A stretch of DNA of 64,000 bases from Pseudomonas oryzihabitans. Lineage in GTDB: Bacteria > Pseudomonadota > Gammaproteobacteria > Pseudomonadales > Pseudomonadaceae. The notes beneath the pieces are model-generated. The model made no database searches. It was not told the origin of the DNA and saw only the letters and a program-made list of their open reading frames with translations. The first letter of the stretch is position 1. Every line of letters starts with the position of its first letter. Made by a program: the position numbers and the translations under genes. Positions 1 through 64,000 of the stretch are shown piece after piece. The stretch lies in NCBI RefSeq assembly GCF_006384975.1, contig NZ_CP021645.1:3624001-3688000 (forward strand). Direction: 5' to 3'.

Positions 1-1
1 C

Positions 2-1645
<1,644 letters not shown>

Positions 1646-1648
1646 AAT

Positions 1649-2203
1649 CTAGGGCCGGAACACCTTGCCGGTCACCAGATCGCGGATCACGCTGGGATTC
1701 TTGCGCCCGCCCAGCTCGCCGCTGAGGATGCCGTCCAGGCCGTCTGGAAAGTATTGCTGAACCCGCAGTCGCGAGCGCGCCGCCGGGCGTCCCGCCGGAT
1801 TGGCCGAGGTGGAGATCAGCGGACCGGTCAAGGCACAGAGCTCACCTACCAGCGGATGCTCGGAGACCCGTAGCGCCACGGTGGCGTGGGCGCCGGTCAC
1901 CCAACCGGGCAGGCGATTGTGGTGGGGTACCAGCCAGGTATTGGGTCCCGGCCAGGTACTGGCCAGCTTGGCCAGGGCCTCTTCCGGCAGGTCATGGAGC
2001 AGAAAGTCGAACTGGCGGATGTTGTCGGCGACCAGGATCAGCCCCTTTTCCATAGGCCTCCGTTTGAGCGTCAGCAGGCGATAGACCGCAGCCTGATCCC
2101 AGGGATCGCAGCCCAGTCCCCAGACGGCCTCGGTGGGATAGGCCAGCACGCCCCCCTCACGTACGACCCGCGCCGCCTGCCGCACTCGCCAGCTGTTGTG
2201 CAT
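1649..2203 (-). CDS. tsaC: Threonylcarbamoyl-AMP synthase TsaC (YrdC/Sua5 family)
   Basis: It makes L-threonylcarbamoyl-AMP from Thr, bicarbonate and ATP, the first step of the t6A37 modification of ANN-reading tRNAs. The 184-residue length fits the short TsaC form without a Sua5 C-terminal domain. Family motifs are [11 protein letters not shown] (about 23-33), [11 protein letters not shown] (about 48-57) and STSANPAG (about 140). The ATG at 2203 is chosen because GGAGG precedes it and the protein begins at the conserved domain; an in-frame upstream extension to 2317 lacks family sequence. It lies 64 bp downstream of dprA on the same strand, the usual pseudomonad order. Confidence 0.95.
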
Positions 2204-2267
2204 CGCCTTGCCTCCGCTAAATCCCTGAAGTCTACCCGAGCGCGGCGGCGTTGCCAGTCGTGTGCAT

Positions 2268-3353
2268 TCAGCCCAGCCGACTCCAGCTGCCCTGCATCGC
2301 CGCGACCCGCCCCTCAAGCTCCAGCTCGGTCAGCCGCATCAGCACCTCGGGCAGCGCCAGTCCGCTGAGGTGGGTCAATTCCTCGCTATTGAGCGGACCG
2401 GCAGCGAGGTGCCGCAGCAGGACGTCATCCTCGCTCGGCGCGGGCGCCGCGACTGCGGGCAGGCTGCGCCATCCCTGCAAGGCCTCGAGGATATGTTCCA
2501 CGCTTTCCACCAGTTGCGCGCCCTCGCGAATCAGCTGATGACAGCCGCGGGCGCCGGGATGATGGATAGAGCCGGGCAGGGCGAACACCTCGCGGCCCTG
2601 CTCGGCGGCCAGGCGCGCGGTGATCAGCGAGCCGCTGGAGGGGCTGGCCTCCACCACCAGGGTGCCCAGGCTGAGGCCGCTGATGATGCGATTACGCTTG
2701 GGAAAATTGGCCGCCTGGGGCGTGCAATCCAGGGGCAGCTCGGATACCAGTGCGCCGCCTTCGGCCAGCAGGCGCCGGGCCAGGCCCAGGTGGCGGCGGG
2801 GATAGAGCTGTTGCAGCCCGGTCCCCAGGACGGCCAGGGTAGCGCCCCCGGCATCCAGCGCGCCCTGGTGCGCGGCGCCATCGATGCCCAGCGCCAGGCC
2901 GCTGGTCACGCAGAAGCCGGCGGCGGCCAGGCTGTGGGCGAAGCGTCGCGCGTTGTCCAGGCCCTGGGCGCTGGCCTGGCGACTGCCGACCAGGGCCAGC
3001 TGGGGCTGATCGAGCAGTTCTACCCGGCCTTCGACGAACAGCAGCGGCGGCGGGTCGGCGATTTCGCCGAGCAGGGCCGGATAGCCGTCCTCGCCCAGGC
3101 AGAGCAGATGGCGGTCGGGCGCTTCGAGCCAGGCCAGGGCACGCGCCGCGCGTTCGCGGGTCTCGGCACTGCGACGGGCGTCGGCGGCCACGGCCGGTAG
3201 ACGCAGGGTACGCCAGGCCGACGCCGGCGCACTGAGGGCCGCGGCGGCGCTACCGAAGGCCTTCAACAACAGCCGGTGACGCACCGCGCCGATCTCCGGC
3301 AGGGCGTGCAGACGGAGCCGAGCTTCCTGCTCGGCGGGGGAGAGGCTAGCCAT
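2268..3353 (-). CDS. dprA: DNA-processing protein DprA
   Basis: DprA (Smf) binds incoming single-stranded DNA and loads RecA during natural transformation. The 361-residue protein shows an N-terminal SAM-like region, a Rossmann core with [36 protein letters not shown] and VFALPGS, and a C-terminal winged-helix-like segment after about residue 295. The ATG at 3353 gives a standard length. Neighbours are the LysM gene upstream and tsaC downstream on the same strand, so co-transcription is likely. Whether this strain is transformable cannot be judged here. Confidence 0.95.
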
Positions 3354-3407
3354 GGGTGTCGTCCTTGAGAGTCGAAGGTCGCCGTCCTGGCGACCTGCAG
3401 AAAGCGC

Positions 3408-4439
3408 TTAGGGGTTGCGCACCTTGTCCATGATCGATAGTTGTCGCGTCGCCAGCAGGACCAGGCCGTAGCTGATCTTGTCGTAGGTGCGGAACACCAT
3501 CAGCAAGCCGGCGCGCTCATCGGGAATCTTCACCTGCTCGCCGGTGATGCGGTCGCGTACCGTTTCGCCGGTCTTGTAGACCGCCAGCACGTTACCCTCC
3601 ACCAGGCCATCGCGCGCGCCCTTGTTCAGGGTCACCACATCGAATTGGCCCACCTGGGTCACGCCCCGGGGCACGTCGAGAATCAGGCCACTGATCGGGC
3701 GATCCGGCGCACTGGGCATGAAGGAGGAGTTCACCAGCCGCTCTTCGGTGGGGAAGAGCCGGTCGCCGATACGGACCTCCTGGTTGGTCCGGGTCAGCCT
3801 GAGGGTGGCGATATCGCCTTCCTCAGCGACCAGCACGGCATTGCCGATGAAATCGCCATTGATACCGAGGAAGGCACCGGTCTTGGGATCGATATAAGTC
3901 TTGCCCTGCCGATAGATACCGAAGGCCGACACCCCCGGCTGCAGCTTGCCGCGCACATAGATGCGGTCGCCAGCGCCACTCACCACGCGCTCGGCGTTGC
4001 CGGCCACCACATAGGGCGCGCGTTGGAACTGCTCCACCGCGTCGAAGGCGCGGTTCTGCAGCAGGAAGCTGTTCACCGCTTCCAGCGGAATGGCCGGGAC
4101 GGCTTCGGTGATGGGCGTGCTGCGCACCGTGGGCGACAGCTTGATGGTCCCGCGCGAGGCGCCGCGGTTGAGCTGCAGGCGAGGCTGGCCATCGACATAG
4201 CTCAGCACTAGCGTATCGCCAGGATAGATGAGGTTGGGATTCTTGATCTGCGGATTGGCCTGCCAGATCTCCGGCCATTCCCAGGGCTTGCTCAGAAACT
4301 TGCCGGAGATGTCCCAGAGGGTGTCGCCGCGTACCACCGTGTAGCTGTCGGGGTGATCCGGGCGCAGGGTGACAGCTGCATACGCCGACTGCAAGGCGCC
4401 CGCTGCGACCAGCAGCAGGGCGAACAAAGATTTCCTCAT
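3408..4439 (-). CDS. LysM domain secreted/envelope protein
   Basis: A 343-residue protein with a clear signal peptide (hydrophobic residues about 5-20 ending in SAYA-A), then a LysM peptidoglycan-binding domain (about 33-82) containing YTVVRGDTLWDISGKF, NPQIKNPNLIYPGDTL. The remaining 260 residues resemble the conserved tail of the Pseudomonas LysM protein encoded beside dprA and contain no catalytic domain I recognise. It probably acts in the periplasm on or near peptidoglycan. It is divergent from def across 231 bp, where both promoters should lie, and is followed by dprA after 54 bp. Confidence 0.9.
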   Translation of the reverse strand: MRKSLFALLLVAAGALQSAYAAVTLRPDHPDSYTVVRGDTLWDISGKFLSKPWEWPEIWQANPQIKNPNLIYPGDTLVLSYVDGQPRLQLNRGASRGTIKLSPTVRSTPITEAVPAIPLEAVNSFLLQNRAFDAVEQFQRAPYVVAGNAERVVSGAGDRIYVRGKLQPGVSAFGIYRQGKTYIDPKTGAFLGINGDFIGNAVLVAEEGDIATLRLTRTNQEVRIGDRLFPTEERLVNSSFMPSAPDRPISGLILDVPRGVTQVGQFDVVTLNKGARDGLVEGNVLAVYKTGETVRDRITGEQVKIPDERAGLLMVFRTYDKISYGLVLLATRQLSIMDKVRNP

Positions 4440-4670
4440 GCGCCGAATCCCTTTACACTCTTAGCCTTGAAGAACCGTCTTCACGCAAACGTCGGGGAAT
4501 CGCCCCAGTCGTGCCCTGAGCGCCACCTCGAGTCGGCCCGGGCAGCGCAGGCGCTCATCCCCGTCGACCGACGTCATCCGCCCTCTGGAACTACCCAGAT
4601 CCGGGTGGATACAACGCTGCGGCATCTTAGCAGCGCCCCTTGACTGTATTCCACAAGTGCCCTCAACGCC

Positions 4671-5177
4671 ATGGCGATCCTAGACATCCTCGAATTTCCC
4701 GATCCCCGCCTGCGCACCGTCGCCAAGCCCATTGCCACGGTGGACGATGCCCTGCGCCAGACCATCGACGACATGTTCGAGACCATGTACGAAGCGCCTG
4801 GCATCGGCCTTGCCGCCACCCAGGTCAACGTCCATCGGCGCCTGGTGGTGATCGACATCAGCGAAGACAAGAGCGAGCCGCTGGTCTTCATCAACCCGGA
4901 AGCCGAGCCGCTCACCCAAGAACTGGGCGAGTATCAGGAAGGCTGCCTGTCGATCCCCGGCTTCTATGAAAAGGTCTGCCGCCCCGAGCGGGTCCGGGTG
5001 AAAGCCCTGGATCGCGACGGCAAGCCCTTCGAGCTGGAGTGCGACGGCCTGCTGGCGGTGTGCATCCAGCATGAGATCGATCACCTCGACGGCAAGCTGT
5101 TCGTCGACTACCTGTCGCCGCTCAAACGCGACCGCATCAAGAAGAAGCTCGAAAAGCAGCAGCGCCACAAGGCCTGA
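4671..5177 (+). CDS. def: Peptide deformylase
   Basis: It removes the N-formyl group from nascent proteins, using Fe2+. The 168-residue protein carries all three deformylase motifs: GIGLAATQV (about 44-52), EGCLS with the metal Cys (about 90), and QHEIDHLDG with two metal His and the catalytic Glu (about 132-140). No strong ribosome-binding site precedes the ATG, but the start [15 protein letters not shown] is the family start. It is first in a def-fmt-rsmB run; fmt adds the formyl group that Def removes. Confidence 0.97.
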
Positions 5178-5235
5178 TCGCCCTGGCGGACGGCGTCATC
5201 GGCGTCCGCCGCTCGCCCTTTCCGCCAGGTCCGCC

Positions 5236-6180
5236 ATGTCCAGATCCCTTCGCCTCGTCTTCGCCGGAACTCCGGAATTCGCCGCCGTGCACCTGCAGGC
5301 GCTGATCGACTCCGGCTATCCCATCGCCGCTGTCTACACCCAGCCCGACCGCCCCGCCGGGCGCGGCCAGAAATTGGCCATGAGTCCGGTCAAGCAACTG
5401 GCCCTGGCCCACGGCATTCCCGTCGAGCAGCCACCGACCCTGCGCGATCCCGCCGCCCAGGCCACCCTGGCGGCGCTGGAGCCCGATCTGCTGGTGGTGG
5501 TCGCCTACGGGCTGATCCTGCCCCAGGCGGTGCTGGATATCCCGCGCCTGGGTTGCATCAATAGCCATGCCTCGCTGTTACCGCGCTGGCGCGGCGCGGC
5601 GCCCATCCAGCGGGCGCTGGAGGCGGGCGATGCCGAATCCGGCGTCACCGTGATGCGCATGGAAGCCGGCCTGGATACCGGGCCGATGCTGAGCAAGGTG
5701 ACGACGGCGCTCACCGCCGAGGATACCGGTGGCAGCCTGCATGATCGCCTGGCTGCCCTGGGCGCCGCAGCGGTGGTCCAGGCGCTGCCCGGTCTGGCTG
5801 ACGGCAGTCTGGCGGGCGAAGTCCAGAACGATGACCTGGCCACCTACGCCCATAAATTGAACAAGGACGAAGCCCGGCTGGACTGGGAACGTCCGGCCGT
5901 GGAACTGGAACGCCGCATCCGCGCCTTCGATCCCTGGCCGCTGTGTCATACCGCCCTGGCCGGTGAGCCGCTCAAGGTCTGGGCCGCCGAGCTGGCCGAA
6001 GGGCAGGGAGTACCCGGCATGGTGCTCGATGCCGATCGCAGCGGCCTGCTGATCGCCTGCGGCAAGGGCGCCCTGCGCCTGACCCGTCTGCAACTGCCGG
6101 GCGGCAAGCCCCTGGCCTTCGCCGACCTCTACAACGCCCGCCGCGAGCGCTTCGCGCCCGGCCAGGTGCTGGGCCTATGA
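5236..6180 (+). CDS. fmt: Methionyl-tRNA formyltransferase
   Basis: It formylates Met on initiator tRNA using 10-formyl-THF. The 314-residue protein has the N-terminal formyltransferase fold with FAGTPEFA (about 8-15), the catalytic region [21 protein letters not shown] (about 107-127), and the C-terminal Fmt tRNA-binding domain from about 205. The ATG at 5236 is preferred over in-frame upstream codons because [15 protein letters not shown] is the family start and the extension would overlap def. It lies 58 bp after def, and its stop overlaps the rsmB start in ATGA. Confidence 0.97.
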
Positions 6181-7478
6181 ACCCCCGGCTGGCGGCGACC
6201 CGCGCCCTGGCGGCGGTGCTCGCCGGCCGCGCTTCCCTGGGCAGCAGCCTGCCCGAGCAACTGGCCAAGGTGGAGCCACGGGATCGCGCCCTGGCCCAGG
6301 ACCTGGCCTTCGGCACCGCCCGCTGGCAACCGCGGCTGTCGCTGCTGGCGGAAAAGCTGCTGCAAAAGCCCTTCAAGGCCGGCGACCGGGATCTCGAAGC
6401 CCTGCTGCTGATCGGTCTCTACCAGCTGTTCTACACCCGCATCCCGGCCCACGCCGCCATCGGCGAGACGGTGGGCTGCGTCGACAAGCTGAAGAAATCT
6501 TCGGCCAAGGGCCTGCTCAACGCCGTGTTGCGCCGCGCCCAGCGCGAATACGACAGCCTGCTGCCGGCCCTGGAACACGACCCGGCGGCGCGCCTGGCCC
6601 ATCCGCGCTGGCTGCAGAAAGCCCTCAAGGCGCGCTGGCCGGAGCACTGGGAAGCCATAGCCACCGCGAACAACCTGCATCCGCCACTGATCCTCCGGGT
6701 CAATCGACGCCAGGGCAGTCGCGACGCCTATCTGGCCGAACTGGCCGCCGCTGGTATCGAGGCCGTACCCTGCACCTTCAGCGCCGACGGCATCCGCCTG
6801 TTGCAGCCCCAGGACGTCACCGCCCTGCCGGGCTTCGCCGCGGGTCGCCTGAGCGTGCAGGACGAAGCCGCCCAGCTGGCCGCCGAGTTGCTGGAGCTGG
6901 CGCCTGGCCAACGGGTACTGGACGCCTGCGCGGCGCCGGGTGGCAAGACCTGTCACCTGCTGGAGCGCGAACCGGGGCTGGCCGAGGTGGTGGCGCTGGA
7001 CGCCGATGCCGGGCGGCTGCAACGCGTCGAACAGAATCTCGCCCGCCTGGGTCTCGCGGCCCGTACCCTGGCCGCCGATGGCCGCGCCGTGGCCGACTGG
7101 TGGGACGGCAAGCCCTTCCAGCGCATCCTGCTGGACGCACCCTGCAGCGCGACCGGGGTGATCCGCCGCCATCCGGACATCAAGCTGACCCGCCAGGCCG
7201 CCGACATCCCGCCCCTGGTGCAGTTGCAGGGCGAATTGCTCGACGCCCTCTGGCCGACCCTGGAGGTGGGCGGCATCCTGCTCTATGCCACCTGTTCAGT
7301 ACTGCCGGAAGAAAACAGCGACAACCTGGCCGCCTTCCTCGCCCGCACGCCGGGCGCCCGCGAACTGGATATCCCCGCCCCCTGGGGGATCGCTCAAGCC
7401 CATGGCCGCCAGCTACTACCCCAGGCGGAAGGCCAAGATGGCTTCTATTACGCCAAACTGATCAAGATCGCTCGCTAG
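6177..7478 (+). CDS. rsmB: 16S rRNA (cytosine-967-C5)-methyltransferase RsmB
   Basis: It methylates C967 of 16S rRNA using S-adenosylmethionine. At 433 residues it has family length. The N-terminal NusB-like RNA-binding domain spans about 1-135. The Rossmann methyltransferase domain shows the SAM motif [16 protein letters not shown] (about 245), the [15 protein letters not shown] motif with one catalytic Cys, and [14 protein letters not shown] with the second. Start and fmt stop share ATGA, indicating translational coupling. The last 17 bp overlap the 3' end of the convergent bactofilin gene. Confidence 0.97.
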
Positions 7479-7908
7479 CTTCGGGCGATTGTGGCAGGAG
7501 GGCCGCCGCCGGCTGGGGTAACTCCAATACCGCAGCGCCTTCGTCGAGGCGGCGCAGGGTACCTTCCACCACGGCACCGTTCTCCATGCTCAACTGGCGA
7601 TAGGTGATGTTGCCACTCACCCGGGCGTTGGAGTGCAGCTCGAGCAGGTGCTCGACCCGCAGGTCACCGATGATGGTGCCATCGATCAAGGCGTCGTAGC
7701 TACTCACGTCACCTTCCACCACGCCATTGACGCTGACTGCCAACAGGCTGGTGGTGCCCGGCTTGAAGCTGACGCGACCACGGATCCGGCCATCGACCTT
7801 GAGGCCATCGCTGAACTCCAGATCACCCTGGACCGACAGATTGTCGGCGATCAGGCTGGAAAAGCCATTCACCGCGGGGCGGGGTGCCGCCTTCTTTCGA
7901 TTGAACAT
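7462..7908 (-). CDS. Bactofilin (polymer-forming cytoskeletal protein)
   Basis: A 148-residue bactofilin. After a short basic tail ([11 protein letters not shown]) comes the beta-helical polymerising domain (about 15-118) with repeating hydrophobic/Gly turns such as [20 protein letters not shown] and [17 protein letters not shown]. Bactofilins form nucleotide-free filaments at the inner membrane and often position cell-wall enzymes. It lies directly downstream of a coiled-coil membrane protein and an M23 peptidase on the same strand, a pairing that suggests local control of peptidoglycan cutting. The 3' end overlaps rsmB by 17 bp. Confidence 0.93.
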
Positions 7909-7924
7909 CCGTGCTGCTCTCCGA

Positions 7925-8284
7925 TTAGGGTTTTTGATTCTGGCGGCGGAAAAAGGCCAGCTCCGCGGTCAGGCGCTCGATCTGCGCCAACAGGGCGGCA
8001 TTGCGCTCGGTCAGCTGGCGCTCGGTGGCCGTGCCCAACTGCAGATCCACCGCCTGTTTCTTCAGGCTGTCGCGCAGTTGCTGATTCTCGACCTGCAGGC
8101 GTTGCCGTTCGGCCTGGTGCTCCCGCTGCATGCCGTAGCCGACGACCAACAGCACCAGGGGAAGCAGCAGGAGCAGCCCGAGTCCCAGCCAGCGAAGCAG
8201 ACGCCGCTGCGGCGCCAGCTGCAGGCGCAGCTCGCCACGTAGCAGCTCGCGGCTCGACGCCCCCTTAGTCACGCGCCGAACCAT
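7925..8284 (-). CDS. Membrane-anchored coiled-coil protein (possibly DUF6776)
   Basis: A 119-residue protein I cannot assign a function to. A basic N terminus is followed by one strong transmembrane segment (about 31-50, LGLGLLLLLPLVLLVVGYGM) and a C-terminal half of heptad-like charged sequence (REHQAERQRLQVENQQLRD and later QIERLTAELAFFRRQ), a likely periplasmic coiled coil. The ATG at 8284 has GAGG just upstream and overlaps the M23 peptidase gene by 20 bp; a GTG at 8272 is an alternative. Position between a bactofilin and an M23 endopeptidase suggests an adaptor role, which is inference. Confidence 0.8.
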   Translation of the reverse strand: MVRRVTKGASSRELLRGELRLQLAPQRRLLRWLGLGLLLLLPLVLLVVGYGMQREHQAERQRLQVENQQLRDSLKKQAVDLQLGTATERQLTERNAALLAQIERLTAELAFFRRQNQKP

Positions 8285-9236
8285 CGACCTCAGGCTCCAA
8301 CTGACCCAGGGCGAGGAAGCGCTGGGGATCGACGAACTGGCCGTCGCGCAGGACCTCGAAATGCAGATGAGGTCCGGTGGAGCGCCCGGTGGAGCCGACC
8401 GCACCGAGTGCCTGCCCCGGGGTGACTACCTGGCCTTCCTTGACGAAGATGCGACTCAGGTGGGCATAGCGGGTGGCCAGACCATTGCCGTGGTCGACCT
8501 CCACTTGATTGCCGTAGCCACCCAGGGCACCGACCGCCTGTACCCGGCCCCCGGCGGCGGCGCGGACCGGGGTCCCGGTGGGAGCGGCGAAATCGACGCC
8601 AGAATGGAAGGCCAGGTGACCATTGAAGGGATCGATCCGATTGCCGAACAAAGAGCCGAGGCGCGCATGCTCCACCGGACGCCACGAGGGAATCGCCATC
8701 AGCGCGGCGTTACGGCTGGCCACCCGGTTCAACAACTGATCCAGCTGCTGGCGCAGGCACAGCGCCACCTGTTCGCTCGCGGCGAGCTTACGTAATGGGG
8801 GACCCTGTTCGGCGCCGCTGGCATTGCAGGACCGGGGAGGCAGCCAGGCACCACCCTGGGCACCCTGGACCCGCGGTTCGGCCAGCAGCGCCGGCAGCAA
8901 GGCGGGATCGACCGCCGTCACCTGGTCGCGCAAGGTCTGGTTCTGTTCCAGCATGCGCTGCAAGGCCTGGGTATCGGCTTCCAGCGATTGGAGGCGGCCA
9001 ACCAGCGTGCCCATTCGCTCCAGCGCCAGGGGATCGCTCACCGTCGACGAAGAGACCGGGATCGCTGTAGGCAGCGTCACGGCAGGCGACATCCGGCCAC
9101 CGAACCAACAGCCCAGGGCGAAGGTAGCGAGGGAGCTCACTACCAGCAGCAACCAAGGCCCACACGCATGCCGCGGTTCGACGACGCAAGCACCCTCGCG
9201 CACGAGTTTGCGACTGGAGGAAGAAAACAATTTCAT
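8265..9236 (-). CDS. M23 family metallopeptidase (LytM-type)
   Basis: A 323-residue envelope protein. A cytoplasmic tail of about 27 residues and one transmembrane segment (about 28-47) precede a predicted coiled-coil stretch with LESLEAD-like heptads and then a C-terminal peptidase M23 domain (about 200-310). Zinc ligands are visible in FHSGVDFAAP (His and Asp) and HLHFEV (His), so it looks catalytically intact. It should cut peptidoglycan cross-links in the periplasm. The ATG at 9236 is preferred because AGGA lies just upstream and MKLFSSSSRKL begins the typical tail; the frame stays open upstream to 9347. It heads the peptidase/coiled-coil/bactofilin cluster. Confidence 0.92.
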   Translation of the reverse strand: MKLFSSSSRKLVREGACVVEPRHACGPWLLLVVSSLATFALGCWFGGRMSPAVTLPTAIPVSSSTVSDPLALERMGTLVGRLQSLEADTQALQRMLEQNQTLRDQVTAVDPALLPALLAEPRVQGAQGGAWLPPRSCNASGAEQGPPLRKLAASEQVALCLRQQLDQLLNRVASRNAALMAIPSWRPVEHARLGSLFGNRIDPFNGHLAFHSGVDFAAPTGTPVRAAAGGRVQAVGALGGYGNQVEVDHGNGLATRYAHLSRIFVKEGQVVTPGQALGAVGSTGRSTGPHLHFEVLRDGQFVDPQRFLALGQLEPEVDGSARD

Positions 9237-9449
9237 AGGATCCTGCGGCCATCCTGATGCCGAAAGATCCACCAGCTTAAGGTGAAACTCATCACAGAAT
9301 GATGGCAAAAGGCCCATTCCAGACCAACTCGACCGTCCACCGGACATATGGCACCCGGCCCCCGGGTCGCCAGTCAGCCCTGGCGCCAGGCAGAATATCC
9401 GGCTCGCGGCTAGAAGTGGCCCCTCGTCATCCGTCTACCGGAGTTCGCC

Positions 9450-9767
9450 ATGCTCGAATCCCTGGAAAAACTGCTCGCCCGTGGTCAGGACAATGCGCTG
9501 CTGAGATTCGGCCTGGGCAAGGGTTATCTGGATGCCGGCGAGCCGGAGCGGGCGGTCGAGCACCTGGCGCGCTGCGTGGAGTTCGATCCGACGTATTCGG
9601 CAGCTTGGAAATTACTGGGCAAGGCCCACGAAGGCAGCGGCGATCTGGCCGCGGCGGAGAGCGCCTGGATGCGGGGTCTGGAAGCCGCCCAGGCCAAGGG
9701 CGACAAGCAGGCGGAAAAGGAAATGACGGTCTTTCTCAAGCGGCTGGCGCGGCGCACTCAATCCTGA
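9450..9767 (+). CDS. Small TPR-repeat protein
   Basis: A 105-residue soluble protein made almost entirely of tetratricopeptide-like helices: LRFGLGKGYLDAGEPERAVEHLARCVEFDP and AAWKLLGKAHEGSGDLAAAESAWMRGLEAA. It has no signal peptide or membrane segment, so it probably mediates protein contacts in the cytoplasm. The ATG at 9450 follows a GGAG motif (GGAGTTCGCC). Its last 10 bp overlap the convergent PilZ gene. Homologues occur near the origin in other pseudomonads; no partner can be named. Confidence 0.85.
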   Translation: MLESLEKLLARGQDNALLRFGLGKGYLDAGEPERAVEHLARCVEFDPTYSAAWKLLGKAHEGSGDLAAAESAWMRGLEAAQAKGDKQAEKEMTVFLKRLARRTQS

Positions 9768-10030
9768 TCGCGTAGGAACCTAAGGCCGGCTCCCTCGCTA
9801 TCAGTGCGCATGACTTCCATGTCCACCTTGGGCGCTTCCACGGGCAGATCGAGCACCTGGCCGACTACCCGGGTCCCGCGCGGCAAGCGGGCCAGCTCGG
9901 GATGCACCACATAGACGCCCCCATCGGACAGGTCGCGCGTCTCACCGATGATCTCGCCATCCGGATAGGCGATCCAGAGCCGGCATTTGAAGGGGGTACG
10001 GGTGTAATGGCGCTGATCGCGCGAATTCAT
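9758..10030 (-). CDS. PilZ domain protein
   Basis: A 90-residue single-domain PilZ protein, a family whose members bind cyclic di-GMP. The binding signature is visible: RHYTRTPF (an RxxxR-type arginine motif, about 6-13) and DLSDGGVYV (D/NxSxxG, about 35-43). The ATG at 10030 has GGGAG 8 bp upstream and starts MNSRDQRHYTR; an in-frame upstream extension to 10102 has no family sequence. It overlaps the TPR gene by 10 bp tail to tail. It may act as a free-standing c-di-GMP adaptor; the target is unknown. Confidence 0.88.
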   Translation of the reverse strand: MNSRDQRHYTRTPFKCRLWIAYPDGEIIGETRDLSDGGVYVVHPELARLPRGTRVVGQVLDLPVEAPKVDMEVMRTDSEGAGLRFLRDQD

Positions 10031-10223
10031 CGCCTGACTCCCTGAATAAAGGCTCCCTGAGGTCCAGGCAGCTTCCAGCAAAGGCGGATGACTGTCAGCC
10101 ATACGACTGCCGAACGGTTCCGGCGGACCGCCGAGCGATCAGCCTGCGAGCACCGGTGCAGGCACTGCAGCCCTTCAGCCCAGCCCTGGAGGAATGGGGC
10201 TCAAGGACGCGGATCGCCTGGGT

Positions 10224-11111
10224 TCAGTACCACTTCGCCTCGCCATCCGGGCGATTCTTGAATCTCTTCATGCTCCACATGTACTGGGTCGGATAGCGCC
10301 GCACGTAGCCGGCCAGCACCTCGCTCATGGCCGCTACCGAGACCTCGGGATCCGGGTCGTACATGGCCGGGGGCGCCGCTTCCAGGATCACCTTGTAGCC
10401 GCTGCCGTCTTCCAGGCGCACCGCGTGGAAGAACACCCCACGCGCCTTGCCCCGGGCCAGCAGCGAGGGGACGAACTTGCTGGTCAGCGCAGTGGTGCCG
10501 AGGAAGGGCACGAAGAGCCCGGCGCTGCGGCTCGGCTCGGGATCGGCCGGGATACCCACGGCGCCACCGCGGCGGACTTCCTTGATCACGCTGATGATGC
10601 CTTCCGGGGTAGAGGGCGCCACCCGGTTGCCCAGTTGCACCCGCTGGCGCTTGAGCAACTCGTCCACCGCCTTCAGCTTGGGAGGTCGGTAGAAGATGAT
10701 CGGCTTGGCATGGGAGCAGTAGAAGTGGTTGAGCAACTCCCAGTTGCCCAGGTGGCTGGTGATACCCACCACGCCATCGCCGGAGGCCAGGGCTTCCTGC
10801 AGCACGTCCATGCCTTCCACCTCGCGCACCAGGCCCAGGGAGCGCTGCGGCGACCAGATCCAGGCGCAGGCGCTCTCGGTCAGGGTCTTGCCGATGCCGC
10901 GCAGGCACTCGCGCGACAACCGCTCGAGGCCGGCAGCATCGAGTTCGGGAAAACAGTGGGCGAGATTGATGCGGGTGACGGTGCTGGCGCGGGTCGGCAG
11001 CTTCCACATGCACCAGCCGATGAATCCGCCCAGGCGCTGGACCAGGGGCCAGGGCAGCAGGGCGAAAAGGCGCAGGAAGGCGATTATCAGCGCGCCTTTG
11101 AATCTTTCCAA
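10224..11111 (-). CDS. LpxL/HtrB-type lipid A acyltransferase
   Basis: A 295-residue member of the lysophospholipid/lauroyl acyltransferase family that adds secondary acyl chains to lipid A at the inner membrane. An N-terminal hydrophobic segment (about 8-25) anchors it. The catalytic HX4E motif is present in TSHLGNWELLNHF (about 118-130), with PADPEPSRSAGLFVPFLG further on. Pseudomonads carry two or more paralogues, and which acyl chain this one transfers cannot be told. The same-strand tag gene lies upstream. Confidence 0.92.
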   Translation of the reverse strand: MERFKGALIIAFLRLFALLPWPLVQRLGGFIGWCMWKLPTRASTVTRINLAHCFPELDAAGLERLSRECLRGIGKTLTESACAWIWSPQRSLGLVREVEGMDVLQEALASGDGVVGITSHLGNWELLNHFYCSHAKPIIFYRPPKLKAVDELLKRQRVQLGNRVAPSTPEGIISVIKEVRRGGAVGIPADPEPSRSAGLFVPFLGTTALTSKFVPSLLARGKARGVFFHAVRLEDGSGYKVILEAAPPAMYDPDPEVSVAAMSEVLAGYVRRYPTQYMWSMKRFKNRPDGEAKWY

Positions 11112-11216
11112 AAGAGGGGCTCCTGTCTGAATGCGCCGACAGTTTAGCGTCTACAGGCCCCGAAAACGTTAAGAAAACGTGAGGTCCTAGATGACTGACG
11201 GCCTTACATTCGGCCC

Positions 11217-11777
11217 TCACGCCGACGAATGGGCCAGCTCTGCATAGCGATCACAGTCAAGGGTATGGTCCATCACCAACCCCATGGCTTGCATGAAGGC
11301 GTAGCAGATGGTCGGCCCGACAAAGGTGAAACCGGCCTTCTTGAGCGCCTTGCTCATGGCCTCGGCTTCCGGGGTGATGGCCGGCACCTCGCTACGGTCG
11401 CGGAAATGATTGAGTTTGGGTACCCCACCGACGAAGGACCACAGCCAGCCGGCAGGATCTTCCAGCCTGAGCCAGGCCTGGGCGTTCTGCCGAGCGGCGC
11501 GCAGCTTGGCGCGATTGCGGATGATGCCCGGGTCCTGCATCAGTGCCTCGATCTCGGCGTCGGTCAGGCGCGCCAGCCGCTCCGGGTCGAAGCCGTGCAG
11601 CACCTCGCGATAGCGTTCGCGCTTCTTGAGGATGGTGATCCACGACAGACCCGCCTGGAAGCCTTCCAGCAAGAGGAATTCGAAGAGCACCGCCGGATCG
11701 CGCTGGGGCACACCCCATTCGCGGTCGTGATAGTCGATGTACAGCGGATCGGCGGTGCACCAGAAACAACGCGGCAT
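11217..11777 (-). CDS. tag: DNA-3-methyladenine glycosylase I
   Basis: It excises 3-methyladenine from alkylated DNA, starting base-excision repair. The protein from the ATG at 11777 is 186 residues, close to the E. coli enzyme. Structural zinc ligands are in place: Cys4 (MPRCFWC), His17 (DYHDREWG), His171 and Cys175 (MDHTLDC). The recognition-pocket sequence GFQAGLSWITILKKRE is intact. The frame stays open to 11870, but that extension precedes the family start MPRCFWC and is rejected. It lies on the same strand 105 bp upstream of the acyltransferase. Confidence 0.96.
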   Translation of the reverse strand: MPRCFWCTADPLYIDYHDREWGVPQRDPAVLFEFLLLEGFQAGLSWITILKKRERYREVLHGFDPERLARLTDAEIEALMQDPGIIRNRAKLRAARQNAQAWLRLEDPAGWLWSFVGGVPKLNHFRDRSEVPAITPEAEAMSKALKKAGFTFVGPTICYAFMQAMGLVMDHTLDCDRYAELAHSSA

Positions 11778-11888
11778 GGCGACGGCTCGGACGAGGGCGG
11801 AAGGCGATACCTTAGCGCAATTGCCTGATCCGGGAGACGAGCCCAACGGCCTCGTCAGGCGTTTTTCCACGCTACCAGGTTACAAGCG

Positions 11889-12026
11889 TATCGCGGCCAT
11901 GGCGGCGATAGACCGTAGGTTGGGTTGAGACGGCTCTATCGTCGAAGCCCAACATGGCCTGTGCCCCGAGCCAATGTTGGGCTTCGCTACGCTCAACCCA
12001 ACCTACGACGGCCCATGGCCGCGATA
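11889..12026. repeat. 138-bp nested inverted repeat (REP/BIME- or MITE-like)
   Basis: Three nested perfect inverted repeats share one centre. The outer 14-bp arms TATCGCGGCCATGG (11889-11902) and CCATGGCCGCGATA (12013-12026) enclose 15-bp arms GTAGGTTGGGTTGAG (11915-11929) and CTCAACCCAACCTAC (11992-12006). These enclose 12-bp arms GAAGCCCAACAT (11944-11955) and ATGTTGGGCTTC (11974-11985). The inner TTGGG...CCCAA sequence is a dispersed palindrome type I recall from many proteobacterial genomes. It fills most of the tag-glyQ gap and ends about 66 bp upstream of the putative glyQ -10. No other copy was noticed in the window. Confidence 0.85.
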
Positions 12027-12091
12027 AGGCGAGCAGGCAATTTCCCGCCGGGCAGCCCACACGCCCCATGCGGTCACCCCCGGCTTTCAGC

Positions 12092-12097
12092 TATACT
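12092..12097 (+). promoter_or_regulatory. Putative -10 box of the glyQ promoter
   Basis: TATACT lies 37 bp upstream of the glyQ GTG in the context CTATACTCCCCGGCTTTT. No good -35 is seen at 17-18 bp spacing, so the promoter is only tentative. A similar TATACT context occurs before atpI and mnmG. Confidence 0.45.
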
Positions 12098-12133
12098 CCC
12101 CGGCTTTTCGTCGCAGCCGAACGGGTATCTTTC

Positions 12134-13099
12134 GTGAGCCAGTCCAAGCCCACCGTGCGCACCTTCCAAGACTTGATCCTGGCCTTGCAGCAATACTGGG
12201 CCGAGCAGGGCTGCGTGGTACTCCAGCCCTATGACATGGAAGTCGGCGCCGGTACCTTCCACACCGCCACCTTCCTGCGCGCCATCGGTCCGGAGACCTG
12301 GAACGCCGCCTATGTGCAGCCCAGCCGCCGCCCCACCGACGGCCGCTACGGCGAGAACCCCAATCGCCTGCAGCACTACTACCAGTTCCAGGTGGTGTTG
12401 AAGCCCAATCCGGACAACTTCCAGGAACTCTACCTGGGCTCCCTGGCCGCCATCGGCCTGGACCCACTGGTGCACGACGTGCGCTTCGTCGAGGACAACT
12501 GGGAATCGCCGACCCTCGGCGCCTGGGGTCTGGGCTGGGAAATCTGGCTCAACGGCATGGAAGTCACCCAGTTCACCTACTTCCAGCAGGCTGGCGGTCT
12601 GGAGTGCTATCCGGTGACCGGCGAGATCACCTATGGCCTCGAGCGCCTGGCCATGTACCTGCAGGGCGTGGACTCGGTCTACGACCTGATCTGGGCCGAC
12701 GGCCCCTTCGGCACCGTCACCTACGGCGACGTCTTCCACCAGAACGAGGTGGAGCAGAGCACCTACAACTTCGAGCACGCCAACGTGCCCAAGCTGTTCG
12801 AGCTGTTCGACTTCTACGAGTCCGAGGCCAATCGCCTGATCGCGCTGGACCTGCCGCTGCCCACTTACGAAATGGTGCTCAAGGCCTCCCACACCTTCAA
12901 CCTGCTGGACGCCCGCCGCGCCATCTCGGTGACCGAACGCCAGCGCTACATCCTGCGCGTGCGCACCCTGGCCCGCAGCGTGGCCCAGGGCTACTTCAAG
13001 GCCCGCGCCCGCCTGGGCTTCCCGCTGGCCACCCCCGAGCTGCGTGACGAGGTCCTGGGTCGCGACGATGTCCAGGCGCTGCTCAAGGAGGGCGAATGA
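12134..13099 (+). CDS. glyQ: Glycine-tRNA ligase alpha subunit
   Basis: Catalytic subunit of the alpha2beta2 glycyl-tRNA synthetase, which activates Gly and charges tRNA-Gly. The 321-residue protein starts at a GTG (12134), giving [22 protein letters not shown], the pseudomonad start; longer in-frame starts run into the upstream palindrome. Class II features include [15 protein letters not shown] and the highly conserved [21 protein letters not shown], plus [21 protein letters not shown]. Its stop overlaps the glyS start (ATGATGA), so the two subunits are translationally coupled. Confidence 0.97.
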
Positions 13100-15156
13100 T
13101 GAGCACCAACCTAGATTTCCTGGTCGAGCTGGGTACTGAAGAACTGCCACCCAAGGCGCTCAAGACCCTGGGTGACAGCTTCCTCGCCGGCATCGAGAAG
13201 GGCCTCAAGCAGGCTGGTCTCGGTTACGCCAGCGCCCGCGCCTATGCCGCGCCGCGCCGCCTGGCGGTTCTGGTCGAGGCCCTGCAGACCCAGCAGCCCG
13301 AGCGTAGCGTCAACCTGGACGGCCCGCCGGTACAGGCTGCCTTCGGTGCCGACGGCCAGCCGACCCAGGCGGCCCTGGGCTTCGCCCGCAAGTGCGGTGT
13401 CGACATCAGCGCCATCGACCGTAGCGGTCCCAAGCTGAGATTCTCCCAGAGCATCCCCGGCCAGCCGGCGGCCAGCCTGCTGCCCGGTATCGTCGAAGCC
13501 TCCCTGGCCGAGTTGCCGATTCCCAAGCGCATGCGCTGGGCCGCGCGCCGCGAGGAATTCGTGCGGCCGACCCAGTGGCTGGTGATGCTGCTGGGTGACG
13601 AGGTCATCGACTGCGAGATCCTCACCCGCCGTGCCGGGCGCGAATCCCGCGGCCATCGCTTCCACCATCCCGATGCGGTGCGCATCAGCGCTCCGGCCAA
13701 CTACGCCGCCGACCTGCGCGCCGCCCATGTGCTGGCCGATTTCGCCGAGCGCCGCCAGCTCATCGAGACCCGCGTAGCCGAATTGGCCGCCGCGGAGCAG
13801 GGCAGTGCCGTGGTACCGCCGGCACTGCTGGACGAGGTGACCGCTCTGGTGGAGTGGCCGGTGCCGCTGGTCTGCGCCTTCGAGGAACGCTTCCTCGAGG
13901 TGCCCCAGGAAGCCCTCATCACCACCATGCAGGACAACCAGAAGTATTTCTGCCTGCTGGACGCCCAGGGCAAGCTACTGCCGCGTTTCATCACCGTGAC
14001 CAACCTGGAAAGCAAGGACCCGGCGCAGATCGTCGCCGGCAACGAGAAGGTGGTGCGCCCGCGCCTCACCGACGCCGAGTTCTTCTTCAAGCAGGACCAG
14101 AAGCAGCCGCTGGAAAGCTTCAACGAGCGGCTGAAGAACGTGGTCTTCCAGGCCCAGCTCGGCACCGTCTACGACAAGGCCCTGCGCGTCGCCGCCCTGG
14201 CCGCCTTCATCGCCGAAGGTATCGGCGGTGACGCCGAGCGCGCCCGCCGCGCCGGCATCCTGGCCAAGTGCGACCTAGCCACCGAGATGGTCGGTGAATT
14301 CCCCGAAATGCAGGGCATCGCCGGCTATTACTACGCCAAGAAGGGCGGTGAAGCCGACGACGTGGCCATGGCGCTCAACGAGCAGTACATGCCGCGCGGC
14401 GCCGGCGCCGAGCTGCCGCAGACCCTGACCGGTGCCGCCGTGGCCCTGGCCGACAAGCTAGACACCCTGGTCGGCATCTTCGGCATCGGCATGCTGCCCA
14501 CCGGCAGCAAGGACCCCTTCGCCCTGCGTCGCCAGGCCCTGGGCGTGTTGCGCATCCTCATCGAGAAGGGCCTGGAGCTGGATCTGCCAGCGGCCGTCGC
14601 CTTCGCCATCGCCGGCTATGGCGAGCGGGTCAAGGCCGAAGGTCTGCAAGAGCAGGTGCTGGACTTCATCTTCGATCGCCTGCGTGCCCGCTACGAAGAC
14701 GAAGGCGTCGATACCGCGGCCTACCTGGCCGTGCGTGCCCTGCGTCCGGCGTCCGCGCTGGACTTCGACCAGCGCGTCCAGGCCGTGCAGGCCTTCCGTC
14801 GCCTGCCCGAAGCCGAAGCCCTGGCCGCCGCCAACAAGCGCGTTTCCAACCTGCTGGGCAAGTTCGAAGGCCAGGTCGCGACCCAGGCCGATGCCGCGCT
14901 GTTCGAGACCGACGCCGAGCGTACCCTGGCCACGGCCATCGCCGCCGCCGAGCAGGACGCCGCCCCCCTGGCCGCAACCCGCCGCTATCGCGAAGCCCTG
15001 GAACGCCTGGCCAGCCTGCGCGCGCCGGTCGATGCCTTCTTCGACGAGGTGCTGGTCAACGCCGAGGACGAACGCGTCCGCGCCAATCGCTATGCGCTGC
15101 TCGCCCATCTGCGTGGCCTGTTCCTCGGCATCGCCGATATCTCGGTGCTGGGCTAG
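13096..15156 (+). CDS. glyS: Glycine-tRNA ligase beta subunit
   Basis: The 686-residue beta subunit carries tRNA-binding parts of the glycyl-tRNA synthetase. It opens with the family start [15 protein letters not shown], contains the [15 protein letters not shown] and [23 protein letters not shown] blocks, an HD-like segment with [28 protein letters not shown], and a C-terminal DALR anticodon-binding domain (about 570-686). Start ATG 13096 overlaps the glyQ stop; a second ATG at 13099 would remove one residue. Only 3 bp separate it from gmhB. Confidence 0.97.
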
Positions 15157-15159
15157 GGC

Positions 15160-15702
15160 ATGAAGTTGATCGTGCTGGACCGCGACGGTGTCATCAATGT
15201 CGATTCCGATGACTACGTGCGCAGCGCCGAGCAGTGGCAACCGCTGCCCGGCAGCCTCGCGGCCATCGCCCGGCTGAACCGGGCCGGCTGGCAGGTGGCC
15301 GTGGCCACTAACCAGTCGGGCCTGGCGCGCGGTTACTTCACCGCCGAGGATCTGGCGGCCATGCACGAGAAACTGCAGCGTCTGCTGGCGGAGGAGGGCG
15401 GTCGAGTCGATCTGATCCTGCACTGTCCCCATGGCCCGGAAGCGGCCTGCGATTGCCGCAAGCCACTGCCCGGCCTGTTTCGCGCCATCGCCGCCCACTA
15501 TGGTCGCAACGAGCTGACCGGCGTGCCGGTGGTCGGCGACAGCCTGCGCGACCTGGAAGCCGGCGTGGCCCTGGGCTGCACGCCTTACCTGGTCCGTACC
15601 GGCAAGGGCGAGCGCACCCTGGCCAAGCCTTTGCCATCCGGCACCCGGGTCTTCGCCGACCTAGCCGCGGTGGCCGATCACCTGCTGGAGGAAGCGCCCT
15701 GA
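15160..15702 (+). CDS. gmhB: D-glycero-beta-D-manno-heptose-1,7-bisphosphate 7-phosphatase
   Basis: A HAD-family phosphatase of the ADP-heptose pathway that supplies the LPS inner core. The 180-residue protein shows the DxD catalytic motif in VLDRDGVIN (about 6-14), VATNQSG (about 48-54), a zinc-binding loop of CPHGPEAACDCRKP (about 87-100) characteristic of GmhB rather than HisB, and VVGDSLRDLEAG. It sits between glyS and an acyltransferase whose ATG overlaps its stop by 1 bp, so the four genes from glyQ look like one operon. Confidence 0.95.
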   Translation: MKLIVLDRDGVINVDSDDYVRSAEQWQPLPGSLAAIARLNRAGWQVAVATNQSGLARGYFTAEDLAAMHEKLQRLLAEEGGRVDLILHCPHGPEAACDCRKPLPGLFRAIAAHYGRNELTGVPVVGDSLRDLEAGVALGCTPYLVRTGKGERTLAKPLPSGTRVFADLAAVADHLLEEAP

Positions 15703-16451
15703 TGCGGCTCTTGCGTACTCTGCTGTTCTATCTGCTGCTGGGCACCAGCGGTATCCTCTGGTCCTGCGTCAGCCTGCTGATCGCGCCCTTCCTGGCCTAT
15801 CGCGCCCGCTATCGACTGGTGGTCAAGGCCTGGACGGGTTTCGCCGTCTGGCTGGCCAAGGTCATCTGCGGCATCCGCTACGAAATCGAAGGCCTGGAAA
15901 ACGTCCCAGCGCAGCCCTGCGTGATCGTGGCCAATCACCAGAGCACCTGGGAAACCTTCTTCCTCTCCGCCCAGTTCGAGCCCACCTCCCAGGTGATCAA
16001 GCGCGAACTGCTGCGGATTCCCTTCTTCGGCTGGGCCTTCTCCCTGCTCAAGCCCATCGCCATCGACCGTGACAACGGCAAGCTGGCCCTGCAGCAGTTG
16101 ACCGAGCAGGGCGGTCGCTACCTGGCCCAGGGTTGCTGGGTGCTGATCTTCCCCCAGGGCACCCGCATCGATCACGGTCAGATGGGAAAGTTCTCTCGCG
16201 GTGGCGCTGCCTTGGCCTGCAGCCTGAACGTGCCCATCCTGCCCATCGCCCACGATGCCGGCGCCTACTGGCCGAATCGCTCCTGGATCAAGTCGCCAGG
16301 CACCATCAAGGTCACCATCGGCCCGCTGCTCCATCCCCAGGGCCAGGATCCACGTGCCATCGTCGATCTCAACTCCCGTTGCTTCGCCTTCATCGAAGCA
16401 GCCCTCGCACCCAAGACTGGTGCCAACCCCGACCAGCGCTGCGTCGCCTGA
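15702..16451 (+). CDS. PlsC-type 1-acyl-sn-glycerol-3-phosphate acyltransferase
   Basis: A 249-residue inner-membrane enzyme expected to acylate lysophosphatidic acid in phospholipid synthesis. One or two N-terminal membrane segments (about 4-35) precede the acyltransferase motifs: ANHQSTWETFF (motif I, with Glu where many family members have Asp, about 74-84) and FPQGTRIDHGQMGKF (motif III, about 150-164). TGATG overlap with gmhB indicates coupling. P. aeruginosa has an lptA-type acyltransferase at this place near gyrB; I leave the symbol blank because several plsC paralogues exist. Confidence 0.92.
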   Translation: MRLLRTLLFYLLLGTSGILWSCVSLLIAPFLAYRARYRLVVKAWTGFAVWLAKVICGIRYEIEGLENVPAQPCVIVANHQSTWETFFLSAQFEPTSQVIKRELLRIPFFGWAFSLLKPIAIDRDNGKLALQQLTEQGGRYLAQGCWVLIFPQGTRIDHGQMGKFSRGGAALACSLNVPILPIAHDAGAYWPNRSWIKSPGTIKVTIGPLLHPQGQDPRAIVDLNSRCFAFIEAALAPKTGANPDQRCVA

Positions 16452-16796
16452 TCGCCAGGCCGCAAGGGCCTGGCGTTTGCTCTGGTTTTCCTCCGTTTTC
16501 CCACAGACTTATCCACAGCACTTGTACCCATTCCCGCGATCCCAGATCGGCGGTCGCTAGCGCGCATACCAGGAAATCCACAAGTACCGGCAAGCTTATT
16601 CCCAGGCTTATCCACAGGGCCTATCCTTATAGCCTGTGTCTCTATGCCGCATGGCACGGCCTCTTTGCTTGCACCAACGGATGTCGGCAAAAGGCACTGA
16701 GCAAAAATATCCACAGAACGTCTGGCTATAAGATGAGTGGCCTCATTGCGTAGGGAACGAAACGGCGACCCTGCCTACCGCAAATGTTTTCCACAA
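16452..16796. other. Gap between converging genes with several DnaA boxes
   Basis: No gene is seen. It holds consensus DnaA boxes TTATCCACA at 16509-16517 and 16608-16616, the variant ATATCCACA at 16707-16715, and weaker related words (AATCCACAA near 16575, TTTTCCACA near 16786). The gap lies between the 3' ends of the acyltransferase and gyrB, so the boxes are not obviously promoter elements. They may titrate DnaA or contribute to origin function about 6.5 kb away. Confidence 0.6.
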
Positions 16797-16819
16797 AAAA
16801 AGCCCCGCATCGCGGGGCT
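16797..16819 (-). terminator. Rho-independent terminator of gyrB
   Basis: Read on the minus strand, an 8-bp stem AGCCCCGC/GCGGGGCT (16801-16819) with a 3-nt loop is followed by a run of T residues. It lies 20 bp beyond the gyrB stop and should end the dnaA-dnaN-recF-gyrB transcript. Confidence 0.88.
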
Positions 16820-16838
16820 TGTGCATAACAGCTTTCGA

Positions 16839-20365
<3,527 letters not shown>

Positions 20366-20375
20366 CGACAGTCGA

Positions 20376-21479
20376 TCAGAGGCGCATCGGCATCACGACA
20401 TAGGAGGAATCGTCGTTGCCCGCCTCTTGCAACAGCGCACTGCTGCTGGAATCGGACAGGGTGATGCGCACCTGGTCGGTGGTCATCACGCCCAGCACGT
20501 CGAGCAGGTAGCTGACGTTGAAGCCGATCTCCAGGCTGCCGCCGTCGTAGTCGACCTGCAGCTCTTCCTCGGCCTCTTCCTGCTCCGGGTTGTTGGCCTG
20601 GATCTTCATGAAACCGTTTTCCAGCTGCAGGCGAATACCGCGGTACTTCTCGTTGGAGAGAATGGCGGTACGGCTGAAGGCCTCGCGCAGGTGCTGGCGC
20701 TCACCCAGGACCAGCTTGTCGCCATGGCGCGGCAGTACCCGCTCGTAGTCGGGGAACTTGCCGTCCACCAGTTTGGAGGTAAAGGTGAAGTCACCGGTGG
20801 TGGCACGGATATGGTGCTGACCCAGGACCACGTTGACCGGCTCTTCCGGCTCGGTGAGCAGGCGCGACAACTCCAGGATGCCCTTGCGCGGTACGATCAC
20901 CTGGTGCTTCTCGGCCTGTTCCACCTCAGCTTCCAGCATGCACATGGCCAGCCGGTGACCGTCGGTGGCTACGGCGCGCAAGCGCCCGGTGCTGGCTTCC
21001 AGCAGCATGCCGTTGAGGTAGTAGCGTACGTCCTGCTGGGCCATGGCGAAGCCAGTGCGCTCGATCAGGCGGCGCAGGCGGCCCTGGGGAATGCTGAACT
21101 TCAGCGAGCCCGGGCCTTCCTCCACGGTGGGGAAGTCATTCGCCGGCAGGGTGGACAGGGTGAAGCGACTGCGCCCGGAACGGATCAGCAGCTTCTGCTC
21201 TTCGGTGCGGATGTCGATCAGCGCATCGGGTTGCAGACTCTTGCAGATGTCCATCAGCTTGCGCGCCGGCACGGTGATCTCGCCGGCCTCGGCGGCTTCT
21301 TCCAACTCGACCCGGCCAACCAGCTCGACTTCCAGGTCGGTACCGGTCAGCGACAGTCGCTGGCCTTCCACGACCAGGAGTACGTTGGACAGCACCGGCA
21401 GCGTTTGCCGACGTTCCACGACACCGGCCACCAGCTGCAGCGGTTTCAACAGGGCTTCGCGTTGAATGGTGAAATGCAT
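20376..21479 (-). CDS. dnaN: DNA polymerase III subunit beta (sliding clamp)
   Basis: Ring-forming clamp that tethers replicative polymerase to DNA. The 367 residues form the three repeated clamp domains and begin with the typical [28 protein letters not shown]. Other hallmarks are [24 protein letters not shown] and the C-terminal end [10 protein letters not shown]. It lies 28 bp downstream of dnaA and 10 bp upstream of recF in the same operon. Confidence 0.98.
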
Positions 21480-21507
21480 GGTCAGGTCCTTGCCAGGGCC
21501 GCGTCCG

Positions 21508-22977
21508 TCAGGTCGTCAGGGTACGCAGCAGGTTCTTGTAATCCTCGCGAATATCCGCGTCGGATTCCCGAAGTTCGGCGATCTTGCGACAGGCGTGCAA
21601 CACCGTCGTGTGATCGCGTCCGCCAAAGGCGTCGCCGATTTCCGGCAGGCTGTGGTTGGTCAGTTCCTTGGACAGCGCCATGGCGACCTGCCGCGGCCGG
21701 GCCACCGAACGCGAGCGGCGTTTGGACAGCAGATCGGCGATCTTGATCTTGTAGTACTCGGCCGCCGTGCGCTGGATATTGTCGATGCTGACCAGCTTGT
21801 CCTGCAGCGCCAAGAGATCCTTGAGCGATTCGCGGATCAGCTCGATGGTGATGTCGCGGCCCATGAAGTGGGCATGGGCGATCACCCGCTTGAGCGCGCC
21901 TTCCAGCTCGCGCACGTTGGAACGGATGCGCTGGGCGATGAAGAAGGCGGCGTCGTGGGGCAGGTCGACCTTGGCCTGGTCGGCCTTCTTCATCAGGATC
22001 GCGACCCGCGTTTCCAGCTCCGGCGGTTCCACCGCCACGGTGAGACCCCAGCCGAAGCGCGACTTGAGCCGCTCCTCCAGGCCATCGATCTCCTTGGGAT
22101 AGCGGTCGCTGGTGAGAATCACCTGTTGTCCACCTTCGAGCAGGGCATTGAAGGTGTGGAAAAACTCTTCCTGCGACCGCTCCTTGCGAGCGAAGAACTG
22201 GATGTCGTCGATCAGCAGCGCATCCACCGAACGGTAGAAGCGCTTGAATTCGTTGATGGCGTTCAGCTGCAGCGCCTTGACCATGTCGGCGACGAAGCGC
22301 TCCGAATGCAGATAGACGATCTTGGCGTTCGGATTGCGCTTGAGCAGATGGTTGCCCACCGCGTGCATCAGGTGAGTCTTACCCAGACCCACGCCGCCAT
22401 AAAGGAAGAGTGGGTTGTAGCCGTGCTTGGGATTATCCGCTACCTGCCAGGCCGCGGCGCGGGCCAGCTGGTTGGACTTACCCTCGACGAAGTTCTCGAA
22501 GGTGAAGGTACGGTTGAGATAGCTGGTGTGCTTGAGCGCACCTTCCACCTGCACGGTGCGTTCGGTCTTGACCGCCGGCTCGTCGGCCTCGGCCAGTTCC
22601 GCCGTCACGTCTTCCAGGGCGACACCCGCAGTGACGATATCCGACTGGATCGGCTGCGGTGCCTGCACCGGCGGCGGCAGCGGCGTGCTTTGGCTGCTGG
22701 GCGTCTGCGCCGGACGCGGCTTGTTGCTGCGCTTGCTACCTATCAATAAGGAAAGCACCGGGGCGATGCCGTCGTCGGCGTGCTCCTCGAGCAACTCGAG
22801 AACCCGGCTCAGGTATTTCTCGTTGACCCAATCGAGCACGAAGCGGTTGGGCGCGAACACCCGCAGCTCATCCCCTTCCGCTTCCACCTGCAGTGGCCGG
22901 ATCCAGGTATTGAATTGTTGCGAGGGCAACTCGTCGCGCAGTACATCCACGCAACGTTGCCAGAGTTCGACCGACAC
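21508..22977 (-). CDS. dnaA: Chromosomal replication initiator protein DnaA
   Basis: DnaA binds 9-mer boxes and melts the origin. From the GTG at 22977 the protein has 489 residues and begins [30 protein letters not shown], the usual pseudomonad start; GGGAG lies 5-6 bp upstream, so the longer in-frame ATG at 23058 is rejected. Domain I is followed by a Pro-rich linker (about 90-130), then the AAA+ domain with Walker [14 protein letters not shown] and Walker [10 protein letters not shown], and domain IV with [14 protein letters not shown]. The promoter contains a DnaA box, suggesting autoregulation. Confidence 0.98.
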
Positions 22978-23414
22978 AGCGTCTCCCGGGACTTTCGCGG
23001 CCCAGACGGGCCATGAGCAAACGCCCATTGTATCCCTCCCCACCCAGGTTATCCACATGACCGCGCAGTTTCCCCGTGAGAGCCATACGTGTCCCTTGCC
23101 CAGCCCAGGCTACCGTCAGCTCTGTGGATAACGCCGTCTGACCTCTCTGGACATCTACCGATTTTTCGCTGTGGATAAGCGCGATGTGTGTAACCCTCAC
23201 TCTTATCCACAGCCTCTCTTCAGGCTAGCCACCCGTGCCCCACCTGTTGAAAACAGAGTTTCCGACCTCGCTCCAGCCAGAGCCCATCTGTCCTGGCACG
23301 ATCTATCCACAGAAATCGGCTGCATCATACATATTCACTTCAACCATCTTTTAAAACCTTCTGACCTGTTGATTTTGTTTACGTGTTCTCTTGTCAATGG
23401 ACGCTGGTTGGAAA
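22978..23414. other. oriC: Chromosomal replication origin oriC
   Basis: The gap between dnaA and rpmH carries consensus DnaA boxes at 23049-23057 (TTATCCACA), 23123-23131 and 23170-23178 (TGTGGATAA), and 23203-23211 (TTATCCACA), plus the variant CTATCCACA at 23303-23311. An AT-rich stretch follows at about 23325-23400 with TTTTAAAA and TTGATTTTGTTT, a plausible unwinding element. This is the established origin position in Pseudomonas. Gene orientation reverses across it, as expected at a bidirectional origin. Confidence 0.93.
23027..23055 (-). promoter_or_regulatory. dnaA promoter with overlapping DnaA box
   Basis: On the minus strand a -10 TACAAT (23032-23027) lies 17 bp from a -35 TGGATA (23055-23050). 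The -35 is inside the consensus DnaA box at 23049-23057, so DnaA binding should block RNA polymerase and give negative autoregulation. Confidence 0.75.
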
Positions 23415-23443
23415 TTGACCTGTTCCGCGGCTTTCTCTAGAAT
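23415..23443 (+). promoter_or_regulatory. Strong sigma-70 promoter of rpmH
   Basis: TTGACC (23415-23420) and TAGAAT (23438-23443) are separated by 17 bp, close to the ideal sigma-70 promoter. It lies 58 bp upstream of rpmH and should drive rpmH-rnpA-yidD-yidC. Confidence 0.85.
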
Positions 23444-23501
23444 CCCCGGTCTCTTTGCGCGGGGCGCTCATGCCTTGCCGCTTACACCTAGGTAAAAGTC
23501 C

Positions 23502-23636
23502 ATGAAACGCACCTTCCAACCCAGCACCCTGAAGCGCGCCCGTGTCCACGGTTTCCGTGCTCGTATGGCAACCAAGAACGGCCGTCAGGTTCTGTCCCGT
23601 CGCCGTGCCAAAGGCCGCAAGCGTCTGGCAATCTGA
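23502..23636 (+). CDS. rpmH: 50S ribosomal protein L34
   Basis: A 44-residue, very basic ribosomal protein with the invariant start [18 protein letters not shown] and end [12 protein letters not shown]. It is a component of the large ribosomal subunit. AGG is present upstream of the ATG and a strong promoter lies 58 bp away. It is the first gene rightward from oriC and is directly abutted by rnpA. Confidence 0.98.
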
Positions 23637-23648
23637 TTGCCCGGTCAG

Positions 23649-24050
23649 GTGGTGAGTCAGGGTTTCGGTCGGGACAGGCGCTTACTGAGCTCCCAACAGT
23701 TCCAGACGGTCTTTGACTCTCCCACCCACAAGGCATCCGGCAAGCACCTGCTGCTGCTCGCCCATGCCAATGGGCTCGACCATTCCCGTCTGGGACTGGT
23801 GATCGGCAAGAAAAGCGTCAAGCTTTCCGTCGAGCGCAATCGCATCAAGCGGGTCATCCGTGATTCCTTTCGTCTGAATCAGGACCGCCTCGGCAATTTC
23901 GATTTGGTCTTCGTCGCCCGCAAGGGACTTGGCGAGGTCGACAATCCGGAATTGCACGATCAACTGCTGCAACTGTGGAAACGCCTCAATCGCCAGGCGA
24001 CCAAGGCCGTTGTCCAGCCAACCGACAGTCCCGACGGTGCTCATGCGTAA
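23649..24050 (+). CDS. rnpA: Ribonuclease P protein component
   Basis: Protein subunit that helps RNase P RNA cut tRNA 5' leaders. The RNR signature [23 protein letters not shown] is present in two adjoining parts (about 54-76). I start it at GTG 23649 ([13 protein letters not shown]), matching the VVS start remembered for P. aeruginosa; a TTG directly after the rpmH stop (23637) would add four residues. The 3' end overlaps yidD by 8 bp. Confidence 0.93.
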
Positions 24051-24291
24051 ACCGGCCCTGCTGCTGATTCGCTTCTACCGTTATGCCATCAGTCCCATGA
24101 TGGCCAGTCGCTGTCGTTTCTATCCGACCTGTTCCGGTTACGCCCTCGAAGCCATCGAGAGCCATGGCCTGCTGCGTGGTGGCTGGCTGACCACACGGCG
24201 TCTGTGCCGGTGCCATCCCTGGCATCCAGGCGGATACGATCCCGTTCCTCCCGCAAAGAACCCAGCCCCGACCTCTTCGATGGCCGAGTAA
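24043..24291 (+). CDS. yidD: Membrane protein insertion efficiency factor YidD
   Basis: An 82-residue YidD (UPF0161) protein with the family signature [24 protein letters not shown] split across residues 10-33, the [17 protein letters not shown] end block and three conserved Cys. It is a small peripheral inner-membrane protein thought to help YidC-dependent insertion. It overlaps rnpA by 8 bp and precedes yidC by 2 bp, the standard operon order. Confidence 0.96.
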
Positions 24292-24293
24292 AC

Positions 24294-26009
24294 ATGGATA
24301 TCAAGCGCCCGCTACTCATTGCCGCTCTGGCGATCGTGTCCTACACCATGGTTTTCCAATGGAACAAGGATTACGGCCAGGCCGAATTGCCCACGGCCAA
24401 GACGCAAACCAGCGTCCTGCCGGGTGATACCCCCAACGTACCCACGGATGTCCCGGCCGAAGCCAAGGCCGCTGCGCCGGTGGATAACGCGACTGCCAAA
24501 CCGAGCACTGCGCTCATCAAGGTCCGGACCGACGTTCTGGATCTGGCCATCGACCCCCGCGGTGGCGATATCGTCCAGCTCGGTCTGGTGCAGTATCCCC
24601 AGCGCCAGGACCATCCCGACGTGCCCTTCACGTTGTTCGACAACGGCAACGGGCATCTTTACCTGGCGCAGAGCGGTCTGACCGGTACCGACGGCCCCGA
24701 CGCCAACAGCGCTGGTCGTCCGCTGTACACCTCGGCGCAGTCCAGCTACGTGCTCGCCGACGGCCAGCAGCAACTGGTGGTGGATCTCAAGTACCAGGCG
24801 GGTGGCGTCGACTACCTCAAGAGATTCACCTTCCATCGCGGCCTGAAAGCCGATTGCACCGCGGTGGAAAAGGCTCAGAAGAAGATCAATTGCATCAACC
24901 CGGATGCCTACGAGATCCAGGTCAGCTACCTGATCGACAACAAGGGCGACAAGCCCTGGCAGGGCGTGCTCTATGCCCAGATCAAGCGCGATGACAGCAA
25001 GGATCCTTCGGCAACCACCGCCACCGGCGTGTCCACCTACCTGGGAGCCGCCGTCGGTACACCGAGCGAGCCCTACCGCAAGGTGTCCATGGGCGACATG
25101 GACAAACACCGCCTGCAGGAAAACGTGCAGGGCGGCTGGGTCGGTTGGCTGCAGCACTATTTCGTCACCGCCTGGGTGCCGACCAAGGACCAGCAGCACC
25201 AGATCTATACCCGCAAGGACGGCCAGGGCAACTACATCATCGGCTTTACCGGTCCCCAGCTGACCGTTGCGCCGGGTGGTGAAACCCAGACCTCCCTGAC
25301 CCTGTATGCCGGACCCAAGATCCAGTCCTACCTCAAGATGCTGTCGCCTGGTCTGGAGCTGACCGTCGACTACGGCTTCCTGTGGTTCATCGCCCAGCCG
25401 ATCTTCTGGCTGCTGCAACATATCCACAGCATCCTGGGTAACTGGGGCTGGTCGATCATCGTCCTGACCATCATCATCAAGATGCTGTTCTTCCCGCTGT
25501 CCGCTGCCAGCTATCGCTCCATGGCGCGCATGCGCGCCGTCGGTCCGCGGCTGCAGGCGCTGAAGGAACAGTACGGTGACGATCGCCAGAAGATGTCCCA
25601 GGCGATGATGGAGCTGTACCGCAAAGAGAAGATCAATCCGCTGGGTGGCTGTCTGCCCATCGTGGTGCAGATGCCGGTATTCCTGGCGCTGTACTGGGTG
25701 CTGCTGGAAAGCGTGGAGATGCGCCAGTCGCCCTGGATCTTCTGGATCACCGACCTGTCGGCCAAGGATCCCTACTTCATCCTGCCGATCATCATGGGCG
25801 GCACCATGCTCGTGCAGCAGATGCTGAACCCGGCACCGCCGGATCCCATGCAGGCGCGCGTGATGAAGATGATGCCCATCGTCTTCACCTTCTTCTTCCT
25901 GTGGTTCCCGGCCGGTCTGGTGCTGTACTGGATCGTCAACAACTGCCTGTCGATCCTGCAGCAGTGGTACATTACCCGGAAGATCGAGGCGGCCAGCAAG
26001 AAGGCCTGA
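24294..26009 (+). CDS. yidC: Membrane protein insertase YidC
   Basis: YidC inserts and folds inner-membrane proteins with or without Sec, including the ATP synthase c subunit encoded 8 kb away. The 571-residue protein has the gram-negative layout: an N-terminal membrane segment (about 5-20), a large periplasmic domain (about 25-345), and a C-terminal domain of five membrane segments from about 360. Conserved blocks include GWSIIVLTIIIKMLFFPL, NPLGGCLPIVVQMPVFLALY and the last segment FPAGLVLYWIVNNCLSILQQW. ATG 24294 follows yidD by 2 bp. Confidence 0.98.
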   Translation: MDIKRPLLIAALAIVSYTMVFQWNKDYGQAELPTAKTQTSVLPGDTPNVPTDVPAEAKAAAPVDNATAKPSTALIKVRTDVLDLAIDPRGGDIVQLGLVQYPQRQDHPDVPFTLFDNGNGHLYLAQSGLTGTDGPDANSAGRPLYTSAQSSYVLADGQQQLVVDLKYQAGGVDYLKRFTFHRGLKADCTAVEKAQKKINCINPDAYEIQVSYLIDNKGDKPWQGVLYAQIKRDDSKDPSATTATGVSTYLGAAVGTPSEPYRKVSMGDMDKHRLQENVQGGWVGWLQHYFVTAWVPTKDQQHQIYTRKDGQGNYIIGFTGPQLTVAPGGETQTSLTLYAGPKIQSYLKMLSPGLELTVDYGFLWFIAQPIFWLLQHIHSILGNWGWSIIVLTIIIKMLFFPLSAASYRSMARMRAVGPRLQALKEQYGDDRQKMSQAMMELYRKEKINPLGGCLPIVVQMPVFLALYWVLLESVEMRQSPWIFWITDLSAKDPYFILPIIMGGTMLVQQMLNPAPPDPMQARVMKMMPIVFTFFFLWFPAGLVLYWIVNNCLSILQQWYITRKIEAASKKA

Positions 26010-26020
26010 TCTCGCTCACC

Positions 26021-26055
26021 TTATCCACACGACGCCCCTTGATTGGGGCGTCGTG
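26021..26055 (+). terminator. DnaA box abutting an 11-bp hairpin after yidC
   Basis: A consensus DnaA box TTATCCACA (26021-26029) overlaps by two bases an 11-bp perfect stem CACGACGCCCC (26028-26038)/GGGGCGTCGTG (26045-26055) with a 6-nt loop. Only CTTTC follows, so termination would be weak. It may partly separate the rpmH-yidC transcript from mnmE. Confidence 0.6.
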
Positions 26056-26072
26056 CTTTCTGGAGGATCGTC

Positions 26073-27437
26073 ATGTCCCTGCCTTCCGACAGCATCGCTG
26101 CCATCGCTACCGCCACCGGCCGCGGCGGCGTCGGCATCGTTCGCGTCTCCGGGCCCCTGGCCGCCCCGCTGGCCAAGGCGATCTGCGGCCGCGAGTTGCC
26201 GCCGCGGCATGCCCACTACGGCAACTTCCTCGCCGCCGACGGCAGCGTGCTGGATGCCGGCATCGCCCTGTTCTTTCCCGGGCCGAATTCCTTCACCGGC
26301 GAAGACGTGCTGGAACTGCAGGGCCACGGCGGGCCGGTGATCCTCGATCTGCTCTTGCGCCGCACCCTGGAAGAGGGCGCCCGTCTGGCCCGCCCCGGTG
26401 AATTCAGCGAACGCGCCTTCCTCAACGACAAGCTCGACCTGGCCCAGGCCGAGGCCATCGCCGATCTCATCGAAGCCAGCACCGAACAGGCCGCACGCAA
26501 TGCCCTGCGCTCGCTGCAGGGCGAATTTTCCCGCCGGGTGGAGAGCCTGGTCGAGCAGTTGATCCAGCTACGCATCTATGTCGAGGCGGCCATCGACTTT
26601 CCCGAGGAGGAAATCGATTTCCTCGCCGACGGCAAGGTGCAGGGACTGCTGGAAGGCGTGCAGGCCGAATTGCGCGACGTCCAGCGCGAAGCCAATCGCG
26701 GCGCCCTGCTGCGCGACGGCATGACGGTGGTGATCGCCGGCCGGCCCAATGCCGGCAAGTCCAGCCTGCTCAACGCCCTGGCCGGGCGCGAAGCCGCCAT
26801 CGTCACCGACATCGCCGGCACCACCCGCGACGTGCTGCGCGAACATATCCACCTCGACGGCATGCCGCTGCATGTGGTCGATACCGCCGGCCTGCGCGAT
26901 ACCAGCGACCGCGTGGAGCAGATCGGCGTGCAGCGCGCCCTGGACGCCATCGCTACGGCCGACCGGGTGCTGCTGGTGGTCGACGCCAGCGCCCCGGAAG
27001 CCCGGGATCCCCAGGCGCTCTGGCCTGAGTTACTCAGCACCCGACCGCCGCTGGACAAGTTGACGGTGATCCGCAACAAGGCCGATCTCACCGGCGAGGC
27101 CACCGGCCTGTTCGAATCCTCCGGACCGGTGGAAATCGCCCTGAGCGCCACCGATGGCCAGGGCGTCGACGCCCTGCGCGAGCACCTCAAGGCCTGCATG
27201 GGCTTCGAGCAGACCACCGAGGGTGGCTTCAGCGCCCGGCGTCGCCATCTGGACGCGTTGCAACGGGCCGCCAGTGCGTTGGATCACGGCTATCGTCAAC
27301 TCACCCTGGCCGGCTCCGGTGAGCTTTTGGCCGAGGACCTGCGCCAGGCGCAACAGGTGCTCGGTGAGATCACCGGTGCCTTCAGCTCCGACGATCTGCT
27401 CGGCCGCATCTTCTCCAGCTTCTGCATCGGCAAGTAA
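26073..27437 (+). CDS. mnmE: tRNA uridine-5-carboxymethylaminomethyl(34) synthesis GTPase MnmE
   Basis: With MnmG it installs the cmnm5 group on wobble U34. The 454-residue protein has an N-terminal folate-binding domain ([22 protein letters not shown]), a helical middle, and an inserted G domain with G1 GRPNAGKSS (about 223), the G2/G3 area TTRD and DTAGLRD, and G4 NKAD. The C-terminal CIGK motif with the essential Cys is intact. ATG 26073 has TGGAGG 7-8 bp upstream. Confidence 0.98.
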
Positions 27438-27878
27438 TCCCCTATCTGCTGTTCCAGGCCTGTGCAACACAGGCCTTGTCTATCCTCATCCCTCCCTTCC
27501 AGAGCTCTGTTGATAACCCTGCCTGAGGTCTGCCCATAAATCGGTGCATGACCGGTTCATGGCTGCCGCTGTGGATAAGCCAGTAAAGGCTCCACAGGAT
27601 GCTGAGAGCTTGTATTCATCCACAGCACAGGACACACACTAGGTTCAAGTTGTCCCCAGCCCAGAGCTGACAAGGGCTACATAAGCTTATCCACAGCGAA
27701 GGGCCTGCATATACATAAGCTCTATATCAGTCCTTTTAAACATTTCTTCCCTATTGTTTATATTGGGTGTCTCCGCCGCCGACTGGTCATTTTTTGGCCA
27801 GAGCCCCTTCTGCAAGCCGGGTCCAAGCCTTATACTTGCCGGCTTTCCTTTGAATTCCTGCCAACAGGCACGAGGTGC
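27438..27878. other. mnmE-mnmG gap with second DnaA-box cluster and AT-rich tract
   Basis: No coding sequence seen. It starts with an mnmE-proximal hairpin (9-bp stem AGGCCTGTG/CACAGGCCT, 27456-27476). Then come DnaA boxes TGTTGATAA (27508-27516, one mismatch), TGTGGATAA (27570-27578), TCATCCACA (27616-27624, one mismatch) and TTATCCACA (27687-27695), followed by an AT-rich stretch at about 27710-27770 (TTTTAAAC, TTGTTTATATTG). A TATACT at 27831-27836 may be the mnmG -10. The layout mimics an origin and matches the position of oriC beside gidA (mnmG) in E. coli. Confidence 0.7.
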
Positions 27879-29774
27879 GTGGTGGACTTTCCTTCCCGTT
27901 TCGACGTCATCGTGATCGGCGGCGGCCATGCCGGTACCGAAGCGGCCCTGGCGGCCGCCCGCATGGGGGTGCGTACCCTGCTGCTCACGCATAATGTGGA
28001 AACTCTCGGCCAGATGAGCTGCAACCCCGCCATCGGCGGCATCGGCAAGAGCCATCTGGTCAAGGAGATCGATGCCCTGGGCGGCGCCATGGCCGCGGCG
28101 ACGGATCTCGCCGGCATCCAGTTCCGCATTCTCAACAGCCGCAAGGGCCCTGCCGTGCGTGCTACCCGCGCCCAGGCCGATCGCGTGCTGTATAAGGCCG
28201 CCATTCGCTACACCCTGGAAAACCAGCCGAACCTGTGGATATTCCAGCAGGCCTGCGACGACCTCATCGTCGAGGGCGACCGCGTCGCTGGCGTGATTAC
28301 CCAGATGGGCCTGAAATTCCATGCCGACAACGTGGTATTGACTGCGGGGACCTTCCTCGGTGGTCTTATCCACATAGGTCTGCAGAACCACAGCGGTGGA
28401 CGAGCAGGAGATCCGCCGGCCATCGCCCTGGCTCAGCGCCTGCGTGAATTGCCGTTGCGCGTCTCCCGGTTGAAGACCGGCACGCCGCCGCGCATCGACG
28501 GCCGTTCGGTGGATTTCTCGGTGATGACCGAGCAGCCGGGGGATACGCCGCTGCCGGTGATGTCCTTCCTCGGCAATCGCGAGCAGCATCCCGCCCAGGT
28601 CAGCTGCTGGATCACCCACACCAACGCCCGCACCCACGACATCATCCGTGCCAACCTGGATAGATCGCCGATGTACTCGGGCGTGATCGAAGGGGTGGGG
28701 CCGCGCTACTGCCCGTCCATCGAAGACAAGATCCACCGCTTCGCCGACAAGGACAGCCATCAGGTCTTCCTTGAGCCCGAGGGCCTGACCACCCACGAGC
28801 TCTATCCCAACGGCATCTCCACCTCGCTGCCCTTCGATGTGCAGCTCGAGGTGGTGCGCTCCATGCGCGGCATGGAGAACGCCCACATCCTGCGGCCCGG
28901 CTACGCCATCGAATACGATTTCTTCGATCCGCGGGATCTCAAGTACAGCCTGGAAACCAAGGTCATCGCCGGGCTGTTCTTCGCCGGCCAGATCAACGGC
29001 ACCACGGGTTACGAAGAGGCCGGTGCCCAGGGTCTGCTGGCCGGTGCCAATGCCGCGCTGCGCGCCCAGGGTCGCGAGGCCTGGTGTCCGCGCCGTGACG
29101 AGGCCTACCTCGGCGTGCTGGTGGACGACCTCATCACCCTGGGTACCCAGGAGCCCTACCGGATGTTCACCTCGCGCGCCGAGTACCGGTTGATCCTGCG
29201 CGAGGACAACGCCGACCTGCGCCTGACCGAGAAGGGCCGCGAGCTGGGTCTGGTGGACGACCAGCGCTGGGCGCTGTTCGAAGCCAAGCGCGAAGGCATC
29301 GCTCTGGAAGAACAACGTCTCAAGGCGACCTGGATTCGTCCGGGCACGCCCCAGGGCACTGCGGTGGCCGAACGCTTCGGCGCCCCGCTCAACCACGAAT
29401 ACAACCTGCAGAACCTGCTGGCCCGTCCGGAGATCGACTACGCCGGCCTGATGGACGCGGTGGGCGAGACGCCGGCCGAGGCCCAGGTCGCCGAGCAGAT
29501 CGAGATCAAGACCAAGTACGCCGGCTACATCGATCGCCAGCAGGACGAGATCCAGCGCCTGCGCGCCAGCGATGCCGTGGCGCTGCCCGCCGAGCTCGAC
29601 TACGCCGGCATCTCCGGCCTGTCCAAGGAGATCCAGCACAAGCTGGCCCAGGCTCGTCCCGAGACGCTGGGCCAGGCTTCGCGCATTCCCGGGGTCACCC
29701 CGGCGGCGGTCTCGCTGCTGCTGATCCACCTGAAGAAGCGCAGCGCCGGTCGCAGCCTGGAGCACAGCGCCTGA
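27879..29774 (+). CDS. mnmG: tRNA uridine-5-carboxymethylaminomethyl(34) synthesis enzyme MnmG (GidA)
   Basis: FAD-dependent partner of MnmE in wobble-U modification. The 631-residue protein starts at GTG 27879, giving [23 protein letters not shown] with the dinucleotide-binding GxGxxG fold; GAGG lies just upstream. Family signatures are [34 protein letters not shown] and [17 protein letters not shown] consensus DnaA box (28366-28374) lies within the coding region. The stop overlaps the rsmG ATG by 1 bp. Confidence 0.98.
28366..28374 (+). promoter_or_regulatory. Consensus DnaA box within mnmG
   Basis: TTATCCACA occurs in the coding sequence, with no nearby promoter. It adds to the high density of DnaA boxes on the right side of the origin. 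Function unknown; chance occurrence of one 9-mer is possible. Confidence 0.5.
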
Positions 29775-30418
29775 TGGCCAGCGCGATCCAAGCCAAGGAA
29801 CTGCGCCAGGGCGCCGAGACCCTGGGCGTGGCGCTCTCCGCCGAGGTGGAAGAGCGCCTGCTGGGTTACCTGGACCTGTTGGTCAAGTGGAACAAGGCCT
29901 ACAACCTCACCGCGGTGCGCGATCCGGACGAAATGGTCTCGCGGCATCTGCTCGACAGCCTCAGCATCGTTCCCTACGTTACCGCAGGGAATTGGCTGGA
30001 CGTCGGCAGCGGCGGTGGCATGCCGGGCATCCCCCTGGCGATCCTCTTTCCCGATTCGCGCTTCACCCTGCTCGACAGCAACGGCAAGAAGACGCGCTTC
30101 CTGACCCAGGCCAAGATCGAGCTGGGCCTGGCCAATCTCGAGGTGGTCCACGGCCGCGTCGAGGCCTTCCAGCCGGCCGCGCCCTTCACCGGCATCGTCT
30201 CGCGGGCGTTCAGCGCCATCGATGACTTCGCCAACTGGACGCGGCACCTGGGCGACGACCAAACACAGTGGCTGGCGATGAAGGGGCTGCACCCCGACGA
30301 CGAACTGGCCAAGCTACCAGCGGACTTCCGGGTTGCGGCGGCGCACGTCCTCGCGGTTCCCGGTTGCCAAGGCCAGCGGCACTTGCTGATACTGCGCCGC
30401 ACGATTGGAGAGGGGTAA
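29774..30418 (+). CDS. rsmG: 16S rRNA (guanine-527-N7)-methyltransferase RsmG (GidB)
   Basis: It makes m7G527 in 16S rRNA, a site linked to streptomycin response. The 214-residue protein includes the GidB signature [27 protein letters not shown] in two parts (about 38-64) and the SAM-binding [17 protein letters not shown] (about 74-90). It overlaps mnmG by 1 bp and ends 8 bp before the parA ATG, placing RNA modification and partitioning genes in one transcript. Confidence 0.97.
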
Positions 30419-30426
30419 GGCGGTAC

Positions 30427-31221
30427 ATGGCCAAGGTTTACGCGATAGCCAACCAGAAGGGCGGGGTGGGCAAGACCACGACGTGCATCAATCTCGCCGC
30501 TTCCCTGGCCGCCACCAACCGGCGCAAGGTGCTGTTGATCGACCTCGATCCCCAGGGTAACGCCACCATGGGCAGCGGGGTGGACAAGCACGCCCTGGAG
30601 CATTCGGTACTCGACGTGCTCACCGGCGGTTGCGGCCTGCTGGACGCCATGCACTTCTCCGAACACGGCGGCTACCAGCTGCTGCCCTCGAACCGCGACG
30701 TCACCGCCGCAGAGGTCGAACTGCTGGAACTGCCTGGCCGCGAAAGCCGCTTGCGCGACGCCCTGGCCCCGGTGCGGGACAACTACGACTACGTGCTCAT
30801 CGATTGCCCGCCGTCGCTATCGATGCTGACCATCAACGGGCTGGTGGCCGCCGATGGCGTGATCATCCCCATGCAGTGCGAATACTTCGCCCTGGAAGGC
30901 CTGACCGACCTGATCGGCAGCATCCAGCACATCGCCCAGCGGCTGAATCCGCAGTTGAAGATAGAGGGCCTGCTGCGCACCATGTTCGATCCGCGCATCG
31001 GCCTGGCCAACGACGTCGCCGCCCAGCTCAAGCAGCATTTCGGCGATGAATTGTACGAAACCATCATTCCGCGCAACGTCCGCCTGGCCGAAGCCCCCAG
31101 CTACGGTATGCCCGTGCTGGTCTACGACAAGAGCTCGAAGGGGGCCGCGGCCTATCTGGAACTGGCCAGTGAGCTGGTCAAACGTCAGCGCAAGGCGGCT
31201 CGTACCGCCAAGACTGCCTAA
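30427..31221 (+). CDS. parA: Chromosome partitioning ATPase ParA (Soj)
   Basis: A 264-residue ParA/MinD-type ATPase that binds nucleoid DNA and moves ParB-parS complexes. The deviant Walker A is KGGVGKTT (about 11-18), with LIDLDPQGNAT following and YVLIDCPPSLSMLTINGL as Walker B region. ATG 30427 is preferred over upstream in-frame starts inside rsmG because MAKVYAIANQKGGVGKTT is the family start. It precedes parB by 9 bp. Confidence 0.97.
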   Translation: MAKVYAIANQKGGVGKTTTCINLAASLAATNRRKVLLIDLDPQGNATMGSGVDKHALEHSVLDVLTGGCGLLDAMHFSEHGGYQLLPSNRDVTAAEVELLELPGRESRLRDALAPVRDNYDYVLIDCPPSLSMLTINGLVAADGVIIPMQCEYFALEGLTDLIGSIQHIAQRLNPQLKIEGLLRTMFDPRIGLANDVAAQLKQHFGDELYETIIPRNVRLAEAPSYGMPVLVYDKSSKGAAAYLELASELVKRQRKAARTAKTA

Positions 31222-31230
31222 GGAATTCCC

Positions 31231-32103
31231 ATGGCTGTGAAGAAACGAGGACTGGGCCGCGGCCTCGATGCCCTACTCGGTGGCGCCAGCGTCAAGGTCC
31301 TGCAGGAACAGGCTGCCGCCACCCCGGTCAGCGAATTGCAATCGCTGCCGGTGGATATCATCCAGCGCGGCAAGTACCAGCCCCGCCGGCACATGGATCC
31401 GGTCGCCCTGGAAGAGCTGGCCAATTCCATTCGGGTCCAGGGCCTGATGCAGCCCATCGTGGTGCGCGCCATCGGCGAGGGTCGCTACGAGATCATCGCT
31501 GGCGAGCGCCGCTGGCGCGCCAGCCAGCAAGCCGGTCTGGAGCGTATTCCCGCATTGGTCCGTGATGTGCCCGATCAGGTGGCCATCGCCCTGGCGCTGA
31601 TCGAGAACATCCAGCGACAGAATCTCAATCCGCTGGAAGAGGCCATGGCCCTGCAGCGGCTGCAGGACGAATTCGAACTGACCCAGGCGCAGGTGGCCGA
31701 GGCCGTCGGCAAGTCGCGCTCGGGGGTCACCAACCTGCTGCGTCTGCTGGCGCTGGCCGAGGAGGCCAAGGAACTGTTGGCCAAGGGCGAGCTGGAAATG
31801 GGCCACGCCCGCGCCTTGCTCGGTCTGCCGAAGGCACGCCAGGCCGAAGGGGCGCGGCACGTTGTCGCACGCGGCCTGACGGTCCGTCAGACCGAGGCCC
31901 TGGTGCGCCAATGGCTCAGCGGAGCGGAGTCCAGTGAAAAGGTTCCCGTGGTGGATCCCGATATCAGCCGCCTGGAGCAGCGTCTGGCCGAGCGTTTAGG
32001 CGCCAACGTACAGATTCGCCATGGCGAGAAGGGCAAGGGCCAGTTGGTGATCCGCTATACCTCTTTGGACGAACTTCAAGGCGTACTGGCGCACATTCGC
32101 TGA
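31231..32103 (+). CDS. parB: Chromosome partitioning protein ParB (Spo0J)
   Basis: A 290-residue CTP-dependent DNA clamp that loads at parS. The start MAVKKRGLGRGLDALLGG carries the ParA-stimulating basic motif. The N-terminal domain has QPRRHMD and the CTP-binding EIIAGERRWRASQQAGL; the central helix-turn-helix includes TQAQVAEAVGKSRSGVTNLLRLL; the C-terminal dimerisation domain ends in LDELQGVLAHIR. At least two parS sites lie in recF, 12 kb away. GGAA lies upstream of the ATG. Confidence 0.97.
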   Translation: MAVKKRGLGRGLDALLGGASVKVLQEQAAATPVSELQSLPVDIIQRGKYQPRRHMDPVALEELANSIRVQGLMQPIVVRAIGEGRYEIIAGERRWRASQQAGLERIPALVRDVPDQVAIALALIENIQRQNLNPLEEAMALQRLQDEFELTQAQVAEAVGKSRSGVTNLLRLLALAEEAKELLAKGELEMGHARALLGLPKARQAEGARHVVARGLTVRQTEALVRQWLSGAESSEKVPVVDPDISRLEQRLAERLGANVQIRHGEKGKGQLVIRYTSLDELQGVLAHIR

Positions 32104-32138
32104 CACAAATGGCTGTCAGCCTGGGCCGCAATCTGTCC

Positions 32139-32175
32139 GGGGTGGCTTGAACCACCCCTGGCGCGCCCCTATACT
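32139..32175 (+). promoter_or_regulatory. atp operon promoter with -35 in a hairpin loop
   Basis: TTGAAC (32147-32152) and TATACT (32170-32175) are 17 bp apart, a good sigma-70 promoter. A 7-bp inverted repeat GGGGTGG (32139-32145)/CCACCCC (32152-32158) brackets the -35. The repeat has no T-run, so it is not a convincing parB terminator. Confidence 0.75.
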
Positions 32176-32249
32176 TTGCCCGCTTTTTGTCGGCACAAAG
32201 CATGCCAGTGAAAACAACTATTAAGCCGACACCAGAGGACTTCGAGCCG

Positions 32250-33932
<1,683 letters not shown>

Positions 33933-33987
33933 TCACCCCCAGGGGTGTAGGCAGGACTGATGGACAACGAACGAGCGAGGTGTTGGC

Positions 33988-34458
33988 GTGAACATTAATG
34001 CAACCCTGATAGGCCAGTCCGTTGCCTTCTTCATCTTCGTGCTCTTCTGCATGAAGTACGTTTGGCCGCCGATCATCTCGGCGCTGCGTGAGCGTGAGAA
34101 GAAGATTGCCGATGGCCTTGACGCTGCCAACCGCGCGGCTCGTGATCTGGAAGTGGCACAGCAGCAAGCCAACCAGAAAGTGAGCGAAGCCAAAGGCCAG
34201 GCAGCCGAGATCATCGAGCAAGCCAACAAGCGTGCCGCCCAGATCGTCGAAGACGCACAGGCCAAGGCCCGTGTTGAAGGCGAGCGGATCAAGGCGCAGG
34301 CTCAGGCTGAAATCGAGCAGGAAATCAACAGCGCGAAGGACGCCCTGCGTGCTCGCGTCGGTCTGCTGGCCGTGGCCGGCGCCGAGAAGATCCTCGGATC
34401 GACCGTTGATGCCAATGCTCATGCCCAGTTGGTCGACCGACTGGCAGCGGAAATCTAA
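33988..34458 (+). CDS. atpF: F1Fo ATP synthase subunit b
   Basis: The 156-residue peripheral-stalk subunit has one N-terminal membrane helix (about 8-27) and a long, Ala/Gln-rich alpha-helical coiled coil from about 35 ([20 protein letters not shown]). It holds subunits a and delta as a dimer. GCGAGG lies upstream of the ATG. atpH follows after 12 bp. Confidence 0.97.
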
Positions 34459-34470
34459 GCGAGGCCACCA

Positions 34471-35007
34471 ATGGCAGAACTGAACACGCTGGCCCGGCCC
34501 TATGCCAAGGCGGCTTTCGAGTTCGCACAGGCCCAGCAGCAGCTGACCCAGTGGTCGGCCGCGCTTGGGCTGCTCGCCGCGGTATCCCAGGACGGGACCG
34601 TGCGCCAGCTGCTTCAGCAGCCGCAGTTGACCGCGGAAGCCAAGGCCGGATTGCTCATCGACGTATGTGGCGATCAGCTGGATGCACAGTCCCAGAACTT
34701 CGTTCGGACCGTGGCAGAAAACAACCGGATCGACCTGTTCCCGGCCATCGCCGAGATCTACGAGGCGTACAAGGCCGAGCAGGAAAAATCCATCGAGGCG
34801 GAAGTCACCAGTGCTTTCGCCCTGAGCGAAGAACAGCAAGACAAACTCGCCAAGGCTCTCAGCGCAAGGCTAGGTCGCCAGGTGCGACTAAATGCATCCG
34901 AGGATGCGAGCCTGATCGGTGGTGTGGTTATCCGCGCCGGCGACTTGGTAATCGATGGCTCCGTTCGCGGCAAGCTCGCGCAACTGGCCGAAGCGTTGAA
35001 ACCTTGA
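34471..35007 (+). CDS. atpH: F1Fo ATP synthase subunit delta
   Basis: The 178-residue OSCP/delta subunit links F1 to the peripheral stalk. The N-terminal helical bundle ([15 protein letters not shown]) and the C-terminal [21 protein letters not shown] signature are both present. It lies between atpF (12 bp) and atpA (18 bp). Confidence 0.97.
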
Positions 35008-35025
35008 GTTTGAAGGGGCAGTAGC

Positions 35026-36570
<1,545 letters not shown>

Positions 36571-36576
36571 GCCGCG

Positions 36577-36596
36577 ACGGGGGCGCCAGCCCCCGT
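36577..36596 (+). other. 8-bp hairpin in the atpA-atpG gap
   Basis: ACGGGGGC (36577-36584) and GCCCCCGT (36589-36596) pair across a GCCA loop, followed by TTTGCC. The T-run is too short for full termination. It may act as an mRNA stabiliser or partial attenuator balancing alpha against gamma. Confidence 0.6.
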
Positions 36597-36618
36597 TTGC
36601 CAACCCGATAGGTGTCAC

Positions 36619-37482
36619 ATGGCAGGCGCAAAAGAGATTCGCGGCAAGATCGCGAGCATCAAAAGCACACAGAAGATCACCAGCGCCATGGAAAAGGTTG
36701 CGGTCAGCAAGATGCGTAAGGCTCAGGCCCGCATGGCTGCCAGCAAGCCTTATGCCGAGCGCATCCGCGCTGTGATCGGCCACCTGGCCAACGCCAACCC
36801 CGAGTACCGCCATGCCTTCATGGTGGAACGCGAGGTCAAGCGCGTCGGTTACATCGTGGTCAGCTCCGATCGGGGTCTGGCCGGTGGTCTGAACACTAAC
36901 CTGTTCAAGGCTCTGGTCCGCGACATGAGCGACCAGCGCGGCAAGGGTGTGGAAATCGATCTGGCGGTGATCGGGGCCAAGGGTGCCTCCTTCTTCCGCA
37001 GCTTCGGCGGCAACGTGGTCGCGGCCATCAGCCACCTCGGCGAAGCCCCGGCGATTGGCGATCTGATCGGCAGCATCAAGGTGATGCTGGATGCCTACCT
37101 GGACGGCCGTATCGACCGTCTGTACGTGGTGTCCAACGTCTTCGTCAACACCATGACCCAGAAGCCGACCATCCAGCAGCTGGTGCCGCTGGTTGCGACC
37201 GAGGGTGGTGAGCTGCAAGGCAAGCATTGGGACTACCTCTACGAGCCCGACGCCAAGACCCTGCTCGACGGTCTGCTGGTGCGCTACGTGGAATCCCAGG
37301 TGTACCAGGCCGTGGTCGAGAACGCTGCCAGCGAACAGGCCGCGCGGATGATCGCGATGAAGAACGCCACCGACAACGCTGGCGATCTCATCAAAGAGCT
37401 GCAGCTGGTCTACAACAAGGCTCGCCAGGCTGCGATCACCCAGGAAATTTCGGAAATCGTCGGCGGCGCCGCCGCGGTCTGA
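36619..37482 (+). CDS. atpG: F1Fo ATP synthase subunit gamma
   Basis: The 287-residue central-shaft subunit starts with [21 protein letters not shown] and ends in the coiled-coil [19 protein letters not shown] typical of the family. It rotates inside the alpha3beta3 hexamer. It lies between atpA and atpD. Confidence 0.98.
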
Positions 37483-37494
37483 CGGACAGCTTAA

Positions 37495-38889
<1,395 letters not shown>

Positions 38890-38927
38890 CTGCCGCGCCC
38901 GGCGACGGGCGCTCTTAGAGGCACGCT

Positions 38928-39353
38928 ATGGCCAAGACAGTCCAATGCGACATCGTCAGCGCGGAAGGAGAGATCTTCTCCGGAGCGGTGGAGATGGTCA
39001 TCGCCCACGGCCACCTGGGTGATCTGGGTATTACCCCGGGCCATGCGCCGCTGCTGACCGACCTGAAACCGGGCCCCATCCGCCTGGTCAAGGCAGGGGG
39101 CGCCGAGGAGGTGTTCTACATCTCCGGTGGTTTCCTCGAAGTGCAGCCGAATGTCGTCGAAGTGCTGGCCGACACCGCCAGTCGCGCCGCTGACATCGAC
39201 GAAGCTGCCGCGGTGGCAGCCAAGCAGCGCGCTGAGGCAGCCTTGAGCGACAAGGGCACGGAGTTCGATTACACCGCTGCCGCCGCTCAACTTGCCGAGG
39301 CCGCCGCCCAGCTGCGCACCATCCAGCAGCTCAAGCGGCAAGCCAAGCGCTAA
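38928..39353 (+). CDS. atpC: F1Fo ATP synthase subunit epsilon
   Basis: The 141-residue subunit has the N-terminal beta-sandwich ([35 protein letters not shown]) and a C-terminal helical hairpin that can inhibit hydrolysis. It is the last atp gene and is followed by a strong terminator. Confidence 0.97.
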
Positions 39354-39375
39354 GCGCAAGGTTAGCTGTAACGAC

Positions 39376-39405
39376 AAGGGTAGCTTCGGCTACCCTTTTC
39401 TTTTT
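39376..39405 (+). terminator. Rho-independent terminator of the atp operon
   Basis: A 9-bp stem AAGGGTAGC/GCTACCCTT with a stable TTCG tetraloop is followed by TTCTTTTT. It lies 22 bp after the atpC stop. Confidence 0.93.
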
Positions 39406-39506
39406 CCACCTGGAAAGTTGCGCGAAAACCTTTGGATGGTCAGCGTTCAGGGGTGCCTTGCCGGCCAACGTCCAGCCTGTCATTTCTCCTTGTCCCCGAG
39501 GTTCCG

Positions 39507-40874
39507 ATGTCCCTGGAAATCGTCATCCTGGCCGCTGGCCAAGGTACCCGTATGAGATCCACCCTGCCCAAGGTGCTGCATCCCGTGGCTGGCCGCAGCA
39601 TGTTGGGACATGTCCTCGATCGTGCCCGCGAGCTGGAACCTGTGGGTATCCACGTCGTGATCGGCCACGGCGCCGACCAGGTTCGCCAGCAGCTGGCGGC
39701 GGACGACGTGAGCTTCGTGCTCCAGGCCGAACAGCTCGGTACCGGTCATGCGGTGGCCCAGGCGGCGCCGGCGTTGACGGCGGAGCGGGTGTTGATCCTC
39801 TACGGTGATGTGCCGCTGATCCAGACCGAGACCCTGCAGCGTCTCCTGCAGCAGGTGGATGATGACCATCTGGCACTGCTGACGGTGGAGCTGGACGATC
39901 CCACCGGCTATGGCCGTATCCTCCGTGATGCCGAGGGCCGGGTGACCGCCATCGTCGAGCATAAGGATGCCAGCGACGCCCAGCGCGCCATCCGCGAAGG
40001 CAACACCGGAATTCTTGCCGTCCCGGGCTGGCGGCTGATGGATTGGCTGGGCCGGTTGTCCAACAGCAATGCCCAGGGCGAGTACTACCTGACCGACGTC
40101 ATCGCCCTGGCGGTGGCGGATGGCCTGACCATCGCCACCAGCCAGCCAGCGGATGCCATGGAAGTGCAGGGCGCCAACGATCGTCGGCAACTGGCCCAAC
40201 TGGAGCGTCATTTCCAGCAGCGCGCTGCCGACCGCCTAATGTTGCAAGGCGTGACCCTGCTGGATCCGCAGCGCTTCGATCAGCGCGGCCAGGTCGAGGC
40301 CGGGCGGGACGTCTGCATCGATATCAACGTGATCTTGGAAGGCCGGGTGGTGCTGGAAGAGGGCGTGAGCATCGGTCCGAATTGCGTGATTAAGGACAGC
40401 GTGCTCAAGCGCGGTGCCATCATCAAGGCCAATAGCCACCTGGATGGCGTGGTGGTGGGAGAGGGCGCCGATGTGGGGCCCTTCGCCCGGCTGCGGCCCG
40501 GTAGCGAGCTGGGCGCCAAGGCTCATGTGGGTAACTTCGTCGAACTGAAGAACGCTCATCTACAGGATGGCGCCAAGGCTGGCCACCTCACCTATCTGGG
40601 TGACGCCAGCATCGGTCCAGGCAGCAACATAGGAGCGGGCACCATCACCTGCAACTACGACGGAGCCAATAAGTTTCGAACCGAAATAGGCGCGGATGTC
40701 TTCGTTGGCTCCAATAGCTCCCTGGTAGCGCCAGTCACCCTGGGCGCGGGGGCTACTACGGCTGCAGGTTCGGTCATTACTGCCGATGTACCGGCTGAAG
40801 CTCTGGCCTTGGGACGGGCACGCCAGGTCAACAAGACCGGCTGGCAACGACCGAAAAAAGCACCGAAGGCTTGA
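39507..40874 (+). CDS. glmU: Bifunctional UDP-N-acetylglucosamine pyrophosphorylase/glucosamine-1-phosphate acetyltransferase
   Basis: It acetylates GlcN-1-P and couples it to UTP, giving UDP-GlcNAc for peptidoglycan and LPS. The 455-residue protein has the N-terminal uridylyltransferase domain with [18 protein letters not shown] (about 8-25) and the C-terminal left-handed beta-helix with hexapeptide repeats and [27 protein letters not shown]. The ATG at 39507 has GAGG upstream; an upstream in-frame start lies in the leader. With glmS downstream it forms the UDP-GlcNAc pathway. Confidence 0.98.
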
Positions 40875-40896
40875 CGACTGCTCGTCATTAGGTTTT

Positions 40897-40921
40897 GATT
40901 CGATCCAATATCTTTCGAATC
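40897..40921. promoter_or_regulatory. Inverted repeat just upstream of glmR
   Basis: GATTCGA (40897-40903) and TCGAATC (40915-40921) form a 7-bp inverted repeat ending 7 bp before the glmR ATG. No Shine-Dalgarno is visible. Position suggests an autoregulatory operator, which is inference. Confidence 0.5.
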
Positions 40922-40928
40922 GAAATTT

Positions 40929-41699
40929 ATGACGCGTCGTAATACCGCTCAGCGCCGCCATGCCATCCTCGCCCAGCTCCAGCAGCAGGGTGAGGTGAGC
41001 GTCGATGAACTGGCCAGGCAGCTGGAGACGTCGGAGGTGACCATCCGCAAGGACCTGGCCGCCCTCGAGCGCAATGGCCTGCTCTTGCGTCGCTATGGCG
41101 GTGCGGTGGCCATGCCTCAGGAGCTACTGGCCGAGGTGCCGCCCCAGGCGTCGCCCTGGAAGCAGGCCATCGCCCGGGCCGCTGCCCAGCGGCTGCGCGA
41201 ACATGCGCGGATCATCATCGACTGTGGCAGCACGACCGCCGCGCTGATCCCCCAGCTCGACCGCCGTCCCGGCCTGGTGGTCATGACCAATTCCCTGCAG
41301 GTAGCCACGGCCCTGCGCGAGCTGGAGCAGGAGCCCATGCTGCTGATGACCGGCGGGACCTGGGATCCGCACTCGGAATCCTTCCAGGGCCAGGTGGCCG
41401 AGCAGGTACTGAGATCCTACGACTTCGACCAGTTGTTCATCGGCGCCGATGGCCTTGACCCCGAGCGGGGCACCACGACCTTCAATGAACACCTCTCGCT
41501 ATCGCGGGTGATGGCCGAGGTGGCGCGCGAGGTGGTGGTCATGGCCGAAGCGGACAAATTGGGCAGGCGAATTCCGAATCTGGAACTACCTTGGGAAAAG
41601 GTGGACGTCCTCATTACCGATGACCGTTTGCCGCCCGAGGCGGCTCAGGCAATCGAAACGCAGGGTGTGCAGGTCGTCCGCGCCGCTGTGGAAAACTAG
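40929..41699 (+). CDS. glmR: DeoR-family transcriptional regulator GlmR
   Basis: A 256-residue DeoR regulator. The N-terminal helix-turn-helix reads RHAILAQLQQQGEVSVDELARQ with the DeoR signature SEVTIRKDLAALERNGLLLRRYGGA split across residues 34-58. The C-terminal sugar-phosphate-binding domain has IIDCGSTTAALIPQL, MTNSL and IGADGLDPERG. It lies between glmU and glmS, where P. aeruginosa encodes GlmR, reported to affect glmS and antibiotic susceptibility. No ribosome-binding site precedes the ATG. Confidence 0.93.
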   Translation: MTRRNTAQRRHAILAQLQQQGEVSVDELARQLETSEVTIRKDLAALERNGLLLRRYGGAVAMPQELLAEVPPQASPWKQAIARAAAQRLREHARIIIDCGSTTAALIPQLDRRPGLVVMTNSLQVATALRELEQEPMLLMTGGTWDPHSESFQGQVAEQVLRSYDFDQLFIGADGLDPERGTTTFNEHLSLSRVMAEVAREVVVMAEADKLGRRIPNLELPWEKVDVLITDDRLPPEAAQAIETQGVQVVRAAVEN

Positions 41700-41707
41700 A
41701 CAATCAG

Positions 41708-41745
41708 GTCATCCACAGTCGACGCGGTCATGTCGCTGTGGATAA
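41708..41745. promoter_or_regulatory. DnaA boxes upstream of glmS
   Basis: TCATCCACA (41708-41716, one mismatch) and TGTGGATAA (41737-41745, consensus in reverse) lie in the 67-bp glmR-glmS gap, the latter 21 bp before the glmS ATG. They could link glmS expression to DnaA level or be part of the origin-side box field. Confidence 0.55.
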
Positions 41746-41766
41746 GACAGGCAACGGGAGGTAAGC

Positions 41767-43602
41767 ATGTGTGGAATCGTCGGCGCCATTGCCGAGCGTA
41801 ACATCACCGCCATTCTGGTCGAGGGCCTCAAGCGCCTGGAGTACCGCGGCTACGACAGCGCCGGCCTGGCACTGCTGGATGCCCAGGGTGAGCTACAGCG
41901 GCTGCGCCGTATCGGCAAGGTCAGCGAACTGGAGGCGGGTCTGCTCGCCGACCCCCTGGCCGGTCGCCTGGGCATTGCCCATACCCGCTGGGCTACCCAT
42001 GGCGCGCCTACCGAAGCCAATGCCCACCCGCATTTCTCCCAGGGTGACGTGGCCGTGGTGCACAACGGCATCATCGAAAACCATGAAGCCTTGCGCACCC
42101 AGCTCAAGGCGAAGGGCTATGTCTTTACCTCCCAGACCGACACCGAGGTCATCGTTCACCTGCTGCATCTCAAGCTGCAGGACAGCGGCGACCTGACCAA
42201 GGCGCTGAAGGCAGCGGTTAAGGAGCTGCACGGTGCCTATGGCCTGGCCGCGGTCTGGCGGCATCAGCCGGATCGCCTGGTGGCGACCCGTAGCGGCAGC
42301 CCCCTGGTGATTGGTCTGGGGCTGGGTGAGAACTACCTGGCCTCCGACCAGTTGGCCTTGCGCCAGGTGACGGATCGTTTCGTCTATCTGGAAGAGGGTG
42401 ACGTCGCCGAGATCCGCCTGGATCAGGTCAACCTGTGGGACGTCGACGGCCAGCCGGTGCAGCGGGAAACGGTGCAGTACCATGAAGGCAGCGAGGCCGC
42501 CGACAAGGGCGCCTATCGTCACTTCATGCTCAAGGAGATCCACGAGCAGCCCAGCGTGGTCCAGCGCACCCTGGAAGGCCGGCTGGGCGATGGTCAGGTC
42601 TTGCCAGAGGCCTTTGGCCCTTGCGCAGCCGAGCTGTTCGCCAAGGTCCGCCAGGTGCAGATCGTCGCCTGCGGCACCAGCTTCCATGCCGGCTCGGTGG
42701 CGCGCTACTGGATCGAAGAGTACGTGGGGATTCCCTGCCAGGTGGAAGTGGCCAGCGAATTCCGTTATCGCCGCGTCGCCGTCAGCCCGGACACCCTGTT
42801 CGTCACCATCTCCCAGTCCGGCGAGACGGCCGACACCCTGGCCGCCCTGCGCATGGCCAAGCAGTCCGGCTATCTGAGCAGCCTGGCGATCTGCAACGTA
42901 GCCACCAGCTCCCTGGTGCGCGAATCCCAGCTGAGCTTCCTGACCCAGGCCGGTCCGGAGATCGGCGTAGCCTCCACCAAGGCGTTCACCACCCAGTTGG
43001 TTTCTCTGCTGCTGCTGACCCTGAGCCTGGGACGCTGCCAGCAGCGGCTGGATGCCGGTATCGAAGCCGAACTGGTCTCCGAGTTGCGCCGTCTGCCGGC
43101 ACGGCTGGACGAAGCCCTGGCCATGGACAAGATCGTGGAGAAGCTGGCGGAGTCCTTCGCCGAGAAGCACCACACGCTGTTCCTCGGGCGTGGCGAGCAA
43201 TATCCGGTGGCGATGGAAGGCGCACTCAAGCTCAAGGAGATCTCTTACATCCACGCCGAGGCCTATCCGGCCGGTGAACTCAAGCACGGTCCCTTGGCCC
43301 TGGTGGATGCCGACATGCCGGTGGTGACGGTGGCGCCCAACAACGAGCTGCTGGAAAAGCTCAAGTCCAACCTGCAGGAGGTACGGGCTCGGGGTGGTCA
43401 GCTGATCGTCTTCGCCGACGAACGTGCCGGCTTCGAGGACGGCGAAGGTACCCGCATCGTGACCATGCCGCACATCCACGATGCCCTGTCACCGATCCTC
43501 TACACCATCCCGTTGCAGCTGCTGTCCTATCACGTCGCCGTGTTCAAGGGCACCGACGTGGATCAGCCGCGCAACCTGGCCAAGTCGGTCACGGTGGAGT
43601 AA
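41767..43602 (+). CDS. glmS: Glutamine-fructose-6-phosphate aminotransferase (isomerising)
   Basis: It makes glucosamine-6-P from fructose-6-P and Gln, the entry step to amino-sugar synthesis. The 611-residue protein has Cys2 as glutaminase nucleophile (MCGIVGAI), [10 protein letters not shown] and [11 protein letters not shown] in the N-terminal domain, and two SIS domains with [21 protein letters not shown], and [29 protein letters not shown] in two parts. It ends in the invariant NLAKSVTVE that Tn7 recognises. GGGAGG lies 5-6 bp upstream of the ATG. Confidence 0.98.
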
Positions 43603-43630
43603 TAGGTTCCACGTGGAACTTCAGGGTACC
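43566..43630 (+). other. attTn7: attTn7 region, unoccupied
   Basis: The conserved glmS 3' end (the TnsD-recognised sequence in other bacteria) is intact, and the expected insertion point about 25 bp after the stop shows no transposon end. The insertion zone overlaps a parS-like palindrome at 43605-43620. Function as a Tn7 target is inferred from family knowledge. Confidence 0.7.
43605..43620. other. parS-like palindrome downstream of glmS
   Basis: GGTTCCACGTGGAACT contains 14 of 16 parS bases; only the two outermost differ, leaving a perfect 14-bp palindrome GTTCCACGTGGAAC. It is 2 bp after the glmS stop and about 20 kb right of oriC. No T-run follows, so it is not a terminator. Confidence 0.7.
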
Positions 43631-43971
43631 CGCCAGGTGCCCTGATTCTGCTGGGTGCAGGCCATGGCTAGGAAGCGGCCGTCCCCGGGTACCCCGTAGT
43701 AGTGGATATCCTGCCGATAGGGTACGCCCGGTGAGCGGGCCCCCTGGCAGATGCCGATCTCGCCTACCGGACACCGCTCGACGAAGCGCACCTCGGTTTG
43801 TTGATCCTTGAGTTGCGGCTGGCAGAAGCCCTCGCGGAATAGCTTGGCGGGGATGTCGATATTGCTCTGGCAGATCTGTACGTCCACACTGCCCTGGCGA
43901 CTGCGGATCACGCAGGCGTCGGCGAGCGCCAGTGAAGGCAACAGCAGCAAAGAGATCAATAGTCGCCGCAT
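43621..43971 (-). CDS. Small secreted Cys-rich hypothetical protein
   Basis: A 116-residue protein I do not recognise. A clear signal peptide (about 1-17, LLISLLLLPSLALA-D) is followed by a mature part with six Cys (in DACV, QICQ, GFCQ, ERCP, GICQ and MACT), compatible with three disulphides in the periplasm. No catalytic motif is seen. It converges on glmS (18 bp apart) and diverges from the CobW-type GTPase across 50 bp, so regulation might be shared with that gene. Confidence 0.75.
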   Translation of the reverse strand: MRRLLISLLLLPSLALADACVIRSRQGSVDVQICQSNIDIPAKLFREGFCQPQLKDQQTEVRFVERCPVGEIGICQGARSPGVPYRQDIHYYGVPGDGRFLAMACTQQNQGTWRVP

Positions 43972-44021
43972 TCCAGCCAGCCTTTCGCAAAAAACGCCAC
44001 TCTAGCATTCGACCTTTCGCC

Positions 44022-44978
44022 ATGCGCCTAGCCGATATCAAGACTCATGTGATCGCCGGTCCCCTGGGTGCCGGCAAGACGACGCTGATCCGCCAGTTGT
44101 TCGCCCAGCGGCCCGGCGCTGAACGGTGGGCGATTCTGGTCAATGAATTCGGCCAGGTCGGTATCGACGCTGCGCTCATGACCCAGGACGACGAGGGGCT
44201 TAGTATCGCCGAGGTTCCCGGGGGCTGCCTGTGCTGTGTCCAGGGCGTACCCCTGCAGGTGGCCTTGACGCGACTGCTTAGGCGGGCGCAGCCCCAACGG
44301 TTATTCATCGAGCCTTCCGGCCTGGGCCATCCCGTCAGTCTGTTCCGACAACTCCAGGCGCCGCCCTGGACCGGGGTGCTGGCCCTGCAACCCCTGGTCT
44401 GGGTAGTGGATGCCCAGCACTTGCTCGAAGGGCAGTCTCTGCCAGAGGCTCAGCAGCAGGCGCTGGAGCAGGCTGGGCTTATCGTGCTCAACAAGAGCCA
44501 GGGATTGGATCGCTCGCCGCTACCCTCAGCCTTGCAGACCAGGCCGCTGTATTGGACCGAGCAGGGGCGGATCACGCTGGAAGACCTACCGCAGGCAATT
44601 GCCGCCGAGGGCTTGGCAGGAGCGCTGAGCGAGCCGCCAGCGGATACCACGCCACGTGAGCTGTTGCTGCCCAATCGTCCGCTACGTTTCTGTCGTACCC
44701 AGGAGGGACATCATGCCCTTGGTTGGCGTTGGCATCCCCGTCACCGCTTCGACGGACCGGCGCTATTGGCGGTATTGGCAGAGCTGCCGGGTCTCGTTCG
44801 GCTCAAAGCCTGTCTGCAACTGCTGGATGGCTGGCAGGCCTATAACGGTCTGGCGCATCCCGGCGACTGGGAGCCGACCCTCTGGCGCCGCGATAACCGG
44901 CTGGAACTGATTCTGGAGCAGATGCCGGATATAGAGGCCTTGGAAAAGCGTATCCGCGAGACCATTCGCGACATTTGA
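44022..44978 (+). CDS. COG0523 (CobW/YjiA-type) metallochaperone GTPase
   Basis: A 318-residue G3E GTPase. Walker A GPLGAGKTT lies at 13-21, the signature metal-binding CxCC motif is C69-L-C71-C72 in EVPGGCLCC, EPSGLGHP follows, and a CobW C-terminal domain (about 220-310) is present. Such proteins hand metal, usually zinc, to client enzymes. There is no His-rich tail. No clear Zur box was seen in the 50-bp divergent gap. The tonB gene follows after 65 bp, giving a metal-related pair. Client unknown. Confidence 0.9.
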   Translation: MRLADIKTHVIAGPLGAGKTTLIRQLFAQRPGAERWAILVNEFGQVGIDAALMTQDDEGLSIAEVPGGCLCCVQGVPLQVALTRLLRRAQPQRLFIEPSGLGHPVSLFRQLQAPPWTGVLALQPLVWVVDAQHLLEGQSLPEAQQQALEQAGLIVLNKSQGLDRSPLPSALQTRPLYWTEQGRITLEDLPQAIAAEGLAGALSEPPADTTPRELLLPNRPLRFCRTQEGHHALGWRWHPRHRFDGPALLAVLAELPGLVRLKACLQLLDGWQAYNGLAHPGDWEPTLWRRDNRLELILEQMPDIEALEKRIRETIRDI

Positions 44979-45001
44979 GGTTGCGAAATTTATCCAGTTA
45001 A

Positions 45002-45016
45002 TGATAATGATTATTA
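45002..45016. promoter_or_regulatory. Fur box upstream of tonB
   Basis: TGATAATGATTATTA matches the 7-1-7 Fur inverted repeat TGATAATnATTATCA at all defined positions but one. It lies 27 bp before the tonB ATG, so iron-loaded Fur should repress tonB. Confidence 0.88.
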
Positions 45017-45043
45017 AATTTACTTTCTCTGCGTATAGCTCCC

Positions 45044-46072
45044 ATGGCGCCAACATCCCTTGCCAAGCCTGAACCCACCGTCATTGCCGCGCGTTCCGAG
45101 GGTGATGAAGTGGAGTCCATTCAGGGCCCGGTCAGGGCTGCGCTGACGGCCGATGTAGAGCCGGTCGCCGGCGTCAATGCCAAGCGTGGCGAACCCTCCG
45201 CGACCATCCTGTCTTTCCGCATGCCCGAGCGACACGAGGATATCGTGACGCCGGCCATGATGCCGGTAGGGGCCGCCGAGCCAGGCGAGCAGCCGCCGCG
45301 CGGCCGGGGTTGGGGCCTGGCGTCCGCCTTGTCGCTGATCATGCATGCCAGCATGGCCGCGGCACTGTTCTTCGTGGTTCAGGCCCCGCCGGAGCTGAAG
45401 ATCGCCAAGGGTGACGAGCCCATGCAGGTCAGTTTCATCCAGTTGCCCAAGCCGGTACCGGAGCCGCCAGCACCCACCCCGGCACCGCCCGCTCCACCGC
45501 CGCCGCACCCTGAACCACCGCCACCAGAGCCGCCTAAGCCCGTGGAACCGCCGAAACCGGTGGAGCCGCCCAAGCCGGTGGTGGAAAAGCCCAAACCGAA
45601 GCCGAAACCCAAGCCTGTCGAGCACAGCCAGCAGAAGCCTTTGCCAAAGAAGGTCGAGCCCACGCCGGAACCGGCCGCTGAGGCCACCCCGTCGCCGACT
45701 CCAGCGCCTGCTGCTACGGCTGCGCCCAGTCAGCCCGCCCCGGCAGCAGCGCCTGCCGGTCCGCCGAAGACCGCTGGCATTCCTACCGGTAGTCTCGACG
45801 ACGCCGATATCCGGCCGATCAAGATGACGGCGCCGGAATACCCGGAAATGCTGCGTAGACGCGGTGTTAGTGGCGAGGTGCGGGTGATGTTCACCGTTAC
45901 CGCCGATGGCCGGTTGGCTGACATCCAGGTGCTGGAAGCTTCCAACAAGCAACTGGAGCGAGCGGTACTCGATGTGCTCGGTGAGTGGCGCTTCGCGCCG
46001 CGCGTCTCGGGTGGCCAGATTGTCCCGCGCAAGGCGACCAAGACCTTCAACTTCAAGATCCAACGCCGCTAG
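45044..46072 (+). CDS. tonB: Energy transducer TonB (long N-terminal extension form)
   Basis: TonB couples the ExbBD proton-driven motor to outer-membrane receptors for iron chelates. The 342-residue protein has an unusually long cytoplasmic N-terminal extension (about 1-88), as in P. aeruginosa TonB1. The membrane segment (about 91-112) has the S-x3-H motif (S97, H101). A Pro-rich periplasmic spacer (about 135-215) with EPPKPVEPPKPVEPPKP repeats precedes the C-terminal domain with APEYPEMLRRRGVSGEV. No exbBD lies here. A Fur box is 27 bp upstream; no clear ribosome-binding site is seen. Confidence 0.95.
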   Translation: MAPTSLAKPEPTVIAARSEGDEVESIQGPVRAALTADVEPVAGVNAKRGEPSATILSFRMPERHEDIVTPAMMPVGAAEPGEQPPRGRGWGLASALSLIMHASMAAALFFVVQAPPELKIAKGDEPMQVSFIQLPKPVPEPPAPTPAPPAPPPPHPEPPPPEPPKPVEPPKPVEPPKPVVEKPKPKPKPKPVEHSQQKPLPKKVEPTPEPAAEATPSPTPAPAATAAPSQPAPAAAPAGPPKTAGIPTGSLDDADIRPIKMTAPEYPEMLRRRGVSGEVRVMFTVTADGRLADIQVLEASNKQLERAVLDVLGEWRFAPRVSGGQIVPRKATKTFNFKIQRR

Positions 46073-46120
46073 GCCAAGAAGCTCCTGGCCTGCACCGGGT
46101 TCGCGTCAACCAAGCTGCCA

Positions 46121-46160
46121 AGCAAGCCATGGGCGATGTCCTACTCGCCCATGGCTTGCT
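46121..46160. other. 16-bp perfect hairpin downstream of tonB
   Basis: AGCAAGCCATGGGCGA (46121-46136) and TCGCCCATGGCTTGCT (46145-46160) are exact inverted repeats around an 8-nt loop. No T-run follows on either strand. It sits between the converging tonB and thioesterase genes and may be a bidirectional transcript end or RNA stability element. Confidence 0.8.
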
Positions 46161-46236
46161 CATGGACAGGGCAAATCCTCTTGTCCTGCCAGGTGCGAAT
46201 GCAACCGTCGAACGACGGCGACCTAGCCGCTAAAAC

Positions 46237-46719
46237 TCAAAAGGTTTCCTTCAGTGCCTGGTAGCGCTCTTGCAGTTCCCGGCGGATCTGCCGGCGCTGT
46301 TGGGCCTGTACACAGCGGCGTTTCTCGTCCGCCGTTACCGGTTCGAGCTGGGGAACCTGGCAGGATTTACCATCTTCGTCCACGGCGACCATGGTGAAGA
46401 AGCAACTGTTGGTATGGCGTACCGAGCGCTGCTGGATATTTTCGGTGATGACCTTGATGCCGATTTCCATCGATGTGGTGCCGGTGTAGTTCACCGAGGC
46501 CAGAAAGGTCACCAACTCGCCGACATGGATGGGTTCGCGGAAGATCACCTGGTCCACCGACAGGGTGACCACATAGCGTCCGGCATAGCGGCTGGCGCAC
46601 GCGTAGGCCACCTCATCGAGGTACTTGAGCAGGGCGCCGCCGTGGACCTTGCCGGAAAAGTTGGCCAGGTCCGGGGTCATCAGGATGGTCATGCTCAACT
46701 GGTGGTTGCCGGGTTCCAT
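46237..46719 (-). CDS. Acyl-CoA thioesterase (YciA-type hotdog fold)
   Basis: A 160-residue cytosolic thioesterase that hydrolyses acyl-CoA. The YciA/BACH hotdog layout is visible in MTPDLANFSGKVHGGALLKYLDEVAYACASRYAG taken in two parts (about 14-47), where Asn19, His26 and Asp35 region form the active site, followed by VTLSVDQVIFREPIHVGELV. The C-terminal tail is charged. It is the last of three same-strand genes with an SDR and a SMI1/KNR4 protein; this grouping gives no clear substrate. Confidence 0.9.
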   Translation of the reverse strand: MEPGNHQLSMTILMTPDLANFSGKVHGGALLKYLDEVAYACASRYAGRYVVTLSVDQVIFREPIHVGELVTFLASVNYTGTTSMEIGIKVITENIQQRSVRHTNSCFFTMVAVDEDGKSCQVPQLEPVTADEKRRCVQAQQRRQIRRELQERYQALKETF

Positions 46720-46779
46720 GGGCGAATCCTTGAGGGATAAAACCGGTAGACGGTGCGTCGGCGCCGTCTGTCACAGCCG

Positions 46780-47538
46780 TCAACGACCGGCCGACAGTCC
46801 GAAGTCGATCGGCAAATCGGCACCGGAGATGGCCGCCGCCTGGGGTTGGCAGAGGAAATAGACGAACTCGGCCACTTCCTCGGGCTGGATGAAGCGTGCG
46901 GTATCCCCTTGCGGATAGCGATTGAGCAGGTTGCGTCGATAGCCGGCGGGATCACCGCTGCCATAGCGGGCGGCCTGGAAGTCCAGCATGGGGGTATCGA
47001 TGTCGCCAGGGGAGACGGCATTGACGCGTACCCCATCCCGGGCGAGCTCCACGGCCAGATTCTGGCTAAAGAATCGTACCGCGGCCTTGGCCGCGCCATA
47101 GGCCGCAGCGCCGGCGATGGGCTGGCGACCGGCGCCACTGGCGACATTGATGATGACGCCGCGGTTTTCCTTGAGGAAAGGAATGGCAGCCGAACACATG
47201 AAGAAGGTCGACTTGAGGTTGACCGCCATCACCAGGTCGTAATCTTCCTCGCTGAAGGTCTCCACTTCGCCTTCACGCCAGATACCGGCTGCGTTGATCA
47301 GGGCATCCAGGCGCCCGGTACGGGCCATCACCTTGCTGACCAGATTGCGACAACCCTCGGCGCTGGAGAGATCGGCGGTGACGCTGGAGTCCAGGCCGAC
47401 GATGCCATTGAGTCCGTGCAGGCCCTCGGCATCGCGGTCGGCCGCGGCGACCCGCCAATGGCTCTGGGCGAAGCGTTGCGCCAGGGCACGGCCGAGGCCG
47501 CCCGCGGCGCCGGTGATCAGGACGACGGGAGTGCTCAT
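46780..47538 (-). CDS. Short-chain dehydrogenase/reductase
   Basis: A 252-residue classical SDR with Rossmann motif TGAAGGLGRAL (about 9-19), NAAG (about 86-89), the catalytic Ser in NVASGAG, YGAAK with the catalytic Tyr/Lys (about 148-152), and SPGDIDTPM. An acidic residue after the second strand (AADRDAEG) suggests NAD preference. The substrate cannot be told. The upstream SMI1 gene ends 53 bp away. Confidence 0.92.
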   Translation of the reverse strand: MSTPVVLITGAAGGLGRALAQRFAQSHWRVAAADRDAEGLHGLNGIVGLDSSVTADLSSAEGCRNLVSKVMARTGRLDALINAAGIWREGEVETFSEEDYDLVMAVNLKSTFFMCSAAIPFLKENRGVIINVASGAGRQPIAGAAAYGAAKAAVRFFSQNLAVELARDGVRVNAVSPGDIDTPMLDFQAARYGSGDPAGYRRNLLNRYPQGDTARFIQPEEVAEFVYFLCQPQAAAISGADLPIDFGLSAGR

Positions 47539-47591
47539 GACGCATCCTCCGGAATGATGGCCTTATCCAGACCCAGACGAGGCGGGGTCGT

Positions 47592-47993
47592 TCAGCTTTC
47601 CAACCAGACGTCGCGGGCCCAGACCCATACCGAATCCCAGGATTCGTCGGTCAGGTCGCCATCTTCCCACAGCAGTACCTCGCCTTCCTGGCTGACGCAA
47701 TAGTAGCCGTCTTCGCTGGCACAGAGGGGAATGTACTCTCGCGGCAGACCCTCGTCCCAGGCGGTCGCAGCGACTTCCGGCAAGTAGGTATGGGATTGCG
47801 GATCGGTGACGGTGACCGGCTCGATACGGCCGTAGACCACGTCGCTGACGGTCAGCAGGAACTCACGGAATTCCGGCGGCAGGCTGATGAGCAGCTCTTC
47901 CTCGATCTCGACCAGCAGGTCTTCGTCGGGCAGCTCCAGGGGCACCGGGACGGGTTCGTTTTCTTCACGCAAGCGTTCGATGACGTCTTCCAT
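47592..47993 (-). CDS. SMI1/KNR4 (SUKH) family protein
   Basis: A 133-residue acidic protein with the SUKH core: LPDEDLLVEIEEELLISLPPEFREFLL as the family N-terminal strand/helix, then VVYGRIEPVT and YIPLCASEDGYYCVSQEGEVLLWEDG. SUKH proteins are often immunity proteins against polymorphic toxins, but no toxin gene lies beside it. A housekeeping role in the cluster with the SDR and thioesterase is equally possible. Confidence 0.85.
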   Translation of the reverse strand: MEDVIERLREENEPVPVPLELPDEDLLVEIEEELLISLPPEFREFLLTVSDVVYGRIEPVTVTDPQSHTYLPEVAATAWDEGLPREYIPLCASEDGYYCVSQEGEVLLWEDGDLTDESWDSVWVWARDVWLES

Positions 47994-48131
47994 AGCAGGC
48001 CTCTCTCGAAATGCGCACCGGATGGAGTAGGAAGGAGGCGCGCAAGGTTAGCAGTTCAGTCCGGGATAACGGCAGCTTCCGTCCGGACTTGATAGCGGTT
48101 TCGCGAGATGATCGGCAACGCTACAGACGAA

Positions 48132-48156
48132 AAAGCCCGGCATAGAGCCGGGCTTT
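48132..48156 (-). terminator. Terminator of the Tim44-like gene
   Basis: A 10-bp stem AAAGCCCGGC/GCCGGGCTTT with a 5-nt loop; read on the minus strand it is followed by TTCGT after TTT, giving five T in a row across the stem end. It lies 16 bp after the stop of the leftward gene. Confidence 0.85.
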
Positions 48157-48172
48157 CGGTTGGGCAGTGGTA

Positions 48173-49036
48173 TCAGGCGTTCTGACGGATACCGGCCAGC
48201 AGCCAGGGCTGGTTCTCGCCCGCCATGCGCTCCATGCGCCAGCTTTCGCTGAAGGGCTGGCCCTGGTCGAAGCGCGATTCCTTGGACACACCATTGAAGG
48301 TGATGGTGGCGATGGTCTTGCCCTGCAGGTCTTCCACTCCGTCCAGGGTGGCGTTCAGGTTCTCGATGTAGGTGGACTGGAAACCTTCGCCCAAGGCAGC
48401 GCGCTCGTCACGCAGCCACTGCAGCATCTGCGGGGTGACGAACTCGGCGATCTTGTCCATCTCGTTGGCGTCCCAGTGCTGCTGCAGGCTCATGAAGTGC
48501 TCGCGACCGGCGGCCACGAAGCGCTCGGCATTGAACCAGCTCGGCGCATTGATCACCGGTGCGGCACCAGCCGCGGCGCCACCGAACAGACCACCGTTGT
48601 TGTTGGGCTGGTTCGGCATCTCGCGCTGCAGGGGGGCATGGCCGGCGACAGCGGGTTGCGGACCGGCCTGCTGCTTGCGACGGGCAATCAGACGGAAGAT
48701 GACGAAGGCGATGAGCGCCAGGATCAGGAAGTCGAAGAACTGGAAGCCTTCGAAGCCGTCACCCATGAACATGGAGGCGAGCAGACCACCGGCGGCGATA
48801 CCGGCCAGCGGGCCGAGCCAACGGGAGGCACCACTGGCGGGGCGAGCGGCGGCAGCCGCTCCGGCACCGGCGGCAGGCGCGGCCATGCCCGGCTGCTGGG
48901 TCGGCGCGGCCTGGCGGGTCTGGTGGATGGGCGCGGCGCCAGCGGACTTGCCGGCGCCCATGCGTTTGGCATTGGCATCCAGGCTGAGCGTAAGGCCCAG
49001 GCAGAGGATCATGAAGAAGCTCATCAGGCGTTGCAT
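48173..49036 (-). CDS. Tim44-like domain membrane protein
   Basis: A 287-residue protein with a signal-like N terminus (MQRLMSFFMILCLGLTLSLDANA), a low-complexity Ala/Pro/Gly region (about 30-75), one or two membrane segments (about 75-115, GIAAGGLLASMFMG and FFDFLILALIAFVIFRLIARR), and a C-terminal Tim44-like domain (about 155-285). Bacterial members bind membranes, with no established role. ATG 49036 is preferred over the in-frame upstream start at 49189, because the signal sequence begins there. It diverges from the antiporter gene. Confidence 0.9.
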   Translation of the reverse strand: MQRLMSFFMILCLGLTLSLDANAKRMGAGKSAGAAPIHQTRQAAPTQQPGMAAPAAGAGAAAAARPASGASRWLGPLAGIAAGGLLASMFMGDGFEGFQFFDFLILALIAFVIFRLIARRKQQAGPQPAVAGHAPLQREMPNQPNNNGGLFGGAAAGAAPVINAPSWFNAERFVAAGREHFMSLQQHWDANEMDKIAEFVTPQMLQWLRDERAALGEGFQSTYIENLNATLDGVEDLQGKTIATITFNGVSKESRFDQGQPFSESWRMERMAGENQPWLLAGIRQNA

Positions 49037-49307
49037 GTGGTGTTCTCTCAGTGAAGAGTCTGGTGTTGGATACATCTTGCGCTGCCCGGTCAAGTACAGC
49101 CAGCGTGAATTGTTTCGGTATTTTGCCCTGTCGCGGTTGCTATGCCAGGAGCGGGCGCTGCCTCGTATGACGAGAAAATTTCTAGGCACATCAATCTATT
49201 ACAGTTTTTTGCAGAATCCGTCACAAGAGGTTGCAGGTGCTAGTCTTGGATTCCAGTCAGCGCAGGTGTCGGGAGATTACCCGGCCCGTCAAAGGAGGGC
49301 CCGGCCG

Positions 49308-51068
49308 ATGCATGCTCTAGCTTTCATCCAGGACATGGCGGTCATCATGCTGGTGGCTGGCGTGGTGACCATCCTCTTCCACCGCTTCAAGCAACCCGTG
49401 GTCCTCGGCTATATCCTCGCCGGCTTCATCATCGGACCCCACACCCCGCCCTTCGGTCTCATCCACGACGAAGAAAGCATCAAGACCCTTGCCGAGGTGG
49501 GGGTGATCTTCCTGATGTTCAGCCTTGGCCTGGAGTTCTCTCTGCGCAAGCTGTTCCGGGTGGGCGCCACGGCCTTCATCGCCGCCTTCCTGGAAATCAG
49601 CCTGATGCTCTGGCTGGGCTATCAGGTGGGCCAGCTGTTCGGCTGGTCACACATGGATTCGCTGTTCCTCGGCGCCATCCTGGCCATCTCTTCGACCACC
49701 ATCATCGTCAAGGCGCTCAACGAGCTGAAGATGAAGCACGAGCGCTTCGCCCAGCAGATCTTCGGGGTGCTGATCGTCGAGGACATCCTCGGCATCGGCA
49801 TCATCGCCCTGCTGTCGGGCCTGGCGGTGAGCGGTTCGGTGGAGCCGGGCGCGGTGGCCGCGACCCTGGGCAAGCTGAGCCTATTCATGATCGTGGCGCT
49901 GGTGATCGGCATCCTGCTGGTACCGCGACTACTGGCCTACGTGGCCAAATTCGACAGCAACGAGATGCTGCTGATCACGGTGCTGGGGCTGTGCTTCGGC
50001 TTCTGCCTGCTGGTGGCCAAGCTGGAATACAGCGTGGTGCTGGGCGCCTTCCTGATCGGCGCCATCATGGCCGAGTCGCGCCAGCTGCTGAAGATCGAAA
50101 AGCTGGTCGAGCCGTTGCGTGACATGTTCAGCGCCATCTTCTTCGTCGCCATCGGACTCTTGCTCGATCCCAAGGTACTGATCGAATACGCCTGGCCGAT
50201 CACGGTGATCAGCGTGGCCGTGGTGCTGGGCAAGATCCTCGCCTGCAGCCTGGGTACCCTGATCGCCGGCAACGATGGCCGTACCTCGCTGCGCGTAGGG
50301 ATGGGCCTGGCGCAGATCGGCGAGTTCTCCTTCATCATCGCTACCCTGGGGATCACCCTGGGCGTCACCAGCCACTTCCTCTATCCGGTAGCGGTGGCCG
50401 TGTCGGCGATCACGACGCTGCTCACGCCCTATCTGATCAAGGCCGCCGATCCGTTGGCCGTCTGGATCGGCGGTTGGCTACCGCAGCCGGTGCAGCGGGT
50501 GCTGGGCATCTATGGCGAGTGGTTGCGCAGCATCCAGCCGCAAGGCGAGAAGGCGGTGCTGGCTGGGATGATGAGGCGCATCCTGTTGCAGGTGGGTATC
50601 AACCTGTCCTTGGTCATCGCCATCTTCCTGGGCGGTGCCTATTTCGCCAATGGCCTGGCGGGGTGGCTCAGCGCCTGGATCCAGGATGCCGACCTGCAGA
50701 AGGCTTGCATCTGGGGCGGGGCGCTGCTGCTGTCGTTGCCTTGCCTGATCGCTGCCTACCGCAAGCTCAAGGCGCTGGCCATGCTGATGGCCGAACTCAG
50801 CGTGCGGCAGAATCAGGCCGGTCGCTACACCCAGCCGGTACGGCGCCTGGTCAGCGAACTGATCCCGTTGCTGTCGCTGGCCGGCATCCTGGTGCTGCTC
50901 GCCGCCCTGAGCAGCAATATCCTGCCGCGCGGCGAGTTGCTGCTGCTGATCGCAGTGGTGGCGGTGGTGGTGATCGCGGTGCTGTGGCGCTGGTTCATCC
51001 GCGTGCATTCGCGCCTGCAGATCGCCTTCATCGAGACCCTTGAGCAGGACAAGGGCGGACAGCACTAG
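49308..51068 (+). CDS. CPA2-type cation:proton antiporter (Kef-like, no RCK domain)
   Basis: A 586-residue inner-membrane transporter with about 12 membrane segments forming the Na/H-exchanger core (about 5-385): FKQPVVLGYILAGFIIGPHTP, LAEVGVIFLMFSLGLEFS, SSTTIIVKALNEL, and FSAIFFVAIGLLLDP. Unlike KefB/KefC there is no TrkA-N nucleotide-binding domain; the C-terminal 190 residues hold more membrane segments and a short charged tail. Probably exports K+ or Na+ for H+. ATG 49308 has AAAGGAGGG upstream; the frame continues far upstream but without family sequence. Confidence 0.9.
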   Translation: MHALAFIQDMAVIMLVAGVVTILFHRFKQPVVLGYILAGFIIGPHTPPFGLIHDEESIKTLAEVGVIFLMFSLGLEFSLRKLFRVGATAFIAAFLEISLMLWLGYQVGQLFGWSHMDSLFLGAILAISSTTIIVKALNELKMKHERFAQQIFGVLIVEDILGIGIIALLSGLAVSGSVEPGAVAATLGKLSLFMIVALVIGILLVPRLLAYVAKFDSNEMLLITVLGLCFGFCLLVAKLEYSVVLGAFLIGAIMAESRQLLKIEKLVEPLRDMFSAIFFVAIGLLLDPKVLIEYAWPITVISVAVVLGKILACSLGTLIAGNDGRTSLRVGMGLAQIGEFSFIIATLGITLGVTSHFLYPVAVAVSAITTLLTPYLIKAADPLAVWIGGWLPQPVQRVLGIYGEWLRSIQPQGEKAVLAGMMRRILLQVGINLSLVIAIFLGGAYFANGLAGWLSAWIQDADLQKACIWGGALLLSLPCLIAAYRKLKALAMLMAELSVRQNQAGRYTQPVRRLVSELIPLLSLAGILVLLAALSSNILPRGELLLLIAVVAVVVIAVLWRWFIRVHSRLQIAFIETLEQDKGGQH

Positions 51069-51249
51069 GCCACATTTTCCTGCCCTTGGGCATTGCCGAC
51101 AGGGGATCGAGGGGGCAGAATCGCTCTAAGTCGGTCGTTTGAATGAGCGTATCGATGGCAAGGGAATGCGCAATGCAGGAAATGGGCTTGGCCGCCTTCT
51201 GCCATCCGGCAATCTCCCACTGGTGGTCAGGCCTGTTTCCTGCGCCCTT

Positions 51250-51678
51250 TCAGGGCTTCCAGGCCAGCAGCAGAACGCCCCCGCCAATAGCTGCGATACC
51301 GCACCATTGGCGCAGATCCAGGCGCTCACCCAGTAGCGTCACGCCGAAGATGGCCACCAGCACCACGCTCAACTTGTCCACCGGTGCCACCAGCGAGGCC
51401 GGGCCCAGCTTGAGCGCCCGGTAGTAGCACAGCCAGGACAGACCGGTGGCCACGCCCGATAGCAACAGAAACAGGTAGGTACGGCCGCCAATGCTGGCCA
51501 GCGGTTGTACCTGGCCGGTGGCCGCGACGATGGCGGCGAGCACCACGACCACTACCAGGGTACGCAGCAGGGTGGCGAAGTCGGCGTTGACGTGCTCCAC
51601 CCCCAGCTTGCCGAAGATGGCGGTGAGGGCGGCGAAGGCCGCCGCCAGCAGCGCCCAGAACAGCCAGGACGCGGTCAT
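51250..51678 (-). CDS. Half-size EamA/DMT-family transporter
   Basis: A 142-residue membrane protein with about five membrane segments and one EamA repeat, about half a usual DMT exporter, so it probably works as a dimer. Typical end sequence VAPVDKLSVVLVAIFGVTLLGERLDLRQWCGIAAIGGGVLLL is seen in parts. The ATG at 51678 lies 2 bp after the uvrD stop, so it is probably co-transcribed with uvrD. Substrate unknown. Confidence 0.87.
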   Translation of the reverse strand: MTASWLFWALLAAAFAALTAIFGKLGVEHVNADFATLLRTLVVVVVLAAIVAATGQVQPLASIGGRTYLFLLLSGVATGLSWLCYYRALKLGPASLVAPVDKLSVVLVAIFGVTLLGERLDLRQWCGIAAIGGGVLLLAWKP

Positions 51679-51680
51679 GG

Positions 51681-53849
51681 CTAGAGCGGCTCGAGCTTGG
51701 CGTAGCTCACCATCAGCCACTTGCTGCCTTCTGAGGTGAAGTTCACCTGTACCCGTGCATGGGCACCGGAGCCTTCGTAATTGAGGATGACACCCTCACC
51801 GAACAGGGCATGGCGCACCGGCTGGCCGAGGCTGAAGGTGGTTTCCGGGACCGGCGCCTGGGCGAAGGGGTTGGGGCGGTTGCCGGCGAAGGGCTGCTTG
51901 ACCGCATTGGACAGCCGCACCTCCTGGATCAGGCCGTCCGGTACTTCGCGGACGAAGCGCGAGACTTTGTTGTAGGTTTCGCTGCCATAGAGCCGGCGGG
52001 TTTCCGCATAGCTCATCACCAGCCGGCGCATGGCGCGGGTGATGCCCACATAGGCCAGGCGGCGCTCCTCTTCGAGGCGGCCGGGTTCTTCCAGGCTCAT
52101 CTTGTGCGGGAACAGCCCTTCTTCCATGCCAGCCAGGAACACCAGGGGGAATTCCAGGCCCTTGGCGCTGTGCAGGGTCATCAGCTGGACGCTGTCTTCG
52201 TGGCTGTCGGCCTGGGTATCGCCGGATTCCAGGGCCGCATGGTCGAGGAAGGCCGCCAGGGGCGTCATCTCCTCGTCGCCGCTGAAGTCGAAGGAGCGCG
52301 CGGCGCTGACCAGTTCTTCCAGGTTCTCCACCCGGGCTTGGCCCTTTTCGCCCTTTTCTTCCTTGTGGAAGGTGACCAGACCGGTCTGCTCGATGATCTG
52401 CTGCACCAGGTTGTGCAGGGACAGGTCCTCGGCCTTGAGTGCCAGGGTGTCGACCAGTTCGACGAAGGCATTGAGTGCCGAGGCGGCGCGACCCGACACG
52501 GCGCGGGCGCCGACCAGATCGTGCAGGGCCTGCCACAGCGAGGTGTTCTGGCCCCGCGCGGCAGTACGCAGCGCATCGACGGTCTTCTCGCCGATGCCGC
52601 GCGGCGGCACATTGATCACTCGCTCCAGGGCGGCATCGTCGTGACGATGCTGGATCAGCCGCAGATAGGCCATGGCGTTCTTGATCTCGGCGCGCTCGAA
52701 GAATCTCAGGCCGCCATAGATGCGATAGGGGATCTTCTCCCGCAGCAGGGCCTCTTCCAGCACCCGTGACTGGGCATTGGAGCGGTAGAGGATGGCCATC
52801 TCGCTGCGCCGGATGCCCTTCTTGAATTCGCTCTCGATGGTCTCGACGATGTAGCGCGCCTCGTCGTGCTCGTTGAAGCCGGCGTAGAGGGTGATGGCAT
52901 CGCCTTCGCCGGTATCGGTCCACAGCTCCTTGCCGAGCCGGCCGAAGTTGTGGGCGATCAGGCCGTTGGCGGCCTTGAGGATGGTGTCGGTGGAGCGGTA
53001 GTTCTGCTCCAGGCGGATGATCTCCGCCGAGAAATCCTCGTTGAACTGCTGGATGTTCTCGATCTTGGCACCGCGCCAGCCATAGATGGACTGGTCGTCG
53101 TCGCCCACCACCATGAGGCTGGCGCCATTCTGGGCGAGCAGCTTGAGCCAGGCGTACTGGACGGCGTTGGTATCCTGGAATTCGTCCACCAGCAGGTGCT
53201 GGAAACGCCGCTGGTAGTGCGCCAGCAGATCCGGATTGTTGCGCCAGAGGTCCAGGGCACGCAGCAGCAACTCGGAGAAGTCGATCACCCCGGCGCGGGC
53301 GCAGGCCGCCTCGTAGGCTTCGTAGATGCTGCGCATGGTGCTGAGGAAGAGGTCACCGGCGGCCTGGATATGTTGCGGCCGCAGGCCTTCGTCCTTCTGG
53401 CCGTTGATGAACCATTGCGCTTGGCGCGCCGGCCAGCGCTGCTCGTCGAGACCCAGCTCGCGGATCACCCGCTTGACGATGCGCTGCTGGTCGTCGCTGT
53501 CGAGGATCTGGAAATTCTGCGTCAGGCCCGCTTCCTGCCAATGGGCGCGCAGCAGACGATGGGCCAGGCCGTGGAAGGTCCCCACCCACATGCCCTGCGG
53601 ACTCATCCCCAGCAATTGCTCGATGCGATGGCGCATCTCGGCGGCGGCCTTGTTGGTGAAGGTCACCGAGAGGATGGAGTGCGGCGAGGCGTGCTCGACC
53701 TGGATCAGCCAGGCGATGCGGTGCACCAGCACCCGGGTCTTGCCCGAGCCGGCACCGGCCAAGACCAGTTGGCGACCCAGGGGCGCGGCCACGGCCTGGC
53801 GCTGGGCGTCGTTGAGGGAATTGAGCAGCAGGGAGATGTCGTCGTTCAT
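51681..53849 (-). CDS. uvrD: DNA helicase II UvrD
   Basis: A 3'-5' SF1 helicase of nucleotide-excision and mismatch repair. The 722-residue protein has motif I AGAGSGKTRVLVHR (about 31-44), Ia TFTNKAAAEM, II LLVDEFQDTN, III GDDDQSIYGWRGA, IV LEQNYRST, V LMTLHSAKGLEFP and VI AYVGITRAMRRL. The C-terminal Tudor-like segment ends AKLEPL. Start MNDDISLLLNSLNDAQRQAV fits UvrD better than Rep or PcrA. Confidence 0.97.
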   Translation of the reverse strand: MNDDISLLLNSLNDAQRQAVAAPLGRQLVLAGAGSGKTRVLVHRIAWLIQVEHASPHSILSVTFTNKAAAEMRHRIEQLLGMSPQGMWVGTFHGLAHRLLRAHWQEAGLTQNFQILDSDDQQRIVKRVIRELGLDEQRWPARQAQWFINGQKDEGLRPQHIQAAGDLFLSTMRSIYEAYEAACARAGVIDFSELLLRALDLWRNNPDLLAHYQRRFQHLLVDEFQDTNAVQYAWLKLLAQNGASLMVVGDDDQSIYGWRGAKIENIQQFNEDFSAEIIRLEQNYRSTDTILKAANGLIAHNFGRLGKELWTDTGEGDAITLYAGFNEHDEARYIVETIESEFKKGIRRSEMAILYRSNAQSRVLEEALLREKIPYRIYGGLRFFERAEIKNAMAYLRLIQHRHDDAALERVINVPPRGIGEKTVDALRTAARGQNTSLWQALHDLVGARAVSGRAASALNAFVELVDTLALKAEDLSLHNLVQQIIEQTGLVTFHKEEKGEKGQARVENLEELVSAARSFDFSGDEEMTPLAAFLDHAALESGDTQADSHEDSVQLMTLHSAKGLEFPLVFLAGMEEGLFPHKMSLEEPGRLEEERRLAYVGITRAMRRLVMSYAETRRLYGSETYNKVSRFVREVPDGLIQEVRLSNAVKQPFAGNRPNPFAQAPVPETTFSLGQPVRHALFGEGVILNYEGSGAHARVQVNFTSEGSKWLMVSYAKLEPL

Positions 53850-54003
53850 CGCCGCATTCTACCGATGCGGCGAAAGGAGCGCCAAACCAGACGGATGGGA
53901 GGCGAGGGCGGTTTCAGGGGGGCGCAACAGCAGAGGGACCTCCGACCAGACAGGCTGGCCGGAGGCGGGGCAGAGGACCGAACAGGCCCACGCGGGCCTG
54001 CCG

Positions 54004-54522
54004 TCAGGCGGCGATCGGCGAACGCCAGTCGTCGGAGCCGGAGGTGCCGGAAACCTCGTGGGTCCAGACGATCTTGCGATAGGTGAAGTAGACGTCTTCC
54101 AGATGGGTGAAGTGCGCCATGCTCGGATCCTGGCAGTTCGGCATGCGCGACTGGACGTCGACGATGATGGCGTCTTCCAGTTCGATGGTGAAGTAGTGCT
54201 CCTGGGTGCCGGTGGCCGAGGTGCGGTACCACTCCAGACGGCACTTGCCCAGCCGCTCACCGGAGGTGAGGGCGTTGAAGATCAGCGGCGAGGCCTTGTC
54301 GAAGACCTTGGTGATCATCAGTGGCTTGTGCACACGCTGACCGGTGGGCTGGCCGGATTGGGGATCGCGGGGAATGATCACTTGGTGATTGAAGGCCTGG
54401 ACCAGGATCTGGTCTTCGTGGCCTTCCTGGAAGATGTTGCCGACCGAGTCTTCGGTGAAGGTGCCGGCGGTGATCAGACCTTGCTTGGTGCCTTCGAGGG
54501 ACAGATACGCGGGTGTTGGCAT
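54004..54522 (-). CDS. hcp: Hcp family type VI secretion tube protein
   Basis: A 172-residue Hcp, the hexameric ring forming the T6SS inner tube, also secreted as effector carrier. Hallmarks are MPTPAYLSLEGTKQGLITAGTF, ILVQAFNHQVIIPRDPQSGQPTGQRVHKPL in parts, and the end TYRKIVWTHEVSGTSGSDDW. ATG 54522 has AAGGAG upstream. No T6SS structural, VgrG or effector genes lie within reach here, so this is an orphan hcp serving a cluster elsewhere. Confidence 0.95.
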   Translation of the reverse strand: MPTPAYLSLEGTKQGLITAGTFTEDSVGNIFQEGHEDQILVQAFNHQVIIPRDPQSGQPTGQRVHKPLMITKVFDKASPLIFNALTSGERLGKCRLEWYRTSATGTQEHYFTIELEDAIIVDVQSRMPNCQDPSMAHFTHLEDVYFTYRKIVWTHEVSGTSGSDDWRSPIAA

Positions 54523-54866
54523 GGTGCTCTCCTTGCCTGGTTGATGGGCTTCATGGCCCGGGTGAGCCATACCAAGACAAGGCTCGTGCCAGATTCTAAA
54601 AATTCCTTTCCAATCAATTGGCTAGGAGCTCACTGGCGGGAGTGGCCAGGCCCACTGTGCGCGACTGCTCAAAGAGTTGCGCAGAAGCTTGCGCGCAAGA
54701 GGAGAAAAGCTGTCTGGTGCAAGGTAGTCAGGTGTCCAGATGACTACCGGAACGCCGTTTTCGATGCGAGAGGGGACGTGCTGAATCGTAATGACCAGAA
54801 GCCTTGCCAACGGTTATGTAGTATAAGTACGACGCACTACATCCGCCCGCTAGACGAGATACGCCT
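54523..54866. promoter_or_regulatory. Divergent hcp/rccR region with RccR-like operator
   Basis: No gene is seen. Near rccR an inverted repeat TGTAGT (54817-54822)-N13-ACTACA (54836-54841) lies 25 bp before the start codon, a likely autoregulatory operator. The 11-mer TTATGTAGTAT at 54814-54824 recurs before pycA. The rest, including an AT-rich patch at about 54590-54625, should hold the hcp promoter, but no clear -35/-10 pair was found. Confidence 0.65.
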
Positions 54867-55736
54867 GTGAACCTCATGCAACATATTGCTCAATCCCGCC
54901 ACCTGCTGCGCAAGTCGGAGCTCAAGGTCGCCGAGCAGGTCATGGTGGATCCGGCAGCCGTCATGCACAGCTCCATGGCCGATCTCGCCCACAACGTCGG
55001 CGTGAGCGAGCCCACCATCGTGCGCTTCTGCCGGGCCATCGGCTGTGATGGCTTCCAGGATCTCAAGCTGCGCCTGGCGCAGAGCCTGGCGGCGGGGGCC
55101 AGTTTTGGCCAGTTCGCCATCCACGAGAACGATGCGGTGGAAGACTTCAGCCTGAAGATCTTCGACACCACCCTGCATACGCTCATGGACGTGCGCGAGC
55201 GGCTCGACATGCGCGCCCTGGAGACGGCCATCGAGGCCATCGCCAATGCCCAGCGGGTGATGTTCTACGGCTTCGGCGCCTCGGGCTCGGTGGCCAACGA
55301 CGCCCAGCACAAGTTCTTTCGCCTGCAGCTGAGCGCCACCGCCTATTCCGATCCACACATGCAGGCCATGTCGGCGGCGACCCTGACGCCTTCCGATGTG
55401 GCCATCTGCATTTCCCAGTCGGGGCGCTCCAAGGACCTGCTGATCACCGCCAACCTGGTGCGCGACAACGGCGCCGCCCTGATCACCATCTGCCCGGGGC
55501 AGACGCCGCTGGCCGATCTGTCCACGGTGAACATCGCCATCGATGTCCACGAGGACACCGATATCTATGTGCCCCTGACCTCGCGCATCGCCCACCTGGT
55601 GGTGATCGATGTGCTGGCCATGGGCGTGGCCATGTCGCGTGGGCCGGCGCTGGTCGAGCACCTGAAGAGTGTGAAGCGCAGCTTGCGCAGCCTGCGCCTG
55701 TCGTCGAAATCGACCAAGCACAGCGACACCCAATAG
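54867..55736 (+). CDS. rccR: MurR/RpiR-family regulator (RccR-like)
   Basis: A 289-residue regulator with an N-terminal HTH_6 domain (about 1-77: ELKVAEQVMVDP, ADLAHNVGVSEPTIVRFCRAIGCDGF) and a SIS sugar-phosphate domain (about 120-250: FYGFGASGSVANDAQHKF, AICISQSGRSKDLL). HexR and RccR are paralogues with this layout. The neighbourhood (uvrD, a LysR regulator and pyruvate carboxylase) matches that of P. aeruginosa PA5438, which I recall as RccR, a KDPG-responsive regulator of pyruvate and glyoxylate metabolism. The zwf-type genes expected near HexR are absent. Confidence 0.85.
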   Translation: MNLMQHIAQSRHLLRKSELKVAEQVMVDPAAVMHSSMADLAHNVGVSEPTIVRFCRAIGCDGFQDLKLRLAQSLAAGASFGQFAIHENDAVEDFSLKIFDTTLHTLMDVRERLDMRALETAIEAIANAQRVMFYGFGASGSVANDAQHKFFRLQLSATAYSDPHMQAMSAATLTPSDVAICISQSGRSKDLLITANLVRDNGAALITICPGQTPLADLSTVNIAIDVHEDTDIYVPLTSRIAHLVVIDVLAMGVAMSRGPALVEHLKSVKRSLRSLRLSSKSTKHSDTQ

Positions 55737-55810
55737 TCGTCTTACTGTCGCCAAACGGTCACCTGCAAGGGGGAAGCTGCCCATTCCGATCCCAGCCCGG
55801 AGGAATTGGC

Positions 55811-56032
55811 ATGACCGCTCTCGTCCAGGAATCCAGCGTTCGTCTCGACAGCAAGACTCGCAGAAAGCTACAGGATCAACGGCGTATGAAGTTTCGCCGT
55901 GCCATCGAGGCGCGTGCCGAAGAGCAGCGGCTCGCGGTCGAACTCGATGAATCGCTGTTCCTCAATCAGCTGCTGGACGAACGCCAGGCGCAGCGCTTGC
56001 AGCAGGTTCCAGGGCGATACCTAACGCATTGA
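55811..56032 (+). CDS. Small basic protein (PA3496-like)
   Basis: A 73-residue, highly charged protein with TRRKLQDQRRMKFRRAIEARAEEQRLAVELDE (about 18-49), helical and Arg-rich. It resembles the PA3496 family, described as putative envelope-integrity proteins, but no signal peptide is seen. GGAGGAATTGGC gives a strong ribosome-binding site before ATG 55811, supporting a real gene. Its 3' part overlaps the end of the convergent LysR gene by 71 bp. Confidence 0.72.
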   Translation: MTALVQESSVRLDSKTRRKLQDQRRMKFRRAIEARAEEQRLAVELDESLFLNQLLDERQAQRLQQVPGRYLTH

Positions 56033-56936
56033 TCAGGCTGCGCTGGCTGCGCAGGTAGTCGACGAAGGCCTGGGCCACCGGCGAGAGCGGCTTGCCGCGC
56101 GGATGGACCACGCACCAGGAGCGCCGCAGTGGCAGCTCGGCGACGTCCAGCTCGATCAGGCTGCCGGCGACCAGATCGCTGCGAATGGCCTGACGCGGCA
56201 GCAGGGCCAGGCCCAGGCCGGCGCGGACGGCTTCGCGTTGCGCCTCGAAGGCACCGATCTCCAGCTGCTCGGCGAAGTGCGCGCGCTTCTGCTTGAGGTA
56301 GTCCTCGCAGGCCTGGCGCGTGCCGGAGCCGGGTTCGCGGACCAGCAGGGGATAGGCCGTCAGCTCGCGTAGGGTCAGTCCCTTGCGCCCCGCCAGAGCA
56401 TGACCAGGACGCGCCACGGCGACGATGGCATTGTCCAGCAAGGGCAGGAACTCCAGGTCCGAACCGCTCGGTACGACGGACATCAGGGCTACGTCCTCGC
56501 GATTTTCCGTCAGCCGCCGCAGCACCCGGACGTGGTTGCCCACGGTCAGCGCCAGGTTGACCTGGGGGTGGCTGTTGCGGAACTGGCTGAACAGATGCGG
56601 CGCCAGGTACTGGGCGCTGCTTTCCACACCCAGGCGCAACTGCCCGTGCAGGGCGCCGCGTAGATTCGACAACTGCATGTCCAGGCTGCCCAGCCGTGCG
56701 AACAGATCACGACCAGTCTGGCGCAAGGCCTCACCGGCCTCGGTGAGATAAAGGGTGCGATTGAGGTAGTTGAACAGCGGCGCGCCCACCACCTCTTCGA
56801 GCTGACGCACCTGCAGGCTCACCGCGGGTTGAGTTAGCGCCATGATGTCGGCGGCACGGCTGTAGGAGCGCGCCTCGCACACGGCTTCGAATACCTGCAG
56901 TTGGCGAAAGGTGAGCCGCATCAAGGGTTTACGCAT
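55962..56936 (-). CDS. LysR-family transcriptional regulator
   Basis: A 324-residue LTTR with the N-terminal winged helix (about 6-65: FRQLQVFEAVCEARSYSRAADIMALTQPAVSLQVRQLEE in parts) and a C-terminal effector domain (about 95-300). It diverges from pycA over a 135-bp gap containing CATAAG/CTTATG repeats, as expected for an LTTR controlling the neighbour. It matches the P. aeruginosa PA5437 position. ATG 56936 gives MRKPLMRLTF; an ATG five codons later is possible. Confidence 0.93.
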   Translation of the reverse strand: MRKPLMRLTFRQLQVFEAVCEARSYSRAADIMALTQPAVSLQVRQLEEVVGAPLFNYLNRTLYLTEAGEALRQTGRDLFARLGSLDMQLSNLRGALHGQLRLGVESSAQYLAPHLFSQFRNSHPQVNLALTVGNHVRVLRRLTENREDVALMSVVPSGSDLEFLPLLDNAIVAVARPGHALAGRKGLTLRELTAYPLLVREPGSGTRQACEDYLKQKRAHFAEQLEIGAFEAQREAVRAGLGLALLPRQAIRSDLVAGSLIELDVAELPLRRSWCVVHPRGKPLSPVAQAFVDYLRSQRSLINALGIALEPAASAAPGVRPAAD

Positions 56937-56950
56937 GGGCTGGTGCCATC

Positions 56951-56999
56951 CATAAGTGGGAGCTTATGTAGTATCCAATAATTATTTATTTTCCATAAG
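56951..56999. promoter_or_regulatory. lysR-pycA operator region
   Basis: CATAAG (56951-56956)/CTTATG (56963-56968) form a 6-bp inverted repeat, and a further CATAAG lies at 56994-56999, with an AT-rich core TAATTATTTATT between. The word TTATGTAGTAT (56964-56974) is shared with the rccR promoter. The site fits LysR and RccR-type control of pycAB. Confidence 0.6.
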
Positions 57000-57071
57000 A
57001 GAGACCCTGGCGTAGCGTCGAGACACGGCAATAAAAGCAGGCTGCAACAAGCCGTGAATAAGGAGCCAGGT

Positions 57072-58487
57072 GTGATCAAGAAGATACTCATCGCCAACCG
57101 GGGCGAGATCGCGGTTCGTATCGTCCGGGCATGTGCCGAGATGGGCATTCGCTCGGTGGCGGTCTATTCCGATGCCGATCGCCAAGCGCTCCACGTGAAA
57201 CGTGCTGACGAAGCCCATGGCATCGGCAGCGATCCGCTCGAGGGCTATCTCAACCCGCGCAAGCTGGTGAATCTGGCGGTGGAGACCGGTTGCGATGCGC
57301 TGCATCCCGGCTACGGTTTCCTCTCCGAGAACGCCGAACTGGCGGAGATCTGCGCCCAGCGTGGCATTCGCTTCATCGGGCCGTCCGCCGAGGTGATTCG
57401 GCGCATGGGTGACAAGACCGAGGCGCGCCGCAGCATGATCGCCGCCGGGGTGCCCTGCACGCCCGGCACCGAAGGTAACGTGGCAGATCTGGCCGAGGCC
57501 CTGCGCGAGGGCGATCGCATCGGCTATCCGGTGATGCTCAAGGCCACCTCCGGCGGAGGCGGTCGCGGTATCCGCCGCTGCAATTCGCGCGAGGAGTTGG
57601 AACAGGCCTATCCGCGGGTGATTTCCGAGGCGACCAAGGCCTTCGGTTCGGCCGAAGTGTTCCTCGAGAAATGCATCGTCAATCCCAAGCACATCGAGGC
57701 GCAGATCCTCGCCGACAGCCATGGCAACACCGTGCACCTGTTCGAGCGCGACTGCTCCATCCAGCGGCGTAACCAGAAGCTGATCGAGATCGCCCCCAGC
57801 CCGCAGCTCACCCCCGAGCAGCGCGCCTACATCGGCGACCTGTCCGTGCGCGCGGCCAAGGCGGTGGGCTACGAGAACGCCGGTACCGTGGAATTCCTGC
57901 TCGCCGAAGGCGAAGTGTACTTCATGGAAATGAACACCCGGGTGCAGGTGGAGCACACCATTACCGAGGAAATCACCGGCATCGACATCGTCCGCGAGCA
58001 GATCCGCATCGCGTCCGGCCTGCCGCTGTCCTTCGCCCAGGAAGATGTCCAGCACCGCGGCTTCGCCCTGCAGTTTCGCATCAACGCCGAAGACCCGAAG
58101 AACAACTTCCTGCCGAGCTTCGGCAAGATCACCCGCTACTACGCACCGGGTGGCCCGGGGGTACGGACCGACACGGCCATCTATACCGGCTACGTCATCC
58201 CGCCGTACTACGACTCCATGTGCCTGAAGCTGATCGTCTGGGCGCTGACCTGGGAAGAGGCCATGGATCGTGGCCTGCGCGCCCTGGACGACATGCGCGT
58301 GCAGGGGGTGAAGACCACCGCGCCCTACTACGAGGCCATCCTGCGCGATCCGGAATTCCGCAGCGGACGCTTCAATACCAGCTTCGTGGAAAGCCATCCG
58401 GAGCTGACCCAGTACTCGATCAAGCGCAACCCGACGCACCTGGCCATCGCCATCGCCGCCGCCATTGCCGCCCATGCCGGTTTGTAA
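57072..58487 (+). CDS. pycA: Pyruvate carboxylase subunit A (biotin carboxylase)
   Basis: ATP-dependent carboxylation of biotin, first half-reaction of the two-subunit pyruvate carboxylase that refills oxaloacetate. The 471-residue protein starts at GTG 57072 (VIKKILIANRGEIAVRIVRA) with AGGAG 7 bp upstream; a GTG at 57054 would add six residues. ATP-grasp features are MLKATSGGGGRGIRRC, FLEKCIVNPKHIEAQIL and FMEMNTRVQVEHT. It is 13 bp upstream of pycB. It is close to AccC, but the neighbour subunit makes it PycA. Confidence 0.94.
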   Translation: MIKKILIANRGEIAVRIVRACAEMGIRSVAVYSDADRQALHVKRADEAHGIGSDPLEGYLNPRKLVNLAVETGCDALHPGYGFLSENAELAEICAQRGIRFIGPSAEVIRRMGDKTEARRSMIAAGVPCTPGTEGNVADLAEALREGDRIGYPVMLKATSGGGGRGIRRCNSREELEQAYPRVISEATKAFGSAEVFLEKCIVNPKHIEAQILADSHGNTVHLFERDCSIQRRNQKLIEIAPSPQLTPEQRAYIGDLSVRAAKAVGYENAGTVEFLLAEGEVYFMEMNTRVQVEHTITEEITGIDIVREQIRIASGLPLSFAQEDVQHRGFALQFRINAEDPKNNFLPSFGKITRYYAPGGPGVRTDTAIYTGYVIPPYYDSMCLKLIVWALTWEEAMDRGLRALDDMRVQGVKTTAPYYEAILRDPEFRSGRFNTSFVESHPELTQYSIKRNPTHLAIAIAAAIAAHAGL

Positions 58488-58500
58488 GGACGACAGAACA

Positions 58501-60306
58501 ATGAAAACCATCCAGATCACCGACACCATCCTGCGTGACGCCCACCAATCGCTGCTGGCGACCCGCATGCGCACCGAAGACATGCTGCCGATCTGCGCCA
58601 AGCTCGACCAGGTCGGCTACTGGTCGCTGGAAGTCTGGGGCGGCGCCACCTTCGACGCCTGCGTGCGCTTCCTCAAGGAGGATCCCTGGGAGCGCCTGCG
58701 CCAGCTGCGCAAGGCTTTGCCCAATACCCGCCTGCAGATGCTCCTGCGTGGCCAGAACCTCCTGGGCTACCGGCACTACAGCGACGACGTGGTCGAGGCC
58801 TTCGTCGAACGCGCCGCGGCCAATGGCACCGACGTCTTCCGCATCTTCGATGCCATGAACGATGTGCGGAACCTGGAAACCGCCATCCGCGCGGTCAAGG
58901 CCACCGGCAAGCACGCCCAGGGCACCCTCTGCTACACCACCAGCCCGGTGCACACGGTGGCGGCCTTCGTCGACCAGGCGCGGCGCATGGCCGACCTGGG
59001 CGTGGATTCCATCGCCATCAAGGACATGGCCGGCCTGCTCACGCCCTATGCCACCGGCGATCTGGTGAAGGCGCTCAAGGAGGCCCTGTCGCTGGATGTG
59101 GTGGTGCATTCCCACGACACCGCCGGCGTGGCTTCCATGTGCCAGCTCAAGGCGGTGGAGAACGGCGCCGACCGCATCGAGACGGCGATCTCCAGCATGG
59201 CTTGGGGCACCAGCCATCCGGGTACCGAATCCATGGTCGCCGCCTTGCGTGACACCCCCTACGACACCGGGCTGGATCTGGAGCTGCTGCAGGAGATCGG
59301 CCTGTACTTCCATGCGGTGCGCAAGAAGTACCACCAGTTCGAGAGCGAATTCACTGGCGTCGACACCCGGGTGCAGGTCAACCAGGTGCCGGGCGGCATG
59401 ATCTCCAACCTGGCCAACCAGTTGCGCGAGCAGGGTGCCCTCAATCGCATGAACGAGGTGCTCGAGGAAATCCCGCGGGTGCGCAAGGATCTGGGCTACC
59501 CACCCCTGGTGACCCCGACCTCACAGATCGTCGGCACCCAGGCGTTCTTCAACGTGCTGGCCGGCGAGCGCTACAAGACCATCACCAACGAGGTGAAGCT
59601 CTATCTGCAAGGCCGCTACGGCAAGGCCCCGGGCGAGATCTGCGAGCAGCTGCGCAAGCAGGCCATCGGTCAGGAAGAGGTCATCGACGTCCGTCCCGCC
59701 GATCTGCTCAGCCCCGAACTGGCGCGCCTGCGGGCCGACATCGGTGACCTGGCCCAGAGCGAAGAAGACGTCCTGACCTTCGCCATGTTCCCCGACATCG
59801 GGCGCAAGTTTCTCGAAGAGCGCGCTGCCGGCACCCTGGTGCCGGAAGCCTTGCTGCCCATCCCCAGTGCGGATGGTGTGGCGGCCGTGGGCGGCCAGGG
59901 CGTGCCGACCGCCTTCAGCGTCGACGTGCATGGCGAGACCTACCAGGTGGACATCACCGGCATTGGCCTGAAGACCGAGGGCAAGCGGCACTTCTATCTG
60001 TCTATCGACGGGGTGCCGGAAGAGGTGGTGTTCAAGGCCAGTGGCGACTTCGTCGCCGAGGGTGGCCAGCGGCGGCGCCAGGCGGAGCGTCCGGGCGATG
60101 TCAGCACCACCATGCCGGGCAACATCGTCGAGGTACTGGTGAAGGAAGGCGATCAGGTCAAGGCCGGGCAGGGCGTGCTGGTCACCGAAGCCATGAAGAT
60201 GGAAACCGAGATCCAGGCGCCCATCGCCGGTACCGTTACCGCGGTACGGGTGGCCAAGGGCGACCGGGTGAATCCGGGTGAAGTTTTGATTGAAATCGAA
60301 GGCTGA
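58501..60306 (+). CDS. pycB: Pyruvate carboxylase subunit B (carboxyltransferase/biotin carrier)
   Basis: The 601-residue subunit transfers the carboxyl group to pyruvate. Its N-terminal HMGL-like barrel has TDTILRDAHQSLLATRMR (about 7-24) and SHDTAGVAS with metal ligands; the conserved PYC/OADA domain covers about 295-480. A C-terminal biotinyl domain has VTEAMKMETEI with the biotinylated Lys near residue 566. Often annotated oxaloacetate decarboxylase alpha (oadA), but no membrane beta/gamma subunits are present. A strong terminator follows. Confidence 0.95.
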   Translation: MKTIQITDTILRDAHQSLLATRMRTEDMLPICAKLDQVGYWSLEVWGGATFDACVRFLKEDPWERLRQLRKALPNTRLQMLLRGQNLLGYRHYSDDVVEAFVERAAANGTDVFRIFDAMNDVRNLETAIRAVKATGKHAQGTLCYTTSPVHTVAAFVDQARRMADLGVDSIAIKDMAGLLTPYATGDLVKALKEALSLDVVVHSHDTAGVASMCQLKAVENGADRIETAISSMAWGTSHPGTESMVAALRDTPYDTGLDLELLQEIGLYFHAVRKKYHQFESEFTGVDTRVQVNQVPGGMISNLANQLREQGALNRMNEVLEEIPRVRKDLGYPPLVTPTSQIVGTQAFFNVLAGERYKTITNEVKLYLQGRYGKAPGEICEQLRKQAIGQEEVIDVRPADLLSPELARLRADIGDLAQSEEDVLTFAMFPDIGRKFLEERAAGTLVPEALLPIPSADGVAAVGGQGVPTAFSVDVHGETYQVDITGIGLKTEGKRHFYLSIDGVPEEVVFKASGDFVAEGGQRRRQAERPGDVSTTMPGNIVEVLVKEGDQVKAGQGVLVTEAMKMETEIQAPIAGTVTAVRVAKGDRVNPGEVLIEIEG

Positions 60307-60325
60307 GATCACTTCGATTTCCCTT

Positions 60326-60349
60326 GGGGGCCAAGAGGCCCCCTTTTTT
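60326..60349 (+). terminator. Rho-independent terminator of pycAB
   Basis: A 7-bp GC stem GGGGGCC/GGCCCCC with an AAGA loop is followed by six T. It lies 20 bp after the pycB stop and separates pycAB from the downstream metal-responsive unit. Confidence 0.93.
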
Positions 60350-60397
60350 ATGGGGACTCTCTATCCGTTCGATTGATAAAAAGCACTAACACCTTCC

Positions 60398-60432
60398 GAT
60401 AGGGTCTGCTATTAAATATAGCCATGGCTATA
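60398..60432 (+). promoter_or_regulatory. Extended -10 promoter with MntR-like operator (small ORF)
   Basis: An extended -10 TGCTATTAA (60407-60415) is followed directly by the perfect 16-bp palindrome TATAGCCATGGCTATA (60417-60432). The ATAGC-N4-GCTAT layout equals the MntR box of E. coli mntH as I recall it (ATAGCAAAGGCTAT). The block is 29/35 identical to that before sitA. Manganese-loaded MntR should repress here. Confidence 0.8.
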
Positions 60433-60455
60433 ACGATCCCTTCGGAGGATTCGCG

Positions 60456-60587
60456 ATGCTGAAGCAAATGAAGAGACGCGCTCTGCGTGGCCTGCTGGAC
60501 CTCCTGCTCGACCAGCCTGCCCAGCAGCGCCCGGCACAGCCCAGCCAGGCGCGCCACCCCCAAGGCGCAGGGGTCCAGCCGCGCTAA
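60456..60587 (+). CDS. Putative MntS-like manganese-regulated small protein
   Basis: A 43-codon frame with GGAGG 7 bp before ATG and an MntR-like operator 23 bp upstream. The N-terminal 19 residues (MLKQMKRRALRGLLDLLLD) form a basic amphipathic or weakly hydrophobic helix; the remaining 24 are rich in Gln, Pro, Ala and Arg. E. coli MntS is a 42-residue, MntR-repressed protein with a basic/hydrophobic N-terminal half and a polar Gln/Pro/Asp tail, a comparable plan without clear sequence identity. It might raise intracellular Mn availability. It also resembles the SitA signal-peptide start, so a remnant of a 5' duplication is the main alternative. Confidence 0.6.
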   Translation: MLKQMKRRALRGLLDLLLDQPAQQRPAQPSQARHPQGAGVQPR

Positions 60588-60740
60588 CGCCGTTCGCGCC
60601 CTTGCCCGAGGCGAGGGCGCACCAAGCCCCACCGATCCCATCCCAGGCCACTCGGCAATCGGCAGAGTGACCTTGTCTTGTCTCCCAACCCACAGCGAAG
60701 CGGGCCTTCATCCAAGGTTACAAAGTCTCCGCGCACTCTC

Positions 60741-60775
60741 GATAGGTTGTGCTATCTAATTTAGCCAAGGCTATA
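60741..60775 (+). promoter_or_regulatory. Extended -10 promoter with MntR-like operator (sitA)
   Basis: TGCTATCTA (60750-60758) is an extended -10, followed by TTTAGCCAAGGCTATA (60760-60775), a near-palindrome with the TAGC-N4-GCTAT core of MntR boxes. A further inverted repeat GATAG-N6-CTATC (60741-60756 region) overlaps the -10. The spacing to the next ATG (22 bp) is almost the same as in the small-ORF copy. Confidence 0.8.
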
Positions 60776-60797
60776 CATTTGGCGAGAGGCGGAGCGG

Positions 60798-61688
60798 ATG
60801 CTGAAAGAGACGAGACGCTGGGCGCTGGCGGGTCTGCTGGGATTGCTGTTGGGCAATGCCCAGGCCGCCGAGCCATTCAAGGTGGTGACCACCTTCACGG
60901 TGATCGCCGACATGGCGCGCAATGTGGCCGGGGACGCCGCCCAGGTGGAGTCCATCACCAAGCCCGGTGCCGAGATCCACAACTACCAGCCTACCCCGGG
61001 CGATCTGCTCAAGGCGCGCGATGCCCAGCTGGTGCTGTGGAATGGCCTGAATCTGGAGCTATGGTTCGAGCGGTTCTTCAGTCGTATGAAGGAGGTGCCC
61101 AGCGCTGTGGTTTCCCAGGGCATCACGCCCATTGCCATCGCCGAGGGGCCCTACGCCGGCAAGCCCAATCCGCATGCCTGGATGTCGCCCACGGCGGCCT
61201 TGGTCTATGTCGACAACATCCGCGATGCCCTGGCCGAACACGATCCGGCCAATGCCGACACCTACAGACGCAACGCCGAGGCCTACAAGGCGCGCATCAC
61301 CGCGACCCTCGAACCCCTGCGCCAGCAATTACAGGCGATTCCCAAGCCGCGTCGCTGGCTGGTGTCGAGCGAAGGCGCCTTCAGCTACCTGGCCCGCGAT
61401 CTCGGGCTCAGGGAGCTCTATCTGTGGCCGATCAACGCCGATGGGCAGGGCACGCCGCAACAGGTACGGCGGGTGATCGAAACGGTACGCGCCGAGCGCA
61501 TTCCGGCGGTGTTCAGCGAGAGCACGGTCTCCGCCGCGCCGGCCGAGCAGGTGGCGCGGGAAAGCGGCGCGCGTTACGGCGGGGTGCTCTATGTGGATTC
61601 CCTCAGCGCTGCCGACGGTCCGGTCCCCACCTATCTGGAGCTGCTGCGGGTAACCACCGCGACCCTGGTGCAGGGGTTGGCGCCATGA
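60798..61688 (+). CDS. sitA: Mn/Fe ABC transporter substrate-binding protein (SitA-like)
   Basis: A 296-residue periplasmic cluster-9 metal-binding protein. A signal peptide (about 1-23, ending NAQA-A) is followed by metal ligands His61 (EIHNYQP), His126 (PHAWMSP), Glu241 (FSESTVS) and Asp267 (YVDSLS). The His/His/Glu/Asp set and the absence of a His-rich loop favour Mn2+ or Fe2+ over zinc. ATG 60798 has GGCGGAG upstream. The stop overlaps the sitB ATG by 4 bp, and an MntR-like operator lies 22 bp before the start. Confidence 0.92.
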
Positions 61689-62455
61689 TCGCCCTCGACG
61701 GGGTCAGCGTGACCTATCGCAACGGCCACAGCGCCTTGCGCGATGCCAGCCTGGTGGTGCCTGGTGGCTCCATCACCGCGCTGGTCGGAGTCAATGGCAG
61801 CGGCAAGTCGACGCTGTTCAAGGCGATCATGGGCTTCGTGCCCCTCCGCAGCGGCCAGGTGCGGGTCGATGACTTGCCCGTCGCCCAGGCGCTCAAGCGC
61901 AATCGGATCGCCTATGTACCCCAGAGCGAGGACGTGGATTGGGACTTTCCGGTACGGGTGGAGGACGTGGTGCTCATGGGGCGTTACGGCCGGATGAATT
62001 TCCTGCGCCTGGCGCGGGCTGCCGATCACCAGGCGGTGGACGCCGCCCTGGCCCGGGTCGGGCTGACCGAGCTGCGCAAGCGGCAGATCGGTGAACTCTC
62101 CGGTGGCCAGAAGAAGCGCGTCTTCCTGGCGCGCGCCCTGGCCCAGGACAGCCGGGTGATCCTCCTGGACGAACCCTTCACCGGGGTGGACGCCACCTCC
62201 GAGCGCGCCATCATCGAGTTGCTCCAGGCGCTGCGTGCCGAGGGTCGCGCCATGCTGGTCTCGACCCATGACCTGGCCAGCATCGAGCGCTTCTGTGACC
62301 GTACCGTGCTGCTCAATCGCACCGTGCTGGCCCAGGGGCCGACGACCGAGGTGTTCACCCGGGAAAATCTGGAGCGCACCTTCGGCGGTGCCCTGCGCCT
62401 GTTCGACGGCGGTCGCCCGGCGTCGCAGCCGCCCCGGTGGCGGGAGCGGGCCTGA
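61685..62455 (+). CDS. sitB: Mn/Fe ABC transporter ATP-binding protein (SitB-like)
   Basis: A 256-residue ATPase energising metal uptake. Walker [10 protein letters not shown] (about 35-43), Q-loop [14 protein letters not shown], signature [15 protein letters not shown], Walker B VILLDEPF and the switch His in STHDLAS are all intact. It overlaps sitA in ATGA and shares its last base with the sitC ATG, so the operon is tightly coupled. The Q-loop sequence DWDFP is typical of the Mn/Zn/Fe cluster. Confidence 0.95.
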
Positions 62456-63309
62456 TGGAGGTGCTGCTGGAGCCGCTGGCCTACGGCTACATGAGGAATG
62501 CCCTGGGTGCCGCCGCCCTGGTGGGCGGACTCTGCGCCTTTCTCTCCGCCTACCTGATGCTCAAGGGCTGGTCGCTGATCGGCGATGCCCTGTCCCATGC
62601 CGTGGTGCCGGGTGTGGCCGGCGCCTATCTACTGGGGCTGCCGCTGGCCCTGGGCGCCTTTGTCGCCGGTGGCGCGGCGGCGGGGGCCATGCTCGGGCTA
62701 CGGCAATACACCCGGCTCAAGGAGGACGTCATCATCGGCCTGATCTTCAGCGCCTTCTTCGGCGGCGGCCTGTTCCTGGTGTCCCTGGCGCCAGTGGCGG
62801 TGGACATCCAGACCATCGTCTTCGGCAACATCCTGACCATCACCCCGGAGGCCAGTCGCCAGTTGCTGATCATCGCCACCCTTTCCCTGCTGGTACTGCT
62901 GCTCAAGTGGCGCGATCTGCTGCTGGTGTTCTTCGACGAGGGCCAGGCGCGTGCCTGTGGACTCAATCCCACGTTGTACCGGCTGCTGTTCTTCACCTTG
63001 CTGGCGCTGAGCACGGTGGCGGCGATGCAGACGGTAGGTGCCTTCCTGGTCATCGCCCTGGTGGTGACGCCGGGTGCCACCGCCTATCTACTCAGCGACC
63101 GCTTCGCGCGGGTGGTGCTGATCAGCGTGGCCATCGGCGTCGGCAGTGGCCTGCTGGGCACCTACCTCAGCTACTTCCTCGATGGCGCCACCGGTGGCTG
63201 CGTGGTGGTGCTGCAGACGCTGATCTTCCTGTTGGCCTTCGTGCTGGCGCCACGCCATGGCCTGCTGGCCAACCGGCGGCGGGCGCGGCAGACGGCGGAG
63301 GAGGGCTGA
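62455..63309 (+). CDS. sitC: Mn/Fe ABC transporter permease (SitC-like)
   Basis: A 284-residue ABC-3 family permease with about eight or nine membrane segments. The conserved SYLMLKGWSLIGDALSHAVVPG-type block (about 27-50) and VGAFLVIALVVTPGATAYLL (about 190) fit the metal-transport class. ATG 62455 overlaps the sitB stop by 1 bp; an in-frame GTG at 62437 lies inside sitB and is less likely. Pairs with the downstream paralogue sitD. Confidence 0.94.
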   Translation: MEVLLEPLAYGYMRNALGAAALVGGLCAFLSAYLMLKGWSLIGDALSHAVVPGVAGAYLLGLPLALGAFVAGGAAAGAMLGLRQYTRLKEDVIIGLIFSAFFGGGLFLVSLAPVAVDIQTIVFGNILTITPEASRQLLIIATLSLLVLLLKWRDLLLVFFDEGQARACGLNPTLYRLLFFTLLALSTVAAMQTVGAFLVIALVVTPGATAYLLSDRFARVVLISVAIGVGSGLLGTYLSYFLDGATGGCVVVLQTLIFLLAFVLAPRHGLLANRRRARQTAEEG

Positions 63310-64000
63310 TGGACTGGCTGCGACTGGTCCTGGAAGTCGACTTCATGCGCCAGGCGCTGCTGATGGCCGTGCTGGTGGCCGTGCCCACGGCGCTGCTGTC
63401 GTGCTTTCTGGTACTCAAGGGCTGGGCGCTGTTGGGCGATGCCATCGCCCATGCGGTGTTTCCCGGCCTGGTGCTGGCCTCGGCGCTGGGTGCGCCACTG
63501 GTGGCCGGCGCCTTCGTCGCCGGGCTGGGCTGTGCCCTGGCCACCGGTTACTTGAAGCGTCATAGCCGGGTGAAGCAAGACACCCTGATGGGGGTGGTCT
63601 TCTCCGGCATGTTCGGCCTGGGGCTGGTACTGCACGCCAAGTTGGCCACCGACTTGCACCTGGACCATATCCTGCTCGGCGATCTGCTGGGGGTGACCCC
63701 GGCGGCCTTCTGGCAGATGGCGGTGATCGCGGCCGTGGTGACGGTGGTGCTGGCCTGCAGTTGGCGCGATCTGCTGGTGCTGGCCTTCGATCCGGCCCAG
63801 GCGCGGGCGCTGGGTCTCCGGGTGGGTCTGCTGCACTACGGCTTGCTCGGGCTCATTGCCCTGACCGTGGTCGGTGCCTTGCAGACGGTTGGCATGGTGC
63901 CTGTGGTGGCGTTGTTGATCGCGCCCGGCGCCACGGCTTTCCTGCTCACCCGCTCCTTTGGTGGGATGCTGCTGGTGGCCACGACCTTGGCGGTGGCGGC
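63309..64000 (+). CDS. sitD: Mn/Fe ABC transporter permease (SitD-like), 3' end outside window
   Basis: 230 codons of a second ABC-3 permease are visible, starting MDWLRLVLEVDFMRQALLMAV; the frame is open at the window end, so about 50 residues are missing. It repeats the LKGWALLGDAIAHAVFPGLV and GMVPVVALLIAPGATAFLL blocks of sitC. The ATG overlaps the sitC stop by 1 bp. Two different permeases are typical of SitABCD/YfeABCD systems rather than ZnuABC. Confidence 0.93.
   Translation, partial: MDWLRLVLEVDFMRQALLMAVLVAVPTALLSCFLVLKGWALLGDAIAHAVFPGLVLASALGAPLVAGAFVAGLGCALATGYLKRHSRVKQDTLMGVVFSGMFGLGLVLHAKLATDLHLDHILLGDLLGVTPAAFWQMAVIAAVVTVVLACSWRDLLVLAFDPAQARALGLRVGLLHYGLLGLIALTVVGALQTVGMVPVVALLIAPGATAFLLTRSFGGMLLVATTLAVA

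Follow-up and report, generated by a model that had tools for sequence, protein, structure and literature searches.

A small gene directly upstream of the manganese/iron-type transporter genes sitABCD in Pseudomonas oryzihabitans starts within a tandem second copy of the sitA upstream region, which comprises an MntR-type box, a ribosome-binding site and the start of the SitA signal peptide and is found in the P. oryzihabitans group. That the gene is coding, derives from the sitA leader and stands behind an MntR-type box can, taken jointly, be asserted with high confidence. We favour, with some reserve, the fuller reading that its product is a small protein of manganese scarcity, which arose from a SitA signal peptide as a parallel to enteric MntS and probably restrains manganese export via MntP. 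The gene lies near the 3' end of the window, by which we mean the whole 64,000-nucleotide stretch that was analysed.

Locus organization

An earlier sequence-only reading had described a 43-codon frame with a GGAGG, a perfect palindrome of MntR-box layout and a downstream SitABCD-type transporter, and had suggested a likeness to MntS. Its palindrome, GGAGG, frame and all distances are exact at base level, with the ATG 23 bp 3' of the palindrome and the GGAGG 7 bp 5' of the ATG, and the transporter is confirmed by a PF01297 protein, an ABC ATPase and two ABC-3 permeases from 60798 onwards (Table 1). Its overall reading of a conserved, MntS-sized and selected small protein behind an MntR-type box stands in part; the origin as a copy of the sitA upstream region and signal peptide had been missed.

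Table 1. Features of the small-gene and sitABCD locus (positions in the window)
Feature	Position	Strand	Remarks
Carboxylase gene, PYC_OADA domain	ends 60306		next upstream of the small gene
Terminator-like hairpin with T-run	60326..60350	+	3' of the carboxylase gene; 2 such sites in 60300-60860 vs 0.6 expected from shuffles
Duplicated block: upstream region, box, RBS, first codons	60397..60500	+	aligns with 60740-60840 before/in sitA
Palindrome TATAGCCATGGCTATA	60417..60432	+	MntR-type box of the small gene; perfect 8+8 (16 bp)
Ribosome-binding site GGAGG	60444..60448	+	same in all 10 genomes
Small protein gene	60456..60587	+	43 codons; ATG 60456, TAA 60585-60587
GC-rich hairpin	60596..60620	+	just 3' of the small-gene stop; no T-run; similar in several relatives, not all
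sitA upstream region	60740..60797	+	parental copy
sitA box TTTAGCCAAGGCTATA	60760..60775	+	imperfect
sitA	60798..61688	+	periplasmic metal-binding protein, PF01297; parental signal peptide (judged by eye)
sitB	61685..62455	+	ABC ATPase subunit, PF00005
sitC	62455..63309	+	ABC-3 permease, PF00950 (domain scan started at GTG 62437)
sitD	63309..64000	+	ABC-3 permease, PF00950; continues beyond the window end

The hairpin and T-run that follow the carboxylase gene suggest that the small gene forms its own transcription unit. A scan with the sigma-70 consensus returned no promoter-like site at either the small gene or sitA (0 found, 0.2 expected), and promoters for both are presumed from the duplication and from conservation. 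SitA has its best NCBIfam matches among Mn/Fe and Zn families, all below the curated cut-offs, and family models do not decide which metal is imported. The hairpin just 3' of the small-gene stop reaches z values of -3.1, -2.7 and -2.6 in three genomes of the genus (G000, G001 and G006), with stem sequences that differ between species and without a T-run.

Origin from the sitA leader

The small protein, MLKQMKRRALRGLLDLLL, aligns with the start of the SitA signal peptide, and the relationship is visible in the DNA itself. The two blocks listed in Table 1 give a local score of 41; none of 1000 dinucleotide shuffles scores above 21, and none of 526 chunks, taken on both strands from the window's first 59 kb, scores above 30. 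The duplication recurs in each of the nine genomes of the genus with this sitA, at scores of 34-51 against null maxima of 14-18. At the protein level, the window small protein and its own SitA leader have a pairwise score of 53, equalled by none of 1000 shuffles, the consensus small protein scores 38 against the SitA leader (1/1000 shuffles as high), and a small-protein profile matches four of six SitA leaders at E<=0.01 (calculated per 1000 sequences; best 1.4e-4, worst 0.11). Elsewhere, a search for leader duplication among the best 80 of 565 confirmed sitA loci gave a single positive, P. oryzihabitans YY7, with a z of 24.6 and the next locus at 4.7.

The SitA signal peptide of the same genomes is thus a direct relative of the small protein in both DNA and protein sequence, and is taken as its parent. 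Because SitA occurs widely and the small gene has a narrow range, we infer that the sitA leader gave rise to the small gene, and place the duplication in the ancestor of the P. oryzihabitans group. The two products have since diverged in kind: the SitA signal peptide has a hydrophobic core and an AxA cleavage site, whereas the small protein is free-standing and, by hydropathy and by reading of the sequence, has neither of these marks of a Sec signal peptide. At the place of QAAEP in SitA it carries QPAERRP or a similar stretch, and the loss of the core is seen in Gly to Asp exchanges at residues 15 and 19 and, in most members, a Leu to Lys exchange at residue 16.

Coding evidence and protein properties

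Among the ten frames found in the genus, codons 1-20 have accumulated 26 synonymous and 18 non-synonymous changes against an expected synonymous fraction of 0.331 (P=3.5e-4), as counted by parsimony with an assumed transition weight of 4; the synonymous-rich frame conservation that had been named as a check on the sequence-only reading is therefore present. Over all codons the counts are 63 synonymous and 80 non-synonymous (P=9.5e-4), and from codon 21 to the end 37 and 62 (P=0.089), the tail being weakly constrained. The helix has an omega of about 0.34, or 0.26 in an eight-genome core, and the ten frames hold no stop; by expectation, the inferred changes would have included about two stop-gains. 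The helix is under purifying selection and the tail is drifting. Frameshifts or stops in close relatives, which had been put forward as refuting evidence, are absent, all ten frames being open, and the copy in the window, which is among the most diverged, has a rewritten tail for which a frameshift origin was considered. Upstream of the frame, the 16-bp box varies at one central A/T position alone and the GGAGG is invariant in the ten genomes; the spacer between the small gene and sitA is poorly conserved.

The protein thus consists of a helix derived from the SitA signal peptide followed by a variable polar tail. In the AlphaFold model (mean pLDDT 66.5) residues 2-18 are helical and the tail is predicted with low confidence. 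This helix is both basic and amphipathic, with a moment of 0.30-0.34 compared with 0.16 in two SitA leaders and 0.36 in MntS. Its maximal 11-residue Kyte-Doolittle (KD) hydropathy is 0.45 in the consensus and 1.15 in the window copy, against 2.06-2.29 in the two SitA leaders and 2.12 in MntS, such that of the basic and hydrophobic N-terminal helix described from the sequence alone the basic character holds and the hydrophobic core has been lost. A C-terminal His is present in 15 of 18 aligned members, often as HxxH, and absent from the window copy and from one other divergent copy (G008); this HxxH end is a possible metal contact.

Distribution

The small gene is present in ten of 13 same-genus genomes, its own included, and sitA adjoins it in nine of those ten. 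The frame is intact at all ten loci, with 43-44 codons, close to the 42 residues of MntS as had been pointed out before. Both this sitA and the small gene are missing from the remaining three genomes (G002, G004 and G005), which cluster on an mntP plus mntR tree with support 1.0. The same three carry a second close Nramp (>438 bits), which the other ten genomes do not have. Across 398 genomes of the family, with up to 18 candidates per genome scored, a profile search gave strong matches (E<=3e-18) only in the ten carriers, the next-best match being at 5.6e-4. Weak matches outside the genus (E 5.6e-4 to 0.05) fell mostly inside longer frames and were taken as chance. A consensus search of 5.8 billion proteins returned 16 clusters, all of 43 residues and from Pseudomonas wherever an organism is stated, in which every named protein is a 'hypothetical protein'; the diverged window and G008 copies are not among the matches listed.

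In one genome (G009) sitABCD has been deleted in place, with about 50 bp of the sitA leader remaining, and the small gene, its box and its ribosome-binding site are intact. The gene sits there at the same place as in G006 and G012, between the same AraC-type gene upstream and CBS gene downstream; the AraC-type assignment comes from a domain scan in G009, and the flanks in G006 and G012 are alike by blastn. G009 retains a distant SitA paralogue elsewhere, at 36% identity. In the genus as a whole, the upstream neighbour of the small gene is the carboxylase gene in six of the ten genomes, and the AraC-type gene in these three; G001 has a differing flank.

Predicted control by MntR

The full 16-bp form of the box, TATAGCCWWGGCTATA, occurs once in each of the ten genomes, always 5' of the small gene, and in none of the 138 others among 148 family genomes searched, with a reversed-pattern control at zero throughout. 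The shorter pattern TAGCCWWGGCTATA is found exactly at three places in the window's own genome, namely before mntP, the small gene and sitA. With one mismatch it recurs in the divergent mntR/mntH promoter and at 982 kb, where it lies inside a coding frame and was attributed to chance. Two mismatches gave 65 matches for the reversed control and 56 for the pattern itself, and only sites with zero or one mismatch were therefore used. The palindrome had been read as having an MntR-box layout, and it does match the sites before mntP and mntR/mntH.

MntP (PF02659), an MntR-type regulator (PF02742) and an MntH-type Nramp are encoded in all 13 genomes, and boxes precede mntP and mntR in each of them (with one core mismatch in the mntP box of G004); three genomes of the genus thus have MntP and the MntR-type regulator without the small gene. 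In the window's own genome, mntR (152 aa) is divergent to the Nramp gene (449 aa), and the MntR-type box of mntP (genome position 2679330) stands 5' of a yybP-ykoY manganese riboswitch (RF00080, 47.3 bits). The mntP gene of E. coli likewise has an MntR-type box and a yybP-ykoY riboswitch. From the position of its box, the small gene is very probably under putative MntR control, and is a likely member of the Pseudomonas MntR regulon.

Relation to enteric MntS

Enteric MntS derives from the signal peptide of SitA and binds MntP, and signal peptides are able to replace it. By the title of their 2024 paper, Wright and colleagues are said to have traced MntS to a signal peptide. In E. coli MG1655, MntS (b4705) has 42 residues; its gene is contained in the annotated RNA RybA, next to mntR. 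MntS is repressed by MntR and acts genetically through MntP, according to PMC4361602.

Common descent of the Pseudomonas protein with MntS is not supported, in keeping with the earlier remark that sequence identity to MntS is not evident. The NCBIfam model NF033226 small_MntS (Pfam label PF26599) matched none of four Pseudomonas small proteins at E<=10, whereas it gives E. coli MntS 96 bits (cut-off 36). A profile built from 17 MntS proteins recovered, at E<=0.01, all 104 held-out MntS and none of 18 small proteins, the best of which reached an E of 6.8; the reciprocal small-protein profile matched none of the 104 MntS proteins, and hhalign gave a probability of 0.1%. Pairwise, the window copy scores 32 against MntS (2/1000 shuffles as high) but the consensus only 23 (88/1000), and the score was therefore taken as chance or shared composition. 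A crude test of MntS itself against 12 enteric SitA leaders, with up to three start codons each, gave scores of 12-27, with 0 to 199 of 200 shuffles as high.

The two proteins nevertheless have in common their size, an MntR-type box, a basic N-terminal part, a polar Pro/Gln tail and an MntP gene in the genome, the last being a feature also of the three Pseudomonas genomes without the small gene. They also share a signal-peptide origin, computed here for the small gene, taken for MntS from the paper title mentioned above, and assigned to SitA in the enteric case as general background. MntS keeps its hydrophobic core and the Pseudomonas protein has lost it, which suggests that the mode of action may differ. 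Further, E. coli mntS stands beside mntR, whereas the Pseudomonas gene, in another taxon, stands beside its parent sitA with the upstream region visibly co-duplicated. The same kind of box, the same genome partners and the same kind of origin point to an independent case, and this is apparently a second, independent birth of an MntS-like small protein. Among the open-licence PMC papers listed, titles and abstract beginnings reveal no apparent MntS-like small protein in Pseudomonas; PMC6048274 has 'Mnts' in a sentence on manganese availability, apparently with another meaning.

Proposed role and alternatives

We propose that the duplication of the sitA upstream region and signal-peptide start took place in the ancestor of the P. 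oryzihabitans group; the upstream copy has lost its hydrophobic core and AxA site and is a free-standing frame of 43-44 residues. Manganese-loaded MntR would repress the gene, as its box suggests, with the protein being made at scarce manganese along with MntH and SitABCD. By analogy with E. coli MntS, the basic amphipathic helix may lie at the cytosolic face of the membrane, where the protein could restrain export through MntP and so keep imported manganese in the cell. MntP is named as the target only tentatively, on the strength of that analogy.

A different target, which we consider unlikely though it deserves attention, would leave the origin and the scarcity response unchanged: the protein might act on MntH, on the SitC/SitD permease or on the Sec machinery, or might itself carry manganese. 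The lost hydrophobic core alters the likely binding mode, the box is of the same kind as those of the importers, and the prevalent C-terminal His would suit such a target or a carrier; the absence of the HxxH end from the window copy and G008 argues against manganese carriage as the core task, and the E. coli parallel (PMC4361602) favours MntP. Retention of the small gene in G009 without sitABCD makes SitBCD a less likely target and disfavours a sit-specific role, although this is thin evidence from one genome. The leader peptide offered as an option in the sequence-only reading, in which translation of the frame would control transcription or translation of sitA, agrees with the position of the frame directly 5' of sitA on the same strand. 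It was rejected as very improbable, since a separate box and upstream block precede sitA itself, 60588-60797 contains no terminator-like site, and G009 keeps the gene without the operon; the poor conservation of the spacer also tells against it.

Equally improbable is a regulatory RNA in which the peptide is incidental. The location of E. coli mntS within rybA and the hairpin 3' of the stop in several genomes would fit such a transcript, but the frame is kept under codon-level purifying selection, the hairpin is weak in four of the ten genomes (z above -0.5 in G007, G008, G010 and G012), and no Rfam family exceeds its gathering score over 3 kb around the sitA box, the small gene included. That the gene is a functionless, decaying by-product of the duplication, supplying a second MntR box, is scarcely credible: the divergent tail, and the window copy as one of the most diverged, are what decay would produce, and it was discarded in view of the intact frames, the purifying selection on the helix, the invariant GGAGG and the retention after loss of sit in G009.

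If a manganese-scarcity protein born from the SitA signal peptide is indeed what the locus encodes, the adjacent parent gene and the duplicated upstream region show how the capture took place, and the single case of MntS becomes a repeatable route to new genes, in which a regulatory region and a signal peptide are duplicated together. The origins of small proteins are an open question, to which this second case would bring a parent gene still adjacent and an upstream region copied along, and also a natural comparison of whether the helix or the hydrophobic core is needed for action on a manganese transporter. It is conceivable, though doubtful enough to be offered as a suggestion, that SitA signal peptides have a latent activity in manganese homeostasis, such as MntP binding, and that this activity was captured on two or more occasions in the form of a separate small protein under MntR repression, once as enteric MntS and, independently, here. 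Other short E. coli proteins, SgrT, MgtS and AcrZ, also act on transporters, with other signals and targets (PMC10710835).
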